This document shows positions 1-64,000 of a stretch of 64,000 nt of DNA, one piece after another. The stretch spans positions 141,858-205,857 of the forward strand of contig CAADGE010000046.1 of assembly GCA_900696465.1 (NCBI GenBank), read 5' to 3'. The notes under the pieces were generated by a model. The model was given only the letters and a program-made list of their open reading frames with translations. It searched no databases and was not told the origin of the DNA. The translations under genes and the position numbers were made by a program. This DNA comes from an uncultured Planctomycetota bacterium (GTDB taxonomy: Bacteria; Planctomycetota; Phycisphaerae; UBA1845; UTPLA1). The stretch's first letter is position 1. The number at the start of each line of letters is the position of its first letter.

Positions 1-182
1 ACCAGCCGAAGAATGTCCACGATGTCGCCTTTGGCGGACTCCAGTGTGATCCGTGCGTGCTCGACCGATGCAACAGATGTAGTCATGGCCGGCGCCGATT
101 CGGATTGCGCAATCGCCGGCAGCGCCACCGAAGTGATCGACGCGAACGCAATCAGGATGCCGATTCGATTGCAATGACTCAT
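1..182 (-). CDS. gspD: Secretin (GspD/PilQ-like), N-terminal fragment
   Basis: The gene starts with ATG at 182, overlapping the stop of the PilP-like gene (ATGA), and runs off the left edge of the window, so only 60 codons are visible. The product begins with a classic signal peptide: a short polar start, a hydrophobic core around residues 7-22 and a likely cleavage site after Ala-Ile-Ala at about residue 25. Residues 45-60 read ARITLESAKGDIVDILRL, which looks like the start of a secretin N0/STN domain. Secretins form the outer-membrane channel of type II secretion systems and type IV pili. The identification rests mostly on operon position (last gene after the L, M and C/P slots) plus this short segment; the secretin core lies outside the window. 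Confidence 0.72.
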   Translation of the reverse strand, partial: MSHCNRIGILIAFASITSVALPAIAQSESAPAMTTSVASVEHARITLESAKGDIVDILRL

Positions 183-724
183 GGCCGCCCCCCGGAAGGC
201 ATGCTCACCGGCGATTCCGCGCCGAGGTCATAGCGAAGCGTCCAACCTCCGTACTCGAGCGTGATGGAACCCTTTGCAATTTCCACCACGCGGTAATTCT
301 GTTCGACGATGTCTCCGACACGTACAAAGTTTCCGCCCACGACGGCGATCCAGCGATCACCTCTGCGCGAAACGCCCGTAAAGGCGATGCGCGGCGCGGC
401 CGGCGGCGGCTCAGGCGTCGCAACCGGACTCATTTCTGCCTGCGCTTCGGTCGGCTGTGCCCTGCTGCGAATTCCGAAGGGATCTCGCCCCCACGGTTGC
501 GCTTCGATCTCCTGTTGCGCTCTGCGGATGGCGGCCTCGGCTTCGGGCGAGATCACCACTTCAGCAAACTGGTCCATAACCGTTTCGTCTGCCGGCTCCG
601 GAGCGGCGACCACCGTCGCGCTCGCCGATGACGGCAGATACCTCACCATCGCCTGCACGCGCCAGATCAGCACGAGCGACGCCGGGATCAGGATCATCAG
701 CACTTTTTTCTGGCTTGCTGCCAT
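179..724 (-). CDS. PilP/GspC-like inner-membrane linker protein
   Basis: This 181-residue protein has an N-terminal membrane anchor (about residues 7-30), a Pro/Ala/Glu-rich linker, and a small C-terminal beta domain (about 110-170). That domain contains GDRWIAVVGGNFVRVGDIV and ITLEYGGWTLRYDL, the alternating pattern of the PilP and GspC HR domains. In type IV pili (PilP) and type II secretion (GspC) this domain connects the inner-membrane platform to the secretin. The start lies next to the stop of the PilO-like gene (725), and its own stop overlaps the secretin start, so translation is probably coupled. The family is called from architecture and operon slot, since sequence conservation in this family is low. 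Confidence 0.7.
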   Translation of the reverse strand: MAASQKKVLMILIPASLVLIWRVQAMVRYLPSSASATVVAAPEPADETVMDQFAEVVISPEAEAAIRRAQQEIEAQPWGRDPFGIRSRAQPTEAQAEMSPVATPEPPPAAPRIAFTGVSRRGDRWIAVVGGNFVRVGDIVEQNYRVVEIAKGSITLEYGGWTLRYDLGAESPVSMPSGGRP

Positions 725-1312
725 TTATCCCTTCACCAGACGGACGGCCGCTGTCGGAAGTTGAAACATCTCGACTGTGATATCCGCTGCCAGCAGCGCA
801 CCCGTTGAGCCATCGGAATTCAATTCCGGAGTCAGCGTGAAGCGAACCACTCGTGCTGGAACGCGCTGCGCTTTGCAGCGCTGCATGTACTCGGCGATCT
901 GCGCGTAGGCCCCGCTGACGCGGACACGATACGCCGGGTAAGGCGTGTCCGCAGAAGTTGCCCGGGCTGCGGACGGTACCGGCTGAATCTCGCGCACGTT
1001 CACTCGCGCTGCACGCGCCGTGGCCATCAATTCCGCCTGGATCGTGGCCGGTTGCATTGCTTCGCCTGCGCGACTTTCCAATTCGGCACGGCGCTGCGGC
1101 AGGTCGGTGACCGGGTCTGGCGATATCACCGTGGCCTGGGTCATCGCCGCCGTGGCCATGAGCGTGTCGGAAAGCTGGTGCAATTCAGTGATTGCCTCAC
1201 GCGCAGCCCCGCGCTGTGCCATGGCGAAGACACCAGCTCCGACCACGAACGTCGCACCGAGCGCCGCGGGGAGCCACTCCCGGAGAATCGCATTGGTCGA
1301 TCCGCGCGTCAT
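725..1312 (-). CDS. PilO/GspM-like inner-membrane assembly protein
   Basis: A 195-residue bitopic protein with one N-terminal transmembrane helix (about residues 14-32), a predicted helical stretch (about 36-100) and an alpha/beta C-terminal domain with the PilO-like pattern YPAYRVRVSGAYAQIAEYMQ. PilO and GspM form the inner-membrane platform with PilN/GspL and align the assembly ATPase with the growing (pseudo)pilus. It overlaps the stop of the upstream PilM/N fusion gene by four bases (ATGA), and its stop abuts the PilP-like start. The M slot between L and C/D fits a gsp-order operon. The remaining doubt is only whether the machine is better called T2SS or T4P. Confidence 0.75.
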   Translation of the reverse strand: MTRGSTNAILREWLPAALGATFVVGAGVFAMAQRGAAREAITELHQLSDTLMATAAMTQATVISPDPVTDLPQRRAELESRAGEAMQPATIQAELMATARAARVNVREIQPVPSAARATSADTPYPAYRVRVSGAYAQIAEYMQRCKAQRVPARVVRFTLTPELNSDGSTGALLAADITVEMFQLPTAAVRLVKG

Positions 1313-3030
1313 GCCCGCCCCCTCGCACCTGTTCGCGGATAGGCCAAATCCAGCTGAATCGACAGGACGCCAGCCCGGTCAGATGCCGTAACGCTTAGTT
1401 CGCGCTGCGCAGAGACGACCTCCACGCGCCGGAAGAATGCGCTTCGCTGAAGCATGAGCAGCGTTTGCGAAACGACCTCGTCGAAATCCCGTCCGGCGCG
1501 ATCGGACATCACATCGGCCTGTATCGTCAGTACATAGGTACCGTTGTGTGTCTCCGCACGGTACTCGGTTGCCTGAAGCTCAGCAGGCAGCAGCAGGGAG
1601 AGTTCCTTGAAGACGCCCACCCAATGCGGTGTGCAATCTCCAAAAGCTTCAAATCGCCCCTGCAGCTCTCGAACCTGCTCGGCCCGCGCGGCGCGGTCTC
1701 TGAAGTTAGCCACCTGTTGCTCAGTTTCTGCGAGTTGTCGGCGGCGGAGGTCCAATGCTGGACGCAGCGAGTGATCGACCCGCGCCAGCAGGACAGCCAG
1801 CAGAATGATTGCCGCACCGACCAGCGGACTGCAGACCGCCAGACCGCGACGCCATCGCCGTACGCGCTGGGCGCGTCGGATGTGTGTGGGAATCAAGTCC
1901 GGCAGGTCGCGCCAGTAACGAGCAGCCAGGACTGCAATCTCATCCGCTTTGTTTCCGGCGCCGGCAGCACCCGTCGTTGCCATGGCTTCCTGCAACGGGC
2001 CGCGGGATTCGACTTTGAGCGACGTTCGCACCGAAACGGCCGAAGCCAGACCCCGAATGCCGGCACCCTGGCCGACGAGATCGAGTTGCTCTACCGTGCA
2101 CTTCATGGAAGTCGTTGCGAACGTCAACCACTGCGTAAGCTGCTTGCCGAGCTTTTGCAGGAAGGGCTCCACCAGCGGCAGCAGGCGCTCGCCCGGCAAG
2201 TTCAACGATTCGATGTGCGCGTGCGGCTCCGGTATGCCGACCGTGTCGCGTAGTTCGACGGCTCTGGCTTCATCGAGCTGCCGTACCTCTTCGCCGGAGA
2301 TGATCGGCCGCATCAGCGCGGTGGTGACGTCCGTCGCTGCGAGCGGCAGATCTGCACAAACGCAGGGAATGTTTCGGTGCAGGATGACCAACGTGCTTTG
2401 GCGCTCGCCGAAATCGAGCACGGCATGTAGACCCTCGCTCGTCGGGATGAACTCCATTGCTGCGGCAGCCAGCACGTCGGGCCCGGCGCACATCGCGAGC
2501 ACGTTCAATCTGCTGTGACGGGCAAATGTGAGGGCGGCATCGACCAGATCACGATGGACAGCCGTGGTCTGGACGCGCAACGGACCTGCCTCTGCGAGGG
2601 ATTCTTTGTTGACAGACACCTTTCGAGCCGTGTTGCGGGAGTCGATTGTACGGATCGAAAGCGCCGCATCCTCGACGGAAAAGTGCAGATGTTGCTTGAG
2701 CTTAAGCGTGACCGCCTGCTGCAGGGCACTGCCCGACAACGGCGGCATATCGAAATACTGGCAGGATACCTGTGAACCGCCGAGGACGAAGATCACGTCG
2801 TGTCCGTGGAGGCCGCGCTCGGTGATGAAAGCATCGAGTGCATCGAGCACGGTCTGATCGCGCAGCGGCGTGTGCTCGTTATCTTTGCGGCTGGACCAGA
2901 ACGAGGTGGCCTCGCGGACATAAGGCATCGCAGCGCACGAAGTACCCGCATGCAAATCGGCCTCCACTTGCAGCAGGCGGACTTCACCGGCGCCGCTCTG
3001 AATGATCAGGATTTCCCGCAGTGTCGACAT
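1309..3030 (-). CDS. Fused PilM/PilN (GspL-like) platform protein
   Basis: The 573-residue product combines a cytoplasmic actin-like PilM half (about residues 1-390) with a PilN-like half. The first half contains LQQAVTLKLKQHLHFSVEDA and AVLDFGERQSTLVILH, the latter resembling an actin-fold nucleotide-binding strand. The second half has a basic patch, one transmembrane helix (about 396-416), a coiled-coil segment (about 420-460) and a periplasmic ferredoxin-like domain. This is the GspL arrangement, which corresponds to PilM and PilN joined in one chain. It should bind the ATPase on the cytoplasmic side and PilO/GspM in the periplasm. The C-terminus overlaps the PilO-like start. It follows the GspK-like gene after a 30-base gap. 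Confidence 0.78.
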   Translation of the reverse strand: MSTLREILIIQSGAGEVRLLQVEADLHAGTSCAAMPYVREATSFWSSRKDNEHTPLRDQTVLDALDAFITERGLHGHDVIFVLGGSQVSCQYFDMPPLSGSALQQAVTLKLKQHLHFSVEDAALSIRTIDSRNTARKVSVNKESLAEAGPLRVQTTAVHRDLVDAALTFARHSRLNVLAMCAGPDVLAAAAMEFIPTSEGLHAVLDFGERQSTLVILHRNIPCVCADLPLAATDVTTALMRPIISGEEVRQLDEARAVELRDTVGIPEPHAHIESLNLPGERLLPLVEPFLQKLGKQLTQWLTFATTSMKCTVEQLDLVGQGAGIRGLASAVSVRTSLKVESRGPLQEAMATTGAAGAGNKADEIAVLAARYWRDLPDLIPTHIRRAQRVRRWRRGLAVCSPLVGAAIILLAVLLARVDHSLRPALDLRRRQLAETEQQVANFRDRAARAEQVRELQGRFEAFGDCTPHWVGVFKELSLLLPAELQATEYRAETHNGTYVLTIQADVMSDRAGRDFDEVVSQTLLMLQRSAFFRRVEVVSAQRELSVTASDRAGVLSIQLDLAYPRTGARGRA

Positions 3031-3060
3031 CCCTGTCCCTGCTCGAACCGCCGATCGGCT

Positions 3061-3495
3061 TTACTGCATCCGGAACTCGATCACCCTGCGGAAGTGTTTC
3101 CACGGCGTATCCGTCGCCAGGGGTCGTCCGAATGCCCGATGAATGGGCGGATCGGTGCTGAACTTCAATACGCGAAATGACCCCGTCGCAAGGGTGGGGA
3201 CATTCTGCTCGTTTTCATTGTTCGATATCGTCCCCGGCGTCCCATTACTATCGTTATCCACGTCTACCCCAAGTCCGATTTCCCGGGCGGCCATCTCGAT
3301 ACCGCTCTCGGCGGCGTAGAAGGCCCCGGTGCTCAAAAAATGACCCAGCGTGGCGGAGGTGCCTGCTCCTCCGACATGAAACAGCCAGAGCACGAGCGTT
3401 CCGATAACCAGCAGTGCAGTCACGAACGCGAGCAGCGCCGCGCCACGGCGGGTCGGCAGCTTTCGCCGGTCATTGCGGATCGCTTTGCATCTCAT
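3061..3495 (-). CDS. Short GspK/PilX-like minor pseudopilin
   Basis: This 144-residue protein carries an unusual prepilin signal: a basic leader, Gly at -1 and the helix AALLAFVTALLVIGTLVLW. It has Ala rather than Glu at +5. Absence of Glu5 is the hallmark of GspK, which tips the pseudopilus with GspI and GspJ, and PilX-type proteins are related. A conserved-looking FYAAESGIEMAAREI follows, as in the PilX/GspK N-terminal region. Typical GspK is more than 300 residues with a large extra domain, so this copy is much shorter and closer to PilX in size. The start overlaps the preceding J-like gene by 26 bases, suggesting translational coupling. Confidence 0.7.
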   Translation of the reverse strand: MRCKAIRNDRRKLPTRRGAALLAFVTALLVIGTLVLWLFHVGGAGTSATLGHFLSTGAFYAAESGIEMAAREIGLGVDVDNDSNGTPGTISNNENEQNVPTLATGSFRVLKFSTDPPIHRAFGRPLATDTPWKHFRRVIEFRMQ

Positions 3496-4063
3496 CGAGA
3501 AAACTCCGCAGGTAGATGCCGGTGCGCACCCGCGCGATGCTGGTACTGCGTGCCAGTTCGAGTTGCGCGTGGATGCGACGGACCTTATGACGATCCGTCT
3601 CTGACAGCGGAAGCGAACTGAGCATGCCGCCGCTGCGATCGTGATAGGTGAGGACGAAGTTCAATACGTCGCTCGCGACAACGTGCCAAGTCGCACCCTG
3701 ATCGACGGTCAGTTGCAGTGTGCCGCCGAGCCGGCGAAAGCCATGATCACCGAAACGGATTTCATTCGAGGCGGCGGTCTGAATCTGTGCCCGGCCCAGC
3801 AGGCAGGGTGGCTCCGCGCCGGGGCACTCGTCCTGGCCGATCTCTCGGACATAGCGCACGAACTGCTCCATCGCCGCAGCGGCCGTATCGGTCAGCTCGA
3901 CTCGAGCTGATGTTTCCGCCCGGATACGCGAGGCGCTCCAGATCAGCGAGGCCGCCGTACCACTGATGACAACTCCCACACTCATTGCAGTAACCAGTTC
4001 GATCAGCGTGAAGGCCGACCGCCGTCGCGGTAAGCTGCCTGTCGCAATTGGTGTTGACCTCAT
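3470..4063 (-). CDS. Minor pseudopilin, GspJ/PilW-like
   Basis: The chosen ATG at 4063 overlaps the stop of the previous gene (ATGA) and gives 197 residues with a short basic leader, then SAFTLIELVTAMSVGVVISG. This is a type III (class IV) prepilin signal with Phe+1 and Glu+5 but Ala instead of Gly at -1. The hydrophobic helix is followed by a variable C-terminal domain with two Cys in ECPGAEPPC that could form a disulfide loop. J/W-type minor pseudopilins sit at the fibre tip with I and K, and the order H-I-J-K here supports this slot. A longer reading from 4120 would add an unlikely leader overlapping the upstream gene. Confidence 0.78.
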   Translation of the reverse strand: MRSTPIATGSLPRRRSAFTLIELVTAMSVGVVISGTAASLIWSASRIRAETSARVELTDTAAAAMEQFVRYVREIGQDECPGAEPPCLLGRAQIQTAASNEIRFGDHGFRRLGGTLQLTVDQGATWHVVASDVLNFVLTYHDRSGGMLSSLPLSETDRHKVRRIHAQLELARSTSIARVRTGIYLRSFLDEMQSDPQ

Positions 4064-4491
4064 GGCTGGAACCTCGCAAAGACTCGCTCGATCACGAGTT
4101 GCCGGTCGCCGCCGTTCCACGCAACCGTTACGACAACTTTCTTGTAGCCCTGGTCACTGCCGGTCTCTGACAGTTCGTGGTTCACATTTGCAACGCGAAC
4201 CGTACGGTAATACTGCGGAAAATCAGTAACCGGCGACTCGTCGGGAAATGCCGCAATCTGCGGCACGGTGACTGCGTCGTAGCCATCCGTGCCGCGTGCC
4301 CGCCGGGCAATGACTTCTTCCATGCGCTCGATGGCCAGAAACGACGCCACGGTCATTTGCGTCGGGAGGATCGAATGCATCGATGTTTCTGCGAATGCGG
4401 AGATGAGCGGCGGCATGGCGACAGCCAGAATGACGAGCACCATCGCCACTTCAAGGATGGTCACGGCCTGTCTCGTGTTTCGATTCGGCAT
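4060..4491 (-). CDS. Minor pseudopilin, GspI/PilV-like
   Basis: The 143-residue product begins MPNRNTRQAVTILEVAMVLV. The start ATG overlaps the upstream TGA (TGATG); a GTG one codon earlier is also possible. The prepilin motif is degenerate: Ala at -1, Val at +1 instead of Phe, but Glu at +5 is kept, followed by a hydrophobic helix to about residue 30. After the helix, FLAIERMEEVIARRARGTDG resembles the segment after the helix in GspI/PilV proteins. GspI is the minor pseudopilin that pairs with J and K to initiate the fibre. It lies between the H-like and J-like genes with overlaps on both sides, so the four minor genes are probably translationally coupled. Confidence 0.75.
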   Translation of the reverse strand: MPNRNTRQAVTILEVAMVLVILAVAMPPLISAFAETSMHSILPTQMTVASFLAIERMEEVIARRARGTDGYDAVTVPQIAAFPDESPVTDFPQYYRTVRVANVNHELSETGSDQGYKKVVVTVAWNGGDRQLVIERVFARFQP

Positions 4492-5024
4492 CACTCGCGC
4501 TCCACGAAGCCGCTGACCGGATGCAGTCGGACCGTAGCTCCCGTGGTCACCTGAACGGAAGCGATCTGCGCCAGGGGTAAGCCGCCGGCATGGTACGGCG
4601 AGCCAAAGCTGTCGAACTCAACTTCATCCGTTCCGTCGATGTTGACGACCGTCAGTCGGACGTGCTGCAGCGCGCCAGTATTCAGTTCCACGGTGTTGGT
4701 CGGAGCGTCATGGGCCAGCGCGAGCGGCTGACGGTTCGCCTTGCCGGGCTGATCCGCATCTTCGATATAGAGGTGGTATTCGTCGGCTCCTGCGTCGAAC
4801 TGCACCCAGGTGCGCAGCCCGGAGGCGATCGCCGTGCGCTGTGCGTATCGCAGGTCGGAGGCGATCCGTCCGGCGGCTGTTCGCGCACGAAGCTCGGTCA
4901 ATGTCGAAAGCATCGGCCCGCCGACTGCGAGCGCAAGGACGCCCAGGATGGCGATCACGGCGACCAGCTCGATCAGCGTGAACGCCGTGGCCATACTGCT
5001 CGCTGCATCCTGCCCACGTCGCAT
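4491..5024 (-). CDS. Minor pseudopilin, GspH/FimT-like
   Basis: ATG at 5024 is chosen because AGGGGA lies nine bases upstream and the protein then has a normal short leader (MRRGQDAASSMATA). An in-frame ATG at 5048 has no visible ribosome-binding site. The 177-residue product has the prepilin motif MATAFTLIELVAVIAILG with Ala at -1. This is followed by ASDLRYAQRTAIASGLRTWV, the segment typical of GspH/FimT proteins, and a beta-rich C-terminal domain. GspH is a minor pseudopilin near the fibre tip. A hairpin at 5058-5084 separates it from the major pseudopilin gene upstream, which may lower its expression relative to the major subunit. Confidence 0.8.
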   Translation of the reverse strand: MRRGQDAASSMATAFTLIELVAVIAILGVLALAVGGPMLSTLTELRARTAAGRIASDLRYAQRTAIASGLRTWVQFDAGADEYHLYIEDADQPGKANRQPLALAHDAPTNTVELNTGALQHVRLTVVNIDGTDEVEFDSFGSPYHAGGLPLAQIASVQVTTGATVRLHPVSGFVERE

Positions 5025-5057
5025 GGCTCGGATTCCCCTGTGTCCCATCAAGCACGA

Positions 5058-5084
5058 AGCCCCAGGCAGAAGCTGCCCGGGGCT
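5058..5084 (-). terminator. Hairpin behind the major pseudopilin gene (possible attenuator)
   Basis: The spacer between the major pseudopilin stop (5128) and the next start (5024) holds an 11-of-12-bp inverted repeat. Its arms are 5058-5069 and 5073-5084 around a three-base loop. Transcribed on the minus strand, it is followed by the mixed sequence TTCGTGCTTG rather than a clean T run. It could be a partial terminator or an mRNA 3'-end stabiliser that lets the major subunit transcript outnumber the downstream minor genes. This role is inferred from position and structure only. Confidence 0.5.
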
Positions 5085-5127
5085 CCGAGGTTCATACCCG
5101 CGAGAGGTGTTCGGCCTGGGCCCCGCT

Positions 5128-5574
5128 TCAGAAGCCGTTTTCGCCAACACCGGTAGTGTTTGTATTCGCCCAGAACTGACCGGTCGTGGCGTTGTAGGCC
5201 CAACCACCGGAGGTTCCGACGACCGTACCGCGCGTGGTGCCGGCCACGACGTTGTTCTTAACCGTATCCGTGTCGAAAGGATTGTCGCCCATCACATCCA
5301 TCATCACGACGCCGGCCGTGGTAAGGTCGGTGATTGCCGGGTACTTGAGCACGCCGCCGCCGCTGTCAGTCGCGCTGTGGGCATAGTAATTTGCGATGGC
5401 CGCGCGGACGCCCCCGAGCACCCCTTTGCAGGCGGCAACCTTTGCATCCTGTCGGTAGTCGAGGTACACCGGCAGTGCGACCGCGGAGAGGATTCCGAGG
5501 ATGACAATGACCGTCACGAGTTCAATGAGCGTAAAACCCGCACGCCGGTTCATCGAACGATGATTCGCATACAT
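5128..5574 (-). CDS. gspG: Major pseudopilin, GspG-like
   Basis: The 148-residue product has a textbook prepilin signal: a basic leader, Gly at -1, then FTLIELVTVIVILGILSAVA. The C-terminal domain contains MGDNPFDTDTVKNNVV and GGWAYNATTGQFWANTN, in the style of GspG and related type IV pilins in which a short Asn-Pro loop and Gly-Trp-x-Tyr strand recur. It is the subunit expected to polymerise into the pseudopilus or pilus. It is the only pseudopilin here with both Gly-1 and Glu+5. It follows the platform gene gspF after an 87-base spacer and precedes the minor pseudopilins. A later in-frame ATG (MNRRAGF, residue 8) would give a shorter leader. Confidence 0.88.
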   Translation of the reverse strand: MYANHRSMNRRAGFTLIELVTVIVILGILSAVALPVYLDYRQDAKVAACKGVLGGVRAAIANYYAHSATDSGGGVLKYPAITDLTTAGVVMMDVMGDNPFDTDTVKNNVVAGTTRGTVVGTSGGWAYNATTGQFWANTNTTGVGENGF

Positions 5575-5661
5575 CTGACTAGCTCCTTCTTTCCATGCGG
5601 CATGGCCGGCCGATGATCACGCTTGATCGGCAGCTTCCGGTGCCCACGTGGCGCGGTCCCC

Positions 5662-6921
5662 CTATGCACTGCCGACCAGTTTCAGCAGCTTCCACATCGG
5701 TAAAAAGATGGCCAGCGCAAAGAAAAGAACGACCACCGCCAGGCCGCCGACGAGCACCGGTTCGACGAGGGTCGATAACAACTTCACACTGCGCTGCGTC
5801 TGGGTCGCATAATACTTTCGCAGATAGGCGAAGATCTGATCCGTTCGACCTGCGTACTCACCGATCGCCAGCATGCGCTTGACCAACGGCGTCAGCCACC
5901 GGGCCTCGTTGAAGGCCTCCGTCAGCGACCGACCGCCTTCGACGGCCCGCAGCATCGTGCGGACGTCCTGCTTCAGCGCTCGATTGGTCATACTGTCGGC
6001 CGTGACCCGGAGCGACTGGGTGATCGGCAGCGCCGCCTGCATGAGCAAGTCCAGTAACTCGACGAGGCGAACCATGTACACGCCGAGCAGCAGATTCCCG
6101 AAAACCGGCAAGCTGAGCAGTCGCGGATCGAGCCAGGCGCGCACGGATGAATACGTCAGGAGGCGCCGTATGACGAAGCCCGTCGCCACAAGGATCGGTA
6201 GTACGATCAGATAGTGTTGTGTGATCGCGCTGCTGACAGCCATCAGAATCCGTGTCGGCAGGGGCAACCGGCCCTCGAATTTTTCAAACATGGCCACAAA
6301 CTGGGGAACCACAAAGACCAGCATGAAGGCCGTCGCCAGGACCAGTGAACCGGCGACCAGCGTCGGATACAGGAGCGCTGATCGGATCTGACCGCGTGTG
6401 TCCGCTTCCTGCTCCTGGTAACGCGCGAGTGCAAGCAGCACCTCGGGCACCTTTCCCGCCGCTTCTCCCGCTGCGACCGTCTTGATGAAGATATCCGGAA
6501 AGAAATCGGGTTCGCCGTCGAGCGCGTCGGCGAGGGATTTACCGCCTTCGACCCGCGAGGCAATGCGATAGACCGCGGCACGGAGATCGGCGTTGCGTGT
6601 CTGTTCGGCAACGGCCTTCAAGCCCGCGATGATCGGAATCCCACTCTCCGCGACGGCCGCCAACTGGTGTGTGAAGTCCATCGTGGCCCGGCGTCGCGCC
6701 CATCCGCCCTTGATGGTCCGGATGCGACCGGTCCTCGTCGTGGACGCTTTCGCGGTTTTCGCGGACCGGCCGACCGTCTCGTTCTCTCCTGACTCGACTC
6801 GGATCGGCGTCAGTCCACCGGCTTCGATCTGGGCCAGCGCGGCGCGCTCCGACTTTGCTTCAAGCACTCGACTGCTGAGCTTGCCGCTGAGATCCGCATA
6901 GTGGACGACGAATTTCGCCAT
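5662..6921 (-). CDS. gspF: Inner-membrane platform protein GspF/PilC
   Basis: The start is placed at ATG 6921 (MAKFVVHYADLSGKL), just after the gspE stop at 6950. A longer reading would overlap gspE with an unrelated leader. The 419-residue protein has the duplicated T2SSF cytoplasmic helical domains: the first contains DFTHQLAAVAESGIPIIAGL, the second LVELLDLLMQAALPITQSL. They are separated by a pair of transmembrane helices, with a last helix near the C-terminus (LAVVVLFFALAIFLPMW). An N-terminal extension (about residues 1-80) resembles that of PilC/GspF. It is the polytopic platform that couples ATPase rotation to pseudopilin extrusion. The order E-F-G is conserved. Confidence 0.92.
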   Translation of the reverse strand: MAKFVVHYADLSGKLSSRVLEAKSERAALAQIEAGGLTPIRVESGENETVGRSAKTAKASTTRTGRIRTIKGGWARRRATMDFTHQLAAVAESGIPIIAGLKAVAEQTRNADLRAAVYRIASRVEGGKSLADALDGEPDFFPDIFIKTVAAGEAAGKVPEVLLALARYQEQEADTRGQIRSALLYPTLVAGSLVLATAFMLVFVVPQFVAMFEKFEGRLPLPTRILMAVSSAITQHYLIVLPILVATGFVIRRLLTYSSVRAWLDPRLLSLPVFGNLLLGVYMVRLVELLDLLMQAALPITQSLRVTADSMTNRALKQDVRTMLRAVEGGRSLTEAFNEARWLTPLVKRMLAIGEYAGRTDQIFAYLRKYYATQTQRSVKLLSTLVEPVLVGGLAVVVLFFALAIFLPMWKLLKLVGSA

Positions 6922-6949
6922 GGATTCAACTCTGGGGTATTCGGCGCGA

Positions 6950-8617
6950 TCAGCACCTGCCGGCGACACGGGCCACTTCTTCAATCGATGTAATTCCGTG
7001 ACGTACTTTTTCCAGACCATCGTGCAGAAGGAACTTCATGCCCTTCTCGCGCGCCGCGGCACGGATCGCTTCGGCCGACTCCAACCGTACGATCATCGCG
7101 CTGAACTCCTCGGTCACCTGAAACAGCTCGTAGATGCCGCAGCGGCCGACGTAGCCGGTACCGATGCAGCGCCGACAGCCGCGGCCGCGCATCGGCTGAA
7201 AGTCCGGCGCCTGATCCGCCAGACCGACTGCACGGAGCAGGAACTCCGGCGGATCATCAGGCGCCACACATTCCGGGCAGTTGCGTCGACACAGCCGCTG
7301 CGCCAAAACGCCCAGAAGCGATGACGAGATTAGGTACTCCGGCACGCCCAGGTCTCGAAGCCGGGCCACGGCTCCGATCGCGTCATTCGTATGCACGGTG
7401 GATAGCAGCAGGTGGCCGGTCAGCGCCGCCTGAACGGCGATCTGCGCGGTTTCGCGATCGCGGATCTCGCCGACCATGATGACGTCAGGGTCCTGTCGAA
7501 GGATGGAACGCAACCCGGCGGCGAAGGTCAGGTCTGCGTCAGGGTTCACCTGCACCTGGCGGACGCGGCTTGTGCGATACTCGACCGGATCCTCGATGGT
7601 GACAATGTTCTTCTGCGGTGAAGTGATGGATCGGAGTACGGAATAAAGCGTCGTTGACTTGCCGGAACCCGTCGGACCCGAAACGAGGATCATCCCGTGT
7701 GCACTGGCCACGAGCCCGCTGAAGGCCTCGTGCATCCTGCGTTCGAGACCCAGCTCATTCATCGAGATGGCGTCCGAGGCATTTCGGAGCAATCGCATGA
7801 CGACGGCTTCGCCGTAGACTGACGGCAGCACGGAGATGCGAATCATCACTTCATGGTCGCCGTTGCGATACTGATAGGCGCCGTCCTGTGGCGTGCGTGT
7901 GTTTGAAATGTCCAGCCGGCTAAGCACCTTGATGCGCGAGACGACCGGTCGATGCAGCCCCAGCGGCGGCGCCGCGACTTCGCGCAAGACGCCATCGACA
8001 CGAATGCGGATGCGGAGTTCCTTTTCACCCGGCTCGATGTGAATGTCGGAGGCGTTCTGCCGAACGGCTTCGTTGACCAGGTCATCAACCAGGCGGATCA
8101 CCGGCCGCGCTTCCCCGTCGTTGGAGTCCTCGTTCACTTCGAGCAGGGAATCCATCACCGACGCTTCTTCGAGGTACTGGCTCGCACCGTAGGCCCGCTC
8201 GATCAGTCCGAGCACTTCGCTGCGGCTGCCGGCGCAGACTTCGACCTCCTGTCGCGTCATTCGCCGAACCTGGTCGATGGCCGCCAGATCGTTCGTATCC
8301 TCCATGATCATGGTGATCACGCCGTCGAGTACAAACAGCGGAAACATGACATGCCGTCGTGCCAGTTCCTCGTCGACGATGTCTGAGTTCTGAAGCCGAG
8401 GGATGAAGTCCGACAGGTTGCAGTAGATGGCCGCGGCCCGCATGGCCCGCAGTGCGTGCAGATTCGTCTCCGTGAGGACGCGGTGCTTTCGCAGAACACT
8501 TTCGAGGCCGGTGTCGCATTCCTGGGCCTCGGCCATGTAGGCCATGATCTGCTGCGGCGGCAGAATGCCGCCGGCGAGCAGTTGATCGCGCAGTTCATCG
8601 TCAGTCGACAGCAACAC
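6950..8617 (-). CDS. gspE: Secretion/pilus assembly ATPase GspE/PilB
   Basis: A GTG start at 8617 is preferred: it lies four bases after the PilZ-gene stop with AAAGG eight bases upstream. Longer readings overlap the PilZ gene. The 555-residue protein has an N-terminal regulatory domain and a catalytic domain with Walker A GPTGSGKST (about residue 314), Asp box, Walker B DPDVIMVGEIRD, and His box GHLLLSTVHTNDA. It also has the four-Cys zinc motif of GspE/PilB (CRRNCPEC ... CRRC). These hexameric ATPases power (pseudo)pilus assembly from the cytoplasmic face. No PilT-type retraction ATPase lies nearby, which together with the gene order favours a T2SS-like machine. Confidence 0.95.
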   Translation of the reverse strand: MLLSTDDELRDQLLAGGILPPQQIMAYMAEAQECDTGLESVLRKHRVLTETNLHALRAMRAAAIYCNLSDFIPRLQNSDIVDEELARRHVMFPLFVLDGVITMIMEDTNDLAAIDQVRRMTRQEVEVCAGSRSEVLGLIERAYGASQYLEEASVMDSLLEVNEDSNDGEARPVIRLVDDLVNEAVRQNASDIHIEPGEKELRIRIRVDGVLREVAAPPLGLHRPVVSRIKVLSRLDISNTRTPQDGAYQYRNGDHEVMIRISVLPSVYGEAVVMRLLRNASDAISMNELGLERRMHEAFSGLVASAHGMILVSGPTGSGKSTTLYSVLRSITSPQKNIVTIEDPVEYRTSRVRQVQVNPDADLTFAAGLRSILRQDPDVIMVGEIRDRETAQIAVQAALTGHLLLSTVHTNDAIGAVARLRDLGVPEYLISSSLLGVLAQRLCRRNCPECVAPDDPPEFLLRAVGLADQAPDFQPMRGRGCRRCIGTGYVGRCGIYELFQVTEEFSAMIVRLESAEAIRAAAREKGMKFLLHDGLEKVRHGITSIEEVARVAGRC

Positions 8618-8621
8618 GCAG

Positions 8622-9050
8622 TTAACCTTTCGTCCCGATGAGCTGTGCTTCCTGGGGCGATTCCTTCGCCGCGAAACGAACCAGGAGCTTCTCGTCGCTG
8701 CCGCTGGCATCTGCAAACTGCAATCCGGCAATGTAGCTCGGTCGGTGATCGACCATGGTGCAGCGGCGCACAATGGCCCGGATGGTCAAGGGGCGCGGCA
8801 GGGCCTCGCCCTGTTCATTCGTGCCTGTCACTGTGAGGATCAGCCGCAGATTTTTCGGGAGAAAAATCGCGGAATGCAGACCGAGGCCGCCTTTGCTGAC
8901 ATCGACAACGCGAAAATCCGTCAACGCGTCCGGAAAGCTGAGCCGGAACTGATCCGCGTGTTCGGGATGCACCGCCACCCGGGCCTCGCACAGGGTCTGA
9001 TGGCGCACGAACAGCCGGGAAGCGGGTGTGATGGAGTCCTGTCTCGTCAT
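8622..9050 (-). CDS. PilZ-domain protein
   Basis: A 142-residue soluble protein with the PilZ core motif DVSKGGLGL (DxSxxG, about residues 50-58), followed by beta-strand segments and a terminal strand YIAGLQFAD. PilZ domains bind cyclic di-GMP through an upstream RxxxR plus DxSxxG. A clean RxxxR is not evident here, so ligand binding is uncertain, and some type IV pilus PilZ proteins do not bind the nucleotide. It is the first gene of the secretion operon, and its stop is four bases from the gspE start. This suggests that it modulates the assembly ATPase, as PilZ proteins can. Confidence 0.75.
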   Translation of the reverse strand: MTRQDSITPASRLFVRHQTLCEARVAVHPEHADQFRLSFPDALTDFRVVDVSKGGLGLHSAIFLPKNLRLILTVTGTNEQGEALPRPLTIRAIVRRCTMVDHRPSYIAGLQFADASGSDEKLLVRFAAKESPQEAQLIGTKG

Positions 9051-9162
9051 CCGGCGGACATATCGGGTATTCCGTCGGACTGGTTCAGCGTCCGTCGCCT
9101 GGTCAGGGTGCGATAATGATGTGAGGAACGGTTTGCGCTACGCAACGTGCCTTCAAACTCGC

Positions 9163-12100
9163 TCAGGACGCCCCACTCGAAGCCGGAATCTGTTCCGACG
9201 TTGTGGAAGCGGCGGCTACCGTCACCGGAGCCGGCTCGCGATGTTCGTAGGCACGCTGGCGCGGGTCGCGGCCGAAGATCAGCCGCCCGAGATGCGCGCG
9301 GGCACCGATGAACAGCGACAACATCGCCGGCACGACGACCAGCGTGAAGACCGTGGAAATCAGCAGACCACCAAGAACGACGGCGCCAAGTCCACGGTAA
9401 AGTTCCGCACCGGCACCGGGTCGAAGCACCAGTGGCAACTGGCCGAAAAAGGTCGTGAGCACGGTCATCATGATCGGCCGGATGCGCGTGCGCACCGCCT
9501 CGCGGATAGCTTCCTCGCGATTCATACCGTAACTGATGAAGTTCAGCGACTGATGTACGATGAGAATGCCGTTGTTCACCACGATACCGAGCAGAATGAC
9601 GAAGCCGAGGATCGTCAGCATGTCGAGCTGCTGTATCGCTGAAGTGGGGTCCATCCACGTCCATTTGTTGATGATCGCCAGGCCCAGAAAGCCCCCTACC
9701 ACGGCGAACGGCACCGTGAAAATGATGACGAACGGGTAGGCGAACGATTCAAAGAGGCCCGCCATGAGCAGAAAGACCACGAGGAATGACAACGCCAGCA
9801 GCCACTTGAGCGAATCCCATGTGCTGCGAAGTTTATCAGCGTTGCCCGCGAGTCCGACGATCACGTCCGGTGAAATTTTCGCCTTCCTCGGACCGTAGCC
9901 CTCGGCGCGCATCGGACCGACGATCTCATTCTCGATCGTATCGATGACCTCCGGCAGAGAGAGTCCCTCGGGCGGGCGAATGGTGAGCTTGACAGCTCGC
10001 TGCGTTTCGATGTGATTGATCTGCTGCGGTGCGGTCGTCTGCACGATGCGGCAGACGGACGAAAGCGGCACGATCTGACCGATCGGCGTGAAGATCGGCA
10101 CTTCGGCGATCTGCGCCGTCGTGTTTCGCCCTGTCGACGGATCCTCTGTTCCGGCGAACTTGATCGCCAGGTCGATCGACTTGCCCGATTCGCGATACTG
10201 CCCGACGACGCGTCCGTCGCCACAGGCGCGTACGATTGAACCGATCTCCGCGACGGTGAGCCCGACATCTCCGGCGCGAATGCGGTCGGGAACGATCTGA
10301 TCTTCGCGGCGATCGAGCATGAAGTTGCTCGGCTGCGCCTCGGGGCGCTGGCCGAAGCGCTCCATGCAGGCCATCATGATGTTACGCGCGCCGTCCACGA
10401 CCCGATCGAGGTAGTCGCCGCGAATCTCGATGTCCACGGAGTTGCCTGATCCCACCCGGAAGATCGATGTCTGAAAGAAGATGGCGAACGCATCGGGGAC
10501 GGCAAACCCGGTTGAATTGAGCACTTTCTCCAGCGGACGCACCACGGCCGGGTCCTTGCTGGAGCAGCCCATGAAAACTCCCCCGCCAAACGCGACGAAA
10601 AAGAAATTGTCGATCGGCGGCGGCGGCACGCGCCATTCCTTTATCTCGCGACGCACTTCCTTGATCCGCTGTTTTGCCTTGCGGCGATCGTCCCGGGAGA
10701 GACTCTTGTCTTTCGACTGAGCTTCAGCGGTAGCGAGTTTCTGTTCCAGACCGGGAATGACCACGCGCTCCACCATGCCGGACCAGTTTTCAAGCAGTTG
10801 TGCGTATTGCGGGGTATCGAATTCCGCTTCCCAGAACTGGCGAATACCCACCCGACCCTGTGCGGGGTCTCCTTCTTCCAGTTGCATGCCGATCCGCGCA
10901 AATTCATTGACGTTGTATCCCGGCGGTGTGACCAGGAAACCGAAGATGAGGTTCTGATTGCCCGCCGGAAGATAGCTCGGCTCCGGAGCCAGCTTCCAAC
11001 TCAGCAGAACCGACCCGCCGGTCAGCAGCAGGATCACTGCCAGTCGTCGGGGAACCGTCCGGTTTACGAAGCCGACGAATGCCGAGACGGCATCGGCAAC
11101 CCGGCCGCCCTGACCCTCGCTGACCTTCGGTCGCCCGAGAATGCGCGCGGCGAGCGGCGGAATCACCGTAACACTGACCAGCAATGACAAGCCGACTGCG
11201 CCGCTGATGGCGATAGCGATGTCTCGAAAAAGCTGTCCTGCCTCCTCCTGAACGAAGATGATCGGCAGAAACACGATCACCGTAGTCAGCGAGTTGGCCA
11301 GGACCGCGCCCCAGACCTCCGAGGCGCCGTCAGCCGCCGCCTGCACCCGCGTCTTGCCCATCTCACGATGGCGGAAGATGTTCTCCAGCACGACAATGGC
11401 GTTGTCCACCACCATGCCCACGGCGAAGGCCAATCCCGCGAGCATGACCACGTTGATGTTTCGCCCGGCCATCGGGATGACGAGAAAGGTACCGATCACG
11501 GAAATGGGGATGGCGATCGCGACGATCGATGTTCCGCTGATGCTGCGCAGGAAGATCATCAGGATGGCCACGGCCAGCGCCCCGCCGAAGAAGATGTTGT
11601 CGCGCACAAGTCGTATGGCCGACGTGATGTACTGCGTCTCGTCGTAGACCTGCGTCAGTTCCAGCTTGAGATTGCGATGCGACAGGATCTCCGCATTGAC
11701 CCGGGCGATGGCGGCGCGAAGTCCCTCCATGACCTCGATCACGTTTGATCCGGTCTCCCGGTAGGCCGGCAGCGCCAGCACTTCCTTGCCCAGACTGCGC
11801 ACAAAGCCGTACCGGCGCTTGAAGGAGTCGACCACTTCGGCGACATGCCCTACGCGGATCGGCCCGCCGGGGCCGACGCGGATGACCGTATCGCGAATGT
11901 CATCGAGTGACGTGTACTGCCCCATTGTGCGGATCACAATGTCGCGCTTGCCCTGCGCGCTGTGACCCGCGGAGACGTTCGTGTTCTGACTGACCAGTGC
12001 CGTCTGCAGCTCGGTGAACGTGACCCCGGCCTGGGCCAGCTTGTGCGGATCGACCACGACCTGAATCTCTCGCTCCCGCCCGCCGAAGATACGAATCGAT

Positions 12101-12654
12101 GAGATGCCCTTGACGCGTTCGAGCATCGGCTTGACGTCTTCATCGACGAACGTAAAAAGCGAGGGCACGTCCAGGTCCGGACGGTCGCTCGAGAGGATCA
12201 TCCAGGCAATCGCCTCTTCGCCGAACGGTCGGCCGCTTTCGACGATCGGGTTGTCGAACTCGTTGAGCGGTATCTGGTACTTCACCCGTCGCAGGGCGTC
12301 CGAGACGTCCTGCTTGGCGATGTCCTGATTCGTACCGACTTCAAACTCCAGCGTGATCGAACCGCTGCCCTGGTCCGATGTGCTGGTCATCTTTCGCAGA
12401 TTCGTGACGCCTTTGAGAACCTCCTCCTGCGGATCGATGATCTCTCGTTCGACCTCTTCCGGGCTGGCGCCCTCCCAGGAAGTCGTCACCGAGACGACGG
12501 GTTCATCGAGATTCGGCGTGAGCTGCACCGGCACGCGAATCGGCGAAGGCATGATCGACGGCGGCGTGATGGTGAGCAGCCCGAAGAGCACGAGCAGGAT
12601 CACGCATACCGCGACCTTGACGGGATTCTGGATGAATTGCTCAACAAGCCGCAT
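9163..12654 (-). CDS. RND-family efflux permease (HAE1/AcrB type) with a periplasmic insertion
   Basis: The start is set at ATG 12654 (MRLVEQFIQNPVKVAVCVIL), where the first transmembrane helix begins; the longer reading adds an unlikely polar leader. The 1163-residue protein has the two-fold RND plan: TM1, a large periplasmic loop, TM2-7, a second loop and TM8-12. GMVVDNAIVVLENIF corresponds to the TM4 proton-relay region, with the first Asp kept and the second replaced by Asn as in many HAE1 members. The second loop carries about 100 extra, highly charged residues (about nt 10600-10890), making it longer than the usual 1030-1050. It would export hydrophobic or amphiphilic compounds with the fusion protein encoded just upstream. 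Confidence 0.92.
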   Translation of the reverse strand: MRLVEQFIQNPVKVAVCVILLVLFGLLTITPPSIMPSPIRVPVQLTPNLDEPVVSVTTSWEGASPEEVEREIIDPQEEVLKGVTNLRKMTSTSDQGSGSITLEFEVGTNQDIAKQDVSDALRRVKYQIPLNEFDNPIVESGRPFGEEAIAWMILSSDRPDLDVPSLFTFVDEDVKPMLERVKGISSIRIFGGREREIQVVVDPHKLAQAGVTFTELQTALVSQNTNVSAGHSAQGKRDIVIRTMGQYTSLDDIRDTVIRVGPGGPIRVGHVAEVVDSFKRRYGFVRSLGKEVLALPAYRETGSNVIEVMEGLRAAIARVNAEILSHRNLKLELTQVYDETQYITSAIRLVRDNIFFGGALAVAILMIFLRSISGTSIVAIAIPISVIGTFLVIPMAGRNINVVMLAGLAFAVGMVVDNAIVVLENIFRHREMGKTRVQAAADGASEVWGAVLANSLTTVIVFLPIIFVQEEAGQLFRDIAIAISGAVGLSLLVSVTVIPPLAARILGRPKVSEGQGGRVADAVSAFVGFVNRTVPRRLAVILLLTGGSVLLSWKLAPEPSYLPAGNQNLIFGFLVTPPGYNVNEFARIGMQLEEGDPAQGRVGIRQFWEAEFDTPQYAQLLENWSGMVERVVIPGLEQKLATAEAQSKDKSLSRDDRRKAKQRIKEVRREIKEWRVPPPPIDNFFFVAFGGGVFMGCSSKDPAVVRPLEKVLNSTGFAVPDAFAIFFQTSIFRVGSGNSVDIEIRGDYLDRVVDGARNIMMACMERFGQRPEAQPSNFMLDRREDQIVPDRIRAGDVGLTVAEIGSIVRACGDGRVVGQYRESGKSIDLAIKFAGTEDPSTGRNTTAQIAEVPIFTPIGQIVPLSSVCRIVQTTAPQQINHIETQRAVKLTIRPPEGLSLPEVIDTIENEIVGPMRAEGYGPRKAKISPDVIVGLAGNADKLRSTWDSLKWLLALSFLVVFLLMAGLFESFAYPFVIIFTVPFAVVGGFLGLAIINKWTWMDPTSAIQQLDMLTILGFVILLGIVVNNGILIVHQSLNFISYGMNREEAIREAVRTRIRPIMMTVLTTFFGQLPLVLRPGAGAELYRGLGAVVLGGLLISTVFTLVVVPAMLSLFIGARAHLGRLIFGRDPRQRAYEHREPAPVTVAAASTTSEQIPASSGAS

Positions 12655-12753
12655 GGTCGTCCGTTTGGATTCTTCATCGTCACGGAGCAGCCCGCCCCGC
12701 TGCATCCGGCAGCCGCATCGTTCACGAGTTCGTGACGGCGGGCTGTGGCGGCA

Positions 12754-13971
12754 TTACCGCCGGGAGGTCTTGACGCCCTCATCCTTCCCTTTTTCGCCTT
12801 CACCCTCACTCGGAACAATGATCACAGGCGAAGGGCCGAACATGTATTCGTTTCCGCGAATCACGACACGGTCGCCCGCCGAAAGTCCGGCGGCCTCGAC
12901 CGCCACGCGATCGGCGTATTCAGAAATGATCTGAACGGTCATTGGCACGGCCGTAGCGCCGCTCTCACCGTCATGGACAACGAAGATCATCTGTGCACCA
13001 CGGAGCACGACGGCATCCTTCGGAATCACCAGACGAGCTTCTTTCTTTCCCGAGGGCACCGCGGCGCTGACAAACATGCCGTCGCGAAGATGGCCGTCCT
13101 CATTCGGCAGGTCGATCTCAACCGGGAAAGAACGCGCCCGGTCGTCACCGCTGGAAATGACGCGGCTGATGCGTGCAGCATAGTCCTTCCCGACGGCCGC
13201 GACGGAAACCATGACCTCGTCGCCGACCGTGCAGTGATCGACGATCGCTTCGGGCACGTTCACGCGAACCCGCGCCGTGGAGAGGTCCAACAGCTCAGCC
13301 ACCTCGCCGCCGACATCGACCCACGCGCCGACCTCCGTGCGCTTGGCGATGACCTGGCCGTCAAAGGGGGCGACGATCCGCGTGCGTTCAAGTTGGTCGG
13401 CCGTCCGCGTCACTACAGCTTCCTGTGCCCGCAGGGCGTGCTCGGCCTGAAGCGTGCGCACGACTGCCGCTCGATGGTCGGCCTCGGCATCACGAAACTC
13501 CTTTTCAGTGCAACGATCCAGCTCCCACAGGCCCGCGATACGCTTTTGCTCGAACTCTGCCTTGGCTTCCAGAGCCCTTTGCTCTTCCAGAGCGGCCGCG
13601 AGCACATCGCGACGGGCCACGGCTTCGTCGTACGCAGTCTTGTGGGTTACGTCGCGAAGTTTGCAAAGCAGTTGTCCGTGAGTGACCTCGTCACCTTCTT
13701 CCAGCGGTAACTCGTTGACGATACCAGCGACGTCCGCTGCCACGACCGACCGCCGCCAGGGGCGGATCGTCCCGACGACGCGCAGTGTCGGCTCCACATC
13801 GACCTGTCGCGCTTCCGCGACGGCGACCTTGGACGGCCCCATCTGCCCGAATGCCGGTCGGACGGTCAAACCGATCAGAAAAAACAGGATGACGCTCGAA
13901 GCCAGAAATGTACGGTAGGATGTATAGATGGAACGAGCCCTCGGGGTCTGTTGCGGCGAGTCGTCAACCAT
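12754..13971 (-). CDS. RND efflux membrane fusion protein
   Basis: The 405-residue protein has an N-terminal membrane anchor or signal (about residues 24-42) and the HlyD/AcrA domain series. A lipoyl half-motif around VAVAEARQVDVEPTLRVVG is followed by a long helical hairpin (about 105-180). The second lipoyl half RIVAPFDGQVIAKRTEVGAW and beta-barrel and membrane-proximal domains come next, ending in a charged tail. It is the periplasmic adaptor linking the RND permease to an outer-membrane channel. It is transcribed first, 99 bases upstream of the permease gene, in what is clearly a two-gene operon. No TolC-type gene is nearby, so the outer-membrane partner must be encoded elsewhere. Confidence 0.92.
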   Translation of the reverse strand: MVDDSPQQTPRARSIYTSYRTFLASSVILFFLIGLTVRPAFGQMGPSKVAVAEARQVDVEPTLRVVGTIRPWRRSVVAADVAGIVNELPLEEGDEVTHGQLLCKLRDVTHKTAYDEAVARRDVLAAALEEQRALEAKAEFEQKRIAGLWELDRCTEKEFRDAEADHRAAVVRTLQAEHALRAQEAVVTRTADQLERTRIVAPFDGQVIAKRTEVGAWVDVGGEVAELLDLSTARVRVNVPEAIVDHCTVGDEVMVSVAAVGKDYAARISRVISSGDDRARSFPVEIDLPNEDGHLRDGMFVSAAVPSGKKEARLVIPKDAVVLRGAQMIFVVHDGESGATAVPMTVQIISEYADRVAVEAAGLSAGDRVVIRGNEYMFGPSPVIIVPSEGEGEKGKDEGVKTSRR

Positions 13972-14014
13972 GGGTCATCATAGATATTAGCGGCCCTGAG
14001 GGCAACGTCGCACG

Positions 14015-14045
14015 CGCTTCCGCTTGCGGAAGCGGCTCTTTTTTT
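14015..14045 (+). terminator. Intrinsic-terminator-like hairpin ahead of the kinase gene
   Basis: The perfect 8-bp stem CGCTTCCG/CGGAAGCG with a CTTG loop (14015-14034) is followed four bases later by seven Ts (14039-14045) on the plus strand. It lies in the 228-base divergent spacer, with no plus-strand gene ending upstream. It may stop leftover plus-strand or antisense transcription from the efflux operon, or attenuate a long leader of the kinase gene. The spacer otherwise shows only GATC-rich sequence and a TATACT hexamer at 14127. Confidence 0.6.
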
Positions 14046-14126
14046 CGATCGATCGATGCGCGCGTGCGATCTGATCGATGTATTCGGACCTCGACCCTGA
14101 TCGCCATCCCGCATCATCCGGCCGGA

Positions 14127-14132
14127 TATACT
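14127..14132 (+). promoter_or_regulatory. Possible -10 element for the kinase-like gene
   Basis: TATACT matches the sigma-70 -10 consensus at five of six positions and lies 68 bases before the ATG at 14200, downstream of the hairpin/T-run. No good -35 hexamer is visible at the usual distance, so this is a weak assignment. Confidence 0.3.
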
Positions 14133-14199
14133 AGAAAGACGGGATTGACGCCGTCGGCCGGCCCGGCGGCACGGCTGCGGCGCATCGTGGGATATCCGG

Positions 14200-16782
14200 A
14201 TGTTCGAAAACGAAGAACTGCCCATGCTCCAGCCCCGGGGTGAGACCCACGCGCAGGACGCCGACTCCATGGCGCGTACGCGACCGTTCTATCCGGGCCT
14301 GCCCACCGGCACCGGCATCGGCAAGTATCGAATCCTCGAGCGCATCCGCACCTATCACAACGCCGTCGTGTACAAGGCCCGCGACCAGATGCTTGACCGC
14401 CTCGTCGCCGTCAAGCAGATGTCACCCGAGCTGATGGACAGCCCGATCGCATGCGGCAATTTCCGCCGCGAGGCGCAGCTGCTGGCCCGCCTTCCCAAGG
14501 ATGCTCGCCATGTCCTGAACATACACGAACTGATCGAAGATGAAATCGGCCTCTTCATCGTCGAAGAATTCGTGCCGGGGCACTGGCTCGAATCGCTCAT
14601 CTTCAAGCGCCAGGTGGACCACCGTGCCGCGTACAAGCTGCTCAAGACCTCGGCAATGGGACTGCGCACGCTTCATTCCCATATGATCGTGCATCGCGAC
14701 ATCCACCCCGGCAACATCATGGTCACCAAGGGTGGCGGCGTGAAGATCGCCAATCTCACCTCCGCCGCGCACGAAGGCGATCTGAGCCCCCCGCCGGTCA
14801 TCACGCCGCAATATGCCGCTCCGGAACTGCTTCTCGAAAAACGCTACGACAATCGCGTCGATATTTACGGTCTGGGCCTGGTTATCTACGAGGTCTGTGT
14901 CGGCCGCCATATGATCGAGCAGCATTTCCGGGATGTCTTTGAGAGCTCATTTCCCGTCGGGCGATGGATCGAGTGGCAGACGGATTACCAGCAGCATCTG
15001 CCCGATGCCTGTGAACTGAATCCCCTCGTACCGCCGCAACTTTCTGCGATCCTGCGTCGCATGACCGCCAAGCATCTCGACCAGCGCTACACGTCGATGG
15101 ACGAAGTACTCGAAGCGATCTCCGGCTTCTTTACGACACAGGCCAGCGGTCCGGAAGCCGGCCGAGCGTTGCCGTCATCCGTCGATACCGGGTGGAAGGC
15201 ATCGCGATACCTGCCGACTTACCCGGAGCAGACGTCCCAGGGACCATCGGCCGCGCCGATCCAGGGTCCGACGGCCGAATCGGGCCTGCGCCGAACTTCG
15301 ACGCACACGGTTCGTTCGACCCGTCGGCCTTACACCGATTCTTCACAATGGCAGTGGCATGGCGTCGACAGCCCGGCTCCTGCCGCCGGTCATTTGCCGT
15401 CGCGGCGTTCGGCCCACCGCCGAGCTCGCCGACCGCTCTCTGTCAGCGCCGGCATCCCTCGGCCGCAGGCGGTAACGGTCATCCCTGCGCCTCCGTCGGT
15501 GCACGAAGTTCACAAGAAGCGCATGCCGCGCTTTGTCCGCTGGACGCTGATGTTCCTGCTGATCGTGTCGCTCGGCGGCGCTGCCGGCAGCGCCATCTGG
15601 TATTTCCGCCATGGGCCTGGCGCCATCAATCCCATGGAGCAGCTTATTAACCTGGGCATTGCGGAATACGAGCGCGGCAATATCAGTCTGGCGCAGAGCC
15701 ATTTCGAGGAAGCACAGCGCATCGAATCAAATGACCGCGACTCGGCGGCATGGCGAGAGCGGAGCAAGTTCTGGCTGGAGCTGACAGCCGCACAGATCGC
15801 TTTGGAAAATGGTCACTTCGAGACCGTCGCCGCCCTGCTTCGGGACGCGAGCAAGCGCGGTGTTAACCCGGGGAAGGTGGATGAACTGCAACAGAAGGCA
15901 TGGATCAAACGCGATGCCCAGCGCCTGGCCGCCGAAGGCATGGAGCATCTTGCCGAGGGCAATCTCGTCGCCGTCGAAGCTCGACTCGATGAATACGCCC
16001 AGAAGGCCGCCGCCGTGGGCATGGATCCTTCGCAGCTCAAGGACAGTCTGAACCTGACGCGCAAAGACCTCAAGTATCAGGAGCACATCAAGCAGGCCCG
16101 CGAAGCTCTGAAACGCGGCGAGCTTCTCGAAGCCATCACCGCCTGTGAGCGCGCCGAGGCATTGCAGATAACGAGCGAAACCCGCGAACTCCGCACCGCC
16201 ATCACCAATGCCCAATCCCGCAAGCAGTGGGTGGACAAGGGCGATCAGGCGATGATCGATCGCGAGTTCGCGGAAGCCGAGCGCTGCTACATCCGGGCCA
16301 TCCAGATCACACCGGGCGTGGAACTGGAGCGCAAGGCGCGGCTCGCCAAGGCCTATGTGCTGTATATGGAGGCGGAGGAGCTTCTCAAGACCGGCGATCT
16401 TCTTGAAGCGGAGAAGAAACTCAAGAGTTCGCTTTGGAATACGCCCACGCCGGAAGGCCAGTCGCGTTATACGAACATGGCGCCCGCCTTCGATGCCGCC
16501 CGCCTTGTTCGCAATGCCGATCGTGAGGTCGAAGCGGGGCGATTCAAGGAAGCTGTCAATCTCTACCAGCAGGCCATTCCCCGGCTGCCGCCGCCTGCCG
16601 ATGCTGCCGCCGAGAAGAAACTCCTCGAGGCCCGCCGCGCCCTGCTGATTCTGGAAGGCGATGCGGCCATGGAGGCGGGCGACACGGCCGCTGCCCTGCG
16701 CGCCTACGACGAGGCGCAGAAGATCCGCCGAGGCAAGGACATCGACCAGCGTCTGACCGGCAAGCGGACAGGGGGGGAGTAG
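14200..16782 (+). CDS. Kinase-fold (predicted pseudokinase) membrane protein with TPR repeats
   Basis: The 860-residue protein has a protein-kinase-like domain (about residues 42-310). After a Pro/Ser-rich linker come one transmembrane helix (about 446-466, WTLMFLLIVSLGG) and a C-terminal half of TPR-like helical repeats (about 480-850). The beta3 Lys (VAVKQM, K72), the alphaC Glu (E91), HRDIHPGN (D167, N172), the APE motif and the alphaF Asp are present. However, the DFG triplet is replaced by NLT (185-187), the glycine-rich loop is not recognisable, and the Lys after HRD is His. It may therefore bind nucleotide weakly or act as a scaffold rather than phosphorylate. ATG at 14224 is an alternative start. 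The downstream sigma/anti-sigma genes suggest a signalling context. Confidence 0.82.
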   Translation: MFENEELPMLQPRGETHAQDADSMARTRPFYPGLPTGTGIGKYRILERIRTYHNAVVYKARDQMLDRLVAVKQMSPELMDSPIACGNFRREAQLLARLPKDARHVLNIHELIEDEIGLFIVEEFVPGHWLESLIFKRQVDHRAAYKLLKTSAMGLRTLHSHMIVHRDIHPGNIMVTKGGGVKIANLTSAAHEGDLSPPPVITPQYAAPELLLEKRYDNRVDIYGLGLVIYEVCVGRHMIEQHFRDVFESSFPVGRWIEWQTDYQQHLPDACELNPLVPPQLSAILRRMTAKHLDQRYTSMDEVLEAISGFFTTQASGPEAGRALPSSVDTGWKASRYLPTYPEQTSQGPSAAPIQGPTAESGLRRTSTHTVRSTRRPYTDSSQWQWHGVDSPAPAAGHLPSRRSAHRRARRPLSVSAGIPRPQAVTVIPAPPSVHEVHKKRMPRFVRWTLMFLLIVSLGGAAGSAIWYFRHGPGAINPMEQLINLGIAEYERGNISLAQSHFEEAQRIESNDRDSAAWRERSKFWLELTAAQIALENGHFETVAALLRDASKRGVNPGKVDELQQKAWIKRDAQRLAAEGMEHLAEGNLVAVEARLDEYAQKAAAVGMDPSQLKDSLNLTRKDLKYQEHIKQAREALKRGELLEAITACERAEALQITSETRELRTAITNAQSRKQWVDKGDQAMIDREFAEAERCYIRAIQITPGVELERKARLAKAYVLYMEAEELLKTGDLLEAEKKLKSSLWNTPTPEGQSRYTNMAPAFDAARLVRNADREVEAGRFKEAVNLYQQAIPRLPPPADAAAEKKLLEARRALLILEGDAAMEAGDTAAALRAYDEAQKIRRGKDIDQRLTGKRTGGE

Positions 16783-16936
16783 GCACGCTGCCATTTTTCG
16801 TATGACAAAGGGTCGTACCCCTCTCAAAAGCTGACCTGAACCCCCCTGTAGCCAGGTATTTCACTTCCCGGACGAAACTCTGAGAAAATTGTATGAACTC
16901 TTTCGGTCCCCTGCGCCACTAGTAGGATGAGCGACC

Positions 16937-17443
16937 ATGGATGACCGACTGGCCACGCTGGAGCAGCTCTACCATCGCACCGGGCCGCGCCTGCTGCGAT
17001 ACCTGCAACGCCACGTGTCGGACAGCGCCGTCGCGGAAGACCTGCTGCAGGAAACTTTTGTCGTTGCTGCGCAGCAATACGACAAACTCGCAGCAGCCCG
17101 GAGCCACGAGGCGTGGCTGATCGGAATCGCCCGAAATCTAGCGCGTACGCATCGTCGCCGGATGCTGCTTCGTACCACCGTGTCGCTCAGCGCCGAGCCG
17201 ACGCAACCCATCGCACTGCAGGACGACACGCGACTTGAGGAGATGAAGGCGACCATCGAACGATTACCCGAACCGCAGCGAGAAGCCCTGCAACTGCGCC
17301 TGTGCGAAGGGCTCAGTTATGCGGAAATCGCAGAAGTGCTGGACGTGCCGATCGGAACGGTCCGATCGCGGATCCACCACGCAGTCGCGGCCCTGCGGGA
17401 ATGGGCCACCGAAATCAGAACGTCGCCCCAGACGCGAGGATGA
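16937..17443 (+). CDS. ECF-type RNA polymerase sigma factor
   Basis: The 168-residue protein has sigma region 2 (about residues 8-75), with DSAVAEDLLQETFVVAAQQY typical of region 2.2 and AWLIGIARNLARTHRRR for 2.3-2.4. Region 4 (about 107-158) contains LPEPQREALQLRLCEGLSYA and a helix-turn-helix EIAEVLDVPIGTVRSRIHHA. There is no region 1 or 3, which defines the ECF (group 4) class. It directs RNA polymerase to a dedicated regulon. The next gene starts five bases after its stop and encodes a membrane protein placed as an anti-sigma factor. It is preceded by a 154-base gap after the kinase-like gene, so it may have its own promoter; none was clear. Confidence 0.93.
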   Translation: MDDRLATLEQLYHRTGPRLLRYLQRHVSDSAVAEDLLQETFVVAAQQYDKLAAARSHEAWLIGIARNLARTHRRRMLLRTTVSLSAEPTQPIALQDDTRLEEMKATIERLPEPQREALQLRLCEGLSYAEIAEVLDVPIGTVRSRIHHAVAALREWATEIRTSPQTRG

Positions 17444-17447
17444 AGCC

Positions 17448-17987
17448 ATGAACCGTGCCACGCTTGAACAACTACTCATCGATCGCCGCATGGGAGAGCT
17501 GTCCGGTGAGGTCGGCGAATTGATCGATGCCTACCTCGCGGTCCAGCCGAGTGACGCGGTAGTGGCACTGGAGATCGACGCCCTGATCGAGAAGTCGTAC
17601 GCTGCCCTGCACACATCCCCGCCGACGAACCGCCCGCTGCCGCCCTTTCCGGCAGCCAAGGTTGAGCAAGCCCTCCGCACGGCCTGCGTCGCGCTATCTC
17701 CTGTCGAGCAGCGTGCCCTGCGGTTACAGCGACTTCGCCCACTGGCCGTTGCCGCCGCTCTTTTCCTGGCCTTCCTGCTCGGCACACGCACCGCGACTAC
17801 GCCGGAAGCGGTCACGCCGGAGCCCGTGCAGCTTGCCATCGGCGATCTGCCCTCGCCCGCCGAGGTCACCACTTTCTGGTCCGTCGATCGCTATGTCACC
17901 GCCCGATCCTCACGAATCGATCCGTATCGCAGGAACCTGGAATGGACCACGCCGATCGCGTGGCCAAGACTTGGAGAACAGCAATGA
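17448..17987 (+). CDS. Putative membrane anti-sigma factor
   Basis: The ATG at 17448 has GAGGA eight bases upstream and gives 179 residues. The N-terminal 60 residues are helical and acidic, as in sigma-binding domains. A single transmembrane helix lies near residues 98-113 (RPLAVAAALFLAFLLG), and the remainder is a short, probably extracytoplasmic tail. The HxxxCxxC zinc motif of ZAS-type anti-sigma factors is absent, so identification depends on context: it immediately follows an ECF sigma gene and is followed with an ATGA overlap by a lipoprotein gene. It most likely sequesters the sigma factor at the membrane. No homology-based family call could be made. Confidence 0.55.
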   Translation: MNRATLEQLLIDRRMGELSGEVGELIDAYLAVQPSDAVVALEIDALIEKSYAALHTSPPTNRPLPPFPAAKVEQALRTACVALSPVEQRALRLQRLRPLAVAAALFLAFLLGTRTATTPEAVTPEPVQLAIGDLPSPAEVTTFWSVDRYVTARSSRIDPYRRNLEWTTPIAWPRLGEQQ

Positions 17988-19339
17988 CCCATCCACGAAA
18001 CTTCACCGTAGCTGCACTCTTGCTGACCACGCTGGTCGGGTGTCTTCCCGAGGAGCGCATCACCTGGTCGCCCGACGGCCGCCGCGCCGCCGTGGCCACG
18101 CCCGGCGGCCTTTACTTCATCGACGACAGTGGCAAAGTCCTGACGCCACGGTTAACCGGAACACCGACGCGCTGCGACTGGTTCGCCGACAGTGGTCGTC
18201 TCGCGGTCGTGCACACGACCAAGGCCGCGAACTGGAAGGACATCGCCGAGCTGTTCGACGCACCTCAGACGAAAGAGATCCAGCGGCAGGCCGAAGCGCT
18301 GCGCGAGCGGGTCCTCGCCTACGATGGCGAATGGAGCAAGTTCAACCTTGATCCCGCCAGACAGCTTTCTCCGGAAATGCAGCTCGGAGCACTCATCTAC
18401 ATGCGCGATCATGACGCCGAAGGTGTGCCGGAGAAGCTGGGCGACGAATGGAAGAAGATTCAGGAGATGGAAATCGCTGTCTGGACGCTCCAGATCTTTT
18501 CGCTCGAGGAGGAGGCGCTGTCTGCCGGGAAAGTGCTGGTGCGATCCCTGGCCGAACTGCGTCAGCCGCGCGTCTGTCCGAAGGGGCGACACATCGCCTA
18601 TCTCAAGACCGGTTCGGCGGAGAATGATTCCGCTCTGCTGCTGCATGTCGTCTCCGCTGACGGCGAGCGCACGCTCAGCGCAGCATCCAACGTAGCCATA
18701 GATTTTGACTGGAGTCCGGACGGCGCATCGCTTGCGTACATCCAGGCGGCGGCCACCGATGAAGGCAAGGAGAATATCCATCTCGGCTCGCTGAGCACGG
18801 CCACGGTCGTTTCAACTGACGGTCGGCTGCTCGCCGAACCGGTCGCCCGAGAAGATCGTGTCGGTTTGCTCTTCAATGGCGCGCTCGGCGTGCGCTGGCT
18901 TCGCGACGGACGGTTGCTGTTTTCCTCCGTCGAGGTCTGCCTGCCGGCAACCAGCCGCGATATGCCGCAGGAGTGGACGATGTTCGTGCTCGATCCTCGG
19001 ATGCCGGCAAGCGTGTCGCGCGTGCTGGGCCGCGACTTCGACGAACCGCGTGATCTGGCGCTGCCGCTCTTTTCGCTCAGCCCGGATGAGAAGCGCGTGC
19101 TCATCCCCGGCACGCAGGGTCGGCTGAGTCTGTATGAGTTCGCATCCGGCAGCACGGTGGAGCTTGTCCATGCCGACGAAGGCGGCGGCAAGACGCGGCT
19201 GCTGCCGTCATGGCGCGGCAATGACGAATTCACGTTTGCATCCGGCGACCAGGTCTATCAATGGAAGGCCGGTCAGCGCAAAGCGTTGAGCGAAGATTGG
19301 CCGACGGAAATGCGCGAAGGATGGCTGACGGACAAATGA
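17984..19339 (+). CDS. WD40/TolB-like beta-propeller lipoprotein
   Basis: ATG at 17984 overlaps the upstream stop (ATGA) and has GGAGA six bases ahead, giving 451 residues. The N-terminus MTHPRNFTVAALLLTTLVGC ends in a lipobox with the lipidated Cys at residue 20. The rest contains repeated propeller blades with the TolB/PD40 signature: ITWSPDGRRAAVATPGG, FDWSPDGASLAYIQA and FSLSPDEKRVLIPG. Such proteins act as periplasmic interaction platforms. Strict coupling to the sigma and anti-sigma genes suggests an envelope sensor or regulator for that pair, or simply the first member of its regulon. It ends 31 bases from a convergent gene; no terminator was seen between them. Confidence 0.75.
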   Translation: MTHPRNFTVAALLLTTLVGCLPEERITWSPDGRRAAVATPGGLYFIDDSGKVLTPRLTGTPTRCDWFADSGRLAVVHTTKAANWKDIAELFDAPQTKEIQRQAEALRERVLAYDGEWSKFNLDPARQLSPEMQLGALIYMRDHDAEGVPEKLGDEWKKIQEMEIAVWTLQIFSLEEEALSAGKVLVRSLAELRQPRVCPKGRHIAYLKTGSAENDSALLLHVVSADGERTLSAASNVAIDFDWSPDGASLAYIQAAATDEGKENIHLGSLSTATVVSTDGRLLAEPVAREDRVGLLFNGALGVRWLRDGRLLFSSVEVCLPATSRDMPQEWTMFVLDPRMPASVSRVLGRDFDEPRDLALPLFSLSPDEKRVLIPGTQGRLSLYEFASGSTVELVHADEGGGKTRLLPSWRGNDEFTFASGDQVYQWKAGQRKALSEDWPTEMREGWLTDK

Positions 19340-19370
19340 TCGACCTGCTGATGCGAGGATCGCTATCTGC

Positions 19371-22280
19371 TCAATCCAGAAGCTGTCGGCGGAGGTCGAA
19401 TGGGAACGAGTTCACGCAATAGCCGTAGTGATGACCCAGCGCGTTGATGAAGAAGTAGAGCCCCCGCGGCCCTTGGACCTTGCCCATCTCGACCTCAAAC
19501 AGGACGCGCTCGTACATGGCCCGGTCGCCATCGGGTGCAAACACTAGGATTCCGTTTTCCATCTTCTCGGCCAGGCGGCCGGTGATGTAGATTTTCCCTG
19601 ATTGGCTGACCAGGCCGCGGTCGGCGTCGAGCAGCGGCGGGAGCTGGCGGACAAACGCCGGTGCCTCGCCGCTGACATCATACACGCGACAGCGACGCCC
19701 CTCGCGGTCGGTCACGCAGAGGTGTCCATTGGCCACGGCCAGGGCATGCGGCCCGCGAAAGGCGAATCCTTCGTCGAGCAGGCCGAGATACCGCGCGGAA
19801 GCATCGAAAATCTGCACCCGATCGTTGCCGTAATCGGCGACGTAAATACGGCCGGCGGCGTCGACGGCGATATCCCACGGCGTGTAGAACTCGCCCGGCT
19901 TGTCGCTTGCAAAACCGGGCCATGCATCTCGATGCGGTACGATCTCGGTCAGCTCGCCCATGTCGTCGTAAAAAGCGATGACGTGGTTGACCGGGTCGGT
20001 CATGACCAGTCGATGATCGGAGTTGACGGCGATGCCCGCGAAGGCGGGCCGGTAACCGGGAAATCGCAGGTTGCGTACGCCGTACGGATGGGTGCCGATC
20101 TCGCCGTCCCATCGGAGGAGCTGAATCGGCCCATCACCAATAAGGGTCATGACGGCGTAGTCGCGGTGAATCGCCATCTTGACCGAGTCTTTTCCATAGG
20201 CGAGATAGCCCGGCGCAGCGAGACTGCTTTCTCTGCCATTCTTATCGACGCAGGAGACTGCGAAGAATGTGTCGCCCGAATACTCGGCATCGACAGGCGG
20301 CCGCTGCCAATAGGCACCGTCGTAGCGAAGCCACCAACCCTCGGGTAGTTTGCGGTTGACCGCCACCAGCTCCCAGGGTGCAACTTCATCGCCTCCCAGA
20401 CTCGTCCGCCGGTAAATGCGGAACTCGTCCACCTTACGAATGGTGAATCCAGGCGGTGATGACCATGTGATCGATACCGGCGGCTGAATCTGTGCGCGGT
20501 CTTCGCAGTAGGTCGCGGTCGTCACCGGCGCGGGCGGCGCATCGGGAAGGCCGAATCGAGTCTGAAGGTGCACGACATACTCGTCACGCTGCCCCTGCAG
20601 GTAGGCCGTCAGACAATCGTGAAGGCGAAGGAAGTGGTAGGACTCGCTGCCATGAGATCTGAGTTGAAGCAGCAGCAGTCCGTTACCGCCATCCAATGCG
20701 ATTCGACCGAAGGGATTGGGACGTGCACGATAGCCCGATGGCGTGTCTTCGTCCGGTGCCTCCTGGTCAAGCAACGTCAACCGACCCAGCGCGTCGGTCG
20801 GCGCTGAATAGAGCGGATCCCCCGGCGCGACACCAACGATGAAGCCGGCGTATTCACCTTCCGATTGCAGTTGAAAGACATCGACCTGAACATCCGCCAT
20901 CGGCTGACCGTTACCGGCGTGGGCCACGATGGTGATTTTCTCCGGTAGCTGATAAAGGTACTCACCTTGCAAACCGCGCGGGCGACCTCTCACGCGGTTG
21001 AGATAGGCCGCCTCTGGCTCGGTCAGTCGAAATCCACCCGGGGTGTGCATCAGCGTCCGCGGCCACGGAAACAAGTGCTGCCGATTCACATACAGGCGGC
21101 GTGAATTGACCGCAAGGCACTGCTCCGGTCGTGTGTCAATCTTTGCGAGATCAACCAGCCCAAGCTGCAAGCACAGCGTCTTGAGCGCGGGCCAATCCAC
21201 CTTGAGACCGGCGTGGTCAACGGTGGCCTCCACAACCGGATTGCCGAAAACAAGAACGGCGGCGTTTTCGGCGAGGCCGTCGGAACCTACGCCTCGGCGC
21301 AACGATGATTGCCACTGGACTCGCTGATCCGGATCGTCGGGATCGTCAACGACGAGGATGCGATCACAGCGGATGCGCTCCAGAATGCCCTCGGGCTGAG
21401 TGTGAAATGCGGATTGGTGAAAAAGCGCATTGAGACTGCGGAGCTGATACTGCACCCAGTCTTCAAAGCAGAAGGAGTCGACGAGGTTCCGCGACGTGTC
21501 GAAGCGCTCGTAAAAGTCCCTGGCCACGACGACGGCCACACCCAATGCCTGAATCGGCTCCTCGAAGGTGTTGTTCCACTGGTTGATCTCGATCGTACTG
21601 CCCTGCGAACGCAGTTCGACGCGTAATCGATCGGCATCCGGCGACCACGGCCAGCTCGCCTCAAGCACGCGCATTTCACCTGGCGCGATAGACTCGACGG
21701 GAATGTTGACCAACTCGGTACCGTCGATCGAAACGCGGGCCAGGGCCGATGCCGATGGTCTGGCGCCTGCATTGCGAACATGAATCCGAAAAGTGACTTT
21801 CTGACCGGGCTCGGGCTTCCAGGACACGCCATCGGTATTGACGTCAACGCGTGGAACGCCGTCTGCGCTGTGCACGAGGCCGTGCAGGTGCGGATCACGC
21901 GGCAGGCGCTCGACGAATGCAACGGTCAGATCCGGCAGCGCGGGCTTCTCGCGATGGCGCAGATACCGGCGGAAGTCGATTCGCCGGACGTGCCGCGCAT
22001 CGAAGGCCGAGGGGCGATTCTCCGCGCCGAAGACCAGCACCTGATCGGCCCACTCCATGGCTTTGCCCAGGCGAAACGTGCCGTCTTCGAGCGTGATCAG
22101 GTCCATGAACTCGAGACGACCGTGCTCGAAACGGTAGCCGAAAAGGCCGTCGACGGCACCGGCCGGCTTGACCGGAATAACGCCGGGGACCGCTCCATGC
22201 GACGGATCCCCACGAGAAGCAGACGCAAGTAGCAGAGAAGCGGCAATCCAACCGGCGAGCGATCGATACGTGCGAGTCAT
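19371..22280 (-). CDS. Large exported protein with CARDB-like and NHL-type propeller regions
   Basis: The 969-residue product begins with a signal peptide (MTRTYRSLAGWIAASLLLAS). Around residues 135-250 lies a beta-sandwich of CARDB type (PEPGQKVTFRIHVRNAGARP, then INQWNNTFEEP). The middle contains a domain with no recognised family and an Fn3-like stretch (ITWSSPPGFTIRKVDEFRIY). The C-terminal third (about 700-960) has NHL-like propeller repeats such as FYTPWDIAVDAAGRIYVADY. It is probably a secreted or surface protein that binds polymers or proteins, but no catalytic motif is evident. It is monocistronic and convergent with the lipoprotein gene. The specific function is unknown. Confidence 0.7.
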   Translation of the reverse strand: MTRTYRSLAGWIAASLLLASASRGDPSHGAVPGVIPVKPAGAVDGLFGYRFEHGRLEFMDLITLEDGTFRLGKAMEWADQVLVFGAENRPSAFDARHVRRIDFRRYLRHREKPALPDLTVAFVERLPRDPHLHGLVHSADGVPRVDVNTDGVSWKPEPGQKVTFRIHVRNAGARPSASALARVSIDGTELVNIPVESIAPGEMRVLEASWPWSPDADRLRVELRSQGSTIEINQWNNTFEEPIQALGVAVVVARDFYERFDTSRNLVDSFCFEDWVQYQLRSLNALFHQSAFHTQPEGILERIRCDRILVVDDPDDPDQRVQWQSSLRRGVGSDGLAENAAVLVFGNPVVEATVDHAGLKVDWPALKTLCLQLGLVDLAKIDTRPEQCLAVNSRRLYVNRQHLFPWPRTLMHTPGGFRLTEPEAAYLNRVRGRPRGLQGEYLYQLPEKITIVAHAGNGQPMADVQVDVFQLQSEGEYAGFIVGVAPGDPLYSAPTDALGRLTLLDQEAPDEDTPSGYRARPNPFGRIALDGGNGLLLLQLRSHGSESYHFLRLHDCLTAYLQGQRDEYVVHLQTRFGLPDAPPAPVTTATYCEDRAQIQPPVSITWSSPPGFTIRKVDEFRIYRRTSLGGDEVAPWELVAVNRKLPEGWWLRYDGAYWQRPPVDAEYSGDTFFAVSCVDKNGRESSLAAPGYLAYGKDSVKMAIHRDYAVMTLIGDGPIQLLRWDGEIGTHPYGVRNLRFPGYRPAFAGIAVNSDHRLVMTDPVNHVIAFYDDMGELTEIVPHRDAWPGFASDKPGEFYTPWDIAVDAAGRIYVADYGNDRVQIFDASARYLGLLDEGFAFRGPHALAVANGHLCVTDREGRRCRVYDVSGEAPAFVRQLPPLLDADRGLVSQSGKIYITGRLAEKMENGILVFAPDGDRAMYERVLFEVEMGKVQGPRGLYFFINALGHHYGYCVNSFPFDLRRQLLD

Positions 22281-22324
22281 AATCGTGGATTGTCAGGGAA
22301 ACCGGCCGGTCGATCAAATCGGCA

Positions 22325-22750
22325 TCAGGCACCGGCAAGCGCGGCTCGAAGGGCGGCTTGTATGGCCTTGTCTTCGCCCGGCGAATACGCGCCGGCATTC
22401 CATCGAAAACCCAGCCGATCGTCGGCAACGCGCGGGATGAGATGGAAGTGAACGTGAAAGACGGCCTGTCCGCTGGATTCACCTGTATTCTGGAGAAGAT
22501 TGAGCCCGGTGGCGCCGGTCACGCGAAGAACGGCACCAGCGAGCTTCGGCAGGTGAGAGGTCAGCCGGGCCAGGACATCCTCGGGCACATCAATCAGATC
22601 ACGATAATGCGACTTCGGAATGAGCAGGGTATGACCCGGCGCGAGCGGGGAAATATCAAGAAAGGCGACAGCGTCATCAGATTCGAATACTTTAAGCGCG
22701 GGCACCGCGCCGGAGGCGATTTTGCAGAAGATGCAGTTGCCGGAAGTCAC
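22325..22750 (-). CDS. HIT-family nucleotide hydrolase (HinT-like)
   Basis: The 141-residue protein begins with CIFCKIASGAVPALKVFESD and contains LDISPLAPGHTLLIPKSHY. It ends with the histidine triad HVHFHLIPR (His-x-His-x-His), the catalytic signature of purine-nucleoside phosphoramidases of the HinT branch. These enzymes hydrolyse AMP-lysine and aminoacyl-adenylate-type phosphoramidates in the cytoplasm. The gene starts 35 bases after rplQ on the same strand, so it probably rides at the end of the ribosomal alpha operon. No terminator with a T run was seen between or after them. Confidence 0.93.
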   Translation of the reverse strand: MTSGNCIFCKIASGAVPALKVFESDDAVAFLDISPLAPGHTLLIPKSHYRDLIDVPEDVLARLTSHLPKLAGAVLRVTGATGLNLLQNTGESSGQAVFHVHFHLIPRVADDRLGFRWNAGAYSPGEDKAIQAALRAALAGA

Positions 22751-22785
22751 AGCCGCACCTCGCGGTGAGAGATTGTAGTCAGCGC

Positions 22786-23472
22786 TTACTCGCTCTTGGC
22801 CTCACCGGCAGTATCGGGCTTGTCGGCTTCTGATTTCGGTGAACCCTTGGTCGCGCCGGACGCCTTCTTCTTCGTGGCCTTGCCTTCGAGATAGCGAACA
22901 CGATCGGCGGCCTTGCGGCGGCGCGGCATGCTCGTCTTGCGCGTCGTACCGGTGGTCGGTTCCTCGGTGCCAACGAGCTGGAGGATGGCCAGATCGCTGT
23001 TGTCACCGATTCGATGCTTTGCCAGCCGGATGATGCGGGTGTAACCGCCGGGCCGGTCCTTGTATCGCGGGGCAATGTCGGTAAAGAGACGATGGACGAC
23101 CGATTTCGCGACGAAGGTGTAAGTCTTCTTGTTGTAGCTCGCGGGAACCTGACCGGTTCGATGACGACGGCCGGAGCGATTTGTCAGAATGCGGGCCTGC
23201 TGTGCCGAAGGCATGGCATCATAGCGTTCCTGCTCATCCTTCGAGAGCGCAGCCCGATCGCCCAGGAGAGCGAGGACGCGCTGGCGGGCCTGCAAGGTGC
23301 CCTTGCGCGCCAGGGTGATGAGCCGCTCGACAAAGGGACGGACGTCCTTGGCCTTGATCAGGGTCGTTTCGATCTGGCCGTACTGAAACAGACTCTGGGC
23401 GAGGTTCCGCCGCATCGCCTTGTGGTGTGCGGAGGTTCTCGAAAGATGTCGTCCTGCTACGCGATGTCTCAT
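22786..23472 (-). CDS. rplQ: 50S ribosomal protein L17 with charged C-terminal extension
   Basis: The first 120 residues are canonical bL17: MRHRVAGRHLSRTSAHHKAM, then LAQSLFQYGQIETTLIKAKD and RVLALLGDRAALSK. bL17 lies near the tunnel exit of the large subunit. The protein is 228 residues, far longer than the usual 115-130, because it carries a Lys/Ala/Glu-rich tail (about residues 165-228) that looks disordered. Similar tails occur on L15 and RpoA in this cluster. It is the last ribosomal gene of the alpha operon, following rpoA after a 111-base spacer that can fold (23502-23544). Confidence 0.95.
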   Translation of the reverse strand: MRHRVAGRHLSRTSAHHKAMRRNLAQSLFQYGQIETTLIKAKDVRPFVERLITLARKGTLQARQRVLALLGDRAALSKDEQERYDAMPSAQQARILTNRSGRRHRTGQVPASYNKKTYTFVAKSVVHRLFTDIAPRYKDRPGGYTRIIRLAKHRIGDNSDLAILQLVGTEEPTTGTTRKTSMPRRRKAADRVRYLEGKATKKKASGATKGSPKSEADKPDTAGEAKSE

Positions 23473-23583
23473 GGCTGCTTACCTTCGTTCGCAACGGTCG
23501 ACCGCCGGCTTACCATCTGAAACGGATGGATCGCGATCCGGCGGCACTGGTCTCAAACAGTCTGTAGACTTACTGGTTCCCGA

Positions 23584-24795
23584 CTACATCGGGCTGCCCG
23601 GCGTCGCATCGGCGGACGGCGCGGCAGACGGCGGCGGGGCATAGGGACTCGGACCGGACATCCCGGCTACGCCGGAACTGACCGGCGCGCTGCCGAATTC
23701 ACCCACACCGCCCATCGAATGATACTCGGAACCCGATTCGCTCTCGCCTTCGCCTTCATCGTCGTCATCATCGCCCATGTCCATCGGTACCGAGCCGCTG
23801 TCCGAGCGGAGCGCCAGTCCATGATCGGCGAGCTTGCGCTTTACCTCGCGGAGCGACGTCTTGCCGAAGCTGCGAAGCTTGAGCAACTCGGTCTCCTCCT
23901 TCTGGATCAGCTCGCCGATGGTCAGGATGCTGGCGGACACCAGGCAGTTGCTCGCGCGAACCGACAGGTCAAGGAAGGAAACGGGCTGGGCCAACAGCGA
24001 CGGATCCACCGCACCCCCGCCTGCAGCGGCGCCGGCATCCTGATCACTCCCGTGAACGGCCAAGGCGCTACCCATCTCAAAGTGCTGGACGAAGGCGTTG
24101 AGATGCTTGCGAAGGATCTTCGCGGCCTCAACCAGGGCCATGTCCGGCGTGACGGTGCCGTTGGTCCAGATTTCCATGACCAGGCGATCGTAGTTGGTGC
24201 GTTGTCCGACGCGCGTGTCTTCGACACGGTAGCGAACGCGCGAAACGGGCGAATAAACCGAGTCGACCGGAATGATGCCGATGACCTGGTCCTCGCCTTC
24301 GATCTTGTGGTCGTCTGCGGTGGCATAGCCGCGACCCAGGCCGACGGTCATATCCATCTCGAAGTCGACTTCGTCGGTGAGGGTGCAAAGGAGCTGGTCG
24401 CGGTTGATGATCTCGATGGCCGGGTCGCACTCGATTTGATCGGCGCGGACATGGGTCGTCTGCCCGCGCTTGCCCTTGACGTGCAGCCGCATGGTCTTGG
24501 GCGTGTCAGTGGCGAGCCGGACGATGAGCGACTTGATGTTGAGGATGATCACCGTGACATCCTCGAGGACGCCGGGCAGCGAGGTGAACTCGTGGCCGGC
24601 GCCCTTGATTCGGACGTGGGTGACCGCGGCGCCCTCCAGACTGGAGAGAAGGATCCGGCGCAGACTGTTGCCCACCGTCGTACCGAAACCACGTTCGAAC
24701 GGCTCGACGATGAACTTGCCGTACGTCGGGGTACCGACGCTTTCGTCACGAAGGACGCGCGTCGGCAACTCCAAACCTCGCCACCTAATTCGCAT
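23584..24795 (-). CDS. rpoA: RNA polymerase alpha subunit
   Basis: ATG at 24795 has GGAGG eight bases upstream; the longer reading would overlap rpsD. The 403-residue protein has the alpha N-terminal dimerisation domain (VEPFERGFGTTVGNSLRRIL, VTPDMALVEAAKILRKHLN). The C-terminal helix-hairpin-helix domain that contacts UP elements and activators follows (LLKLRSFGKTSLREVKRKLA). An unusual acidic, then Pro/Ser/Ala-rich tail of about 60 residues (from MGDDDDDEGEGESESGS) extends past the normal end at about 330. An insertion of about 20 small residues precedes the C-terminal domain. The gene sits between rpsD and rplQ, as in the standard alpha operon. Confidence 0.97.
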   Translation of the reverse strand: MRIRWRGLELPTRVLRDESVGTPTYGKFIVEPFERGFGTTVGNSLRRILLSSLEGAAVTHVRIKGAGHEFTSLPGVLEDVTVIILNIKSLIVRLATDTPKTMRLHVKGKRGQTTHVRADQIECDPAIEIINRDQLLCTLTDEVDFEMDMTVGLGRGYATADDHKIEGEDQVIGIIPVDSVYSPVSRVRYRVEDTRVGQRTNYDRLVMEIWTNGTVTPDMALVEAAKILRKHLNAFVQHFEMGSALAVHGSDQDAGAAAGGGAVDPSLLAQPVSFLDLSVRASNCLVSASILTIGELIQKEETELLKLRSFGKTSLREVKRKLADHGLALRSDSGSVPMDMGDDDDDEGEGESESGSEYHSMGGVGEFGSAPVSSGVAGMSGPSPYAPPPSAAPSADATPGSPM

Positions 24796-24917
24796 CGTAC
24801 TAACCTCCCAAGGTAAGGACGACCATCCGCGGGGCGACCGGTCGACCTCAATTCGTCGCACCGTTGGCACGTCCGCCGCGTGCGTCAGGGCGTCGCTTGA
24901 TCTTTGCTGCGTCAGAA

Positions 24918-25553
24918 TCATCGACTACAGAACTCAATGACGAGCTGCTCTTCAACCGGAATCTGCACATCGTCCCGGCCGGGCAGCGCTTCGACTGTGG
25001 CTTCGAGTCGGGCGGCGTCCAGCTTGAGCCAGGGCTGAATCGCGCGGTTGGCGTCGGCGTCGACCATCGACCGGACAAGCTTCTGGCTGCGCTCGCGCTT
25101 GTGCACTGCGATGCGGTCGCCCACTTTCACCAGGTAACCGGGCTTGTTGACCGGCTGGCCGTTGACCGTGAAGTGCTTGTGGCCGATGGCGATTCGCGCC
25201 GCCTTGCGAGACGGGGCGAAGCCCAGCTTGCAGACGACGTTGTCCAGCCGGCGCTCCAGCAGGCCGAGCAGGGCCGTACCCGTATTCTCAGAACTGTGCT
25301 GAGCGCGATCAAAGTACCTGCGGAACTGCTTGTCCCACAGGCCGTAATAGCGCTTGACCTTCTGCGTCTCGCGCAGGCGCTTGCCATACTCGCTGGCGGT
25401 CCCGCGACGGAAGGCCCGGCCGGCGCCCGGAGGGGCGTTACGGGAGGGCTTCTCCATCGGACACTTCGCGCTTTCGCAGCGCGAGCCCTTGAGCATCAGC
25501 TTGATGCCCTCGCGGCGACACATTCGACAGACTGGACCGAGATTCCTACCCAT
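24918..25553 (-). CDS. rpsD: 30S ribosomal protein S4 (zinc-binding form)
   Basis: The 211-residue uS4 begins MGRNLGPVCRMCRREGIKLM and has a second Cys pair at CESAKC. Together these make the four-Cys zinc site of the C+ form. The S4 RNA-binding domain follows (LERRLDNVVCKLGFAPSRKA, then HFTVNGQPVNKPGYLVKVGD). S4 binds 16S rRNA early in small-subunit assembly and, in other bacteria, represses its own operon. It lies between rpsK (22 bases upstream) and rpoA in standard alpha-operon order. Confidence 0.97.
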   Translation of the reverse strand: MGRNLGPVCRMCRREGIKLMLKGSRCESAKCPMEKPSRNAPPGAGRAFRRGTASEYGKRLRETQKVKRYYGLWDKQFRRYFDRAQHSSENTGTALLGLLERRLDNVVCKLGFAPSRKAARIAIGHKHFTVNGQPVNKPGYLVKVGDRIAVHKRERSQKLVRSMVDADANRAIQPWLKLDAARLEATVEALPGRDDVQIPVEEQLVIEFCSR

Positions 25554-25574
25554 ATCCTTCTCGCAACCTCTCGC

Positions 25575-25958
25575 TTAGACCCGGCGCTTTCGCGCGGGCC
25601 GACATCCGTTGTGCGGCAGGGGCGTCACGTCCTCAATGGACACGATCCGCAGCCCGCCGGACTGTAAACCTGAAATGGCCGATTCACGCCCGCTGCCCGG
25701 GCCCTTCACGCGGACCTCCACCTCGCTGATGCCGTACTTGCGGGCGGCACCGGCAGCCGACTCACCGGCCCGCTGCGCGGCGAAGGGCGTGCTCTTTCGC
25801 GTGCCCTTGAAACCTACCGTGCCGGCCGACTGCCAGCACAGGGTCTCACCGTTGAGGTCGGTGATGGTGATCATCGTGTTGTTGAACGTGGCGCGTACAT
25901 GGGCAATGCCCTTGGCCACGTTGCGACGCGTCTTCTTTTTGCCTGCTGCCTTTGCCAC
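25575..25958 (-). CDS. rpsK: 30S ribosomal protein S11
   Basis: A GTG start at 25958 is selected because it yields [20 protein letters not shown], aligning with the standard S11 N-terminus, and a normal 127 residues. The longer open frame runs into rpsM. The core [20 protein letters not shown] and the C-terminal [15 protein letters not shown] are diagnostic of uS11, which lies on the platform of the small subunit near the mRNA exit. The gene is 47 bases downstream of rpsM and 22 bases before rpsD. The ribosome-binding site is weak (GGGAG about twelve bases upstream). Confidence 0.95.
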
Positions 25959-26005
25959 TTTCGGATCGATCTCCCATGGGGGCGCCGGTACCGGACCGGG
26001 CCTGG

Positions 26006-26392
26006 TTAACTGCGAAGTTCCTTGACGCCCTTCTTGCCGGCGACCGTCTTCTTCGGACCCTTGCGCGTACGGGCGTTGGTCCGAGTGCGCTGACCGCGAA
26101 CCGGCAGGCCGCGGCGATGGCGCAGCCCGCGATAGCACTGGATGTCCTTGAGTCGGGCGATGTCCTGAGCCACCTTGCGCCGGAGCTGACCCTCGACAAC
26201 GTAATTGCGGTCGATGATCGAGGCGATGCGGCTGATTTCGTCCTCGTTCAGGTTCTTGGCGCGGACGTTTTCATCGATGCCGGCTTCCTTGAGGATGTCC
26301 TTGCTGTGGCTCGGACCGATCCCGTAGATATACTGAAGCGCGATGACAATGCGCTTTTCATTCGGAATGTCCACACCCGCGATACGTGGCAT
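26006..26392 (-). CDS. rpsM: 30S ribosomal protein S13
   Basis: The 128-residue uS13 begins [20 protein letters not shown] and has the helix-two-turn-helix segment [20 protein letters not shown]. The C-terminal tail [20 protein letters not shown] is rich in Arg and Lys. It contacts the head of the small subunit and bridges to 23S rRNA and uL5. It is followed by rpsK and preceded by the tiny rpmJ gene, in normal alpha-operon order. Confidence 0.97.
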
Positions 26393-26415
26393 CTGTCAGT
26401 CTCCTGCTTTCCCGC

Positions 26416-26532
26416 TTAACCCTGGCGCTGCTTGTGGCGCGGATTGGTCTTGCAGATCACCCGCACCACGCCCTTGCGCTTGATCAGCTTGCAGTTTTCA
26501 CATATTCGTCGCACGCTGCTGCGCACTTTCAT
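26416..26532 (-). CDS. rpmJ: 50S ribosomal protein L36
   Basis: A 38-codon gene with ATG at 26532 and TAA at 26418-26416. It encodes [20 protein letters not shown] followed by [18 protein letters not shown], a full-length bL36 with the zinc-binding set Cys-x2-Cys, Cys and His. bL36 is a small 23S rRNA-binding protein of the large subunit. It sits between map and rpsM, its usual place; infA, often found next to it, is absent because only 38 bases separate rpmJ from map. Confidence 0.96.
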
Positions 26533-26570
26533 GATGACTCACTCCCTCGACCGCCACACCGATCCGGGCC

Positions 26571-27398
26571 TTATCGCCCGTCGGTCAGAACATCGATCCC
26601 CGTGGGTGTAATCGCCACGGTGTGTTCGTAATGCGCCGACCAGCTCCCGTCGCGCGTCACCTGGGGCCACCCGGTCCAGTCGCCGGCCTTTACTTCCCGT
26701 CTGCCGGCGTTGACCATCGGCTCGACCGCAATGACCAGGCCCGGCTCCAGCCGGAAATCGCCCTTTCGGCTCTTGCGGTCAGCATAATTGGGCACCTTCG
26801 GTTCCTCGTGCATCTGCTGGCCGATGCCGTGGCCGACGAACTCCCGCACGACGGAGAAACCCGCGCTTTCTACCAGCGCCTGAATCTCTCCAGCAACCTC
26901 GCTCCAGAGCATCCCGGGTCGCATGATCTCCAAGGCCAGCTCCAGCGCCTTACGGGTGACATCCAGCAGGCGCTGGCTCTGCGGACTGACGCGGCCGACC
27001 GGCCAGGTATTGGCAGCATCGCCGCAGTACCCGCGAAGCCGCACGCCGCAATCAACGCTGACGATGTCGCCTTCCTTCAGCACCCGGTCGCCCGGTATTC
27101 CGTGGACGACCTCCTCGTTCACGCTGGCACAAATGGCCGCGGGAAACGGGAACTTCGTATTCGGCGTCTGCACGCCCTTGAACAACGCCACGCCGCCCGC
27201 GGCGGTGATCGTCTCGTCGGCGATGCGTCCAAGCTCGCCGGTGGTCACGCCCGGCCGCACGGCCTCGCGAATCCGCTCGTGGACGGCATGAACTACGCGG
27301 CCCGCCTCGCGCATCAACTCAATCTCGCGCGGACTTTTGAGCACCACGTTTCGCAGTCCACCGGCACGAGAGCCCGACATCACGCTTGACTCTCTCAT
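26571..27398 (-). CDS. map: Methionine aminopeptidase, type I
   Basis: The 275-residue enzyme has the type I MetAP fold with its metal ligands in order: the first His at EEVVHGIPGD, the two Asp in DIVSVDCGVRLRGYCGDAAN, His in EFVGHGIGQQMHEEP, Glu in VIAVEPMV, and the final Glu in YEHTVAIT. It removes the initiator methionine from nascent proteins when the second residue is small. Its start overlaps the adk stop (ATGA), continuing the secY-adk-map order of the spc operon. Another ATG six codons in (MSGSRAGG) could be used. Confidence 0.97.
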   Translation of the reverse strand: MRESSVMSGSRAGGLRNVVLKSPREIELMREAGRVVHAVHERIREAVRPGVTTGELGRIADETITAAGGVALFKGVQTPNTKFPFPAAICASVNEEVVHGIPGDRVLKEGDIVSVDCGVRLRGYCGDAANTWPVGRVSPQSQRLLDVTRKALELALEIMRPGMLWSEVAGEIQALVESAGFSVVREFVGHGIGQQMHEEPKVPNYADRKSRKGDFRLEPGLVIAVEPMVNAGRREVKAGDWTGWPQVTRDGSWSAHYEHTVAITPTGIDVLTDGR

Positions 27399-28038
27399 GA
27401 TCTGCGGCAGACCCTTTCAATGGACGCCGTCACTTCTTCCACGCTGCCGCCCGCATCGACCGACTGGAGCACGCCGCGCGACGTGTAGTACGCCACGAGC
27501 GGCTTCGTTTCGGCGTGGTAGGTCTTGAGCCGCTGACCGACCACTTCGGGCTCGTCATCTTTGCGGCGCGTCAGTGCCGAGCCGCAATCATCACAAACGC
27601 CGGCCTTGCGCGGCGGCGAAAACATCTCATGGTAGATCCGCCCGTCCGTGGGACAGGACCATCGTCCCGTCAGGCGCCGGGTTACTTCCGCATCGTCAAC
27701 GACCATGTTGACGACAATCTCGATTCTAGCGCCGCGAGCGGCGAGCCGCTGATCCAGCCCTTCGGCCTGGGCCAGCGTTCGGGGAAAGCCGTCCAGCAGA
27801 AAGCCCGCTGCGGCCTCCGGTCGGGCGATGTGATCCATCATCATCGCCAGGATCAGGTCGTCCGGCACGAGGACGCCGCGATCCATGTAATCCTGGGCCT
27901 TCCGGCCAAGCTCGGTCCGGGCTTTTCGCTCGGCTCGAAGGATGTCGCCACTCGACAGATGCAGCAGGTCGAACGTCCCGGCAATCCGGGCGGCCTGCGT
28001 GCCTTTGCCCGCTCCGGGCGGACCGAGGAGAACGACGT

Positions 28039-28042
<4 letters not shown>
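27395..28042 (-). CDS. adk: Adenylate kinase
   Basis: The 215-residue enzyme has P-loop GPPGAGKGTQ at residues 7-16, the AMP-binding segment HLSSGDILRAE and the ADP/ATP-binding LLDGFPRTLAQAEGLD. Its long LID carries a zinc-type quartet, read here as Cys/Asp/Cys/Cys (SCPTD ... VCDDCG). It interconverts ATP plus AMP and two ADP. It overlaps secY upstream and map downstream by four bases each, so the three genes are translationally coupled. Confidence 0.97.
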
Positions 28043-29439
<1,397 letters not shown>

Positions 29440-29525
29440 GATTGTTCCGCGTCCGGTTCGTACTTAGTTCCACGATCGGGCGGCGAACAGGATCGCGCGC
29501 CCCTGCTTCCATGCAGGTCGTTTCG

Positions 29526-30179
29526 TTACTCCGTTGCTGCCGCCTGGTCGGCGCCGCCTTCGGCGGCCTCGGGCTTCTTATCCTTCTTCGAGGGCTTGGC
29601 GGCCTTCTCGCTCTTATCGCCTTTTTCGCCTTTGGCGCGCTTGCCGCCTTCTTCACTCGTTTCGATCTTCGGCAGCTTGCCGGTCGGCGGGCCGCGCTTG
29701 ATGAATTTCTTCTTCGGTTGCGGGCCAAGTCGCTTGACGATGCCGCCGGCCGATTCGATCTTCCGTGCAGCGCTGGCGCTGAAGCGCTCGGCCTCGACGG
29801 TCAGCTTTTTCTTCAATTCGCCGTCGCCGAGAATCTTGACCGGGTTCTTTCGATTGCGAATCAGGCCTGCTTCCTCCAGCGAGGCAGCAGTTACATGGCC
29901 GCCATCTTCATAGCGTGTTTCGAGGTCCGACAGATTTACCACCTGGTACTCGGTGCGAAAGTGGTAGTTGTTGAAACCAACTTTGGGCAACCGGCGAAAG
30001 AGCGGGAAAACGCCACCCTCCGACAACAGGCCGCGGGCACTCGTGCCGCCGCCGCTGCGGGCGCCCTGCCCCTTGTGGCCGCGACCGGAAGTTTTGCCGT
30101 GGCCGCTGCCATGGCCTCGACCGACGCGCTTGCGCTTCGGCTTCGCGCCGGCCCGGGTGGTGATGGTGGTGATGTTCAT
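29526..30179 (-). CDS. rplO: 50S ribosomal protein L15 with charged C-terminal tail
   Basis: Residues 1-145 are uL15: [20 protein letters not shown] with [33 protein letters not shown], and a C-terminal nucleic-acid-contact strand [21 protein letters not shown] Lys/Glu/Ala-rich tail from about residue 160 to 217 ([20 protein letters not shown] at the end) exceeds the normal length of about 145. L15 is a late-assembly large-subunit protein. The rpsE stop is only 18 bases away, leaving no room for rpmD (L30), which normally separates the two genes. Confidence 0.95.
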
Positions 30180-30197
30180 GGCTGAATTCGATCCTTC

Positions 30198-30710
30198 TTA
30201 ACTTGCCCGAGCCAGACTGACGCCGCGAAGACGCTCAACGACATCGCGGTCGCGCAGCTGCTCGAGGGCCTTGAGCGTAGCTTTGACGAGGTTCTTGGGG
30301 CTGGTCGAGCCGTAAACCTTGGTCAGACAGTCCTTCAGGCCGACAAGTTCGAGAACGGCACGGACGCTGCTGCCGGCGATGACACCGGTGCCCTCGCTCG
30401 CGGGAATCAGCTTGACCATGCTCGAACCGAATTTGCCGCGGACCTCGTGGGGAATCGTGGATCCGTACACCGACATCGACCGCAGACTGCGGATGGCCTG
30501 CTTGCGGCCCTTCTCCACCGCGGAGGGAACTTCGTTGGCCTTACCGTAGCCCAGGCCGACACGACCACGCCGATCACCAACGACGACCAGCGCGCCGAAG
30601 GAAAACCGCCGACCACCCTTGACTACCTTGGAACAGCGGTAGACCTTGACGACGTTGTCGTCATACGAAGGGCCTTCCTGCGGTTCCCTGTGTTGCTGCT
30701 GTCGTGCCAT
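30198..30710 (-). CDS. rpsE: 30S ribosomal protein S5
   Basis: The 170-residue uS5 has the N-terminal double-stranded-RNA-binding-like domain (KVVKGGRRFSFGALVVVGD, GYGKANEVPSAVEKG) and the C-terminal half LIPASEGTGVIAGSSVRAVL followed by GLKDCLTKVYGSTSPKNLVK. It helps maintain decoding accuracy and mRNA unwinding at the entry channel. It is flanked by rplR and rplO in spc-operon order, with no rpmD following. Confidence 0.97.
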   Translation of the reverse strand: MARQQQHREPQEGPSYDDNVVKVYRCSKVVKGGRRFSFGALVVVGDRRGRVGLGYGKANEVPSAVEKGRKQAIRSLRSMSVYGSTIPHEVRGKFGSSMVKLIPASEGTGVIAGSSVRAVLELVGLKDCLTKVYGSTSPKNLVKATLKALEQLRDRDVVERLRGVSLARAS

Positions 30711-30762
30711 CTCGCTTACTCACTCACGCTCAGGTGTGCCCGGCCGAAGCCGGATCACATTT

Positions 30763-31131
30763 CTAAAACTCCAGTCCTGTCTGACGCGCGGCCTCGGCCA
30801 GGGCTTTGATACGTCCGTGAAACCGGCGGCCGTTGCGGTCGAAGGCGACCTTGCGAATGCCGTGCATCCGCGCCTGCTCGGCCAGATGTCGGCCGACGAT
30901 GGCCGCGGCCTCGCTGTTGCCGCCGTTCTTGATCTGACCAACGAGGGCCTTGGTGTTGGTGCCAGCGGCGCAGACGGTGCGGCCGGTTGTGTCGTCGACC
31001 AGTTGTGCAGATATATTCCGATGACTGCGGAAGACCGTCAGCCGCGGGCGCTCGGGCGTGCCGAAGACGCGCTTGCGGATGCGGTACTTTCGCCGGACCA
31101 ATCTGACTTTCTTCTGTTCTCGTGCGTTCAT
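30763..31131 (-). CDS. rplR: 50S ribosomal protein L18
   Basis: ATG at 31131 (MNAREQKKVRLVRRKYRIRK) gives a normal 122 residues and has AGG nine bases upstream. An in-frame ATG at 31179 overlaps the rplF stop (ATGA) and would add 16 atypical residues, so it remains possible. The core RPRLTVFRSHRNISAQLVDD and the end RNGRRFHGRIKALAEAARQT are diagnostic for uL18, which binds 5S rRNA together with uL5. Confidence 0.94.
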   Translation of the reverse strand: MNAREQKKVRLVRRKYRIRKRVFGTPERPRLTVFRSHRNISAQLVDDTTGRTVCAAGTNTKALVGQIKNGGNSEAAAIVGRHLAEQARMHGIRKVAFDRNGRRFHGRIKALAEAARQTGLEF

Positions 31132-31175
31132 TGCTGTCAACCTGTCGATCGGAAAGCGCGTCCCGATCTGCTGGA

Positions 31176-31757
31176 TCATCCACCGCCGCCTGCGCCGGCG
31201 AAGGCCTTGCCGGCCTTGCGGCGAATCTGTTCACCGGCATAGCGAACGCCCTTGCCCTTGTAGGGCTCCGGCGGTCGGGCATCCTTGATCGAACGGGCGA
31301 ACTGCCCGATGACCTGCTTGTCGATGCCGCTGATGGTAAGCTTGGCAGGCGTTTCATCGCCTTTCGTCTGAGCGACCTCGATATCGACCTTGACGCCGGC
31401 GGGAATCGGCAGTTTCACTTGGTGCGAATAACCGACAGTCAGGTCGAGCGTCTTGCCGGAAACGGCACAGCCATAACCGGTGCCGTAAATCTCAAGTTTG
31501 CGCTCATAGCCGCTGGACACGCCGACGACCATGTTGTTGATCAGTGCGCGGGTGGTGCCGTGCAGGGTGCGGTATTCGCGCGAGTCACCGGCACGGGAGA
31601 CGACGACTTCCTTGCCCTGCTCGACGGCGACGGAGACGCCGGCGGGATGGGTCCACGTGAGCGTGCCCTTGGGTCCGGTCACGGAAACGAGGGATCCCTT
31701 GACCTCGACCTTCACGCCGGAGGGCAGGGCAACGGGCTTTTTACCGATACGAGACAT
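31176..31757 (-). CDS. rplF: 50S ribosomal protein L6
   Basis: The 193-residue uL6 starts MSRIGKKPVALPSGVKVEVK and consists of two similar alpha/beta domains: GSLVSVTGPKGTLTWTHPAG in the first, and KLTISGIDKQVIGQFARSIK with PEPYKGKGVRYAGEQIRRKA in the second. It is located near the base of the stalk and the factor-binding site. The tail is slightly longer than usual and ends in Gly-rich residues. The order rpsH-rplF-rplR is standard. Confidence 0.97.
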   Translation of the reverse strand: MSRIGKKPVALPSGVKVEVKGSLVSVTGPKGTLTWTHPAGVSVAVEQGKEVVVSRAGDSREYRTLHGTTRALINNMVVGVSSGYERKLEIYGTGYGCAVSGKTLDLTVGYSHQVKLPIPAGVKVDIEVAQTKGDETPAKLTISGIDKQVIGQFARSIKDARPPEPYKGKGVRYAGEQIRRKAGKAFAGAGGGG

Positions 31758-31805
31758 CGCTGTTACCTATCACATGGCCGCCTATGGCCGATTGCGACTC
31801 ACCAT

Positions 31806-32201
31806 TTAGTAAACCGTGCAGAGCAGTTCGCCGCCGACGCGCTGCTGTCGGCACTTGCGATCACTCATGACGCCGCGACTCGTCGAAACGATCGCGATGC
31901 CGAGGCCGTTAAGCACCCGCGGAATCTTCTCGACGGGCACATAACGTCGGCAGCCGGCCTTGCTCTCGCGGCGCAGACTGCGAAGGACCTGCTCGCCGCG
32001 GGGGCCGTACTTGAGCGTGACCCGCAGCAGATCACACGGTTTTCCTTCGATCCGCTCCACGTCGGCGATGAAGCCCTCGTCCTTCAGGACGCGGCACACG
32101 GCCAGCTTGAAGTTGCTGTAAGGCGCCGTCACCTGCTTCGAGCGGTTGTGCAGCCCGTTGCGGATGCGGGTCAGCAGATCGGCGATCGGATCAGTCCACA
32201 T
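31806..32201 (-). CDS. rpsH: 30S ribosomal protein S8
   Basis: The 131-residue uS8 begins MWTDPIADLLTRIRNGLHNR. Its C-terminal domain carries the RNA-contacting motif VSTSRGVMSDRKCRQQRVGG and ends GELLCTVY. S8 is a primary binder of the 16S rRNA central domain and represses the spc operon in E. coli. Here the genes are in the same order, with rpsN upstream and rplF downstream. Confidence 0.97.
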   Translation of the reverse strand: MWTDPIADLLTRIRNGLHNRSKQVTAPYSNFKLAVCRVLKDEGFIADVERIEGKPCDLLRVTLKYGPRGEQVLRSLRRESKAGCRRYVPVEKIPRVLNGLGIAIVSTSRGVMSDRKCRQQRVGGELLCTVY

Positions 32202-32274
32202 TCTGTCTTGGCCTCAACTCTCTTAACCGTACTTACCTGAAAGACGCTGACTCGGATCGTCCTGCTCGCCGGGC

Positions 32275-32460
32275 CTACCAGCTCGACTTGCGGACGCCGG
32301 GGATTTTGCCCTCCAGGGCCATCTGCCGGAAACACAACCGGCACAGACGAAACTTGCGATAAACGGCACGACTGCGACCGCAGACCTGGCATCGGGTGTA
32401 AGCCCGAACCTTGAACTTCGGCTTCGCCGCCGCTTTGATCATCCAGCATTTTCTGGCCAT
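32275..32460 (-). CDS. rpsN: 30S ribosomal protein S14, type Z (zinc form)
   Basis: The 61-residue protein is the short, zinc-binding uS14. It contains the ribbon [20 protein letters not shown] with four Cys (residues 24, 27, 40, 43) and ends [18 protein letters not shown]. Longer zinc-independent S14 proteins lack this ribbon. It lies in the small-subunit head. The position between rplE and rpsH is standard. Confidence 0.97.
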
Positions 32461-32513
32461 AAGCGCTCTTTACTCTCAAAGCAGTCCGGAGGTCGTCACA
32501 GGCGAACCTCCGA

Positions 32514-33068
32514 TCAGGATTCCTTCTCGTCCTTTCGAAACGGCAGACCCAGCAGGGTCAGCATGCGCCGGCTCTCACGGTCGTTGCGGGCATTGGTCAC
32601 CATCGTGATGTTCATTCCTTGCTGAAACTCAACCTTGTCGGCATCGACCTCGGGGAAGACCGTCTGCTCGGTCAGGCCCATGTTGAAATTGCCGCGGCCG
32701 TCAAAACTGTTGGGATTCAGCCCGCGGAAGTCGCGAATACGCGGAACCGCGACGCTGATCAGCCGATCGAGAAACTCGTACATTCTTGCCCCGCGGAGGG
32801 TCACCATCAAACCGATCTGCTGACCCTGGCGCAGCTTGAAATTCGAGACACTCTTGCGGGCGCGGCAGACGATCGGCTTCTGGCCAGCAATCTGCGTCAA
32901 CTCCTTCTGGGCCGCATCGAGCCGCTTCTTCTCGGCAGTGGCGCGACCGAGGCCCATCGAGATCACGACCTTCTGCAGCCGGGGAATCGACAGACGATTC
33001 GTGCGCCCCAACTCCTTCTGCAGGGCCGGAAGCACTTCCTTCTTGTATTTATCCAACAAGCGAGCCAT
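32514..33068 (-). CDS. rplE: 50S ribosomal protein L5
   Basis: The 184-residue uL5 contains NRLSIPRLQKVVISMGLGRA, the central RKSVSNFKLRQGQQIGLMVT, DFRGLNPNSFDGRGNFNMGL and FPEVDADKVEFQQGMNITMV. These conserved segments contact 5S rRNA and the P-site tRNA. Gene order rplX-rplE-rpsN is standard. Confidence 0.97.
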   Translation of the reverse strand: MARLLDKYKKEVLPALQKELGRTNRLSIPRLQKVVISMGLGRATAEKKRLDAAQKELTQIAGQKPIVCRARKSVSNFKLRQGQQIGLMVTLRGARMYEFLDRLISVAVPRIRDFRGLNPNSFDGRGNFNMGLTEQTVFPEVDADKVEFQQGMNITMVTNARNDRESRRMLTLLGLPFRKDEKES

Positions 33069-33113
33069 GTCATTTTCGCGCCGGTCGCTTTACCGGCGCG
33101 CCTGTCAGAGTGT

Positions 33114-33467
33114 TTACGATGCCTTCACGGCCTTGACGTCCTCGAGCACGGTGCCCTTGGTCGTCACGCGCCGCTTGCTGAGCAGCTTGCCGCCCTTGTC
33201 ACGCTCCACTTCGAAACGCACGCGGCAGCCGCGGCCGGTCTTCGGATCGACGGCCATGACGTTCGACAGGTGAATCGGGGCTTCTTTGCGGATGCGCCCG
33301 CCCTGCGGATTCGTCCGGCTGGGTCGAAGATGGCGATAGACCAGGTTGACGCCCTCGATCAGGACGCGGTTCTTGACCGGATCGACGCGCAAAACCTTGC
33401 CCTGCTCGCCCTTGTGGTCACCGGAGATGACCTCAACCCGATCGCCTTTTCGAATCTTCGCTGCCAT
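33114..33467 (-). CDS. rplX: 50S ribosomal protein L24
   Basis: ATG at 33467 ([20 protein letters not shown]) has AGGA six bases upstream and gives 117 residues; the longer reading adds an unlikely leader. The N-terminal KOW motif ([20 protein letters not shown]) and RNPQGG-like segment [20 protein letters not shown] are typical of uL24, one of the two assembly initiator proteins of the large subunit. Confidence 0.96.
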
Positions 33468-33521
33468 GGTACTTCCTGAACCGATTTCTACGGGCCGCAC
33501 GACGCGCGACGTTCATACACC

Positions 33522-33935
33522 TTACACCACTTCGCTCGCCAGGGAGACGATCTTCATGAAACCTTTGTCGCGAAGCTCTCGGGCCACCGCACCGAAGATG
33601 CGCGTGCCCTTGGGATTCTTCTCCTCGTCGATGATGACGGCGGCGTTGCTGTCAAAGCGGACATAGCTGCCGTCGGGCCGGCGAACCGGCGACTTCGTGC
33701 GGACCACGACGCACTTAACCTTGCGCCGGCTGCTTCGCTCCTTGCGGCTGTTGCCCTGCATGTAGTCGCTGTTGGGCAGGGCCTTCTTGACCGAGCACAC
33801 CACGATGTCGCCGACCGACGCGGTGCGTCGCTTGAAGCCCTGCCGCGGGGTCGACCCGCCCAGGACGCGAATCACCAAAGCGCGCTTGGCGCCGGTGTTG
33901 TCCGCGATGTCTACGATGCTCTCCGCCTGAATCAT
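33522..33935 (-). CDS. rplN: 50S ribosomal protein L14 with a short internal insertion
   Basis: ATG at 33935 gives [20 protein letters not shown], the canonical uL14 start; a longer reading would overlap rpsQ. The C-terminal half [20 protein letters not shown] followed by [20 protein letters not shown] is highly conserved. The protein is 137 residues rather than about 122, because roughly 14 extra basic residues occur around [15 protein letters not shown] and [17 protein letters not shown]14 sits at the subunit interface beside bL19. Confidence 0.95.
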
Positions 33936-33957
33936 GACGCCTGCTCCCTCGTCGCTG

Positions 33958-34248
33958 TCAACCCTGCACGCCCCGTCGAACAATGCGCGCCAATCGCCAG
34001 GATTTCGTCTTGCTGATCGGGCGGCATTCGACGATTTCCACTACGTCGCCGACCCGGGCTTCGTTTCGCTCGTCGTGAACATGCAGAACGCTGCGACGCT
34101 GCTGAAACTTGCCATACTTCTCGTGCTTGACGAGCCGGTCGATGCGCACCTTGATCGTCTTGTCGCGATTGTGGGCATCCACCACCGCGATGCGGCTGCG
34201 CCGGGCGCGTCGCTTTTCGGGGGTCTGCGGGGTCTGCGTCGTTGCCAT
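33958..34248 (-). CDS. rpsQ: 30S ribosomal protein S17
   Basis: The 96-residue uS17 has the OB-fold core [20 protein letters not shown] and [20 protein letters not shown], then [20 protein letters not shown], matching the family end to end. It has an N-terminal Thr/Pro/Arg-rich extension of about 15 residues. S17 binds 16S rRNA helix 11 early in assembly. It lies between rpmC and rplN. Confidence 0.96.
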
Positions 34249-34294
34249 GTCTCAAATCATCCCGTCCGCCGATGGCGGCCGCGTGCAACCGCCT

Positions 34295-34546
34295 CTATCG
34301 GGCGGCGCGGGCGGCCGTGCCGGCGGATTCCATATGGTACTGCTTCTGCTCGATGTTCTTCTCGCCGCGCTCACTCATCACGGTGAAGATGCGGGCGATG
34401 TCCTTCTGCGTCTTGCTCAGCTGCGAGGGGTCCTCGAGCTTTTCGGTGACGCGCTGACTGCGAAGATCGAAGAGATGGCGGCGCAGGCGATCCAGCTCCG
34501 CGTGCAGTTCCTCGGTCTTCATTTCTCGAATCTCGGATATCTTCAT
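34295..34546 (-). CDS. rpmC: 50S ribosomal protein L29
   Basis: ATG at 34546 (MKISEIREMKTEELHAELDR) gives 83 residues. The helical hairpin of uL29 is clear, with RRHLFDLRSQRVTEKLEDPS and KTQKDIARIFTVMSERGEKN. A tail of about 15 residues extends past the usual end. uL29 surrounds the polypeptide exit and helps dock trigger factor and SRP. A longer in-frame reading (from 34579) is less likely. Confidence 0.94.
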   Translation of the reverse strand: MKISEIREMKTEELHAELDRLRRHLFDLRSQRVTEKLEDPSQLSKTQKDIARIFTVMSERGEKNIEQKQYHMESAGTAARAAR

Positions 34547-34610
34547 CGCACGGTCTCGACGAATCGAATCCCTGGTCAATCGCTCCGGGGCCGACGCCGG
34601 CCCCTGACAG

Positions 34611-35030
34611 CTACAAGCCGGAGCGCCGCTTCACAAAGCGGCAGCGGTATGGCATCTTGTGCGCCACGCGCGACAACGCCTGGCGGGCCACATCCTCCGG
34701 TACGCCGCCGATCTCAAACAAAATCGTCCCGGGCTTGACGACCGCGACCCAGTAGTCCGGTTCGCCCTTGCCCTTGCCCATGCGTGTTTCGAGCGGCTTG
34801 CTCGACACGCTCTTGTGCGGAAAGATGCGAATGAAGACGCGCCCCTGCCGCTGCAGGTAGTGCGACGCACACATTCGCCCGGCCTCGATCTGGCGGCCGG
34901 AGATCCAACCGGCCTGCAGGACCTGGAGGCCGTAATCACCGTAAGCCACCGTGTTGCCGCGGGTCGCGTTGCCGCGAATCTTGCCGCGCTGGTGCTTGCG
35001 GAATTTCACTCGTGCCGGCATCAGGGCCAT
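34611..35030 (-). CDS. rplP: 50S ribosomal protein L16
   Basis: The 139-residue uL16 begins MALMPARVKFRKHQRGKIRG and contains FGDYGLQ-type GDYGLQVLQAGWISGRQIEA and RVFIRIFPHKSVSSKPLETR, with MGKGKGEPDYWVAVVKPGTI. This is the standard uL16 signature. It contacts the A-site region of the peptidyl-transferase centre. The Arg residue that is hydroxylated in E. coli L16 falls in the RGKIRG-to-MGKGKGEP span; its state cannot be read here. Confidence 0.97.
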   Translation of the reverse strand: MALMPARVKFRKHQRGKIRGNATRGNTVAYGDYGLQVLQAGWISGRQIEAGRMCASHYLQRQGRVFIRIFPHKSVSSKPLETRMGKGKGEPDYWVAVVKPGTILFEIGGVPEDVARQALSRVAHKMPYRCRFVKRRSGL

Positions 35031-35054
35031 CTGAACAACTCCTCCGCTCCGTCG

Positions 35055-35780
35055 TTATTCCTGCCGCGGTTCGGGCCGCGGGCCGCGTCCCCGACGACCG
35101 GTCGGTTCGGCGTTGTCGGCCGCTTCCAGGATGCTGTCCATGTCGCGATAGCTGCCGCGGTGCAGCCAGACGCGCACACCGATCGCCCCGTAAGTCGTGA
35201 AGCTCTGTGCGTAGCCGTAGTCCACCCAGGCCTGAAGCGTCTGCAGCGGGATGGAGCCGAGCTTCTGCGTCTCCATGCGCGACATCTCGGCGCCGCCGAG
35301 CCGGCCCTTGCAGATGATCTTGATGCCCTTGGCGCCGGCGGCGATGGAGGCATCGCAGTGCATTTTCATCAGACGGCGGAAGCTGCCGCGCTTCTTCAAC
35401 TGCTCGGCAATGTCGAGGGCGATAAGCTGGGCGTTCAGATCGGGGTTCTTGATCTCCTTGATGCTCACGCTCACCTTGCGGTCGATCAACTCCTCGAGCG
35501 CTTCACGGAGCTTGTCGACCTCGGCACCCTTGGGGCCAATGACCATGCCCGGACGGGCCGTGGCGATGACCACCTTGACTTCGTTGCGGGTGCGTTCGAT
35601 TTCCACTTCGGCGCAGCCGGCGTAAGGAGCCGTGCGGTTGAGCTTGCGGTCGATCAACTGACGGATCTTGAAATCCTCGATGAGGAACTCGGCGTAAGCG
35701 GCCTTCGGCGCGTACCAGCGCGAGCGCCAGTCCTCGGTGATGCCGATGCGAAACCCGGTTGGATGCGTCTTCTGTCCCAT
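35055..35780 (-). CDS. rpsC: 30S ribosomal protein S3
   Basis: The 241-residue uS3 starts MGQKTHPTGFRIGITEDWRS. Its KH type 2 domain carries the GxxG-type loop in RPGMVIGPKGAEVDKLREAL. The C-terminal domain contains RLGGAEMSRMETQKLGSIPL and the sequence TYGAIGVRVWLHRGSYRDMD. An Arg/Pro/Gly-rich tail ends the protein. S3 lines the mRNA entry channel. The order rplV-rpsC-rplP is standard. Confidence 0.97.
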   Translation of the reverse strand: MGQKTHPTGFRIGITEDWRSRWYAPKAAYAEFLIEDFKIRQLIDRKLNRTAPYAGCAEVEIERTRNEVKVVIATARPGMVIGPKGAEVDKLREALEELIDRKVSVSIKEIKNPDLNAQLIALDIAEQLKKRGSFRRLMKMHCDASIAAGAKGIKIICKGRLGGAEMSRMETQKLGSIPLQTLQAWVDYGYAQSFTTYGAIGVRVWLHRGSYRDMDSILEAADNAEPTGRRGRGPRPEPRQE

Positions 35781-35785
35781 GGACG

Positions 35786-36127
35786 TTACTTCCTCGGTCC
35801 TTCTCCCACCGTGACCACAATGTGGCTGGTGCGCTTGTGAATCGGATGCGCCCGGCCGCGGTCCTTCGGCTGGAAGCGCTTGATGATCGGTCCCGGATCG
35901 ACGCGGGCCTCGTGAACATAAAGCGAGCGGACGTTGGCCTCCTGTTCATCGGCGTCGGCCATGGCGGCGCGAAGCACCTTGTCCACGAGAACGCTGGCGC
36001 GTTTCCGCGTGAACTTGAGCAGCTCCAGCGCTTCTTCCACGTGCCGGTTGGCAATCAACTCGGTGACCAGCCGCGCCTTGCGCGGGCTGATGCGGGCGTA
36101 TCGATGTTTGGAGGTCCACTTCGCCAT
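35786..36127 (-). CDS. rplV: 50S ribosomal protein L22
   Basis: The 113-residue uL22 begins MAKWTSKHRYARISPRKARL. It has the alpha/beta core and the beta-hairpin region DPGPIIKRFQPKDRGRAHPI followed by HKRTSHIVVTVGEG, the loop that reaches into the exit tunnel and is a site of macrolide-resistance changes in other bacteria. It is five bases upstream of rpsC. Confidence 0.97.
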   Translation of the reverse strand: MAKWTSKHRYARISPRKARLVTELIANRHVEEALELLKFTRKRASVLVDKVLRAAMADADEQEANVRSLYVHEARVDPGPIIKRFQPKDRGRAHPIHKRTSHIVVTVGEGPRK

Positions 36128-36149
36128 GGCACTACCTGCCTAATGCGTC

Positions 36150-36437
36150 CTACTTCTTCTCTGCCGTCTCGGCCTTCTTGACGCCGCTGTGGCCGCGCCA
36201 CGTTCGCGTCGGGGAGAATTCGCCGAGCTTGTGACCGACCATGTCCTCAGTGACGAATACCTTCTTGAAAACCTTGCCATTGTGCACGTCAAACGTACGG
36301 CCGACGAACTCCGGCGGAATCGTGCACCGCCGGGCCCAGGTCTTAATGGGCTCATGGCTGCCGACGTCGATGGCCTTCATCACCTTCTCGTACAGCCGCG
36401 GATCGACGTACGGTCCTTTTTTTAAGCTGCGTCCCAT
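36150..36437 (-). CDS. rpsS: 30S ribosomal protein S19
   Basis: The 95-residue uS19 has the classic start [20 protein letters not shown] and core [20 protein letters not shown], then [20 protein letters not shown]. The C-terminal [20 protein letters not shown] also matches. It forms a complex with S13 in the small-subunit head near the A-site tRNA. Confidence 0.97.
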
Positions 36438-36489
36438 CGTTGTTCCGTTTCGATCGCTCCTGCGATCACTCCTTCATGCTGCCCGGACG

Positions 36490-37359
36490 CTACTTACGCC
36501 GGGGTAACGATACCTGTCCGTAGCGCAAGCTCTTGCGCCGACGGAGAATCCGACGGTTTGAGTTCTTTCGTGGGTTGCGCGTCCGGCCGCCTTTGGCGAG
36601 CTTGCCGGTCGGGCTGCATGGATGCCGGCCGCCGCCGCTGCGACCTTCGCCACCACCAAGCGGGTGAGAGACCGGGTTTTGCGCCGTGCCACGCACATGC
36701 GGCCGCCGACCGAGATAGCGCTTCCGGCCGGCCTTGCCGAGAATGACGTTCTTATGCTCGAGATTACCGAGCTGACCGATCGTCGCACGGCAATCGGTGC
36801 GGACCTGCCGCATTTCACCCGAAGGAAGCACGATCGTCGCCCACAATCCTTCGCGGGCCACCAGCCGAGCAGCACCACCGGCCGTGCGAACCAGTTTGCC
36901 GCCCTGACCGGCGATCAGCTCGATGTTGTGGATGTCCATGCCGACGGGAATGTCCTTGAGCTGCATCGCACAGCCGACCTGGGGCTCGGCCTCGGGGCCG
37001 CTCATGACCTTGTCGCCGGCCTTCATCCCGTTTGGAGCGAGAATATAGCGCTGCTCGCCATCGGCGTAATTGAGCAGACCGATGAAGCAGTTGCGGTTCG
37101 GGTCGTATTCGATGGCCTCGACCGTGGCCATGACGCCGTCCTTGTTCCGCTTGAAGTCAATGATGCGGTACAGGCGTTTATGGCCGCCGCCGCGGAAGCG
37201 AGACGTCGTGAAACCCTGGTTGTTGCGACCGCCGGTCTTGTGCATCGGGCGCGTCAGGGCCTTGACCGGTCTACGGCTCTTGTCCGTCAGCTCGGCGAAG
37301 TCATTGACGCTGGACTGGCGTCGTCCGGCCGTCGTCTTCTTGTGAATCTTTACTCCCAT
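36490..37359 (-). CDS. rplB: 50S ribosomal protein L2
   Basis: The 289-residue uL2 contains [40 protein letters not shown] and [20 protein letters not shown]. The peptidyl-transferase-proximal histidine region follows ([20 protein letters not shown]). L2 is needed for subunit association and peptide-bond formation. The C-terminal basic end [20 protein letters not shown] is slightly extended compared with E. coli. Confidence 0.97.
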
Positions 37360-37416
37360 GTCGGGCTACCTTGCATGCTGCGTCCGCGACTGTGCGGGCG
37401 ATTCATCGTGTTCTCA

Positions 37417-37728
37417 TCAGAACAGGTCAATGTGGAAGTCGGGCTCCAGGACCACCACGGCCTTTTTCCATTGCCGCGTCAAACCGTACTTGAAACGATA
37501 GCGGCGTCGCTTGCCTTTATGCATGCTCGTGCGGACATCCCGCACTTTGACGCCGTAAATCTTCTCGATCGCGTCGCGAATTTCGATCTTGTTGGCCTGA
37601 GGGTGCACCTCAAAGCTGTAAGCGCCGCCGCGACCGGCGCGACTGCGCGTCGCCGCGTGCGAGACGCGGCTCTGATGGGTGCCCTTCTCCGTCACAAGCG
37701 GCCTGCGGATGACGTGGTAGATGTCCAT
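37417..37728 (-). CDS. rplW: 50S ribosomal protein L23
   Basis: The 103-residue uL23 begins MDIYHVIRRPLVTEKGTHQS and contains YSFEVHPQANKIEIRDAIEK with IYGVKVRDVRTSMHKGKRRR, the diagnostic strand-helix and loop. About ten extra basic residues lie before YSFEV compared with short L23 proteins. L23 is the docking site for trigger factor and SRP at the tunnel exit. It is eight bases downstream of rplD. Confidence 0.96.
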   Translation of the reverse strand: MDIYHVIRRPLVTEKGTHQSRVSHAATRSRAGRGGAYSFEVHPQANKIEIRDAIEKIYGVKVRDVRTSMHKGKRRRYRFKYGLTRQWKKAVVVLEPDFHIDLF

Positions 37729-37736
37729 CTTCTCAC

Positions 37737-38390
37737 CTAGTCCTTCGCCGCAATGAGCCGGCCGGCATGCTCAGGATTCTTCTTCAACGCCTCGAAGGCC
37801 TCGGTCGTAAAGACCAGCCGCCGGGCACGAAGCACGTCGTAGGCATTCAGTTCCCAGACGGCCTTGATGCCGAAATTCGGGATGTTGCGGCTCGAAAGCT
37901 GCAGGTTGTGATCCATCGCGGCCACGGCGAGAATCGCCCCCTGATCGCTCTTGGTCGCACGCAAAATGCCAGCAAGCTCTTTCGTCTTTGGAGCGCCAAT
38001 CTTCAGTCCCTGGAGAATCACTGCCTCGCCGCTGCGGGCCTTGGCGAGGATGGCCGAATTACGGGCCAGCCGTCGCATGCTCTTGGGCAGCTTTTTCGAA
38101 TAGTCTCGCGGTACTTTGGCGAAGGCATGGCCGCCGCCGACACGCACAGGCGTTCGGAGGTTGCCGGCGCGGGCTCGACCGGTACCCTTCTGGCGGTAGA
38201 GCTTTCGCGAGGCGCCGTGGACTTCGGCACGGGTCTTGGACTTATGCGTGCCGAGCCGCAGATTGGCGCGGTAGGTAACGACGGCCTGCTTGAGCAGATC
38301 CGTACGGACGCGACCGCCGAGCACGGCCGGGTCGAGCTTCTCGCTGCCGACCTGTTCCCCTTTTGTATTGAGTACCGGTATCTCGATCAT
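37737..38390 (-). CDS. rplD: 50S ribosomal protein L4
   Basis: ATG at 38390 (MIEIPVLNTKGEQVGSEKLD) gives the normal 217 residues; the longer reading overlaps rplC. The tunnel loop is present: SKTRAEVHGASRKLYRQKGT, then GRARAGNLRTPVRVGGGHAF. The C-terminal half includes AILAKARSGEAVILQGLKIG. In E. coli L4 also represses the S10 operon by transcription termination. Here a terminator-like hairpin lies directly in front of this gene (38406-38446), leaving only a weak ribosome-binding site (AGTGAG) between the T run and the start. Confidence 0.97.
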   Translation of the reverse strand: MIEIPVLNTKGEQVGSEKLDPAVLGGRVRTDLLKQAVVTYRANLRLGTHKSKTRAEVHGASRKLYRQKGTGRARAGNLRTPVRVGGGHAFAKVPRDYSKKLPKSMRRLARNSAILAKARSGEAVILQGLKIGAPKTKELAGILRATKSDQGAILAVAAMDHNLQLSSRNIPNFGIKAVWELNAYDVLRARRLVFTTEAFEALKKNPEHAGRLIAAKD

Positions 38391-38405
38391 CTCACTACCG
38401 TCGTT

Positions 38406-38446
38406 AAACAAAAAAGGCCGTCGCGGCCATCGGCCGCACGACCTTT
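38406..38446 (-). terminator. Intra-operon intrinsic-terminator-like hairpin between rplC and rplD
   Basis: On the minus strand an AAAGGTCGTGCGGCC / GGCCGCGACGGCCTTT stem (38413-38446, three-base loop, one bulge, one G-U pair) is followed by TTTTTTGTTT (38406-38415). This is the full signature of a Rho-independent terminator. It begins eight bases after the rplC stop (38455) and ends 16 bases before the rplD ATG (38390). It may act as an attenuator that adjusts the ratio of L3 to the rest of the operon, possibly in response to L4. That role is inference. Confidence 0.75.
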
Positions 38447-38454
38447 CACCTCCG

Positions 38455-39105
38455 TCATCCCTTGGTCTTTGCCTTTGATACGATAAGGTAACCATTGCGC
38501 GGGCCCGGTACGACGCCGGCGATCAGCAGCAGGTTGCGATCCTTATCGACCGAGACCAGCTTCTGGTTGCGCACGGTGCATCGCTCGTTGCCCATTCGCC
38601 CGGCCATGCGCTTGCCCTTCTTGATGCAGCGGCCCAGACCGCGATTACCCGAAGAGCCAATGCCGCCGGGCGAGCGATGCTTGCGCTCGGTGCCGTGCGA
38701 GCCGGGCTGGCCGCCGAAATTGTGCCGCTTCATGACGCCCTGGGTGCCTTTGCCGATCGAAGTCCCGACGACGTCGACAAACTTCACGCCGAGTTCCTCA
38801 AAGATCTCGACCGTGACCACGTCGCCCGCCGACTTGTCGGTGGGCTTGGCCAGGCGAACCTCCCGGACAAACCGCTGCGGCACGCTGCCGGCCTTGCGGG
38901 CATGGCCGATCTGCGGGCGCGTGGAACGGCTGGCCCGTGCCTTCTCGAATCCGAGCTGCACGGCTTCGTAGCCGTCGGTGTCCTTCGTCTTCACCTGAAG
39001 AATCGGGCAGGGCCCGGCTTCGATGACCGTCACCGGGATGGAGCTGCCGTCCTCCGCGAAGACGCGCGTCATTCCGACTTTCTTTCCGAGTATGGCCGCG
39101 TTCAT
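38455..39105 (-). CDS. rplC: 50S ribosomal protein L3
   Basis: The 216-residue uL3 begins [20 protein letters not shown]. It contains [20 protein letters not shown] and [20 protein letters not shown], the loop approaching the peptidyl-transferase centre, followed by [21 protein letters not shown]3 is one of two initiators of large-subunit assembly. The gene lies after rpsJ (133-base spacer) and before a terminator-like hairpin. Confidence 0.97.
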
Positions 39106-39238
39106 GGCGATACGTTATCCCTTACCTTTTGCGCTTTGCAGGTTCGCGCGATAAGGCTCACGCGACAAACTTTCTTCAAAATAGGAAACGAGGTCCGGAT
39201 GCCGATTTCGGTGCCAACGTCAGGTCACCGATCCTGCA

Positions 39239-39547
39239 TCACGCCTTGATTTTTACAAACACGCCTGCCGGCACCACCAACCGATTCAGCGCCTCCACCG
39301 TGCGCGCCGTCGGATCAAAAATATCAATCACCCGCTTGTGCGTCCGCATCTCGAACTGCTCACGCGACTTCTTGTCGATGTGAGGACTGCGAAGCACCGT
39401 GTACCGTTCGATCCGCGTCGGCAGCGGGATGGGACCGCGCACCCGGGCATTCGTTCGCTTCGCGTGCTCGACGATTTCCTTCGCTGAAAGATCCAGCGCC
39501 GTACTGTCGTAGGCCTCCATCCGAATGCGAATGCGATCCAATGCCAC
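39239..39547 (-). CDS. rpsJ: 30S ribosomal protein S10
   Basis: A GTG start at 39547 (reading [20 protein letters not shown]) is chosen because GGGA lies seven bases upstream and the 102-residue product matches S10 length. An in-frame TTG at 39598 would add 17 unusual residues. The core [20 protein letters not shown] and [20 protein letters not shown] are diagnostic of uS10/NusE. S10 also acts in antitermination with NusB. A good promoter lies upstream at 39612-39639. Confidence 0.95.
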
Positions 39548-39611
39548 GTTGCGTTCCCGACTCTTCGTCCGACCGTTTCGCCCGCCCACTTCGGGCAAGG
39601 CAAGACCGGAC

Positions 39612-39639
39612 AGCGTACCAGAGTTCCCAGTGTTGTCAA
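39612..39639 (-). promoter_or_regulatory. Sigma-70-type promoter for the S10 operon
   Basis: On the minus strand a perfect -35 TTGACA (39634-39639) is separated by 16 bases from TACGCT (39612-39617), which keeps the TAnnnT core of the -10 box. The predicted transcription start is near 39605, about 58 bases before the rpsJ GTG at 39547. This is one of the clearest promoters in the window and fits a highly expressed ribosomal operon separate from fusA. Confidence 0.7.
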
Positions 39640-39741
39640 GCGAGGCAAACCGGATTCTCGATCCAGATCGACCTTACCGTAACCTATTGCGATACAAAAA
39701 GTTGCATGCGCGAAAGCGGTAAACGCCTGCGGGGGCTCGAT

Positions 39742-41874
<2,133 letters not shown>

Positions 41875-41942
41875 GTCAGCGGGCTGCTTTCTATGTAGTC
41901 ATGATCTAGGTTTCGGGGAATAGTCTATCGGCAGGTGTGCAT

Positions 41943-41986
41943 AAAACAAAAAGTGCCGCGATTGCACAAGGCAACCGCGGCACTTT
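41943..41986 (-). terminator. Intrinsic terminator of the PEP-CTERM gene
   Basis: On the minus strand a perfect 11-bp stem (41950-41960 with 41976-41986) continues, after one mismatch, into a further four pairs. It is followed by TTTTTGTTTT (41943-41952). It lies 57 bases after the stop codon of the PEP-CTERM gene and ahead of fusA, which isolates the two transcription units. Confidence 0.88.
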
Positions 41987-42042
41987 GCGAATCACAAGAT
42001 TTCGAAGAGATCAAAGGGCTACTCAGGCCCCGATCAATCTTC

Positions 42043-42612
42043 TTACCGCCGTCGGCGGATCAGGCAGAGGGCGCCACCGGCCAGCAGGGCCAGCGTAGCG
42101 GGCTCGGGAACAACACTCACCGTAAGAGCATAGTTGCCCGACTCCACGTGACTACCGGTCCAGCCGAAATCCGGGAAACCGGAAACCCAGATGTAATACG
42201 TGACGGATTCGTCCGCGAGGTATCGGACAGCCGAACCGCGAACAAAACCAGCACTATTGCCATCGCTGCCAGCATCATCATTGGCGACGAGTGTGACACC
42301 AGCGGCCTTCGTGACGCGAAGCAGCGTGTCCGGTGCGTTGCCGAACGGGCTGAGCGGCGTGGTGATCGCCGTCAGGACACAGCCAGCAGGCAGGACGACG
42401 CTGAAGACGTCCACATCGCCAGCGGCCAGCGAGCCAAGGCCGACATCCGCAGATACATTGCAGTTGCCTGCGTTCCAGTCGGCGTTCGAACTGATCAGAG
42501 GGTTCGCACCCGCGATCGTGTTGTTCGCACCAGTGTCGAAACCGACGAAAATAGCGTTCGCCGGTGCGACGACCAGAAGTACAAGTGCCGTGATAAGAGC
42601 TGTGATCCGCAT
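42043..42612 (-). CDS. PEP-CTERM sorting-domain exported protein
   Basis: The 189-residue protein has an N-terminal signal peptide (MRITALITALVLLVVAPANA) and a beta-rich middle with two Cys (NCNVSADVG ... LPAGCVL). It ends in a complete PEP-CTERM tripartite signal: VPEPATLALLAGGALCLI followed by RRRR. PEP-CTERM proteins are recognised by exosortase, cleaved at the PEP motif and delivered to the surface, often with exopolysaccharide. GGAGGAG lies just upstream of the ATG, and the gene has its own promoter and terminator, so it is a self-contained, probably well-expressed unit. The precise function of the middle domain is unknown. Confidence 0.9.
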   Translation of the reverse strand: MRITALITALVLLVVAPANAIFVGFDTGANNTIAGANPLISSNADWNAGNCNVSADVGLGSLAAGDVDVFSVVLPAGCVLTAITTPLSPFGNAPDTLLRVTKAAGVTLVANDDAGSDGNSAGFVRGSAVRYLADESVTYYIWVSGFPDFGWTGSHVESGNYALTVSVVPEPATLALLAGGALCLIRRRR

Positions 42613-42704
42613 TTTATCTCCTCCGATTTTCGAATGCCCCTCCGGGCATGCAATGCTTCTGACCCTGTCCCTTTCCGTTTGAGTCCACTCCGACTCAAGG
42701 GCCT

Positions 42705-42733
42705 AGCTTATCAGATTGGCGTAGTCGAGTCAA
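42705..42733 (-). promoter_or_regulatory. Promoter of the PEP-CTERM gene
   Basis: On the minus strand -35 TTGACT (42728-42733) is 17 bases from -10 TAAGCT (42705-42710), which is preceded by an extended TG dinucleotide (TGnTAAGCT). The expected start is near 42698, about 85 bases before the ATG. A 7-bp inverted repeat (TTGAGTC/GACTCAA, 42679-42698) covers the start site and could be an operator or a 5' mRNA stem. Confidence 0.62.
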
Positions 42734-43190
42734 TACTTTCCGGCGTAAAATTCGATTGAAAAATCGCAACAACCCATTCAGGATTTACGCGCAGTTCCGT
42801 GATCGGACACCTAGCCATAACTATCCATAAAATAAAGTTTTGCGGAACTCAGTAGGTCAAAAAAGCGACTCGAATTATCCGTCACGGAACTGCGGGATGA
42901 CCGAGAAAACCGGCCAGCTTCTCCATCTCCTGCCCGGTGAGCTGTGGGCATTGTCTAACTGTACTGAATAGGCACGAAACGCACGAAATTCAGTTCCCGG
43001 ACTACCCTCGTCAAACGACTCAGGTGGGCTTCTTCAAGCCAGCCAGAGAACCTCGTGAAGCGTCGAGCGACTCCCCGGATGGCTGGGACTACCGGGCGTC
43101 GTGCCGGACCTGTCCAGGCCATCCGATAATTCAGAATTGACTCCATACCACTTCGCCGACGCCCTTGGGCCATCCGCACGGCCATAATGC
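42734..43190. other. Non-coding spacer with no supported gene
   Basis: About 460 bases between the PEP-CTERM promoter and the rpmF promoter. I see no credible gene: the short open frames on both strands match no family and have no ribosome-binding sites. The left part (42790-42894) is AT-rich and bounded by a perfect 13-bp inverted repeat (listed separately). The right part is ordinary GC-rich sequence. Confidence 0.6.
42790..42894. repeat. 105-bp AT-rich segment with 13-bp terminal inverted repeats
   Basis: CGCAGTTCCGTGA at 42790-42802 is the exact reverse complement of TCACGGAACTGCG at 42882-42894. After a one-base bulge the pairing continues for four more bases (804-807 with 878-881). The roughly 80 bases inside are AT-rich compared with the surroundings and contain a third related half-site (GCGGAACT at 42842). 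No clear target-site duplication flanks it. It could be a small non-autonomous element, a structured RNA or a paired binding site. Confidence 0.5.
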
Positions 43191-43219
43191 TTGACAGTCG
43201 CATGGAATGTCCCTAGATT
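43191..43219 (+). promoter_or_regulatory. Sigma-70-type promoter of the rpmF-plsX-fab operon
   Basis: -35 TTGACA (43191-43196) is a perfect match, with a 17-base spacer and -10 TAGATT (43214-43219, four of six). The predicted transcription start, near 43226, leaves a leader of about 120 bases before the rpmF ATG at 43350. Confidence 0.68.
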
Positions 43220-43349
43220 GCCTGGTTTGGCTTGAAACCAACTTCAGAGGATGGGTGGTGCGGGATGGTCCTACCCGGAGCAGCCGCAGCAATGCGACCC
43301 GGGCCTGTGGAACAAAGTAACTGAACCGGCATCCCCGACAGGTGACAAA

Positions 43350-43535
43350 ATGCTACCGGCGAGAAGGTCCAGCAAATCCATGACCCGGAAGCGCAGGTCA
43401 CACCATGCCCTGCGTCCGGTGAATACGACCGCATGCCCGAAGTGCGGGACGGCCCGACTGCCGCATCGCGCGTGTGCGAACTGCGGTTACTACACGTCCA
43501 AGGTATCGCTGAAGATCGAGACCGAGGAGTCGTAA
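43350..43535 (+). CDS. rpmF: 50S ribosomal protein L32
   Basis: ATG at 43350 has AGGTG five bases upstream and gives 61 residues. The N-terminus MLPARRSSKSMTRKRRSHHA resembles the basic bL32 start. The zinc ribbon has CPKCGTARLPHRACANCGYY with two Cys pairs, and the protein ends in KIETEES. bL32 is a small exit-tunnel-side protein. Placement before plsX and fab genes is widely conserved in bacteria and couples ribosome and membrane-lipid synthesis. Confidence 0.93.
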   Translation: MLPARRSSKSMTRKRRSHHALRPVNTTACPKCGTARLPHRACANCGYYTSKVSLKIETEES

Positions 43536-43542
43536 CACGACC

Positions 43543-44550
43543 ATGCGGATTGCGATCGACGCCATGGGAGGCGACTACGCGCCCGCACAGATCGTGCGCG
43601 GCGCCGTGGAGGGTCTCCAGTTTCTCGGCCCCCAGGATGAAATCTGGCTGCTGGGCCGAGAGGACGATGTTCGCGCGCACCTCCCGAGCGAAGGCGGCGA
43701 CGATCCGCGAATCCGAATTCATCACTGCCCGGAAGTCATCGAGATGGATGACTCTCCGGTCGAGGCCCTCCGCCAGAAGAAGAATTCCTCGATCATGATC
43801 ATGGCCAAGCTCGCGGCCGAACGACAGGTGGACGCCGTCATCAGCGCCGGCAATACCGGGGCCTGTGCCGCGGCCTGCCAGCTCAAGATGCGCACGCTCG
43901 GCAGCGTGCAGCGGCCGGGCATCGCGGTCGTGCTGCCGTCTTTCCACGGTCCGCTGACCGTCTGTGATGTCGGGGCGAACGTCGCACCAAAGCCACACCA
44001 TCTGCTGCAATATGCACAGATGGCCAGCGCCTATGCCGAGTTCATCCTCAAGATTGATCATCCCCGCGTCGCTCTGCTGTCCATCGGCAGCGAAGAAGTC
44101 AAAGGAAGCCCGCTGGTCAAGCTGACGCACGATAAGCTCAAACGCGATCCATCGGTCAATTTCATCGGTAACGTCGAAGGCCGGGACCTCTTTTCCGGTG
44201 CATGCGATGTTGCCGTCTGCGACGGTTTCGTCGGCAACGTGGTGCTGAAGCTGACGGAGGGCCTCGCCGAGGGTCTCTTCAAGACGATCGCCCGCGAAAT
44301 CGCCGCGGAAAGCGTCGATCTGGCCAAGCGCTTCGAGCCGGTGGTCAAGACCATCTGGGCAAAGCACGACTACAGTGAGCACGGCGGTGCTCCGCTGCTG
44401 GGCGTGGACGGCATCTGCATCATCTGCCACGGAAGCAGCAATGCCCGCGCGATCAAGAATGCCGTCCGCGTCGCCAGTCAGTATGTCCAGAGCGACGTGA
44501 ACCGGGTCATCCTCGAACGACTCACGGAAGAGGAGACGGTGGATGCCTGA
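43543..44550 (+). CDS. plsX: Phosphate acyltransferase PlsX
   Basis: The 335-residue protein begins MRIAIDAMGGDYAPAQIVRG, the PlsX hallmark. It contains SAGNTGACAAACQLKMRTLG, DVGANVAPKPHHLLQYAQMA and CDGFVGNVVLKLTEGLAEGL. It converts acyl-ACP and phosphate to acyl-phosphate for PlsY in phospholipid synthesis at the membrane. It begins seven bases after the rpmF stop, and its end overlaps fabH by eight bases, so the genes are coupled. Confidence 0.97.
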   Translation: MRIAIDAMGGDYAPAQIVRGAVEGLQFLGPQDEIWLLGREDDVRAHLPSEGGDDPRIRIHHCPEVIEMDDSPVEALRQKKNSSIMIMAKLAAERQVDAVISAGNTGACAAACQLKMRTLGSVQRPGIAVVLPSFHGPLTVCDVGANVAPKPHHLLQYAQMASAYAEFILKIDHPRVALLSIGSEEVKGSPLVKLTHDKLKRDPSVNFIGNVEGRDLFSGACDVAVCDGFVGNVVLKLTEGLAEGLFKTIAREIAAESVDLAKRFEPVVKTIWAKHDYSEHGGAPLLGVDGICIICHGSSNARAIKNAVRVASQYVQSDVNRVILERLTEEETVDA

Positions 44551-45538
44551 ACCCCTTCGGATTCGGATCGCCGGTTCGGGCCGCGCCCTTCCGGACAAGG
44601 TGCTGACGAACCAGTGGTTCATCGATCGCCTTGAAACGTCGGAAGAATGGATCCGTGAGCGCACCGGCATTCTCGAGCGGCGCATCGCCTCCGAGGGGGA
44701 GTCCACGGCCACGCTGGCAACGACCGCGGCTCGCAAGGCCCTGGCCGACGCGAAGATGAGCGTGGACGACATCGACATGATCATCGTGGCGACGATCACG
44801 CCCGAATGTCCCTTTCCTTCGACGGCATGCTTCGTACAGCAGGCCCTGGGCGGTCCTCCGGTACCGGCATTCGATCTGGCGGCGGCCTGCAGCGGATACA
44901 TCTACGGATTCATCGTTTCGTCCTTTCTGCTCCAGAACGGCCTCTATCGCAACATCCTGCTGATCGGCGCCGAGACGATGTCGAAGATCACCGATTACGA
45001 TGATCGCAGCACCTGCATCCTCTTTGGCGACGGCGCCGGTGCGACGATCCTGTCCGCATCACCCAAGACCGATGGACCAGCCCTGCTGCACTATCGTATG
45101 CAGGCCGAGGGCTCAGGCCTCTCGATGCTGGCTGTCCCGGCCGGCGGATCACGGCTCCCGGCTTCAAAGATGACCATCGACGAGCGGCTGCACTACGTGA
45201 AGATGCAGGGCCGTGAGGTGTATAAGCTCGCAGTCAAGCGAAACCTCGAGCTGATAGATTCGACGCTGGCCGAAGCGGGTGTGTCTCCGGAGGACATCGC
45301 CCTGGTCATTCCGCATCAGTCGAATCTGCGAATCATCGAGTCGGCCCGGCAGCGGCTCGGTCTTCCGCAGGACCGCGTCTTCACAAATATTCAGCGTTAC
45401 GGTAATACCTCGGCGGCGTCGATCCCGATCTGCATCGACGAATGCCGTGAAATGGGGCGGATCAAGCCGGGCGACCTCGTGCTGCTGGTCGGCTTCGGCG
45501 CGGGGCTGACGTGGGGATCGGCCCTGATTCGCATCTGA
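44543..45538 (+). CDS. fabH: Beta-ketoacyl-ACP synthase III
   Basis: The 331-residue enzyme has the KAS III catalytic triad: Cys116 in AAACSGYIYG, His258 in IPHQSNLRI and Asn288 in RYGNTSAASIP. EEWIRERTGILERRIAS near the N-terminus and the C-terminal GFGAGLTWGSALIRI are further signatures. It condenses acetyl-CoA with malonyl-ACP to start fatty-acid synthesis. It overlaps plsX by eight bases; the next gene, fabD, starts about 70 bases after its stop. Confidence 0.97.
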   Translation: MPEPLRIRIAGSGRALPDKVLTNQWFIDRLETSEEWIRERTGILERRIASEGESTATLATTAARKALADAKMSVDDIDMIIVATITPECPFPSTACFVQQALGGPPVPAFDLAAACSGYIYGFIVSSFLLQNGLYRNILLIGAETMSKITDYDDRSTCILFGDGAGATILSASPKTDGPALLHYRMQAEGSGLSMLAVPAGGSRLPASKMTIDERLHYVKMQGREVYKLAVKRNLELIDSTLAEAGVSPEDIALVIPHQSNLRIIESARQRLGLPQDRVFTNIQRYGNTSAASIPICIDECREMGRIKPGDLVLLVGFGAGLTWGSALIRI

Positions 45539-45608
45539 TTCTTCTTATTCACGAAACGACTCGAACTCGACCAGGCGACACAAACCCTCAAGGAGCGTGC
45601 AAACGATC

Positions 45609-46541
45609 GTGAGCAAGACCGCAGTCATCTTTCCTGGACAGGGCGCACAGCAGGTCGGCATGTGCAAGGACGTCTACGAGGGGTCCGATGCGGCGCGACA
45701 GGTTTTCGCGCGTGCACAGGAAGTCCTCGGCATCGATCTCGCCCGGCTGTGCTTCGAAGGTCCGGCCGAGAAGCTGGACACGACCGAATGGTCCCAGCCG
45801 GCGATCTTCGTTACTTCGGTGGCCGTTTGGCATGCATTGAAGGCCGCAGGCATTGCGGACGAGTTGAATCCGCAGGCCATGGCGGGCCTGAGTCTGGGCG
45901 AGTACACCGCTCTTCACGCGGCGGGCTGGATGAGTTTTGAAGATGCGCTGCAACTCGTCGCAGAACGCGGACGACTCATGCAGGCGGCGGCGGAATCCAC
46001 ATCGGGCGGCATGGTTTCGATCATGGGTGCTGACGAGGCCACGACCTCACGCTTGTGTGAGGAAGCGGCCATGGGAGAAGTCCTTTCCCCGGCAAATTTT
46101 AACTGCCCGGGGCAAATCGTGATCTCGGGAGCCAAGTCCGCCTGCGAGCGAGCAACCGGCCTTGCCGAGCAGCACGGTGCCCGGGCCATCCCGCTCAACG
46201 TTGCCGGTGCCTTCCATTCAGACCTTATGGGACCGGCCGTCGAGGGCCTCTGGAAGACCCTGCAGACAACAAAAATAACCCGAGGCCAGATTCCAGTAGT
46301 CGCAAACGTGTCCGCTGGCTATTATGACGGCCCGGAAGGCGTTCGGGCGTCCCTGCGGGAGCAGGTCGCCAAGCCGATTCGCTGGCAGGCGTCGATCGAG
46401 AGACTGATCGCCGACGGCTTCGATCGGTTCGCCGAAGTCGGACCCGGACGGGTTCTGACCGGCATGATGCGAAAGATCAATCGCTCGGTAACGGCGGAGA
46501 ATTACTCGACGTCCGCGTTTCTGGAGCGCGTCTCCGCATAG
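45609..46541 (+). CDS. fabD: Malonyl-CoA:ACP transacylase
   Basis: The family-like GTG start at 45609 (MSKTAVIFPGQGAQQVGM) is preferred, giving 310 residues, although AGGAG at 45591 is 13 bases away. A GTG at 45597 is only one base from that site. The nucleophile elbow GLSLGEYTAL holds the catalytic Ser, and the later FHSDLMGPA segment carries the His. The enzyme loads malonate onto ACP for fatty-acid elongation. Confidence 0.95.
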   Translation: MSKTAVIFPGQGAQQVGMCKDVYEGSDAARQVFARAQEVLGIDLARLCFEGPAEKLDTTEWSQPAIFVTSVAVWHALKAAGIADELNPQAMAGLSLGEYTALHAAGWMSFEDALQLVAERGRLMQAAAESTSGGMVSIMGADEATTSRLCEEAAMGEVLSPANFNCPGQIVISGAKSACERATGLAEQHGARAIPLNVAGAFHSDLMGPAVEGLWKTLQTTKITRGQIPVVANVSAGYYDGPEGVRASLREQVAKPIRWQASIERLIADGFDRFAEVGPGRVLTGMMRKINRSVTAENYSTSAFLERVSA

Positions 46542-46602
46542 GGCGCAATGACCAGGCAGAAAGCCGGCTGCGACGCAGCCGGACAGGAGGTACGCGGCAG
46601 GC

Positions 46603-47352
46603 ATGGCAGAGCTGATGGATCGGGTGGCGATTGTGACGGGCGGCTCACGCGGCATCGGCCGGGCGACGAGTCTGGCGCTGGCGCGCGAAGGCGCAACGGT
46701 CATCGCCTGCGCCCGCAACGCAGAGCGTCTCAGCACGCTGCCGGCAGAGGCCGCGGACCAGCGCTGCATCGGTAAGCTGGTGACCCGGGCTCTGGACGTA
46801 CGCGAAAGCGACAAGGTTGAGAAATGGGTCGATGAGATTGCCTCCGATTTCGGCCGGATCGACATCCTCGTGAACAACGCCGGTATCACGCGCGACGGTC
46901 TGGTCATGAACATGACCGATGAGCAGTTCGACGACGTGGTGGCGACCAACCTGCGAAGCGTTTTTCAGCTCACTCGGGCGGTCGCCAAGCACATGGTGCG
47001 TGCACGCTTCGGCCGGATCGTGAACATCACGAGCATCTCCGGCATCATGGGTAACGCGGGCCAGGCGAACTACGCGGCCAGCAAGGCGGGTGTCATCGGC
47101 CTGACAAAGTCGGTCGCAAAGGAATTATCGCGCCGCGGTGTGACGTGCAATGCCGTCGCACCGGGCTTCATCAAGACGGACATGACCAATGTCCTGTCAG
47201 AAAAGGTCAAGGAGCAGGTTCGACCGCTCATTCCCCTGCAGCGGTTCGGCGAGCCCGAGGAAGTGGCCGCGGCGATTGCTTTCCTGGCGTCGCCCGCTTC
47301 GGGTTACATCACCGGACAGGTGCTCGTGGTGGACGGCGGCCTGCACATGTAG
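46603..47352 (+). CDS. fabG: 3-oxoacyl-ACP reductase
   Basis: The 249-residue short-chain dehydrogenase has the NADPH-binding TGGSRGIG motif (about residues 12-19), NNAG (about 86-89), the catalytic Ser in [10 protein letters not shown], and YxxxK in [20 protein letters not shown] and a C-terminal [12 protein letters not shown] are family signatures. It reduces beta-ketoacyl-ACP in each elongation cycle. GGAGG twelve bases upstream supports this start, though [10 protein letters not shown] four codons later is possible. Confidence 0.96.
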
Positions 47353-47540
47353 CGAGTCGACACGCCGACCCTGTCGGTTCGGCGGAGTTGCGTTGTCCGT
47401 ATGACCCGCGGGCGACGGTTGCAAGCGGGCAAAAAATGGAGTTGTGAGAAACCTGTAACGCCGCGGTGTGTGGCGCCGGAGCCCAGGTTGGCAATACCGG
47501 CGGATCGGCACACGGCGGACACGCAATTGAGGAGAGTCAA

Positions 47541-47804
47541 GTGGTGGCTGTATCCCAGGAAGAGATCAAAGAGAAAGTCGTCAAGATCGTCAGCGAGCAG
47601 ATGGGCGTGGACAAGTCCGAGATCACCATGGAGACGTCCTTCGTCAACGATCTGAACGCGGACTCACTGGACACGGTCGAGCTGGTGATGGAGTTCGAAG
47701 ACGAGTTCGAGCTGTCCATCCCGGACGAGGAAGCCGAGAAGATTCAGACGGTCGGCGCCGCGGTGGATTACATCCTGAAGGCCCAGAACCAGAAGAAGGA
47801 ATAG
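47541..47804 (+). CDS. acpP: Acyl carrier protein
   Basis: A GTG start at 47541, with AGGAG six bases upstream (47530-47534), gives an 87-residue acidic protein; GTG at 47544 is an alternative. It contains the phosphopantetheine attachment Ser in [20 protein letters not shown], the classic DSL motif, and ends [20 protein letters not shown]. It carries acyl chains among Fab enzymes. The location between fabG and fabF is the standard arrangement. Confidence 0.96.
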
Positions 47805-47861
47805 CGAGGCCGGTCTTGCGACCATCCGTCCTCGCCGTAAATGCACCGTGAGGTCCGTCGA

Positions 47862-49106
47862 ATGAGCCAGCGCCGCCGAATCGTCATCACCGGTATGGGC
47901 ATCGTCAGCCCGCTGGGAAACTCCGTGGACTCATTCTGGGAGCGGCTGCTCTCGGGTGAGAGCGGCGTGGCGACCATTCAGCGATTTGATGTCTCGAAAT
48001 TCGACGTACGATTCGGTGGGGAGTGCCGCGAGTTCGACCCGGCCGAGCACCTCGACCGCAAGGAACTCAAGCGGATGGACCGCTTCACGCAGATGGCGGT
48101 GGTTGCGGCCTCGTTCGCTTTCAAAGACAGCGGTCTCGAGGTCGGCAAGGTTGACCCGACGAAGTTCGGCGTCATCACCGGCTCGGGCATTGGCGGCTTG
48201 ACGGAACTCGAAGAGCAGCACTTGCGACTGCTCGAAAAGGGCCCTTCAAAGGTTTCTGCCTTCACGATCCCCAAACTCATGGTCAACGCAGCGAGTGGAA
48301 ACATTTCGATCCTCTTCGGCGCCAAGGGCCCTAACACGGCCGTGGCTACGGCTTGCGCCTCGGCGACGAACGCCATGGGCGACGCCGTGCACGCCATTCG
48401 GCGCGGCGAGGCGGACGTGATGATCACCGGCGGCGCGGAAGCGGCGCTCACGCCGCTGGGCCTGTCGGCCTTTGCCTCGATGAAGGCCCTCTCCGAGCGC
48501 AACGACGAACCTGCGAAGGCCTCGCGGCCGTTCGATCGAGACCGCGACGGCTTCGTGATGGGCGAGGGCGCGGGCATACTCGTCTTCGAGGAGTATGAGC
48601 ACGCGAAGAAGCGCGGCGCGAATATTTACTGCGAAGTACTCGGCTACGGCATGAGCGCCGATGCCAATCACATTACGCAGCCCGATGAATGCGGGCGCGG
48701 CGGTGCGGCGGCCATGCGCTTCGCACTTGCCGATGCCGGCATCGCTCCGGACCAGATCGACTACATAAACGCCCACGGTACCGGCACGCCGTTGGGCGAC
48801 GTGGCGGAAACCGTGGCCATCAAGTCGGTCTTCGGTGACCACGCGCGAAAGCTCAAAGTCAGCAGCACGAAGAGTTCGATCGGCCATCTCCTCGGCGCCA
48901 GCGGCGGTGTGGAGCTGATCGCCACGGTGATGGCCATTCGAAACAGCGTCATCTCCCCCACCATCAACCTTGACCATCCCGGCGAAGGATGCGACCTCGA
49001 CTATACACCCCGGGTCCCCCAGGATGCCCGGGTCAACATGGCGATCAGCAATTCCTTCGGTTTCGGCGGCCACAATGCCTGCATTGCCGTCGGCCGGCTG
49101 GCCTGA
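47862..49106 (+). CDS. fabF: Beta-ketoacyl-ACP synthase II
   Basis: ATG at 47862 has GAGG eight bases upstream and yields 414 residues starting MSQRRRIVITGMGIVSPLGN. The KAS II Cys-His-His triad is visible in VATACASATNAMGDA, NAHGTGTPLGDV and SSIGHLLGASGGVE. An upstream ATG at 47841 lacks a good ribosome-binding site. It elongates acyl-ACP chains and ends the rpmF-fab operon; no terminator was recognised in the 157 bases after it. Confidence 0.97.
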   Translation: MSQRRRIVITGMGIVSPLGNSVDSFWERLLSGESGVATIQRFDVSKFDVRFGGECREFDPAEHLDRKELKRMDRFTQMAVVAASFAFKDSGLEVGKVDPTKFGVITGSGIGGLTELEEQHLRLLEKGPSKVSAFTIPKLMVNAASGNISILFGAKGPNTAVATACASATNAMGDAVHAIRRGEADVMITGGAEAALTPLGLSAFASMKALSERNDEPAKASRPFDRDRDGFVMGEGAGILVFEEYEHAKKRGANIYCEVLGYGMSADANHITQPDECGRGGAAAMRFALADAGIAPDQIDYINAHGTGTPLGDVAETVAIKSVFGDHARKLKVSSTKSSIGHLLGASGGVELIATVMAIRNSVISPTINLDHPGEGCDLDYTPRVPQDARVNMAISNSFGFGGHNACIAVGRLA

Positions 49107-49263
49107 TGCGGGCTTCCCGGCCTCCCGCCGCGGCTGCTTACTTCAAGTCGCTTCTGTACGGTGTCGATAAAAACCACAGGATTTTCCTGCGCGCCCGGTT
49201 CCGCTGCGACCACCGGCAGGATCGGCGCGATCGACCTTCACCGGCATCGCCAGAGGCAATCGC

Positions 49264-49707
49264 TTGATTTCTCAGGATCATATCGACACCGTCTTGCAGG
49301 ATGCCGAGCAGGCGGTGGACACGCTTGCGGATGATGTCGGTCGTCTCGCGGAAGGTAAGACCGTCGCCCGACCGGATGCGAATCTGCCCGCCGATCAGGA
49401 TACCGCCCCCCAACCAGCCGCATCCCCGGCAGCGCATCAGTTGCCAGCCCGCTGGCGACGCCTTCTGAATCTGCGGGTGACCGTCAGCGTGGAGGTGGCC
49501 AGCCGCCGCATTCCGCTGAGCGAGATTCTCAAGATCATGCCGGGTACGATACTTGAGTTCGATCGGAGCGTGGATGAGGACCTGGACCTGATGATCGGCA
49601 GGCACCGCATCGGCCGAGGGGTGGCCGTCAAGCTCCATGAACGATTCGGGTTGCGCATCACCGGCATCGGCGACGTTCGTGATCGCCTCGCGTCCATGAC
49701 GGGCTGA
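49264..49707 (+). CDS. FliN-like SpoA-domain protein (isolated)
   Basis: A TTG start at 49264 with AGAGG seven bases upstream gives 147 residues. The first 60 are acidic and Ala/Pro-rich. The rest is a FliN/SpoA domain: LLNLRVTVSVEVASRRIPLS, EILKIMPGTILEFDRSVDED, LDLMIGRHRIGRGVAVKLHE, then RFGLRITGI. This matches the C-terminal portion of the flagellar switch protein FliN, or of the related type III secretion SctQ. No other flagellar or secretion gene is near; it is between fabF and a sugar-nucleotide enzyme. The role in this location is unclear. Confidence 0.85.
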   Translation: MISQDHIDTVLQDAEQAVDTLADDVGRLAEGKTVARPDANLPADQDTAPQPAASPAAHQLPARWRRLLNLRVTVSVEVASRRIPLSEILKIMPGTILEFDRSVDEDLDLMIGRHRIGRGVAVKLHERFGLRITGIGDVRDRLASMTG

Positions 49708-49762
49708 GGCGTCCGCCCTTCGTCGGGTCGGGGGCCGCTGCGAGAAAGACCGCAAGAAGACT

Positions 49763-50707
49763 ATGCGTATCATCGTCACCGGCGCCGCCGGATTCATCGG
49801 CTATCACCTGTGCAATCGCCTGATCGGTCACGGGCATGAGGTCATCGGTGTCGACAATCTCGTCACCGGCAGCGAGGCCAACGCGCAGGACCTCTGCCGC
49901 CTGCCGGGGTTCACGATGGTTCGCCAGGACATCTGCGAGCCGCTTCGCATCGTCGGCCCGATCGACCGCATCTACAACATGGCCTGCCCGGCCTCTCCGA
50001 TTGATTTTCACGAGAAGGCCGTCGAGATCATGATGACTTGCAGCGTGGGCATTAAGAACCTGCTCGAACTGGCGCGCGAGCACGACGCCCTGCTGCTCCA
50101 GGCATCGACCAGTGAGTGCTACGGAGATCCGCTGGAGCATCCGCAGCGCGAGACCTATCGCGGCAACGTCAGTCCCATCGGTCCGCGGGCGCCGTACGAC
50201 GAGGGCAAGCGCTTCGCCGAAGCGCTGGTGATGACCTATCATCGATGCCACGGCCTTCACACGCGACTCGTTCGCATTTTCAACACCTACGGTCCGCGGA
50301 TGCGGGCCAACGACGGTCGGGCGCTTCCGAACTTCATCAACCAGGCGCTCTCCGGCCAGCCGCTCACACTGCACGGCGATGGTTCACAGACGCGCTCATT
50401 CTGCTACGTCGATGACCTCGTCGAGGCGATTCTTCGCGCCGCCGACAGCGACTACCACGAACCGATCAACATCGGTAACGATGACGAGATCACCGTCCGA
50501 CAGGCCGCGGAGGCGGTCATCGAAATGACCGGTTCAAAAAGCCCGCTTCATTTCGTGGAGCGGCCGGTGAACGACCCGGAACGTCGCAGGCCGGACCTGA
50601 CACGGGCCCGTGAACTGCTGGGCTGGTCGCCGACGACGCCATGGCGCGAGGGCTTTGCCCGGACGGTTGAGTATTTCAAGTCCATTCATCCGACGGCCTC
50701 GGTCTAG
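49763..50707 (+). CDS. UDP-glucuronate decarboxylase (UDP-xylose synthase) family
   Basis: The 314-residue short-chain dehydrogenase starts with the NAD-binding VTGAAGFIGYHL (GxxGxxG). It contains IYNMACPASPIDFHEKAVEI, SECYGDPLEHPQ and IGPRAPYDEGKRFAEAL, whose Tyr and Lys form the catalytic pair. RIFNTYGPRMRANDGRALPN follows. These segments are specific to UXS-type enzymes that convert UDP-glucuronate to UDP-xylose; dTDP-glucose dehydratases differ in these positions. It supplies pentoses for surface polysaccharide. It follows the FliN-like gene after 55 bases. Confidence 0.93.
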   Translation: MRIIVTGAAGFIGYHLCNRLIGHGHEVIGVDNLVTGSEANAQDLCRLPGFTMVRQDICEPLRIVGPIDRIYNMACPASPIDFHEKAVEIMMTCSVGIKNLLELAREHDALLLQASTSECYGDPLEHPQRETYRGNVSPIGPRAPYDEGKRFAEALVMTYHRCHGLHTRLVRIFNTYGPRMRANDGRALPNFINQALSGQPLTLHGDGSQTRSFCYVDDLVEAILRAADSDYHEPINIGNDDEITVRQAAEAVIEMTGSKSPLHFVERPVNDPERRRPDLTRARELLGWSPTTPWREGFARTVEYFKSIHPTASV

Positions 50708-50836
50708 CGCTGATGCAACAACGTCGGCATTGATCGAGCGTCACCGCCGATGCATTCAGCGACAATCGGTTGGATTCGATGTCCCGCTACTGATAGAATG
50801 ATTGTTTCGCGAGCTGTCCGACTGGTGGGAGTTCCA

Positions 50837-53332
50837 TTGAAGTTTATCCGCATACATCTGGCCGCCCTGTGTCTGCTTGCCGGCTGCTCCATGCCGGCTC
50901 CGCCATCTGCATCGCTCGCACCGTCATCGGACACGGCGTCCGCGCGGTCGATGCGCGTGCCACCGGAAGGAGCGCCACTCGAGCGGGCCACCAACCCGGA
51001 CGAGGCGGCGAGATGGCGCCGACTCATCCGACAGGATGAGCACGGCGAAATCGCTCCCGATGCGCTGCACCGCGCGCTCGCGCAGCGGCGGGCCATTCTC
51101 GAACAGGCCGTTGCGCGGGGCGGACAGCGCATCGCCGGAATTGATCCGGCCAACTGGGTGGAACGCGGCCCGCGCAATGTCGGCGGGCGCAGCCGCTCGC
51201 TCGTGGTTGATCCGACCAACCCGAATCGTTTGCTGGCCGGCAGCGTCAGCGGTGGTATCTGGGTCAGCGAAAATGCCGGATCGTCCTGGTCTCCGGTGGA
51301 CGACGGCCTGCCGAATCTCGCGATCGGCTGCATGACCATCGACCCGAACAATCCAAACATTCTCTATGCGGGCACCGGCGAAGGATTCTTCAACGGAGAT
51401 GCAATCGGCGGGACCGGCATTTACAAATCGACCGACGGCGGGCAGAGCTGGTCCCTGCTTGCGTCGACGGCATCCTGGGACAATGTCTGCCGCATCGCCG
51501 TCTCGCCGACCAATTCAAACGTCGTCCTGGCATCGCGAAGGTACGGCGGCATCTACCGATCGACAAACGGCGGCGCCAGTTGGACGCTCCGGCTCAACGC
51601 GCAGGGCTCGTTCTACGTGGCCTTCGATCCGACGGACAGCAACAAGGCCGTTGCCCATGTCATCGACTACGACTGGGGACTCGGCGACTGGTATCACCGG
51701 GCGGTCTATTCGACCAACGGCGGCTTCACCTGGACAACGGCCTCCGGCGACATGAGCAGTCAGGTCGGCTTCGGCTCGCGCATCGAGCTGGCCTACGCGC
51801 CAAGCAGTCCGAACATCGTTTATGCCTCGAGCGCCACGGGCGGCGGCCGCATCTGGAAGTCGACGAACGGCGGACAGTCCTATTTACTCCAGACCGTCAG
51901 CGGCAGTTCCAGTGTGAGCTGGTACGCCAATCCCCTCTGGGTGGACCCGACGAATCCGGACTTCCTCGTCACCGGCGGATACAACTTCTATAAGAGCACG
52001 AACGGCGGTGTTTCTCTTTCGCAGATTTCCGACGGTTACATCATGACGATTCAGCCGCACGTCGACATGCACGCCATCGTGCACGACCCGGGCTTCGACG
52101 GCATCACGAACCGGCGCGTGTACGTCTGTACCGATGGCGGCGTCTGGAAGACAGAGAACATCTACACGGCCTCCACCACAGGTGGTTGGCAGAATCTCGA
52201 CGTCGACTACCGCACGACGCAGTACTACGGCGCGGCGGGCGACGGCACAACCGGCCTGATCATCGGCGGCACGCAGGACAACGGCACGCTGCGGCTGACC
52301 GCTGGCTCGGACCAGGGCCATCTCATGTTCGGCGGCGACGGCGGCTTTTGCGCCATCGACTGGGAGAATCCCAACTTCTGCTACGGCGAGTACATCAATC
52401 TGCGGATCGTCCGCTCGACCAACGGTGGGCTGTCGGCCGGCTACATCACCAACGGCCTCGGCGATGCCGGCGGCTCGGCCAATTTCATCGCACCGTTCAT
52501 TCTCGACCCCAACAACCCGGCGCGGATTCTTGCAGGCGGATTGCGACTCTGGCGATGCCCGAATGCGCGGATCGCGTCGTTTCTGCTGTCGTGGCAGCAG
52601 ATCCGGCCGGCGGGCACGGACCACATCAGTGCCATCGCCGTGGCGCCCGGAAATCCCAACATCATCTGGATCGGGCAGAATAACGGCGAAGTTCATCGGA
52701 CCCTCAACGGCACCGCCGCTTCACCCGTCTGGGAGCCGATCGACAACAATGGCGCGCCGGACCCCCTGCCGAATCGTTATGTGACGCGCATCGTGATCGA
52801 CCCGGACGACCATGACGTGGTCTTTGTCACCTTCGGCGGCTTTTCCGCCGCCAATCTCTGGGCCACGGCAGACGGTGGCGGCACGTTCGTTCCGCTGTCG
52901 GGTCTCGTGCCAAATCAGTTGCCGGCCGCTCCCATCCGCGGATTCGCCCGACACCCGCGTAAGGCGGACTGGCTCTATGCTGGCACGGAAGTGGGCATCT
53001 TCGCGAGTGAGGATCGCGGCGCGTCCTGGACGACAACGCACACCGGACCGTCGGCAGTCAGCGTCGATGAGCTGGTTTTCATGCACAACAGTGAAATGCT
53101 TCTGGCAGCCACCCACGGGCGCGGTATCTACACCATTGCCGTGCCCGCCTGCCTGCTGCTGGGCGATGTCAATCAGGACGGCATTCTCGATGGTGCCGAC
53201 GTGGAAGGGTTTGTCCGCGCGAAACTGGGTGCGCCGCTTCCGCAGGACGAAGAAACCTGTGCGGACTACCTGACCGGCACGCTGGAAGGGGACACGCTGC
53301 TCTTTGTTAACGATCTGCTCGCATCACAGTAA
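50837..53332 (+). CDS. BNR/sortilin-type beta-propeller lipoprotein with dockerin-like end
   Basis: A TTG at 50837, with TGGGAG five bases ahead, gives MKFIRIHLAALCLLAGC, a lipoprotein signal with the lipidated Cys at residue 17. This explains the N-terminus better than the ATG at 50750. The 831-residue protein contains repeated BNR/Asp-box blades such as GIYKSTDGGQSWSL and GIYRSTNGGASWTL, and IWVSENAGSSWSPVDDG near residue 140, a sortilin/VPS10-like propeller. Near residue 775 it has GDVNQDGILDGADVEGFVRA, a dockerin-like EF-hand motif common in planctomycete surface proteins. The protein probably displays a propeller for carbohydrate or protein binding; enzymatic activity is not indicated. 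Confidence 0.82.
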   Translation: MKFIRIHLAALCLLAGCSMPAPPSASLAPSSDTASARSMRVPPEGAPLERATNPDEAARWRRLIRQDEHGEIAPDALHRALAQRRAILEQAVARGGQRIAGIDPANWVERGPRNVGGRSRSLVVDPTNPNRLLAGSVSGGIWVSENAGSSWSPVDDGLPNLAIGCMTIDPNNPNILYAGTGEGFFNGDAIGGTGIYKSTDGGQSWSLLASTASWDNVCRIAVSPTNSNVVLASRRYGGIYRSTNGGASWTLRLNAQGSFYVAFDPTDSNKAVAHVIDYDWGLGDWYHRAVYSTNGGFTWTTASGDMSSQVGFGSRIELAYAPSSPNIVYASSATGGGRIWKSTNGGQSYLLQTVSGSSSVSWYANPLWVDPTNPDFLVTGGYNFYKSTNGGVSLSQISDGYIMTIQPHVDMHAIVHDPGFDGITNRRVYVCTDGGVWKTENIYTASTTGGWQNLDVDYRTTQYYGAAGDGTTGLIIGGTQDNGTLRLTAGSDQGHLMFGGDGGFCAIDWENPNFCYGEYINLRIVRSTNGGLSAGYITNGLGDAGGSANFIAPFILDPNNPARILAGGLRLWRCPNARIASFLLSWQQIRPAGTDHISAIAVAPGNPNIIWIGQNNGEVHRTLNGTAASPVWEPIDNNGAPDPLPNRYVTRIVIDPDDHDVVFVTFGGFSAANLWATADGGGTFVPLSGLVPNQLPAAPIRGFARHPRKADWLYAGTEVGIFASEDRGASWTTTHTGPSAVSVDELVFMHNSEMLLAATHGRGIYTIAVPACLLLGDVNQDGILDGADVEGFVRAKLGAPLPQDEETCADYLTGTLEGDTLLFVNDLLASQ

Positions 53333-53413
53333 TCGACGGCGGGCCGAACCAGTCAGACGTGTACGCTGCTCGCATCGGGTTCGATAAACTTGCGCCGTGG
53401 GAAACCGCGTGCC

Positions 53414-54655
53414 TCATGATCGCAGTCGCTGGCCATCCGAGAGCTTGTCGAGGCCGTCCGCGACGATCGACTGACCCGGCGAGAGTCCACTGAGGACCTC
53501 AATCTGATTGCCCACCTGGCGACCCAGGGTCAACTGCGTCGCACGCAACCGCCCGCCCTCGGCGACGAAGGCCCGGCCGCCATTTCCGGAGCCGTCGCGC
53601 TGGCAGGCGCTGGTGGGAATCCAGATGCCGGTACCTGCTGAGCTTGAATCGCCCTTCGTGTCATCCACCAGGAATGAGACCTGTGCAGACCCCTCGACGC
53701 GGAGGAACTCGTCCGGGTTCTCGATGCGCACTTTGACCTGAACGGTGGCCTTGGAATAATTCGCGCCGGGGTCCAGCCACATAACACGGCCTTGATAGCG
53801 GCGATCCTTGTAGGCATCCGGAATAACCGTGCAGGCAAGACCCTGGCGAATGCGGGCGATGTCCAACTCGCTGATGTCGACTTCAACGCGGAGGCGCGTC
53901 ATGTCGGCAATGGTGCAGAGTTGAGCATTGGCAATCGCGCCACGGCCACCCTCGGCGGCCACAAAGTCACCGACTTCGACGTTGCGTTCGAGGATCACAC
54001 CGGCGATCGGCGCGAGTACCTCGCAATCCGTCAAGGCCTTCTGTGCCCAGCGCAGGGCGGCTTCGGCGGCCGCTACGCGAGCCTGGGCTTCTTCATAGTC
54101 ACGGCGGGCCTCTGCGTACTCAATCTCCGGCGCGGCGTCCGTCTCGTGCAGTTTCTCGATCCGGCGGAAGTTGATCTCCTGATAGCGAAGACTGGCCTGT
54201 GCCTGCTCAAGTTGCGCGGCGGCCTGATCGCGCTGGGCCTCGTAGATGACATCTTCGATTCGTGCCAGGACCTGACCTTCCTTGACCCGGTCGCCCTGTT
54301 CGAAACGAAGTTCAACGATCTGCCCGGAGACTTTTGTATTCACCAGTACCTTGTGGTCGGCGACGATCTTGCCGGTCGCGGTCAGCACCGGCATCGGCTG
54401 CGACACATCGCGCGCCGTGACCGTCACGAGACGGATCTCGGAGGCAGCGGCGGCAGCATCTCCCAGCGGGCCGATCTTCTGCGCGCCGATATAGCCAAGC
54501 CACGCGAGCAAGCCGATGGTCACGACAGCAAGCAGCCAGCGCAGCGGACGGCGGCCGACGGTCGACGTGGAAGGCGCCTGAGCCGCCATAGGGCGCTGCT
54601 CTTTGGGAATGCTCAGACTTCGTAGTTGAGCACGGATGTCAGGTCGTGTTGCCAT
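53414..54655 (-). CDS. Membrane fusion protein of the four-permease ABC exporter
   Basis: ATG at 54655 (MATRPDIRAQLRSLSIPKEQ) gives 413 residues. A cytoplasmic N-terminus of about 35 residues precedes a transmembrane helix (RWLLAVVTIGLLAWLGYIGA). The lipoyl and helical hairpin domains follow (about 80-230), with VLVNTKVSGQIVELRFEQGD and VLAPIAGVILERNVEVGDFV, then a beta-barrel domain. This is the HlyD/MacA fusion-protein design. It would span the periplasm between ABC permeases and an outer-membrane channel. It is the last gene of the cluster, 141 bases after the first A-type permease. No outer-membrane factor gene is nearby. Confidence 0.9.
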   Translation of the reverse strand: MATRPDIRAQLRSLSIPKEQRPMAAQAPSTSTVGRRPLRWLLAVVTIGLLAWLGYIGAQKIGPLGDAAAAASEIRLVTVTARDVSQPMPVLTATGKIVADHKVLVNTKVSGQIVELRFEQGDRVKEGQVLARIEDVIYEAQRDQAAAQLEQAQASLRYQEINFRRIEKLHETDAAPEIEYAEARRDYEEAQARVAAAEAALRWAQKALTDCEVLAPIAGVILERNVEVGDFVAAEGGRGAIANAQLCTIADMTRLRVEVDISELDIARIRQGLACTVIPDAYKDRRYQGRVMWLDPGANYSKATVQVKVRIENPDEFLRVEGSAQVSFLVDDTKGDSSSAGTGIWIPTSACQRDGSGNGGRAFVAEGGRLRATQLTLGRQVGNQIEVLSGLSPGQSIVADGLDKLSDGQRLRS

Positions 54656-54796
54656 GACACTCGATTCTAGCCGGACGGGCTTCTGCATGCAGGGCCGCCG
54701 AGATCATGAACCATTTCCGGCCAACGGCGGACCTCGCCGCAGGTGCCACTCCACGCCGCCGGTGCAGATTCTGCACCGTTGTATCGGTCCTCGGAA

Positions 54797-55969
54797 TCAG
54801 GCCTTCCGCAAGGCCTCGATGATCCGGGTGCGGGAAGCCCGCACGGCCGGGGCCAAGCCACCGAAGAGACCGACGAGGGTGGAAAGCCCCAGCGCCGACA
54901 GGATGATCTCCGGAGTCACGCGAAGTTCATATGCGAGGACCGTCCAAGTCGTGTCGGAGAGAAAGTCCTGGCGGGACCCGTCGACGCTCAGACTGACGGC
55001 GATGCCGACGAGGCAGGCCGTCAGCGTGATAAGCAGGGATTCCACCAGGAAAGAAGTCACGATCGAACGCCGCGAAAAGCCGATGGTGCGCAGCATGGCG
55101 ATCTCGCGGCGCCGACTGTCAACCGAAGCGTACATCGTGTTGGCCACGGCGAAGATGGCGCCGACGCTCATGATTCCGATAAGGATCGATGTGAGCAGGA
55201 CGATCTGGCGGGTCTTCGTCGATAGATCGTCGTAATAATCGACCTCCGTGCGGGCGTTCATTCGCACAGCGGGGCCCTTGATGTAGCGGATGGCTTCCTC
55301 CGCTCGAGCCGGGTCCTCCAACCGGACGGCGATGCTGGAAACAAAGCGGAAATTGTGCGCATCGGCGATCATGGTTCTGCCGGACCAGATTTCGCTCTCC
55401 AGCGCGCCTCCTGCCGCCTCGAAGACGCCGACCACTTTGAACACGCGATTGGTTGAACGGCCGAGCATCACTTCGCCGCCGACGTGCAGGTTCTGATAGC
55501 GGTCGCGCGCCTGTACGCCGACGATCACTTCCTGTGCCCCGTCTTCGAAGAGCCGCCCTTCGATGAGCTTGACCTCGGGATGCACGTCGAAGGCAACACG
55601 ATCAACACCGCGAATCGCGACATTCGCCGGGGTGCCATCCGGCCCGATCCGTGGGACGGAGGTTTGCACGCACAGCTCCGGGCTGAGAAGCAACTGCCCA
55701 CTCGAATCCGTTGCGATGCCGGGCGTCTGGACGATCCGGCCCGCCTCATCGGGGTAGATGATGCTTGTGCTCTCCGCGGTGGCACCGGTCTTGAGGACGA
55801 GGACATTCTGCGGCCATCCGCTGGCACGAAGAGATGCGCGGATGCCCGCAGCGAAGGAGAGCAGCACACACAGCACGGCCACGACCACCGTGACGACGAA
55901 GAACGTCAGCGAGGTGCTCAAGCGTCGCACGAGCAGGTTGCGAAAGTTGTAGGTCAGCGGTAGTGCCAT
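54797..55969 (-). CDS. FtsX/MacB-type ABC permease, type A (copy 2)
   Basis: The 390-residue protein begins MALPLTYNFRNLLVRRLSTS, with a transmembrane helix (about residues 18-40) and a large periplasmic MacB-PCD-like domain (about 45-250). Three C-terminal helices follow, as in FtsX, LolC/E and MacB permeases. It is clearly similar to the permease at 57275-58459: matching stretches include VLKTGATAES/VLKSGATAES and LLLSPELCVQ/VLVSPEMMVQ. The C-terminal RRREIAMLRTIGFSRRSIVT motif is FtsX-like. It should pair with a B-type permease and the shared ATPase. Confidence 0.9.
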   Translation of the reverse strand: MALPLTYNFRNLLVRRLSTSLTFFVVTVVVAVLCVLLSFAAGIRASLRASGWPQNVLVLKTGATAESTSIIYPDEAGRIVQTPGIATDSSGQLLLSPELCVQTSVPRIGPDGTPANVAIRGVDRVAFDVHPEVKLIEGRLFEDGAQEVIVGVQARDRYQNLHVGGEVMLGRSTNRVFKVVGVFEAAGGALESEIWSGRTMIADAHNFRFVSSIAVRLEDPARAEEAIRYIKGPAVRMNARTEVDYYDDLSTKTRQIVLLTSILIGIMSVGAIFAVANTMYASVDSRRREIAMLRTIGFSRRSIVTSFLVESLLITLTACLVGIAVSLSVDGSRQDFLSDTTWTVLAYELRVTPEIILSALGLSTLVGLFGGLAPAVRASRTRIIEALRKA

Positions 55970-56053
55970 TTTCGCTCACGCACACAGTCAGCGTACAGGT
56001 CGCATTCAATACACATCCGATGTTGGCCGCGCAGGCGCACGGTGTGACCGCGC

Positions 56054-57238
56054 TCACTCGAGACTTCGCAGGGCAGACACCACCTTCATCCTCACGGCCA
56101 GCCAGGCAGGCCACAAGGCGGCAACAATCCCGATGAGCAGTGCCATACCGACGGCCTTGATGCACGTGGACGGCGCGATTTCAAGCGTCTGAATCAGCGG
56201 AATCGTGATGTTGCGTATCGGCGTATAGGTAAAAAGCACAAAAGGCACACTCGCCCCTACCAGCCCCCCGACGGCACAAAGAAGGAGACTCTCCGTTTGT
56301 ATCAGTGAGAAGGCGAACGCAGAACCGAAACCGAGCGACTTGAGCGTCGCTACCTCGTTCGTCCGATCGCGGAAATTCATGCTCATCGTGTTGGTCGCGG
56401 CCATCACGGCAACAAAGACGGTCAGGGCAGCGAGGATCGTCAGATTTCGCGGCAGGTTGAACTGCTGGGTGACGAATTCGTTCATGAAAGTTTTTTCGTC
56501 GAGCGTGCGCGTCTCATCAAGCGAGCCGGCGAACTGGGCGTCGATGGCTCCGCGAAAATGATCCAGGTCTTCGCGAGAGGCGCACTTCACGAAGAAGAAA
56601 GTGACATTGCCCGACGGGGCGCCGTACTTCTTCAGCTCCTCCTCCAGGTAGTCCCGCCGGCACCAGTTGGTCACGAAGTCCTGCGCATTTTCCAGGGTAG
56701 AGACGATTTGAAACTCGATCAGCTTGTACGGCGGCACCGACGGGAAGATCGTGATCCGATCGCCCACCTTCCATCCCATCTCCCGCGCCGTACCGCGGCC
56801 GACCATGATCGCCTGCTTGTTCCGGAGCCAGGCATCCACCTCCTCGTCGGTCAGTTGATGCTCGGGAAAACTGGCGATGAACGTGTCGTGATCGACGGCC
56901 AGCGTCGAGAGCGGCATGGGGTCGTTCTCGCGCTGTCCACCGATGTACCGCAGACCACAGACGGAGATAAGACGGGTCTTCTCCGGGTCCAGGGCCTCGA
57001 TCTTGCGGCGATGGCCTTCTGGCAATGGATTGATGATCGACGTGCGCTGCGTGACGGCGAGCCGAAGCTGCCGGGCCGAGTTGTCGAGAAAGTTCTCAAA
57101 GCCGTCCACGACGGCCATCGACAGCACGTAGATCATGATCGGCAGCGCCACGGCCGCCGACGTCAGGCCGGACCGCAGCGGATTGCGCGTCAGGTTGCGA
57201 TAGAGATAAATGAGTCGAAGCGGCAAAGCGAGTTTCAT
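56054..57238 (-). CDS. FtsX/MacB-type ABC permease, type B (copy 2)
   Basis: The 394-residue permease begins MKLALPLRLIYLYRNLTRNP, with one N-terminal helix, a periplasmic domain and three C-terminal helices. FRDRTNEVATLKSLGFGSAF is the FtsX-core motif before the C-terminal helices. It is related to the permease at 58529-59698: IINPLPEGHRRKIEALDPEK matches [20 protein letters not shown] in it. It therefore represents the second kind of subunit of a presumably heterodimeric ABC exporter. The gap to its neighbours is 84 and 36 bases. Confidence 0.9.
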   Translation of the reverse strand: MKLALPLRLIYLYRNLTRNPLRSGLTSAAVALPIMIYVLSMAVVDGFENFLDNSARQLRLAVTQRTSIINPLPEGHRRKIEALDPEKTRLISVCGLRYIGGQRENDPMPLSTLAVDHDTFIASFPEHQLTDEEVDAWLRNKQAIMVGRGTAREMGWKVGDRITIFPSVPPYKLIEFQIVSTLENAQDFVTNWCRRDYLEEELKKYGAPSGNVTFFFVKCASREDLDHFRGAIDAQFAGSLDETRTLDEKTFMNEFVTQQFNLPRNLTILAALTVFVAVMAATNTMSMNFRDRTNEVATLKSLGFGSAFAFSLIQTESLLLCAVGGLVGASVPFVLFTYTPIRNITIPLIQTLEIAPSTCIKAVGMALLIGIVAALWPAWLAVRMKVVSALRSLE

Positions 57239-57274
57239 CCGTTACACAATCGGTATGTATTTATGTCGTGGCGT

Positions 57275-58459
57275 TCAGGGTTCGCGTAGCGCTGTGACCA
57301 CCTGCATCCGCGCGGCGCGAAGCGCCGGTACGAGGGCGCCGATCACCCCGACCACAACCACGAGACCCAGGGCTTTGGCAATCAGCAGCGGCGTCATCTG
57401 TATCTTGAATGCCATCGTTGTAAATGTCGTTGCCCCGAACATGTCCTTCGTGTTTCCGACGGCCTGCAGCCAGGCCCAGCAGGCCACGCACCCGAGCATA
57501 CCTCCCACCAGGGCGAGCATGACCGCCTCGATGACCAGACCGAGCAGAATCTGAGCACTGGAGAATCCGATCGTACGCAGCATGGCCAGCTCGCGCGATC
57601 GACCAGCGACAACGGAGAACATCGTATTGGCGATGGCGAACACTGCCGCCAGGGACATGATCGCGACGAGCAGGTAGGCCACAAATAAATAGACCTTCAT
57701 CAACCGCGATTGGGATTCCCAGTATTCTTCTTCGGTCTGCGCGGCAAGCTGGATCGCCGGGCCCTCGATCTGCCCAATGATCTGCCGGGCATCGGAGCCG
57801 TCGGCGAGCCGGAGATTGGCCGAGGAATACATCGTGCGGTTGTAGGAATTCATCAGCGAGGGCAGATAGCCCCAGATCTCACTCTCCATCGGACCGCCGT
57901 CGGCCGAAAAGTGACCCACGACCTTGTAAGCACGATCCGCGCCATAACCCAGATTGATCGTGTCGCCGATCTGAAGACCGGCGAACTGCTGTGCTGCGGC
58001 CAGCCCGACGATGACCTCCCGTTCGGCCGTGGAAAAGATCCGCCCCAGCGGGCGGATATTCGGATGAATCCGGAAGGCGTCCAGCGTGACGCCGCGGACG
58101 GCCACGTTGGCATTGGTGCGACCGCCGTCCCGCAGGCGCGGCAGCGATACCTGCACCATCATCTCGGGGCTCACGAGCACCTGGCCGGTCGCTTCGTCGC
58201 GGGCGACGTTCGTCACCTGACTGAGTTTGTTGTATTCGTCGACCGGGATGGCGCTGTTGCTCTCGGCGGTCGCACCGCTCTTGAGGACGATCAGCTTGTG
58301 CGGATCTCGTGCGACGGACAGGGAGTGCTGAAGTGACTCGGAAAAGCCGAGCATGTACGCGAACACGGAGACGACCGACGTGATGACCAGGACGGTCAGC
58401 ACGGTTGTGGTCTTCCGCACGAAGAGATTCCGCCAGTGATAGGTCAGGGGCAGGGCCAT
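57275..58459 (-). CDS. FtsX/MacB-type ABC permease, type A (copy 1)
   Basis: The 394-residue permease starts MALPLTYHWRNLFVRKTTTV, nearly identical in layout to the copy at 54797-55969 (shared MALPLTY start, VLKSGATAES, VAVRGV). Its C-terminal region has RSRELAMLRTIGFSSAQILL, the conserved cytoplasmic-edge motif, and three hydrophobic helices. The gene is 36 bases from the B-type copy downstream and 69 bases from the B-type copy upstream, consistent with a duplicated A-B gene pair. Confidence 0.9.
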   Translation of the reverse strand: MALPLTYHWRNLFVRKTTTVLTVLVITSVVSVFAYMLGFSESLQHSLSVARDPHKLIVLKSGATAESNSAIPVDEYNKLSQVTNVARDEATGQVLVSPEMMVQVSLPRLRDGGRTNANVAVRGVTLDAFRIHPNIRPLGRIFSTAEREVIVGLAAAQQFAGLQIGDTINLGYGADRAYKVVGHFSADGGPMESEIWGYLPSLMNSYNRTMYSSANLRLADGSDARQIIGQIEGPAIQLAAQTEEEYWESQSRLMKVYLFVAYLLVAIMSLAAVFAIANTMFSVVAGRSRELAMLRTIGFSSAQILLGLVIEAVMLALVGGMLGCVACWAWLQAVGNTKDMFGATTFTTMAFKIQMTPLLIAKALGLVVVVGVIGALVPALRAARMQVVTALREP

Positions 58460-58528
58460 TCGTTAATCGTCACCGTCGTTCATCTCTGCGAAAGCAGGAC
58501 TGATGTTGCTGGTTAGGCCCCGACATAA

Positions 58529-59698
58529 TCATGCCACCTTTCGCAAGGCGTCGGTCGTCTGGAGTCGCATCGCCTGAAATGCGGGCCACAGGCCGGCGAC
58601 CACGCCCACGCAAAGGGCGATCGCCATCGAACCAATGACACCGAGTCGGGTCACCTCCAGCGCAATCATCGGGCCGATGCCGGTCAGCCGGATCGGCAAC
58701 AGCCAGAGCAGCACTGCGGCAGGTACGACCCCCAGCAGGGCACCGCCCATGGCCAGCATGATGCTCTCGGACAGCACGATCAGGAACACCCGGCCGGACT
58801 GAAACCCGATCGCCTTGAAGACCGCCAGCTCCCGGGTGCGTTCGCGAAAGCTCATCATCATCGCGTTTCCGGCGACCAGGGCGACGATGACCACGACGAC
58901 CATGGCCATCGTCTGCATGAGTCCCGGGATGTTTCCCATCGCCTGCGTGAAGTTCGCCACGAAGGCGTTTTCATCCTCGGACTTGGTCTCGTCAGGACTG
59001 TTGGCAAACAGTGCGTCGATATCCTGCTGAAGTGTGCGCAGACCTTCGGCACTCTTGCACTTGATCCAGAAGATGTTGCAGCGCGCGTCGTCCACGCCCG
59101 CGTCCTTCATGGATTCGACGAGATAATCACGCCGGAACCAGAAGAAGTTTGCCCGCTCGCGGTTCTCGACGATCTTGACGATGTTGAACTCGAGCTGCAG
59201 ATACGGCGGCACGGTGCTGACCAGTGTGACGCGATCGCCCTGCTTCCATCCGTAGGTATCCACCGGGTTTCGACCGACGACGCATGCGCGACGATCGCGC
59301 TGCCATGCCTCGATGTCCTGCGCGGTCATGCCGACGTCGCTGTAGACCAGCGGAAACGTGTCGGGGTCCCCCGCGATGCTGGTCAGCGTGTTCTGCGTAT
59401 CGGGTACGCGCCCGCCGAACCAGCGCATGCCGCAAACGGCTGCGATTCGGCGGCGATCCGGATCGAGGGCTTCGATTTTGGAACGCATGCCCGCGGGAAG
59501 CGGATTGGTCAGCGTGGTCTTGTGATGGACGCCGAGGCGCAGCTCCTTCTCCATATCCGCTGAGATCTGTGCCAGGGCCACGACAAAAGAAATGGCCGCG
59601 ACAAAGACCGCCATCGGCAGCGCGAAGGCAACCGCCGTCAGCACTACCCGCAGCGTGTTCCGCCGCAGGTTCTGCATCAGCACATAAGTCAGCGTCAC
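58529..59698 (-). CDS. FtsX/MacB-type ABC permease, type B (copy 1)
   Basis: The 389-residue permease starts [20 protein letters not shown] and has the MacB-like periplasmic domain and C-terminal three-helix block preceded by [20 protein letters not shown]. It resembles the copy at 56054-57238 throughout (for example ISVCGLRYIGG vs [11 protein letters not shown]). It begins 16 bases after the ATPase stop, so it is the first permease translated after the ATPase. Confidence 0.9.
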
Positions 59699-59714
59699 CG
59701 GCCGCCCCCCGCTC

Positions 59715-60440
59715 TCAGGAAACCATGGCCGCGGCGCCGCGCGGTCTTGCCGGATTGAGTTCTTCTCGATCGAGCACGCCTTTGTCGAGGTGGACGGTCC
59801 GCTGCCCGTGCGAAGCTGCCCGCGGATCGTGCGTCACCATGAGGATGGTCTTACCAAACTCACTGTTGAGCAGATTCAGAAGCTCCAGAATCTCCTCGGA
59901 AGTCTTGGCATCCAGATCGCCCGTCGGTTCGTCGGCCAGGATCACGTCCGGATCGGTAACGATGGCTCTTGCGATGGCAACGCGCTGCTCCTGGCCACCG
60001 GAGAGCTGGTTGGGCCGGTGATCGGCCCGGTCGGAGAGGCCGACGACCTCCAGCGCCGTCCTGACGCGTTCCTTCCGTTGTGACGAAGACATGCTGAACA
60101 AAAGAAGCGGCAACTCGACGTTCTGCGCCGCTGTCAGCACGGGCACAAGGTGGTACATCTGGAAGATGAAGCCGACGTGCCGGCTGCGCCACGCCGTCCG
60201 TTCGCGCTCGCTCATTTTTTCTAGATGAGCGTCGCCGACGCGCACGCTGCCGCCGGTGGCAGAATCGAGACCGCCGATCAGGTGCAGCAGGGTTGACTTG
60301 CCCGAGCCGCTGGGCCCCATCAGCACGACGAACTCGCCGGCGGCGATGGTGAGATCCAACCCTTCGAGGACAGGAATCTCAAGGCGATCCTTAAAGTAAA
60401 CCTTGCGAACTTTGCGCAACTCAATGTCAACGGTGCTCAT
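59715..60440 (-). CDS. ABC transporter ATP-binding protein (LolD/MacB/FtsE type)
   Basis: ATG at 60440 has GGGGAG five bases upstream and gives 241 residues. It contains Walker [10 protein letters not shown] (about 42-50), Q-loop Gln (about 94), signature [14 protein letters not shown] (146-159), Walker [11 protein letters not shown] and the switch His in MVTHD (about 204). The MxHL-like hydrophobic and Ser-rich layout ([11 protein letters not shown]) is that of LolD/MacB ATPases acting with FtsX-type permeases. It is the only ATPase visible for the four permeases that follow it on the same strand. Confidence 0.96.
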
Positions 60441-60630
60441 GGCTGCTCCCCGGGTGCCGCCCGGGGATGGGAGGCAAACCGTCGGCGGGATTGTATCGTC
60501 GTCGCCGGGAAACTTCACCGGGGGCGGCGCGTCATGGCCCTGAGTCGGTCATGACCCCAGCGGCAAATCGTGCAGCCGGCTGGACGAAGACGCCACTCCT
60601 GGAGTGGCCGGAGGCGCGTCATCATCGATG

Positions 60631-61929
60631 TCAATCATCATCTTCGTCCTCATCGTCATCGCTGCGTGGAGGGCGGCGCGAATCCGCGTCGGCAGGTCGC
60701 TCGGCACGGGTCGGTCGCTCGCCATCCGGCGGCTGAACGATGCGGTCGATGTGAGCGGTCAATCGATCCTTCGCAGACATGTAAACCGCCAGCTCCTCGT
60801 CGTCCACCTTCATCGAGCAGGCCTGACGGTAATAGAGCAACGCCTGGCGATAGTCCCCCATCAACTCGCTGACGATACCGAGGGCAAAGACGTTTTCCTG
60901 CCGCTTGGGCTTGCGAGCGTGGGCGGCGCGAAAGATTTCGAAAGCAGTCGCGTAGTCATCGGCGCGCAGGGCACGAATGCCGTCTTCGCCTTCGCTCTTG
61001 CCGATGACTTCGTAGGTATAAGCCACTCGCACCGGCGCGATACGGGAAACGAATTCCTGCGCTGCACGCTCAACCAGCTCACCGATGAAATAGTCCACCG
61101 GGTCGAGGTCCGCTTCGTCGATGCAGGTCCCGAAGAAGAAGTCCGGCCGCTTGCGGTCGCTCTTCTGGACAACCGGCGAGGCATGCTGAACGATGGCCCG
61201 CCCGGTCACCGCATCCACCAGACTGAAGGTGCATTGCACGGTCAGATGACGGCTGATCTCCTCGATGTCTCGCTGTGGCAGGTTGAAGGGCAGCGCGGGG
61301 CCGGCCGGCCGGCCTTGGGCACGGTAAGGATTCGGCGGTGCGCCGCCCGGACCTCGACGGAAACGCGGGTCACCGGATGGCGGTGGGGCGCCCGGCCCTC
61401 CGCCGAGCAGACCAACCCAGTCGATCTGCGAACGCCGGCTCCGCTGGTAGTCGATGCTCAGGTTGATCCGGCTCATGATGAGCCCGTCAACCGCGAGGAT
61501 GCGGCCGGCGCGCTCCAGTGCATCTCCCTCGACGATTCCGACGAGCTGAAGGTCCTGCTCAGCGAGAATCTGCTTCGTCGCGCGGCGCTGCACGATCTTC
61601 AGGGCATCGGGCCGGTCATTCGCTGCGCTCTGTAGCATCGCTTCGATCAGATCCGCGGCGATGTTCGACCATTTCTTCTTGCGAATGTCTTTGCGCTCTT
61701 CGTCGCTGTCGACGCCGGAATCGATGACTGCAACCGCGCGAATGTTCTCGGGGAGCTTCTGCGTCGGCGCCAGAACGTAACTGACTGTCACGTCCAACCG
61801 TTCCTTTGCAGTGGCGGTCGCAGACGGAATGACAGAAACCAGCGTGAACAGCATCACGGCGATGCCTGCGGGAATCGCGAATGGAAAACGTCTCGCCAAA
61901 ATCCTGCGGAATTGAGTCGAAGCGTGCAT
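60631..61929 (-). CDS. CsgG-like exported protein
   Basis: ATG at 61929 with GAGG eight bases upstream gives 432 residues; the longer reading has no support. An N-terminal signal helix (about residues 15-40) precedes a CsgG/LpoB-type domain: KIVQRRATKQILAEQDLQLV, GIVEGDALERAGRILAVDGL and GRAIVQHASPV. The middle has a Pro/Gly-rich insertion. The C-terminal part (about 330-420) is helical and TPR-like, ending in a run of Asp/Glu. CsgG relatives form or help outer-membrane secretion pores or activate cell-wall enzymes. It lies 190 bases ahead of the exporter ATPase on the same strand, which suggests a partner, but this is inference. Confidence 0.72.
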   Translation of the reverse strand: MHASTQFRRILARRFPFAIPAGIAVMLFTLVSVIPSATATAKERLDVTVSYVLAPTQKLPENIRAVAVIDSGVDSDEERKDIRKKKWSNIAADLIEAMLQSAANDRPDALKIVQRRATKQILAEQDLQLVGIVEGDALERAGRILAVDGLIMSRINLSIDYQRSRRSQIDWVGLLGGGPGAPPPSGDPRFRRGPGGAPPNPYRAQGRPAGPALPFNLPQRDIEEISRHLTVQCTFSLVDAVTGRAIVQHASPVVQKSDRKRPDFFFGTCIDEADLDPVDYFIGELVERAAQEFVSRIAPVRVAYTYEVIGKSEGEDGIRALRADDYATAFEIFRAAHARKPKRQENVFALGIVSELMGDYRQALLYYRQACSMKVDDEELAVYMSAKDRLTAHIDRIVQPPDGERPTRAERPADADSRRPPRSDDDEDEDDD

Positions 61930-62080
61930 GTCTGTTGCCTCTGTCCGGGTGTCGTCGGGCTCCGCGCGGAGCCCTGATGAGGGAGGACACCCATAGGATA
62001 GCAGACAGACACACGGCACGGCAGACAGGTTAGTGCAGATTCTCACTGGCCCGCAGCCGCCGATGGATCCCCACATCTAT

Positions 62081-62791
62081 CTACTTATGGCAACTGTCCA
62101 TGCCGCGCTTTTCGAGATATTGCTGGTGATACTCCTCGGCCCGCCAGAACTCTCCGGCCTGCACGATCTGCGTGGCAATGGGTCGTCGAAATCGACCGGA
62201 GGCATCCAGCTTCTCCTTCGAGGACTTCGCCGCAGCTTCCTGCTCCGGCGTGCTGAAAAAGATCACCGAGCGATACTGCGTTCCTACGTCCGGTCCCTGC
62301 CGGTTGACCTGCGTGGGGTCGTGGGACGACCAGAACAGATCGAGCAGCTTGTCGTACGACACGCGCGAAGGATCGTACTCCACGCGAACGACCTCGGCGT
62401 GACCGGTACGTCCGCTGCACACGTCCTTGTAGGTCGGCCGGGACATGTCCCCGCCGGAATAGCCCACGGCCGTATCGACGACGCCGTCGATCTTGCGAAA
62501 CGCGGCTTCCACTCCCCAGAAACAACCGGCGCCGAACATGGCCACTTCCGTCTTCATTTTCGCATCCTTCCTCATGGTAGGTCGATCGCTGGCCAGCCGG
62601 GCTTCCGACGTGCCGACGGGCTGAACATTCATATCATGTGGTGCAGCAGGAGAAGCAATCGAGACCGGCGTGCGCGGCGTCTGACCTGTCGATTGATCAC
62701 CGCAGCCGGCGAGCAGGGCGATGAAGGCCAGCACGACCAGCAGCGCCAGCAGTTGGATCTCATTCGATCGGGCCTGATTACGCGAGTACAT
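62081..62791 (-). CDS. msrA: Peptide methionine sulfoxide reductase MsrA, lipoprotein form
   Basis: ATG at 62791 ([20 protein letters not shown]) leads to [10 protein letters not shown], a lipobox with Cys at about residue 30, so the enzyme is likely exported and lipid-anchored. The 236-residue product has catalytic [16 protein letters not shown], the [20 protein letters not shown] and [20 protein letters not shown] motifs. [19 protein letters not shown] completes the MsrA family match. It repairs S-methionine sulfoxide in proteins, here presumably in the periplasm. It ends 151 bases before the CsgG-like gene. Confidence 0.94.
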
Positions 62792-62979
62792 GCGATCTCC
62801 CTTGTGCGGATCAACCCGTTCAGGTTCCCGCAAATGGTTGCCATGAGTCTAGTTCGTGACACCCGGCCCGACCAGCGGACCTGGTATTTGGATGTCATCC
62901 CGGCTGGAAAGGTTACGAAAGCGAATGAACGAATGGTCCGCCGCCTGCTCGAGTAGCTGCGATTGCACCCAGCGGCGGA

Positions 62980-63753
62980 TCAGATGAGGCACCGTTCCTG
63001 GAGCAATCGTCGATAGGCCGGTGAGGGGTCGGGGTAGGCGAACTTCTCCGGCAGGGTCCATTTGGCGAAGAGTTTCTCGTTGTCGCGGTCGATCACCGCC
63101 ATGTCGGCACTCTTGCGCTCGTCGATCAGTTCCTCGTGATAGACCAGCGCCTCTCGGCAACCGACGACCATCAGCCCCGCCTCGCGCTGTACCTTCAGGG
63201 CGAGGTCCGGGTCCCACGCGCAGAAATAGTAGCGTTCGTCGAGATAACCCAACCGCTCCATCAGCTCACGACGCAGCAGACCGAAATTCGCATACGGCAG
63301 ACCGCGGACGTTGTAAATGCTGAAGGATTCGCCCGCATGCTCGATCGTATCGAGCTTGTTCCACGCCCGATCCTCGTTGTGATAGAAGGCCACCATTCCC
63401 ACATCTGACAGGTCAGGACGCTCGATCATCCGCACGGCCGCCTCGACCGCGCCGGGCAGCGGATACGAGTCATCGTTGAGCCACATGACATAGCGACCGT
63501 TCGCTGCTCGAAACCCCTTGTTGTAGGCCCGAGTGGCCCCTTCGCGAACCGCCTCTCGTATGAAGTGAAGATCGGGCTGCGCCTCGGCCCACTCCTCGGT
63601 GCCGTCTCCCCTGCTGCCGCCGACGACGATGATCTCGCAAGGCAGATCGACATGCTCGCGGATCCTGACGATGCACCGCTGCAGTCGCGCGCAGCGATGG
63701 TAGGTGGCGATGACGATGCTGACGATCGGACTCGAAAGGGGGTGATCCGTCAT
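62980..63753 (-). CDS. Glycosyltransferase family 2
   Basis: The 257-residue enzyme starts with IVSIVIATYHRCARLQRCIV, the GT-A fold nucleotide-binding start. It continues EIIVVGGSRGDGTEEWAEAQ and AYNKGFRAANGRYVMWLNDD, whose LNDDS holds the metal-binding Asp pair. Later YLDERYYFCAWDPDLALKVQ fits the acceptor-loop region. It should transfer a sugar from a nucleotide donor, probably for surface glycan or glycoprotein synthesis; the donor cannot be inferred. It has no transmembrane segments. It diverges from the partial gene at 63876. Confidence 0.92.
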   Translation of the reverse strand: MTDHPLSSPIVSIVIATYHRCARLQRCIVRIREHVDLPCEIIVVGGSRGDGTEEWAEAQPDLHFIREAVREGATRAYNKGFRAANGRYVMWLNDDSYPLPGAVEAAVRMIERPDLSDVGMVAFYHNEDRAWNKLDTIEHAGESFSIYNVRGLPYANFGLLRRELMERLGYLDERYYFCAWDPDLALKVQREAGLMVVGCREALVYHEELIDERKSADMAVIDRDNEKLFAKWTLPEKFAYPDPSPAYRRLLQERCLI

Positions 63754-63875
63754 GAAGAAGTCCCGACCTGCGGCAAATCACAGCCGACGCCGGACTCGTC
63801 CGGCACGGCACAAAATGTATCGGCCGTGCAATCCGGGCGACGATAGATATCAGGAGCAGGAAGGACCCCGGCGCT

Positions 63876-64000
63876 ATGAATTCCACCCTCCTACCCAATG
63901 CAACAACCGCATCGGCAACGGCGCCGATCACGCTGGATGAGCTTTTCCATCGGGGAGATTACTACGCTGTCCTGCGGTCAACCCTGCCACTGCTCGGCCA
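63876..64000 (+). CDS. Start of an unidentified gene (truncated by window end)
   Basis: An ATG at 63876, with AGGA about eleven bases upstream, opens a frame to the window edge: MNSTLLPNATTASATAPITL, then DELFHRGDYYAVLRSTLPLL (41 codons). The composition and the divergent position relative to the glycosyltransferase suggest a real gene, but too little is present to name a family. Confidence 0.45.
   Translation, partial: MNSTLLPNATTASATAPITLDELFHRGDYYAVLRSTLPLLG

Follow-up and report, generated by a model that had tools for sequence, protein, structure and literature searches.

We describe a six-gene array from an uncultured Planctomycetota bacterium that encodes, with a probability that we put at about 0.6, two cognate heterodimers of the MacB/LolCDE (type VII) kind, B1-A1 and B2-A2, served by a common ATPase and a common adaptor. 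As a variant of a known pump family, the doubling of the membrane parts beside a single ATPase and a single adaptor is genuine, ancient and conserved. Since the permease parts have been doubled and the motor kept single, one motor most likely drives two, and sometimes three, different pumps. Two heterodimeric exporters sharing an ATPase had been suggested in a first-pass annotation of the window (the whole 64,000-nucleotide stretch of DNA analysed here); this is the reading best supported by our results, although the sharing itself is something that we infer.

Results

Organisation of the array

The genes run on the minus strand in the transcription order ATPase-B1-A1-B2-A2-membrane fusion protein (MFP), all six lying where the first-pass annotation had placed them (Table 1); its text gave this order correctly, whereas the A-B-A'-B' of its title did not. 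The intergenic gaps are 16-108 bases, and terminator-like sites in positions 53200-62400 are no more frequent than expected by chance (6, against a mean of 6.2 in shuffled sequences). The nearest named relatives of the array are Planctomycetota (Phycisphaerae). An in-frame ATG at 60440, 26 codons into the ATPase frame, is its likely start, and comparison with orthologues places the likely start of the MFP at an ATG at codon 12. The ATPase carries what we take to be a Walker motif (10 protein letters not shown), the signature LSGGQEQR and the Walker B motif VILADEP, the letters being read directly from the translation. Its best NCBIfam match is TIGR02211, at 232 bits and under the cut-off of 308, and the MFP exceeds the RND_mfp cut-off while falling below that for MacA.

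Table 1. Positions and assignments of the array genes and of the protein upstream of them.
Feature	Coordinates	Strand	Basis or remark
ABC ATPase, LolD/DevA/MacB-type	59715..60518	minus	GTG start; PF00005, 7.2e-35
Permease B1, FtsX-type, 389 aa	58529..59698	minus	PF02687, 3.1e-12
Permease A1, FtsX + MacB_PCD, 394 aa	57275..58459	minus	domain matches; paralogue of A2
Permease B2, FtsX + MacB_PCD, 394 aa	56054..57238	minus	domain matches; paralogue of B1
Permease A2, FtsX + MacB_PCD, 390 aa	54797..55969	minus	domain matches; paralogue of A1
MFP, RND_mfp/MacA-like	53414..54688	minus	TIGR01730, 217 bits (cut-off 94.9)
Protein called CsgG-like	60631..62076	minus	weak TPR-like C-terminal matches; judged outside the conserved unit

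The permeases belong to type VII (MacB/FtsX superfamily) by domain, predicted helix layout and fold match. All four score above the cut-off for PF02687, the FtsX-type C-terminal permease domain of this class. AF2 models of two of the four (mean pLDDT 90 for A2 and 88 for B2) have a long helix, a mixed alpha/beta domain of ~200 aa and then three long helices, a predicted topology that fits the type VII layout, in which a large periplasmic domain separates the first of four transmembrane helices from the second. Foldseek matched these two models to the solved structures of MacB, 5xu1 (Streptococcus pneumoniae) and LolCDE with a probability of 1.00 and TM-scores of about 0.4-0.65. Separately, a family related to these permeases, f29, contains a candidate Cys-Sec selenoprotein permease, with an in-frame TGA at one conserved column. 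A general change of the genetic code is not favoured there, because TGG is used 4-6 times in the same frame and TGA is confined to that single column.

Duplication of the B-A unit

The two B proteins and the two A proteins are paralogues, as had been proposed: B1 and B2 share 38% identity over 382 aa free of gaps (E 2e-98) and A1 and A2 share 41% over 394 aa (E 7e-99), against a mere 32% over 136 aa between B1 and A1 (E 3e-09). In trees of a chosen subset (38 B rows and 35 A rows) B1, B2, A1 and A2 are each monophyletic with support of 99-100. The expectation that the like-named proteins are closest relatives also held, with sister groupings of B1 with B2 at 97/92 (bootstrap/SH-aLRT) and, moderately supported, of A1 with A2 at 84/73. 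In earlier trees of B and of A, single-pair relatives from the same order branch outside these groups: G664 and G522 in both trees, and G447 in that of B. As A1-A2 and B1-B2 are both sister clades, it follows that a B-A unit was doubled. The trees further indicate that a third pair, present in three genomes (G301, G307 and G441), arose as a unit, B2'-A2'. Earlier B and A trees omitted L073 (G305), used 11 chosen outside loci and dropped short matches; the first set of alignments and trees omitted the near-duplicate loci L108 and L110 (contigs as L074 and L068) and used 26 outside loci as chosen representatives.

Distribution and ATPase count

The survey for the layout that the first-pass annotation described found both pairs in 32 of the 114 genomes examined from the window's order, across four of its families, and all six genes together in 19 of these 32. 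By our own sorting of the search matches, the 39 genomes with any match comprise the 32 with B1 and B2, three with B2 only, one with B1 only and three with matches solely of the outside subfamily. The B2-only genomes (G333, G590 and G555) carry ATPase-B2-A2-MFP without pair 1. The lone B1-only genome is a 75% complete MAG whose contig ends 0.6 kb past A1, and for two fully independent pumps it is odd that pair 1 is seen without pair 2 only there. Scattered gene sets remain largely complete: G452 has ATPase, B1-A1, B2 and A2-MFP across four contigs of 127-474 kb, G365 is split as ATP-B1-A1-B2 / A2 / MFP, and G513 as ATP-B1-A1 / B2-A2-MFP. Two of the genomes with dispersed sets have a frame change in a permease (A1 of G452, B2 of G457), reflecting either decay or sequencing error. 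Of 23 genomes, 20 have an A-type match, and these 20 are also the ones with an MFP match.

Exactly one ATPase match above 300 bits was found in 29 of the 32 two-pair genomes and none in G622, G655 and G576, likely through loss at contig ends. No second match above 300 bits occurs in any of the 32, including the three with a third pair, each of which has one orthologous ATPase; the supposition that additional ATPases do not accompany the cluster in related genomes was thus borne out for ATPases of this kind. In several genomes this scoring covered 63 of the candidates. Next to the third pairs no ABC ATPase matched in the 7.7 (G301), 19.9 (G307) and 18.0 kb (G441) read, and in the scattered loci read no second ATPase stands beside either pair except for a weak 138-bit match ~2.1 kb from A2 in G306.

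Covariation and coupling helices

Distance covariation was computed in 23 of the 32 two-pair genomes, leaving out near copies (G305, G528, G634), cut arrays (G552, G576, G622, G655) and genomes with no MFP read (G516, G546), and using A1 of G452 and B2 of G457 as partial sequences. With the other four proteins held fixed, the partial covariation is 0.57 for A1-B1 and 0.68 for A2-B2, against -0.02 for each of the cross pairs A1-B2 and B1-A2. Given the ATPase, the cognate values exceed the cross values by 0.35 [0.22-0.50] in 1000 resamplings; conditioning on nothing but the ATPase leaves the cross pairs with correlations of 0.40 (Mantel p 0.0015) and 0.37 (p 0.013). Adjacency alone is insufficient to account for this, since B2 sits between A1 and A2 yet tracks A2. 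With all other proteins fixed, ATPase distances are not clearly tied to those of any permease (-0.03 to 0.18). In an earlier run of 21 genomes with 17 MFPs the MFP appeared to follow pair 2, but this was gone with 23 (0.03 [-0.16, 0.25]).

The predicted ATPase-facing coupling helix is the same at 13 of 14 consensus residues between A1 and A2 and at 8-9 of 14 between these and single-pair A proteins; B1 and B2 agree at 7 of 14, and at 8-9 of 14 with single-pair relatives. As proof of a shared ATPase, coupling-helix conservation therefore goes only half way, holding for A and failing for B.

Neighbouring genes

The first-pass annotation had offered the upstream CsgG-like protein as an outer-membrane element. 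This we reject: the protein has no Pfam match to CsgG at E<=1, only weak TPR matches, and among the loci examined it adjoins the ATPase just in the window and in the genus mate G308; in G441 a 26% relative lies ~5.7 kb from the ATPase. Three OEP ORFs occur in the genome and none in the window. Conserved neighbours gave no usable clue to cargo, as among 654 flanking ORFs at 29 loci one cluster reaches three loci, two of them in the window's genus.

Discussion

Single-pair exporters from other Planctomycetota, Geomonas and its relatives and Pseudomonadota (L088-L107, L114-L144) have the same four protein types and one ATPase, with B and A proteins of the same families; in the named loci these are 24-35% identical to B2 and A2. 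They have one B and one A with the MFP mostly first, whereas the present array has two pairs and the MFP last. Elsewhere the common form is a single-pair unit in the order MFP-ATPase-B-A: the 31 named loci (L114-L144) comprise 16 MFP-ATP-B-A, 11 MFP-ATP-A-B (Geomonas, Geobacter and Citrifermentans), one B-A-MFP-ATP and three cut or partial loci, and none has two permease pairs. L102-L104 are not a fair sample, since they were picked for several B matches. In nine of ten MFPs from single-pair loci, each arm of the hairpin exceeds that of the array's MFP by seven residues.

Excerpts of reviews describe type VII arrangements as one permease dimer (homodimeric, heterodimeric or fused) per ATPase dimer, in agreement with what the first-pass annotation had said of known systems. 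The array resembles MacAB-TolC in that the best structural match of A2 is 5gko and MacA is one of the MFP's relatives of known structure. MacB, however, is a homodimer with a fused ATPase, whereas here the ATPase is a separate ORF beside two paralogous B-A pairs, and the permeases score 21-50 bits with the MacB model (cut-off 966). LolCDE likewise combines a heterodimeric permease with a separate ATPase dimer, and LolE chains lead the Foldseek list for B2; unlike LolCDE, which the review excerpts describe as functioning without an MFP, the array has an MFP gene and two permease pairs, and its permeases reach 32-50 bits with NCBIfam LolCE (cut-off 362). We do not favour the six-gene set as a missing Lol system. 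No LolCE match exceeds the cut-off in 14 genomes, but each of these, even the three that lack the set, has another long open frame with a LolCE-like C-terminal part (107-130 bits). Like ADOP and YbbP-type duplicated permeases the array has multiplied FtsX-type units, but as four separate short permeases that score far below the ADOP and YbbP cut-offs (36-61 bits against 622 for the ADOP model, a duplicated permease of ~800 positions). DevC gives 24 bits for B2 (cut-off 290) and no listed match for the other permeases. The Borrelia BBJ23-29 export cluster is homodimeric according to the part of its report considered (PMC13078400), and therefore differs from the two-pair layout.

We propose a single duplication of a B-A heterodimer unit, at an early stage of this Phycisphaerae order, that gave B1-A1 and B2-A2. 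Each pair would most likely form its own heterodimer, bind a dimer of the single ATPase and work through the single MFP, together with a TolC-type channel whose gene lies elsewhere, using mechanotransmission to push a substrate outward from the periplasmic face of the inner membrane. The later pair B2'-A2', which has no adjacent ATPase, probably uses the shared ATPase too.

Other arrangements deserve consideration. Both heterodimers might belong to one large machine in which, for example, pair 1 delivers cargo to pair 2 and the MFP or controls them. Such dependence of pair 1 on pair 2 would suit the retention of largely complete sets even when scattered, and the fact that, setting aside one cut MAG in which the lack of pair 2 is not reliable, pair 1 is never seen alone (32 genomes have both pairs and three have pair 2 only). 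It nevertheless appears unlikely, given that cross-pair correlation is near zero with the others fixed, that three genomes have pair 2 by itself alongside the ATPase and MFP, and that the type VII transporters of the review excerpts combine each ATPase dimer with two permease units. More tentatively than our main reading, though a shade more readily than a single large machine, we can envisage the ATPase as a hub for two or three non-interchangeable heterodimers, at unlinked loci too, with pair 1 needing pair 2 in a two-stage machine.

The motor might also be unshared, the local ATPase running one pair and another genomic ABC ATPase the other. Every genome contains ABC ATPase-like regions by the dozen (a first look gave 58 candidates in the genome of the window), so that a pair could draw on another ATPase, and both the diverged B-side coupling helix and the lack of covariation between the ATPase and any permease would be in keeping with this. 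We find it slightly more doubtful still than the large machine: both pairs and the ATPase share one array in 19 of 32 genomes, the A-side helix is nearly invariant, and the scattered loci read show no second ATPase beside the pairs bar the weak match in G306. Least probable, to a degree that we regard it as very unlikely, is combinatorial mixing, in which B1-A2 and B2-A1 dimers also form and up to four exporters result. The subunits are indeed paralogous and of similar length, and cross-pair correlation persists given the ATPase alone; against this stand the loss of that correlation, and the persistence of the cognate one, once the other four proteins are fixed, and the origin of the third pair as a unit.

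Among known systems, ABC importers such as MsmK offer a comparison, one ATPase being reported to serve several transporters (PMC4519317). Those are carbohydrate importers, whereas here sharing would concern an exporter of type VII whose cognate permease pairs are paralogous. The natural genomes with pair 2 only, with scattered genes and with three pairs are ready comparisons for the idea of a pooled motor. If it is true, the motor of a type VII exporter can be pooled, like that of some importers.

Two permease pairs in one array

The array of the window runs on the minus strand as ATPase, B1, A1, B2, A2 and membrane fusion protein (MFP), with intergenic gaps of 16-108 bases. At the protein level B1 and B2 are 38% identical and A1 and A2 41%, and the alignment of B1 with A1 is confined to a 136-residue stretch in the C-terminal FtsX region. 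An FtsX domain scores above the Pfam cut-off in all four permeases and MacB_PCD additionally in three; none of the four reaches the NCBIfam cut-offs for LolCE, MacB, DevC, ADOP or YbbP. The AF2 models of A2 and B2 (mean pLDDT 90 and 88, respectively) resemble MacB, LolCDE and 5xu1, a solved structure of Streptococcus pneumoniae, with TM-scores of about 0.4-0.65, and profiles of the B and A families found solved chains of MacB, LolF, LolC/E, YtrF and FtsX. An 860-aa protein also encoded in the window contains repeats that we take to be of BNR/sortilin type and a C-terminal stretch that presumably resembles dockerin.

Origin and conservation of the layout

The trees group B1 with B2 and A1 with A2. 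In the careful trees each of the four permeases forms a clade (support 99-100), and bootstrap/SH-aLRT support is 97/92 for B1+B2 and 84/73 for A1+A2, and 100/100 when the single-pair relatives of the order, with one B and one A, are included. B-type matches at E<=1e-20 occur in 125 of 294 genomes sampled across the phylum. Among 20 loci hand-picked from this sample, 16 read MFP-ATP-B-A and one ATP-B-A without an MFP match, while the three multi-B loci (two MFP-ATP-B-A-B, one MFP-ATP-B-B-A-B) had been selected for their several B matches. These three (L102, L103 (f63) and L104 (f67)) have a single A, one ATPase and one MFP. Since several B genes surround one ATPase there, permeases have multiplied more than once within the phylum; in the 31 named loci (L114-L144) B and A each occur at most once. 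Across the loci compared, the B-A-B-A form was seen only within the window's order.

Within that order, 39 of 114 genomes gave matches at E<=1e-55, which were sorted by identity to B2 and by trees. Both pairs are present in 32, pair 2 alone in three (G333, G590, G555), only outside-subfamily relatives in three, and pair 1 alone in G303, which is 75% complete with a contig end 0.6 kb past A1. Of the 32 two-pair genomes, 19 keep the six genes together, with B2 and A2 1.5 kb apart in G537 and G634. A1 of G452 and B2 of G457 are each spread over two reading frames, so these sets are possibly decaying or mis-sequenced.

Features and array states in the genomes and loci compared
Feature	Genome or locus	Position or state
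860-aa protein	G000, window	50750-53332 (+)
LolCE-like long open frame	G000 contig 9	30589-31089; similar matches in 13 other genomes
Third pair B2'-A2'	L078	8878-10185 and 7666-8838
Complete arrays	G000, G308, G309, G299, G294, G304, G305, G301, G298, G307, G380, G402, G501, G528, G510, G537, G634, G441, G579	
Truncated arrays	G622, G655, G552	contig ends
Broken array	G546	between A1 and B2; MFP at another place
Split arrays	G576, G601	apparently through draft assembly
Rearranged arrays	G452, G365	four and three places; away from contig ends
MFP separate	G457, G525, G516	away from contig ends
A2 separate	G306	MFP 7 kb downstream; away from contig ends
ATP-B1-A1 separate	G513	away from contig ends
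In-frame TGA, f29	L221-L227	G068, G022, G193, G086, G120, G247, G226

Number of ATPases and third permease pairs

When the ATPase was used as query at E<=1e-80 in 41 genomes, none of the 32 two-pair genomes gave two matches above 300 bits and 29 gave exactly one. G622 and G655, whose arrays are cut at B1, gave none, and G576 gave only a 279-bit match plus a fragment at a contig end. The weaker second ATPases of G309 (275 bits) and G555 (287 bits) are part of a separate MFP-ATP-B-A system.

A third pair, B2'-A2', is found in G307, G301 and G441 (loci L078, L079, L191) and forms its own clade in both the B and the A tree (support 99-100). These genomes have one ATPase each; the stretches read around the third pair (7.7 kb in G301, 19.9 kb in G307, 18.0 kb in G441) contain neither an ABC ATPase match nor an MFP match.

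Pairing of the permeases

Distance matrices were compared across 23 genomes in which the full set of six proteins was available. Given the ATPase, the correlation is 0.69 for A1-B1 and 0.79 for A2-B2, as against 0.40 for A1-B2 and 0.37 for B1-A2, a cognate minus cross difference of 0.35 (0.22-0.50 when genomes were resampled). The cross-pair values also exceed chance (Mantel p 0.0015 and 0.013), but given the other four proteins they fall to -0.02 each, with 0.57 for A1-B1 and 0.68 for A2-B2. B2 has A1 on one side and A2 on the other yet tracks A2, which argues against mere linkage. An earlier run with 21 genomes had the same outcome on pairing. In the 23 genomes ATPase distances hardly follow those of any permease (-0.03 to 0.18), and neither pair is preferred by the MFP.

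We favour two cognate heterodimers that use one common ATPase and one common MFP, at a probability of roughly 0.6. The predicted coupling helix is the best-conserved segment between A1 and A2 (13 of 14 consensus residues, with 8-9 of 14 against single-pair A), and B1 and B2 agree at 7 of 14 (8-9 of 14 against single-pair B). The predicted helices divide evenly, the A side speaking for a common ATPase contact and the B side against it.

Adaptor, channel and a Lol-like frame

The MFP scores above the RND_mfp cut-off and has solved relatives of CzcB and MacA type. In a 16-MFP alignment the hairpin of the six MFPs from the order, which belong to the duplicated system, is seven residues shorter per arm than in nine of ten single-pair MFPs, and L137, the one remaining, is longer. 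Three OEP (TolC-type) ORFs occur in the window's genome and none in the window, and a tripartite assembly with the MFP and a TolC-type channel is possible.

Each of the 14 genomes searched has a long open frame whose C-terminal part is LolCE-like; it scores far under the LolCE cut-off and may represent a divergent Lol system of the order.

A candidate selenoprotein permease

In family f29 of the phylum a B-type (FtsX/MacB-like) permease has an in-frame TGA directly 3' of a Cys codon, in the same column at seven of seven loci read (context C-[TGA]-x-F-E-P-D-x-V-I-V-H-G); the nine f29 B-type matches listed in the 294-genome search all include a TGA. The site lies near position 104 of B2, within the predicted periplasmic domain; the reading frame also holds TGG 4-6 times, and nine bases downstream of the TGA is a stem-loop of conserved sequence without supporting covariation. 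SelB is above cut-off in nine of nine f29 genomes and in 18 of 20 over all genomes searched. The main text of a review on prokaryotic selenoproteins published in 2026 (PMC13188914) contains no match to the terms FtsX or MacB. The permease is a candidate for a Cys-Sec selenoprotein transporter.

Implications for the exporter class

Among neighbouring genes, no family that might hint at cargo recurs around the arrays beyond three of 29 loci. Excerpts of PMC5985334 describe homodimeric, heterodimeric and fused permeases. Among the titles and abstract openings listed by searches of open-licence PMC articles, related work comprises reviews of the exporter class and importers with shared ATPases, and none describes a two-pair, one-ATPase layout. 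By analogy with the family, as treated in excerpts of PMC5985334 and PMC8277102, substrate would be taken up on the periplasmic side and the system would operate by mechanotransmission across the inner membrane.
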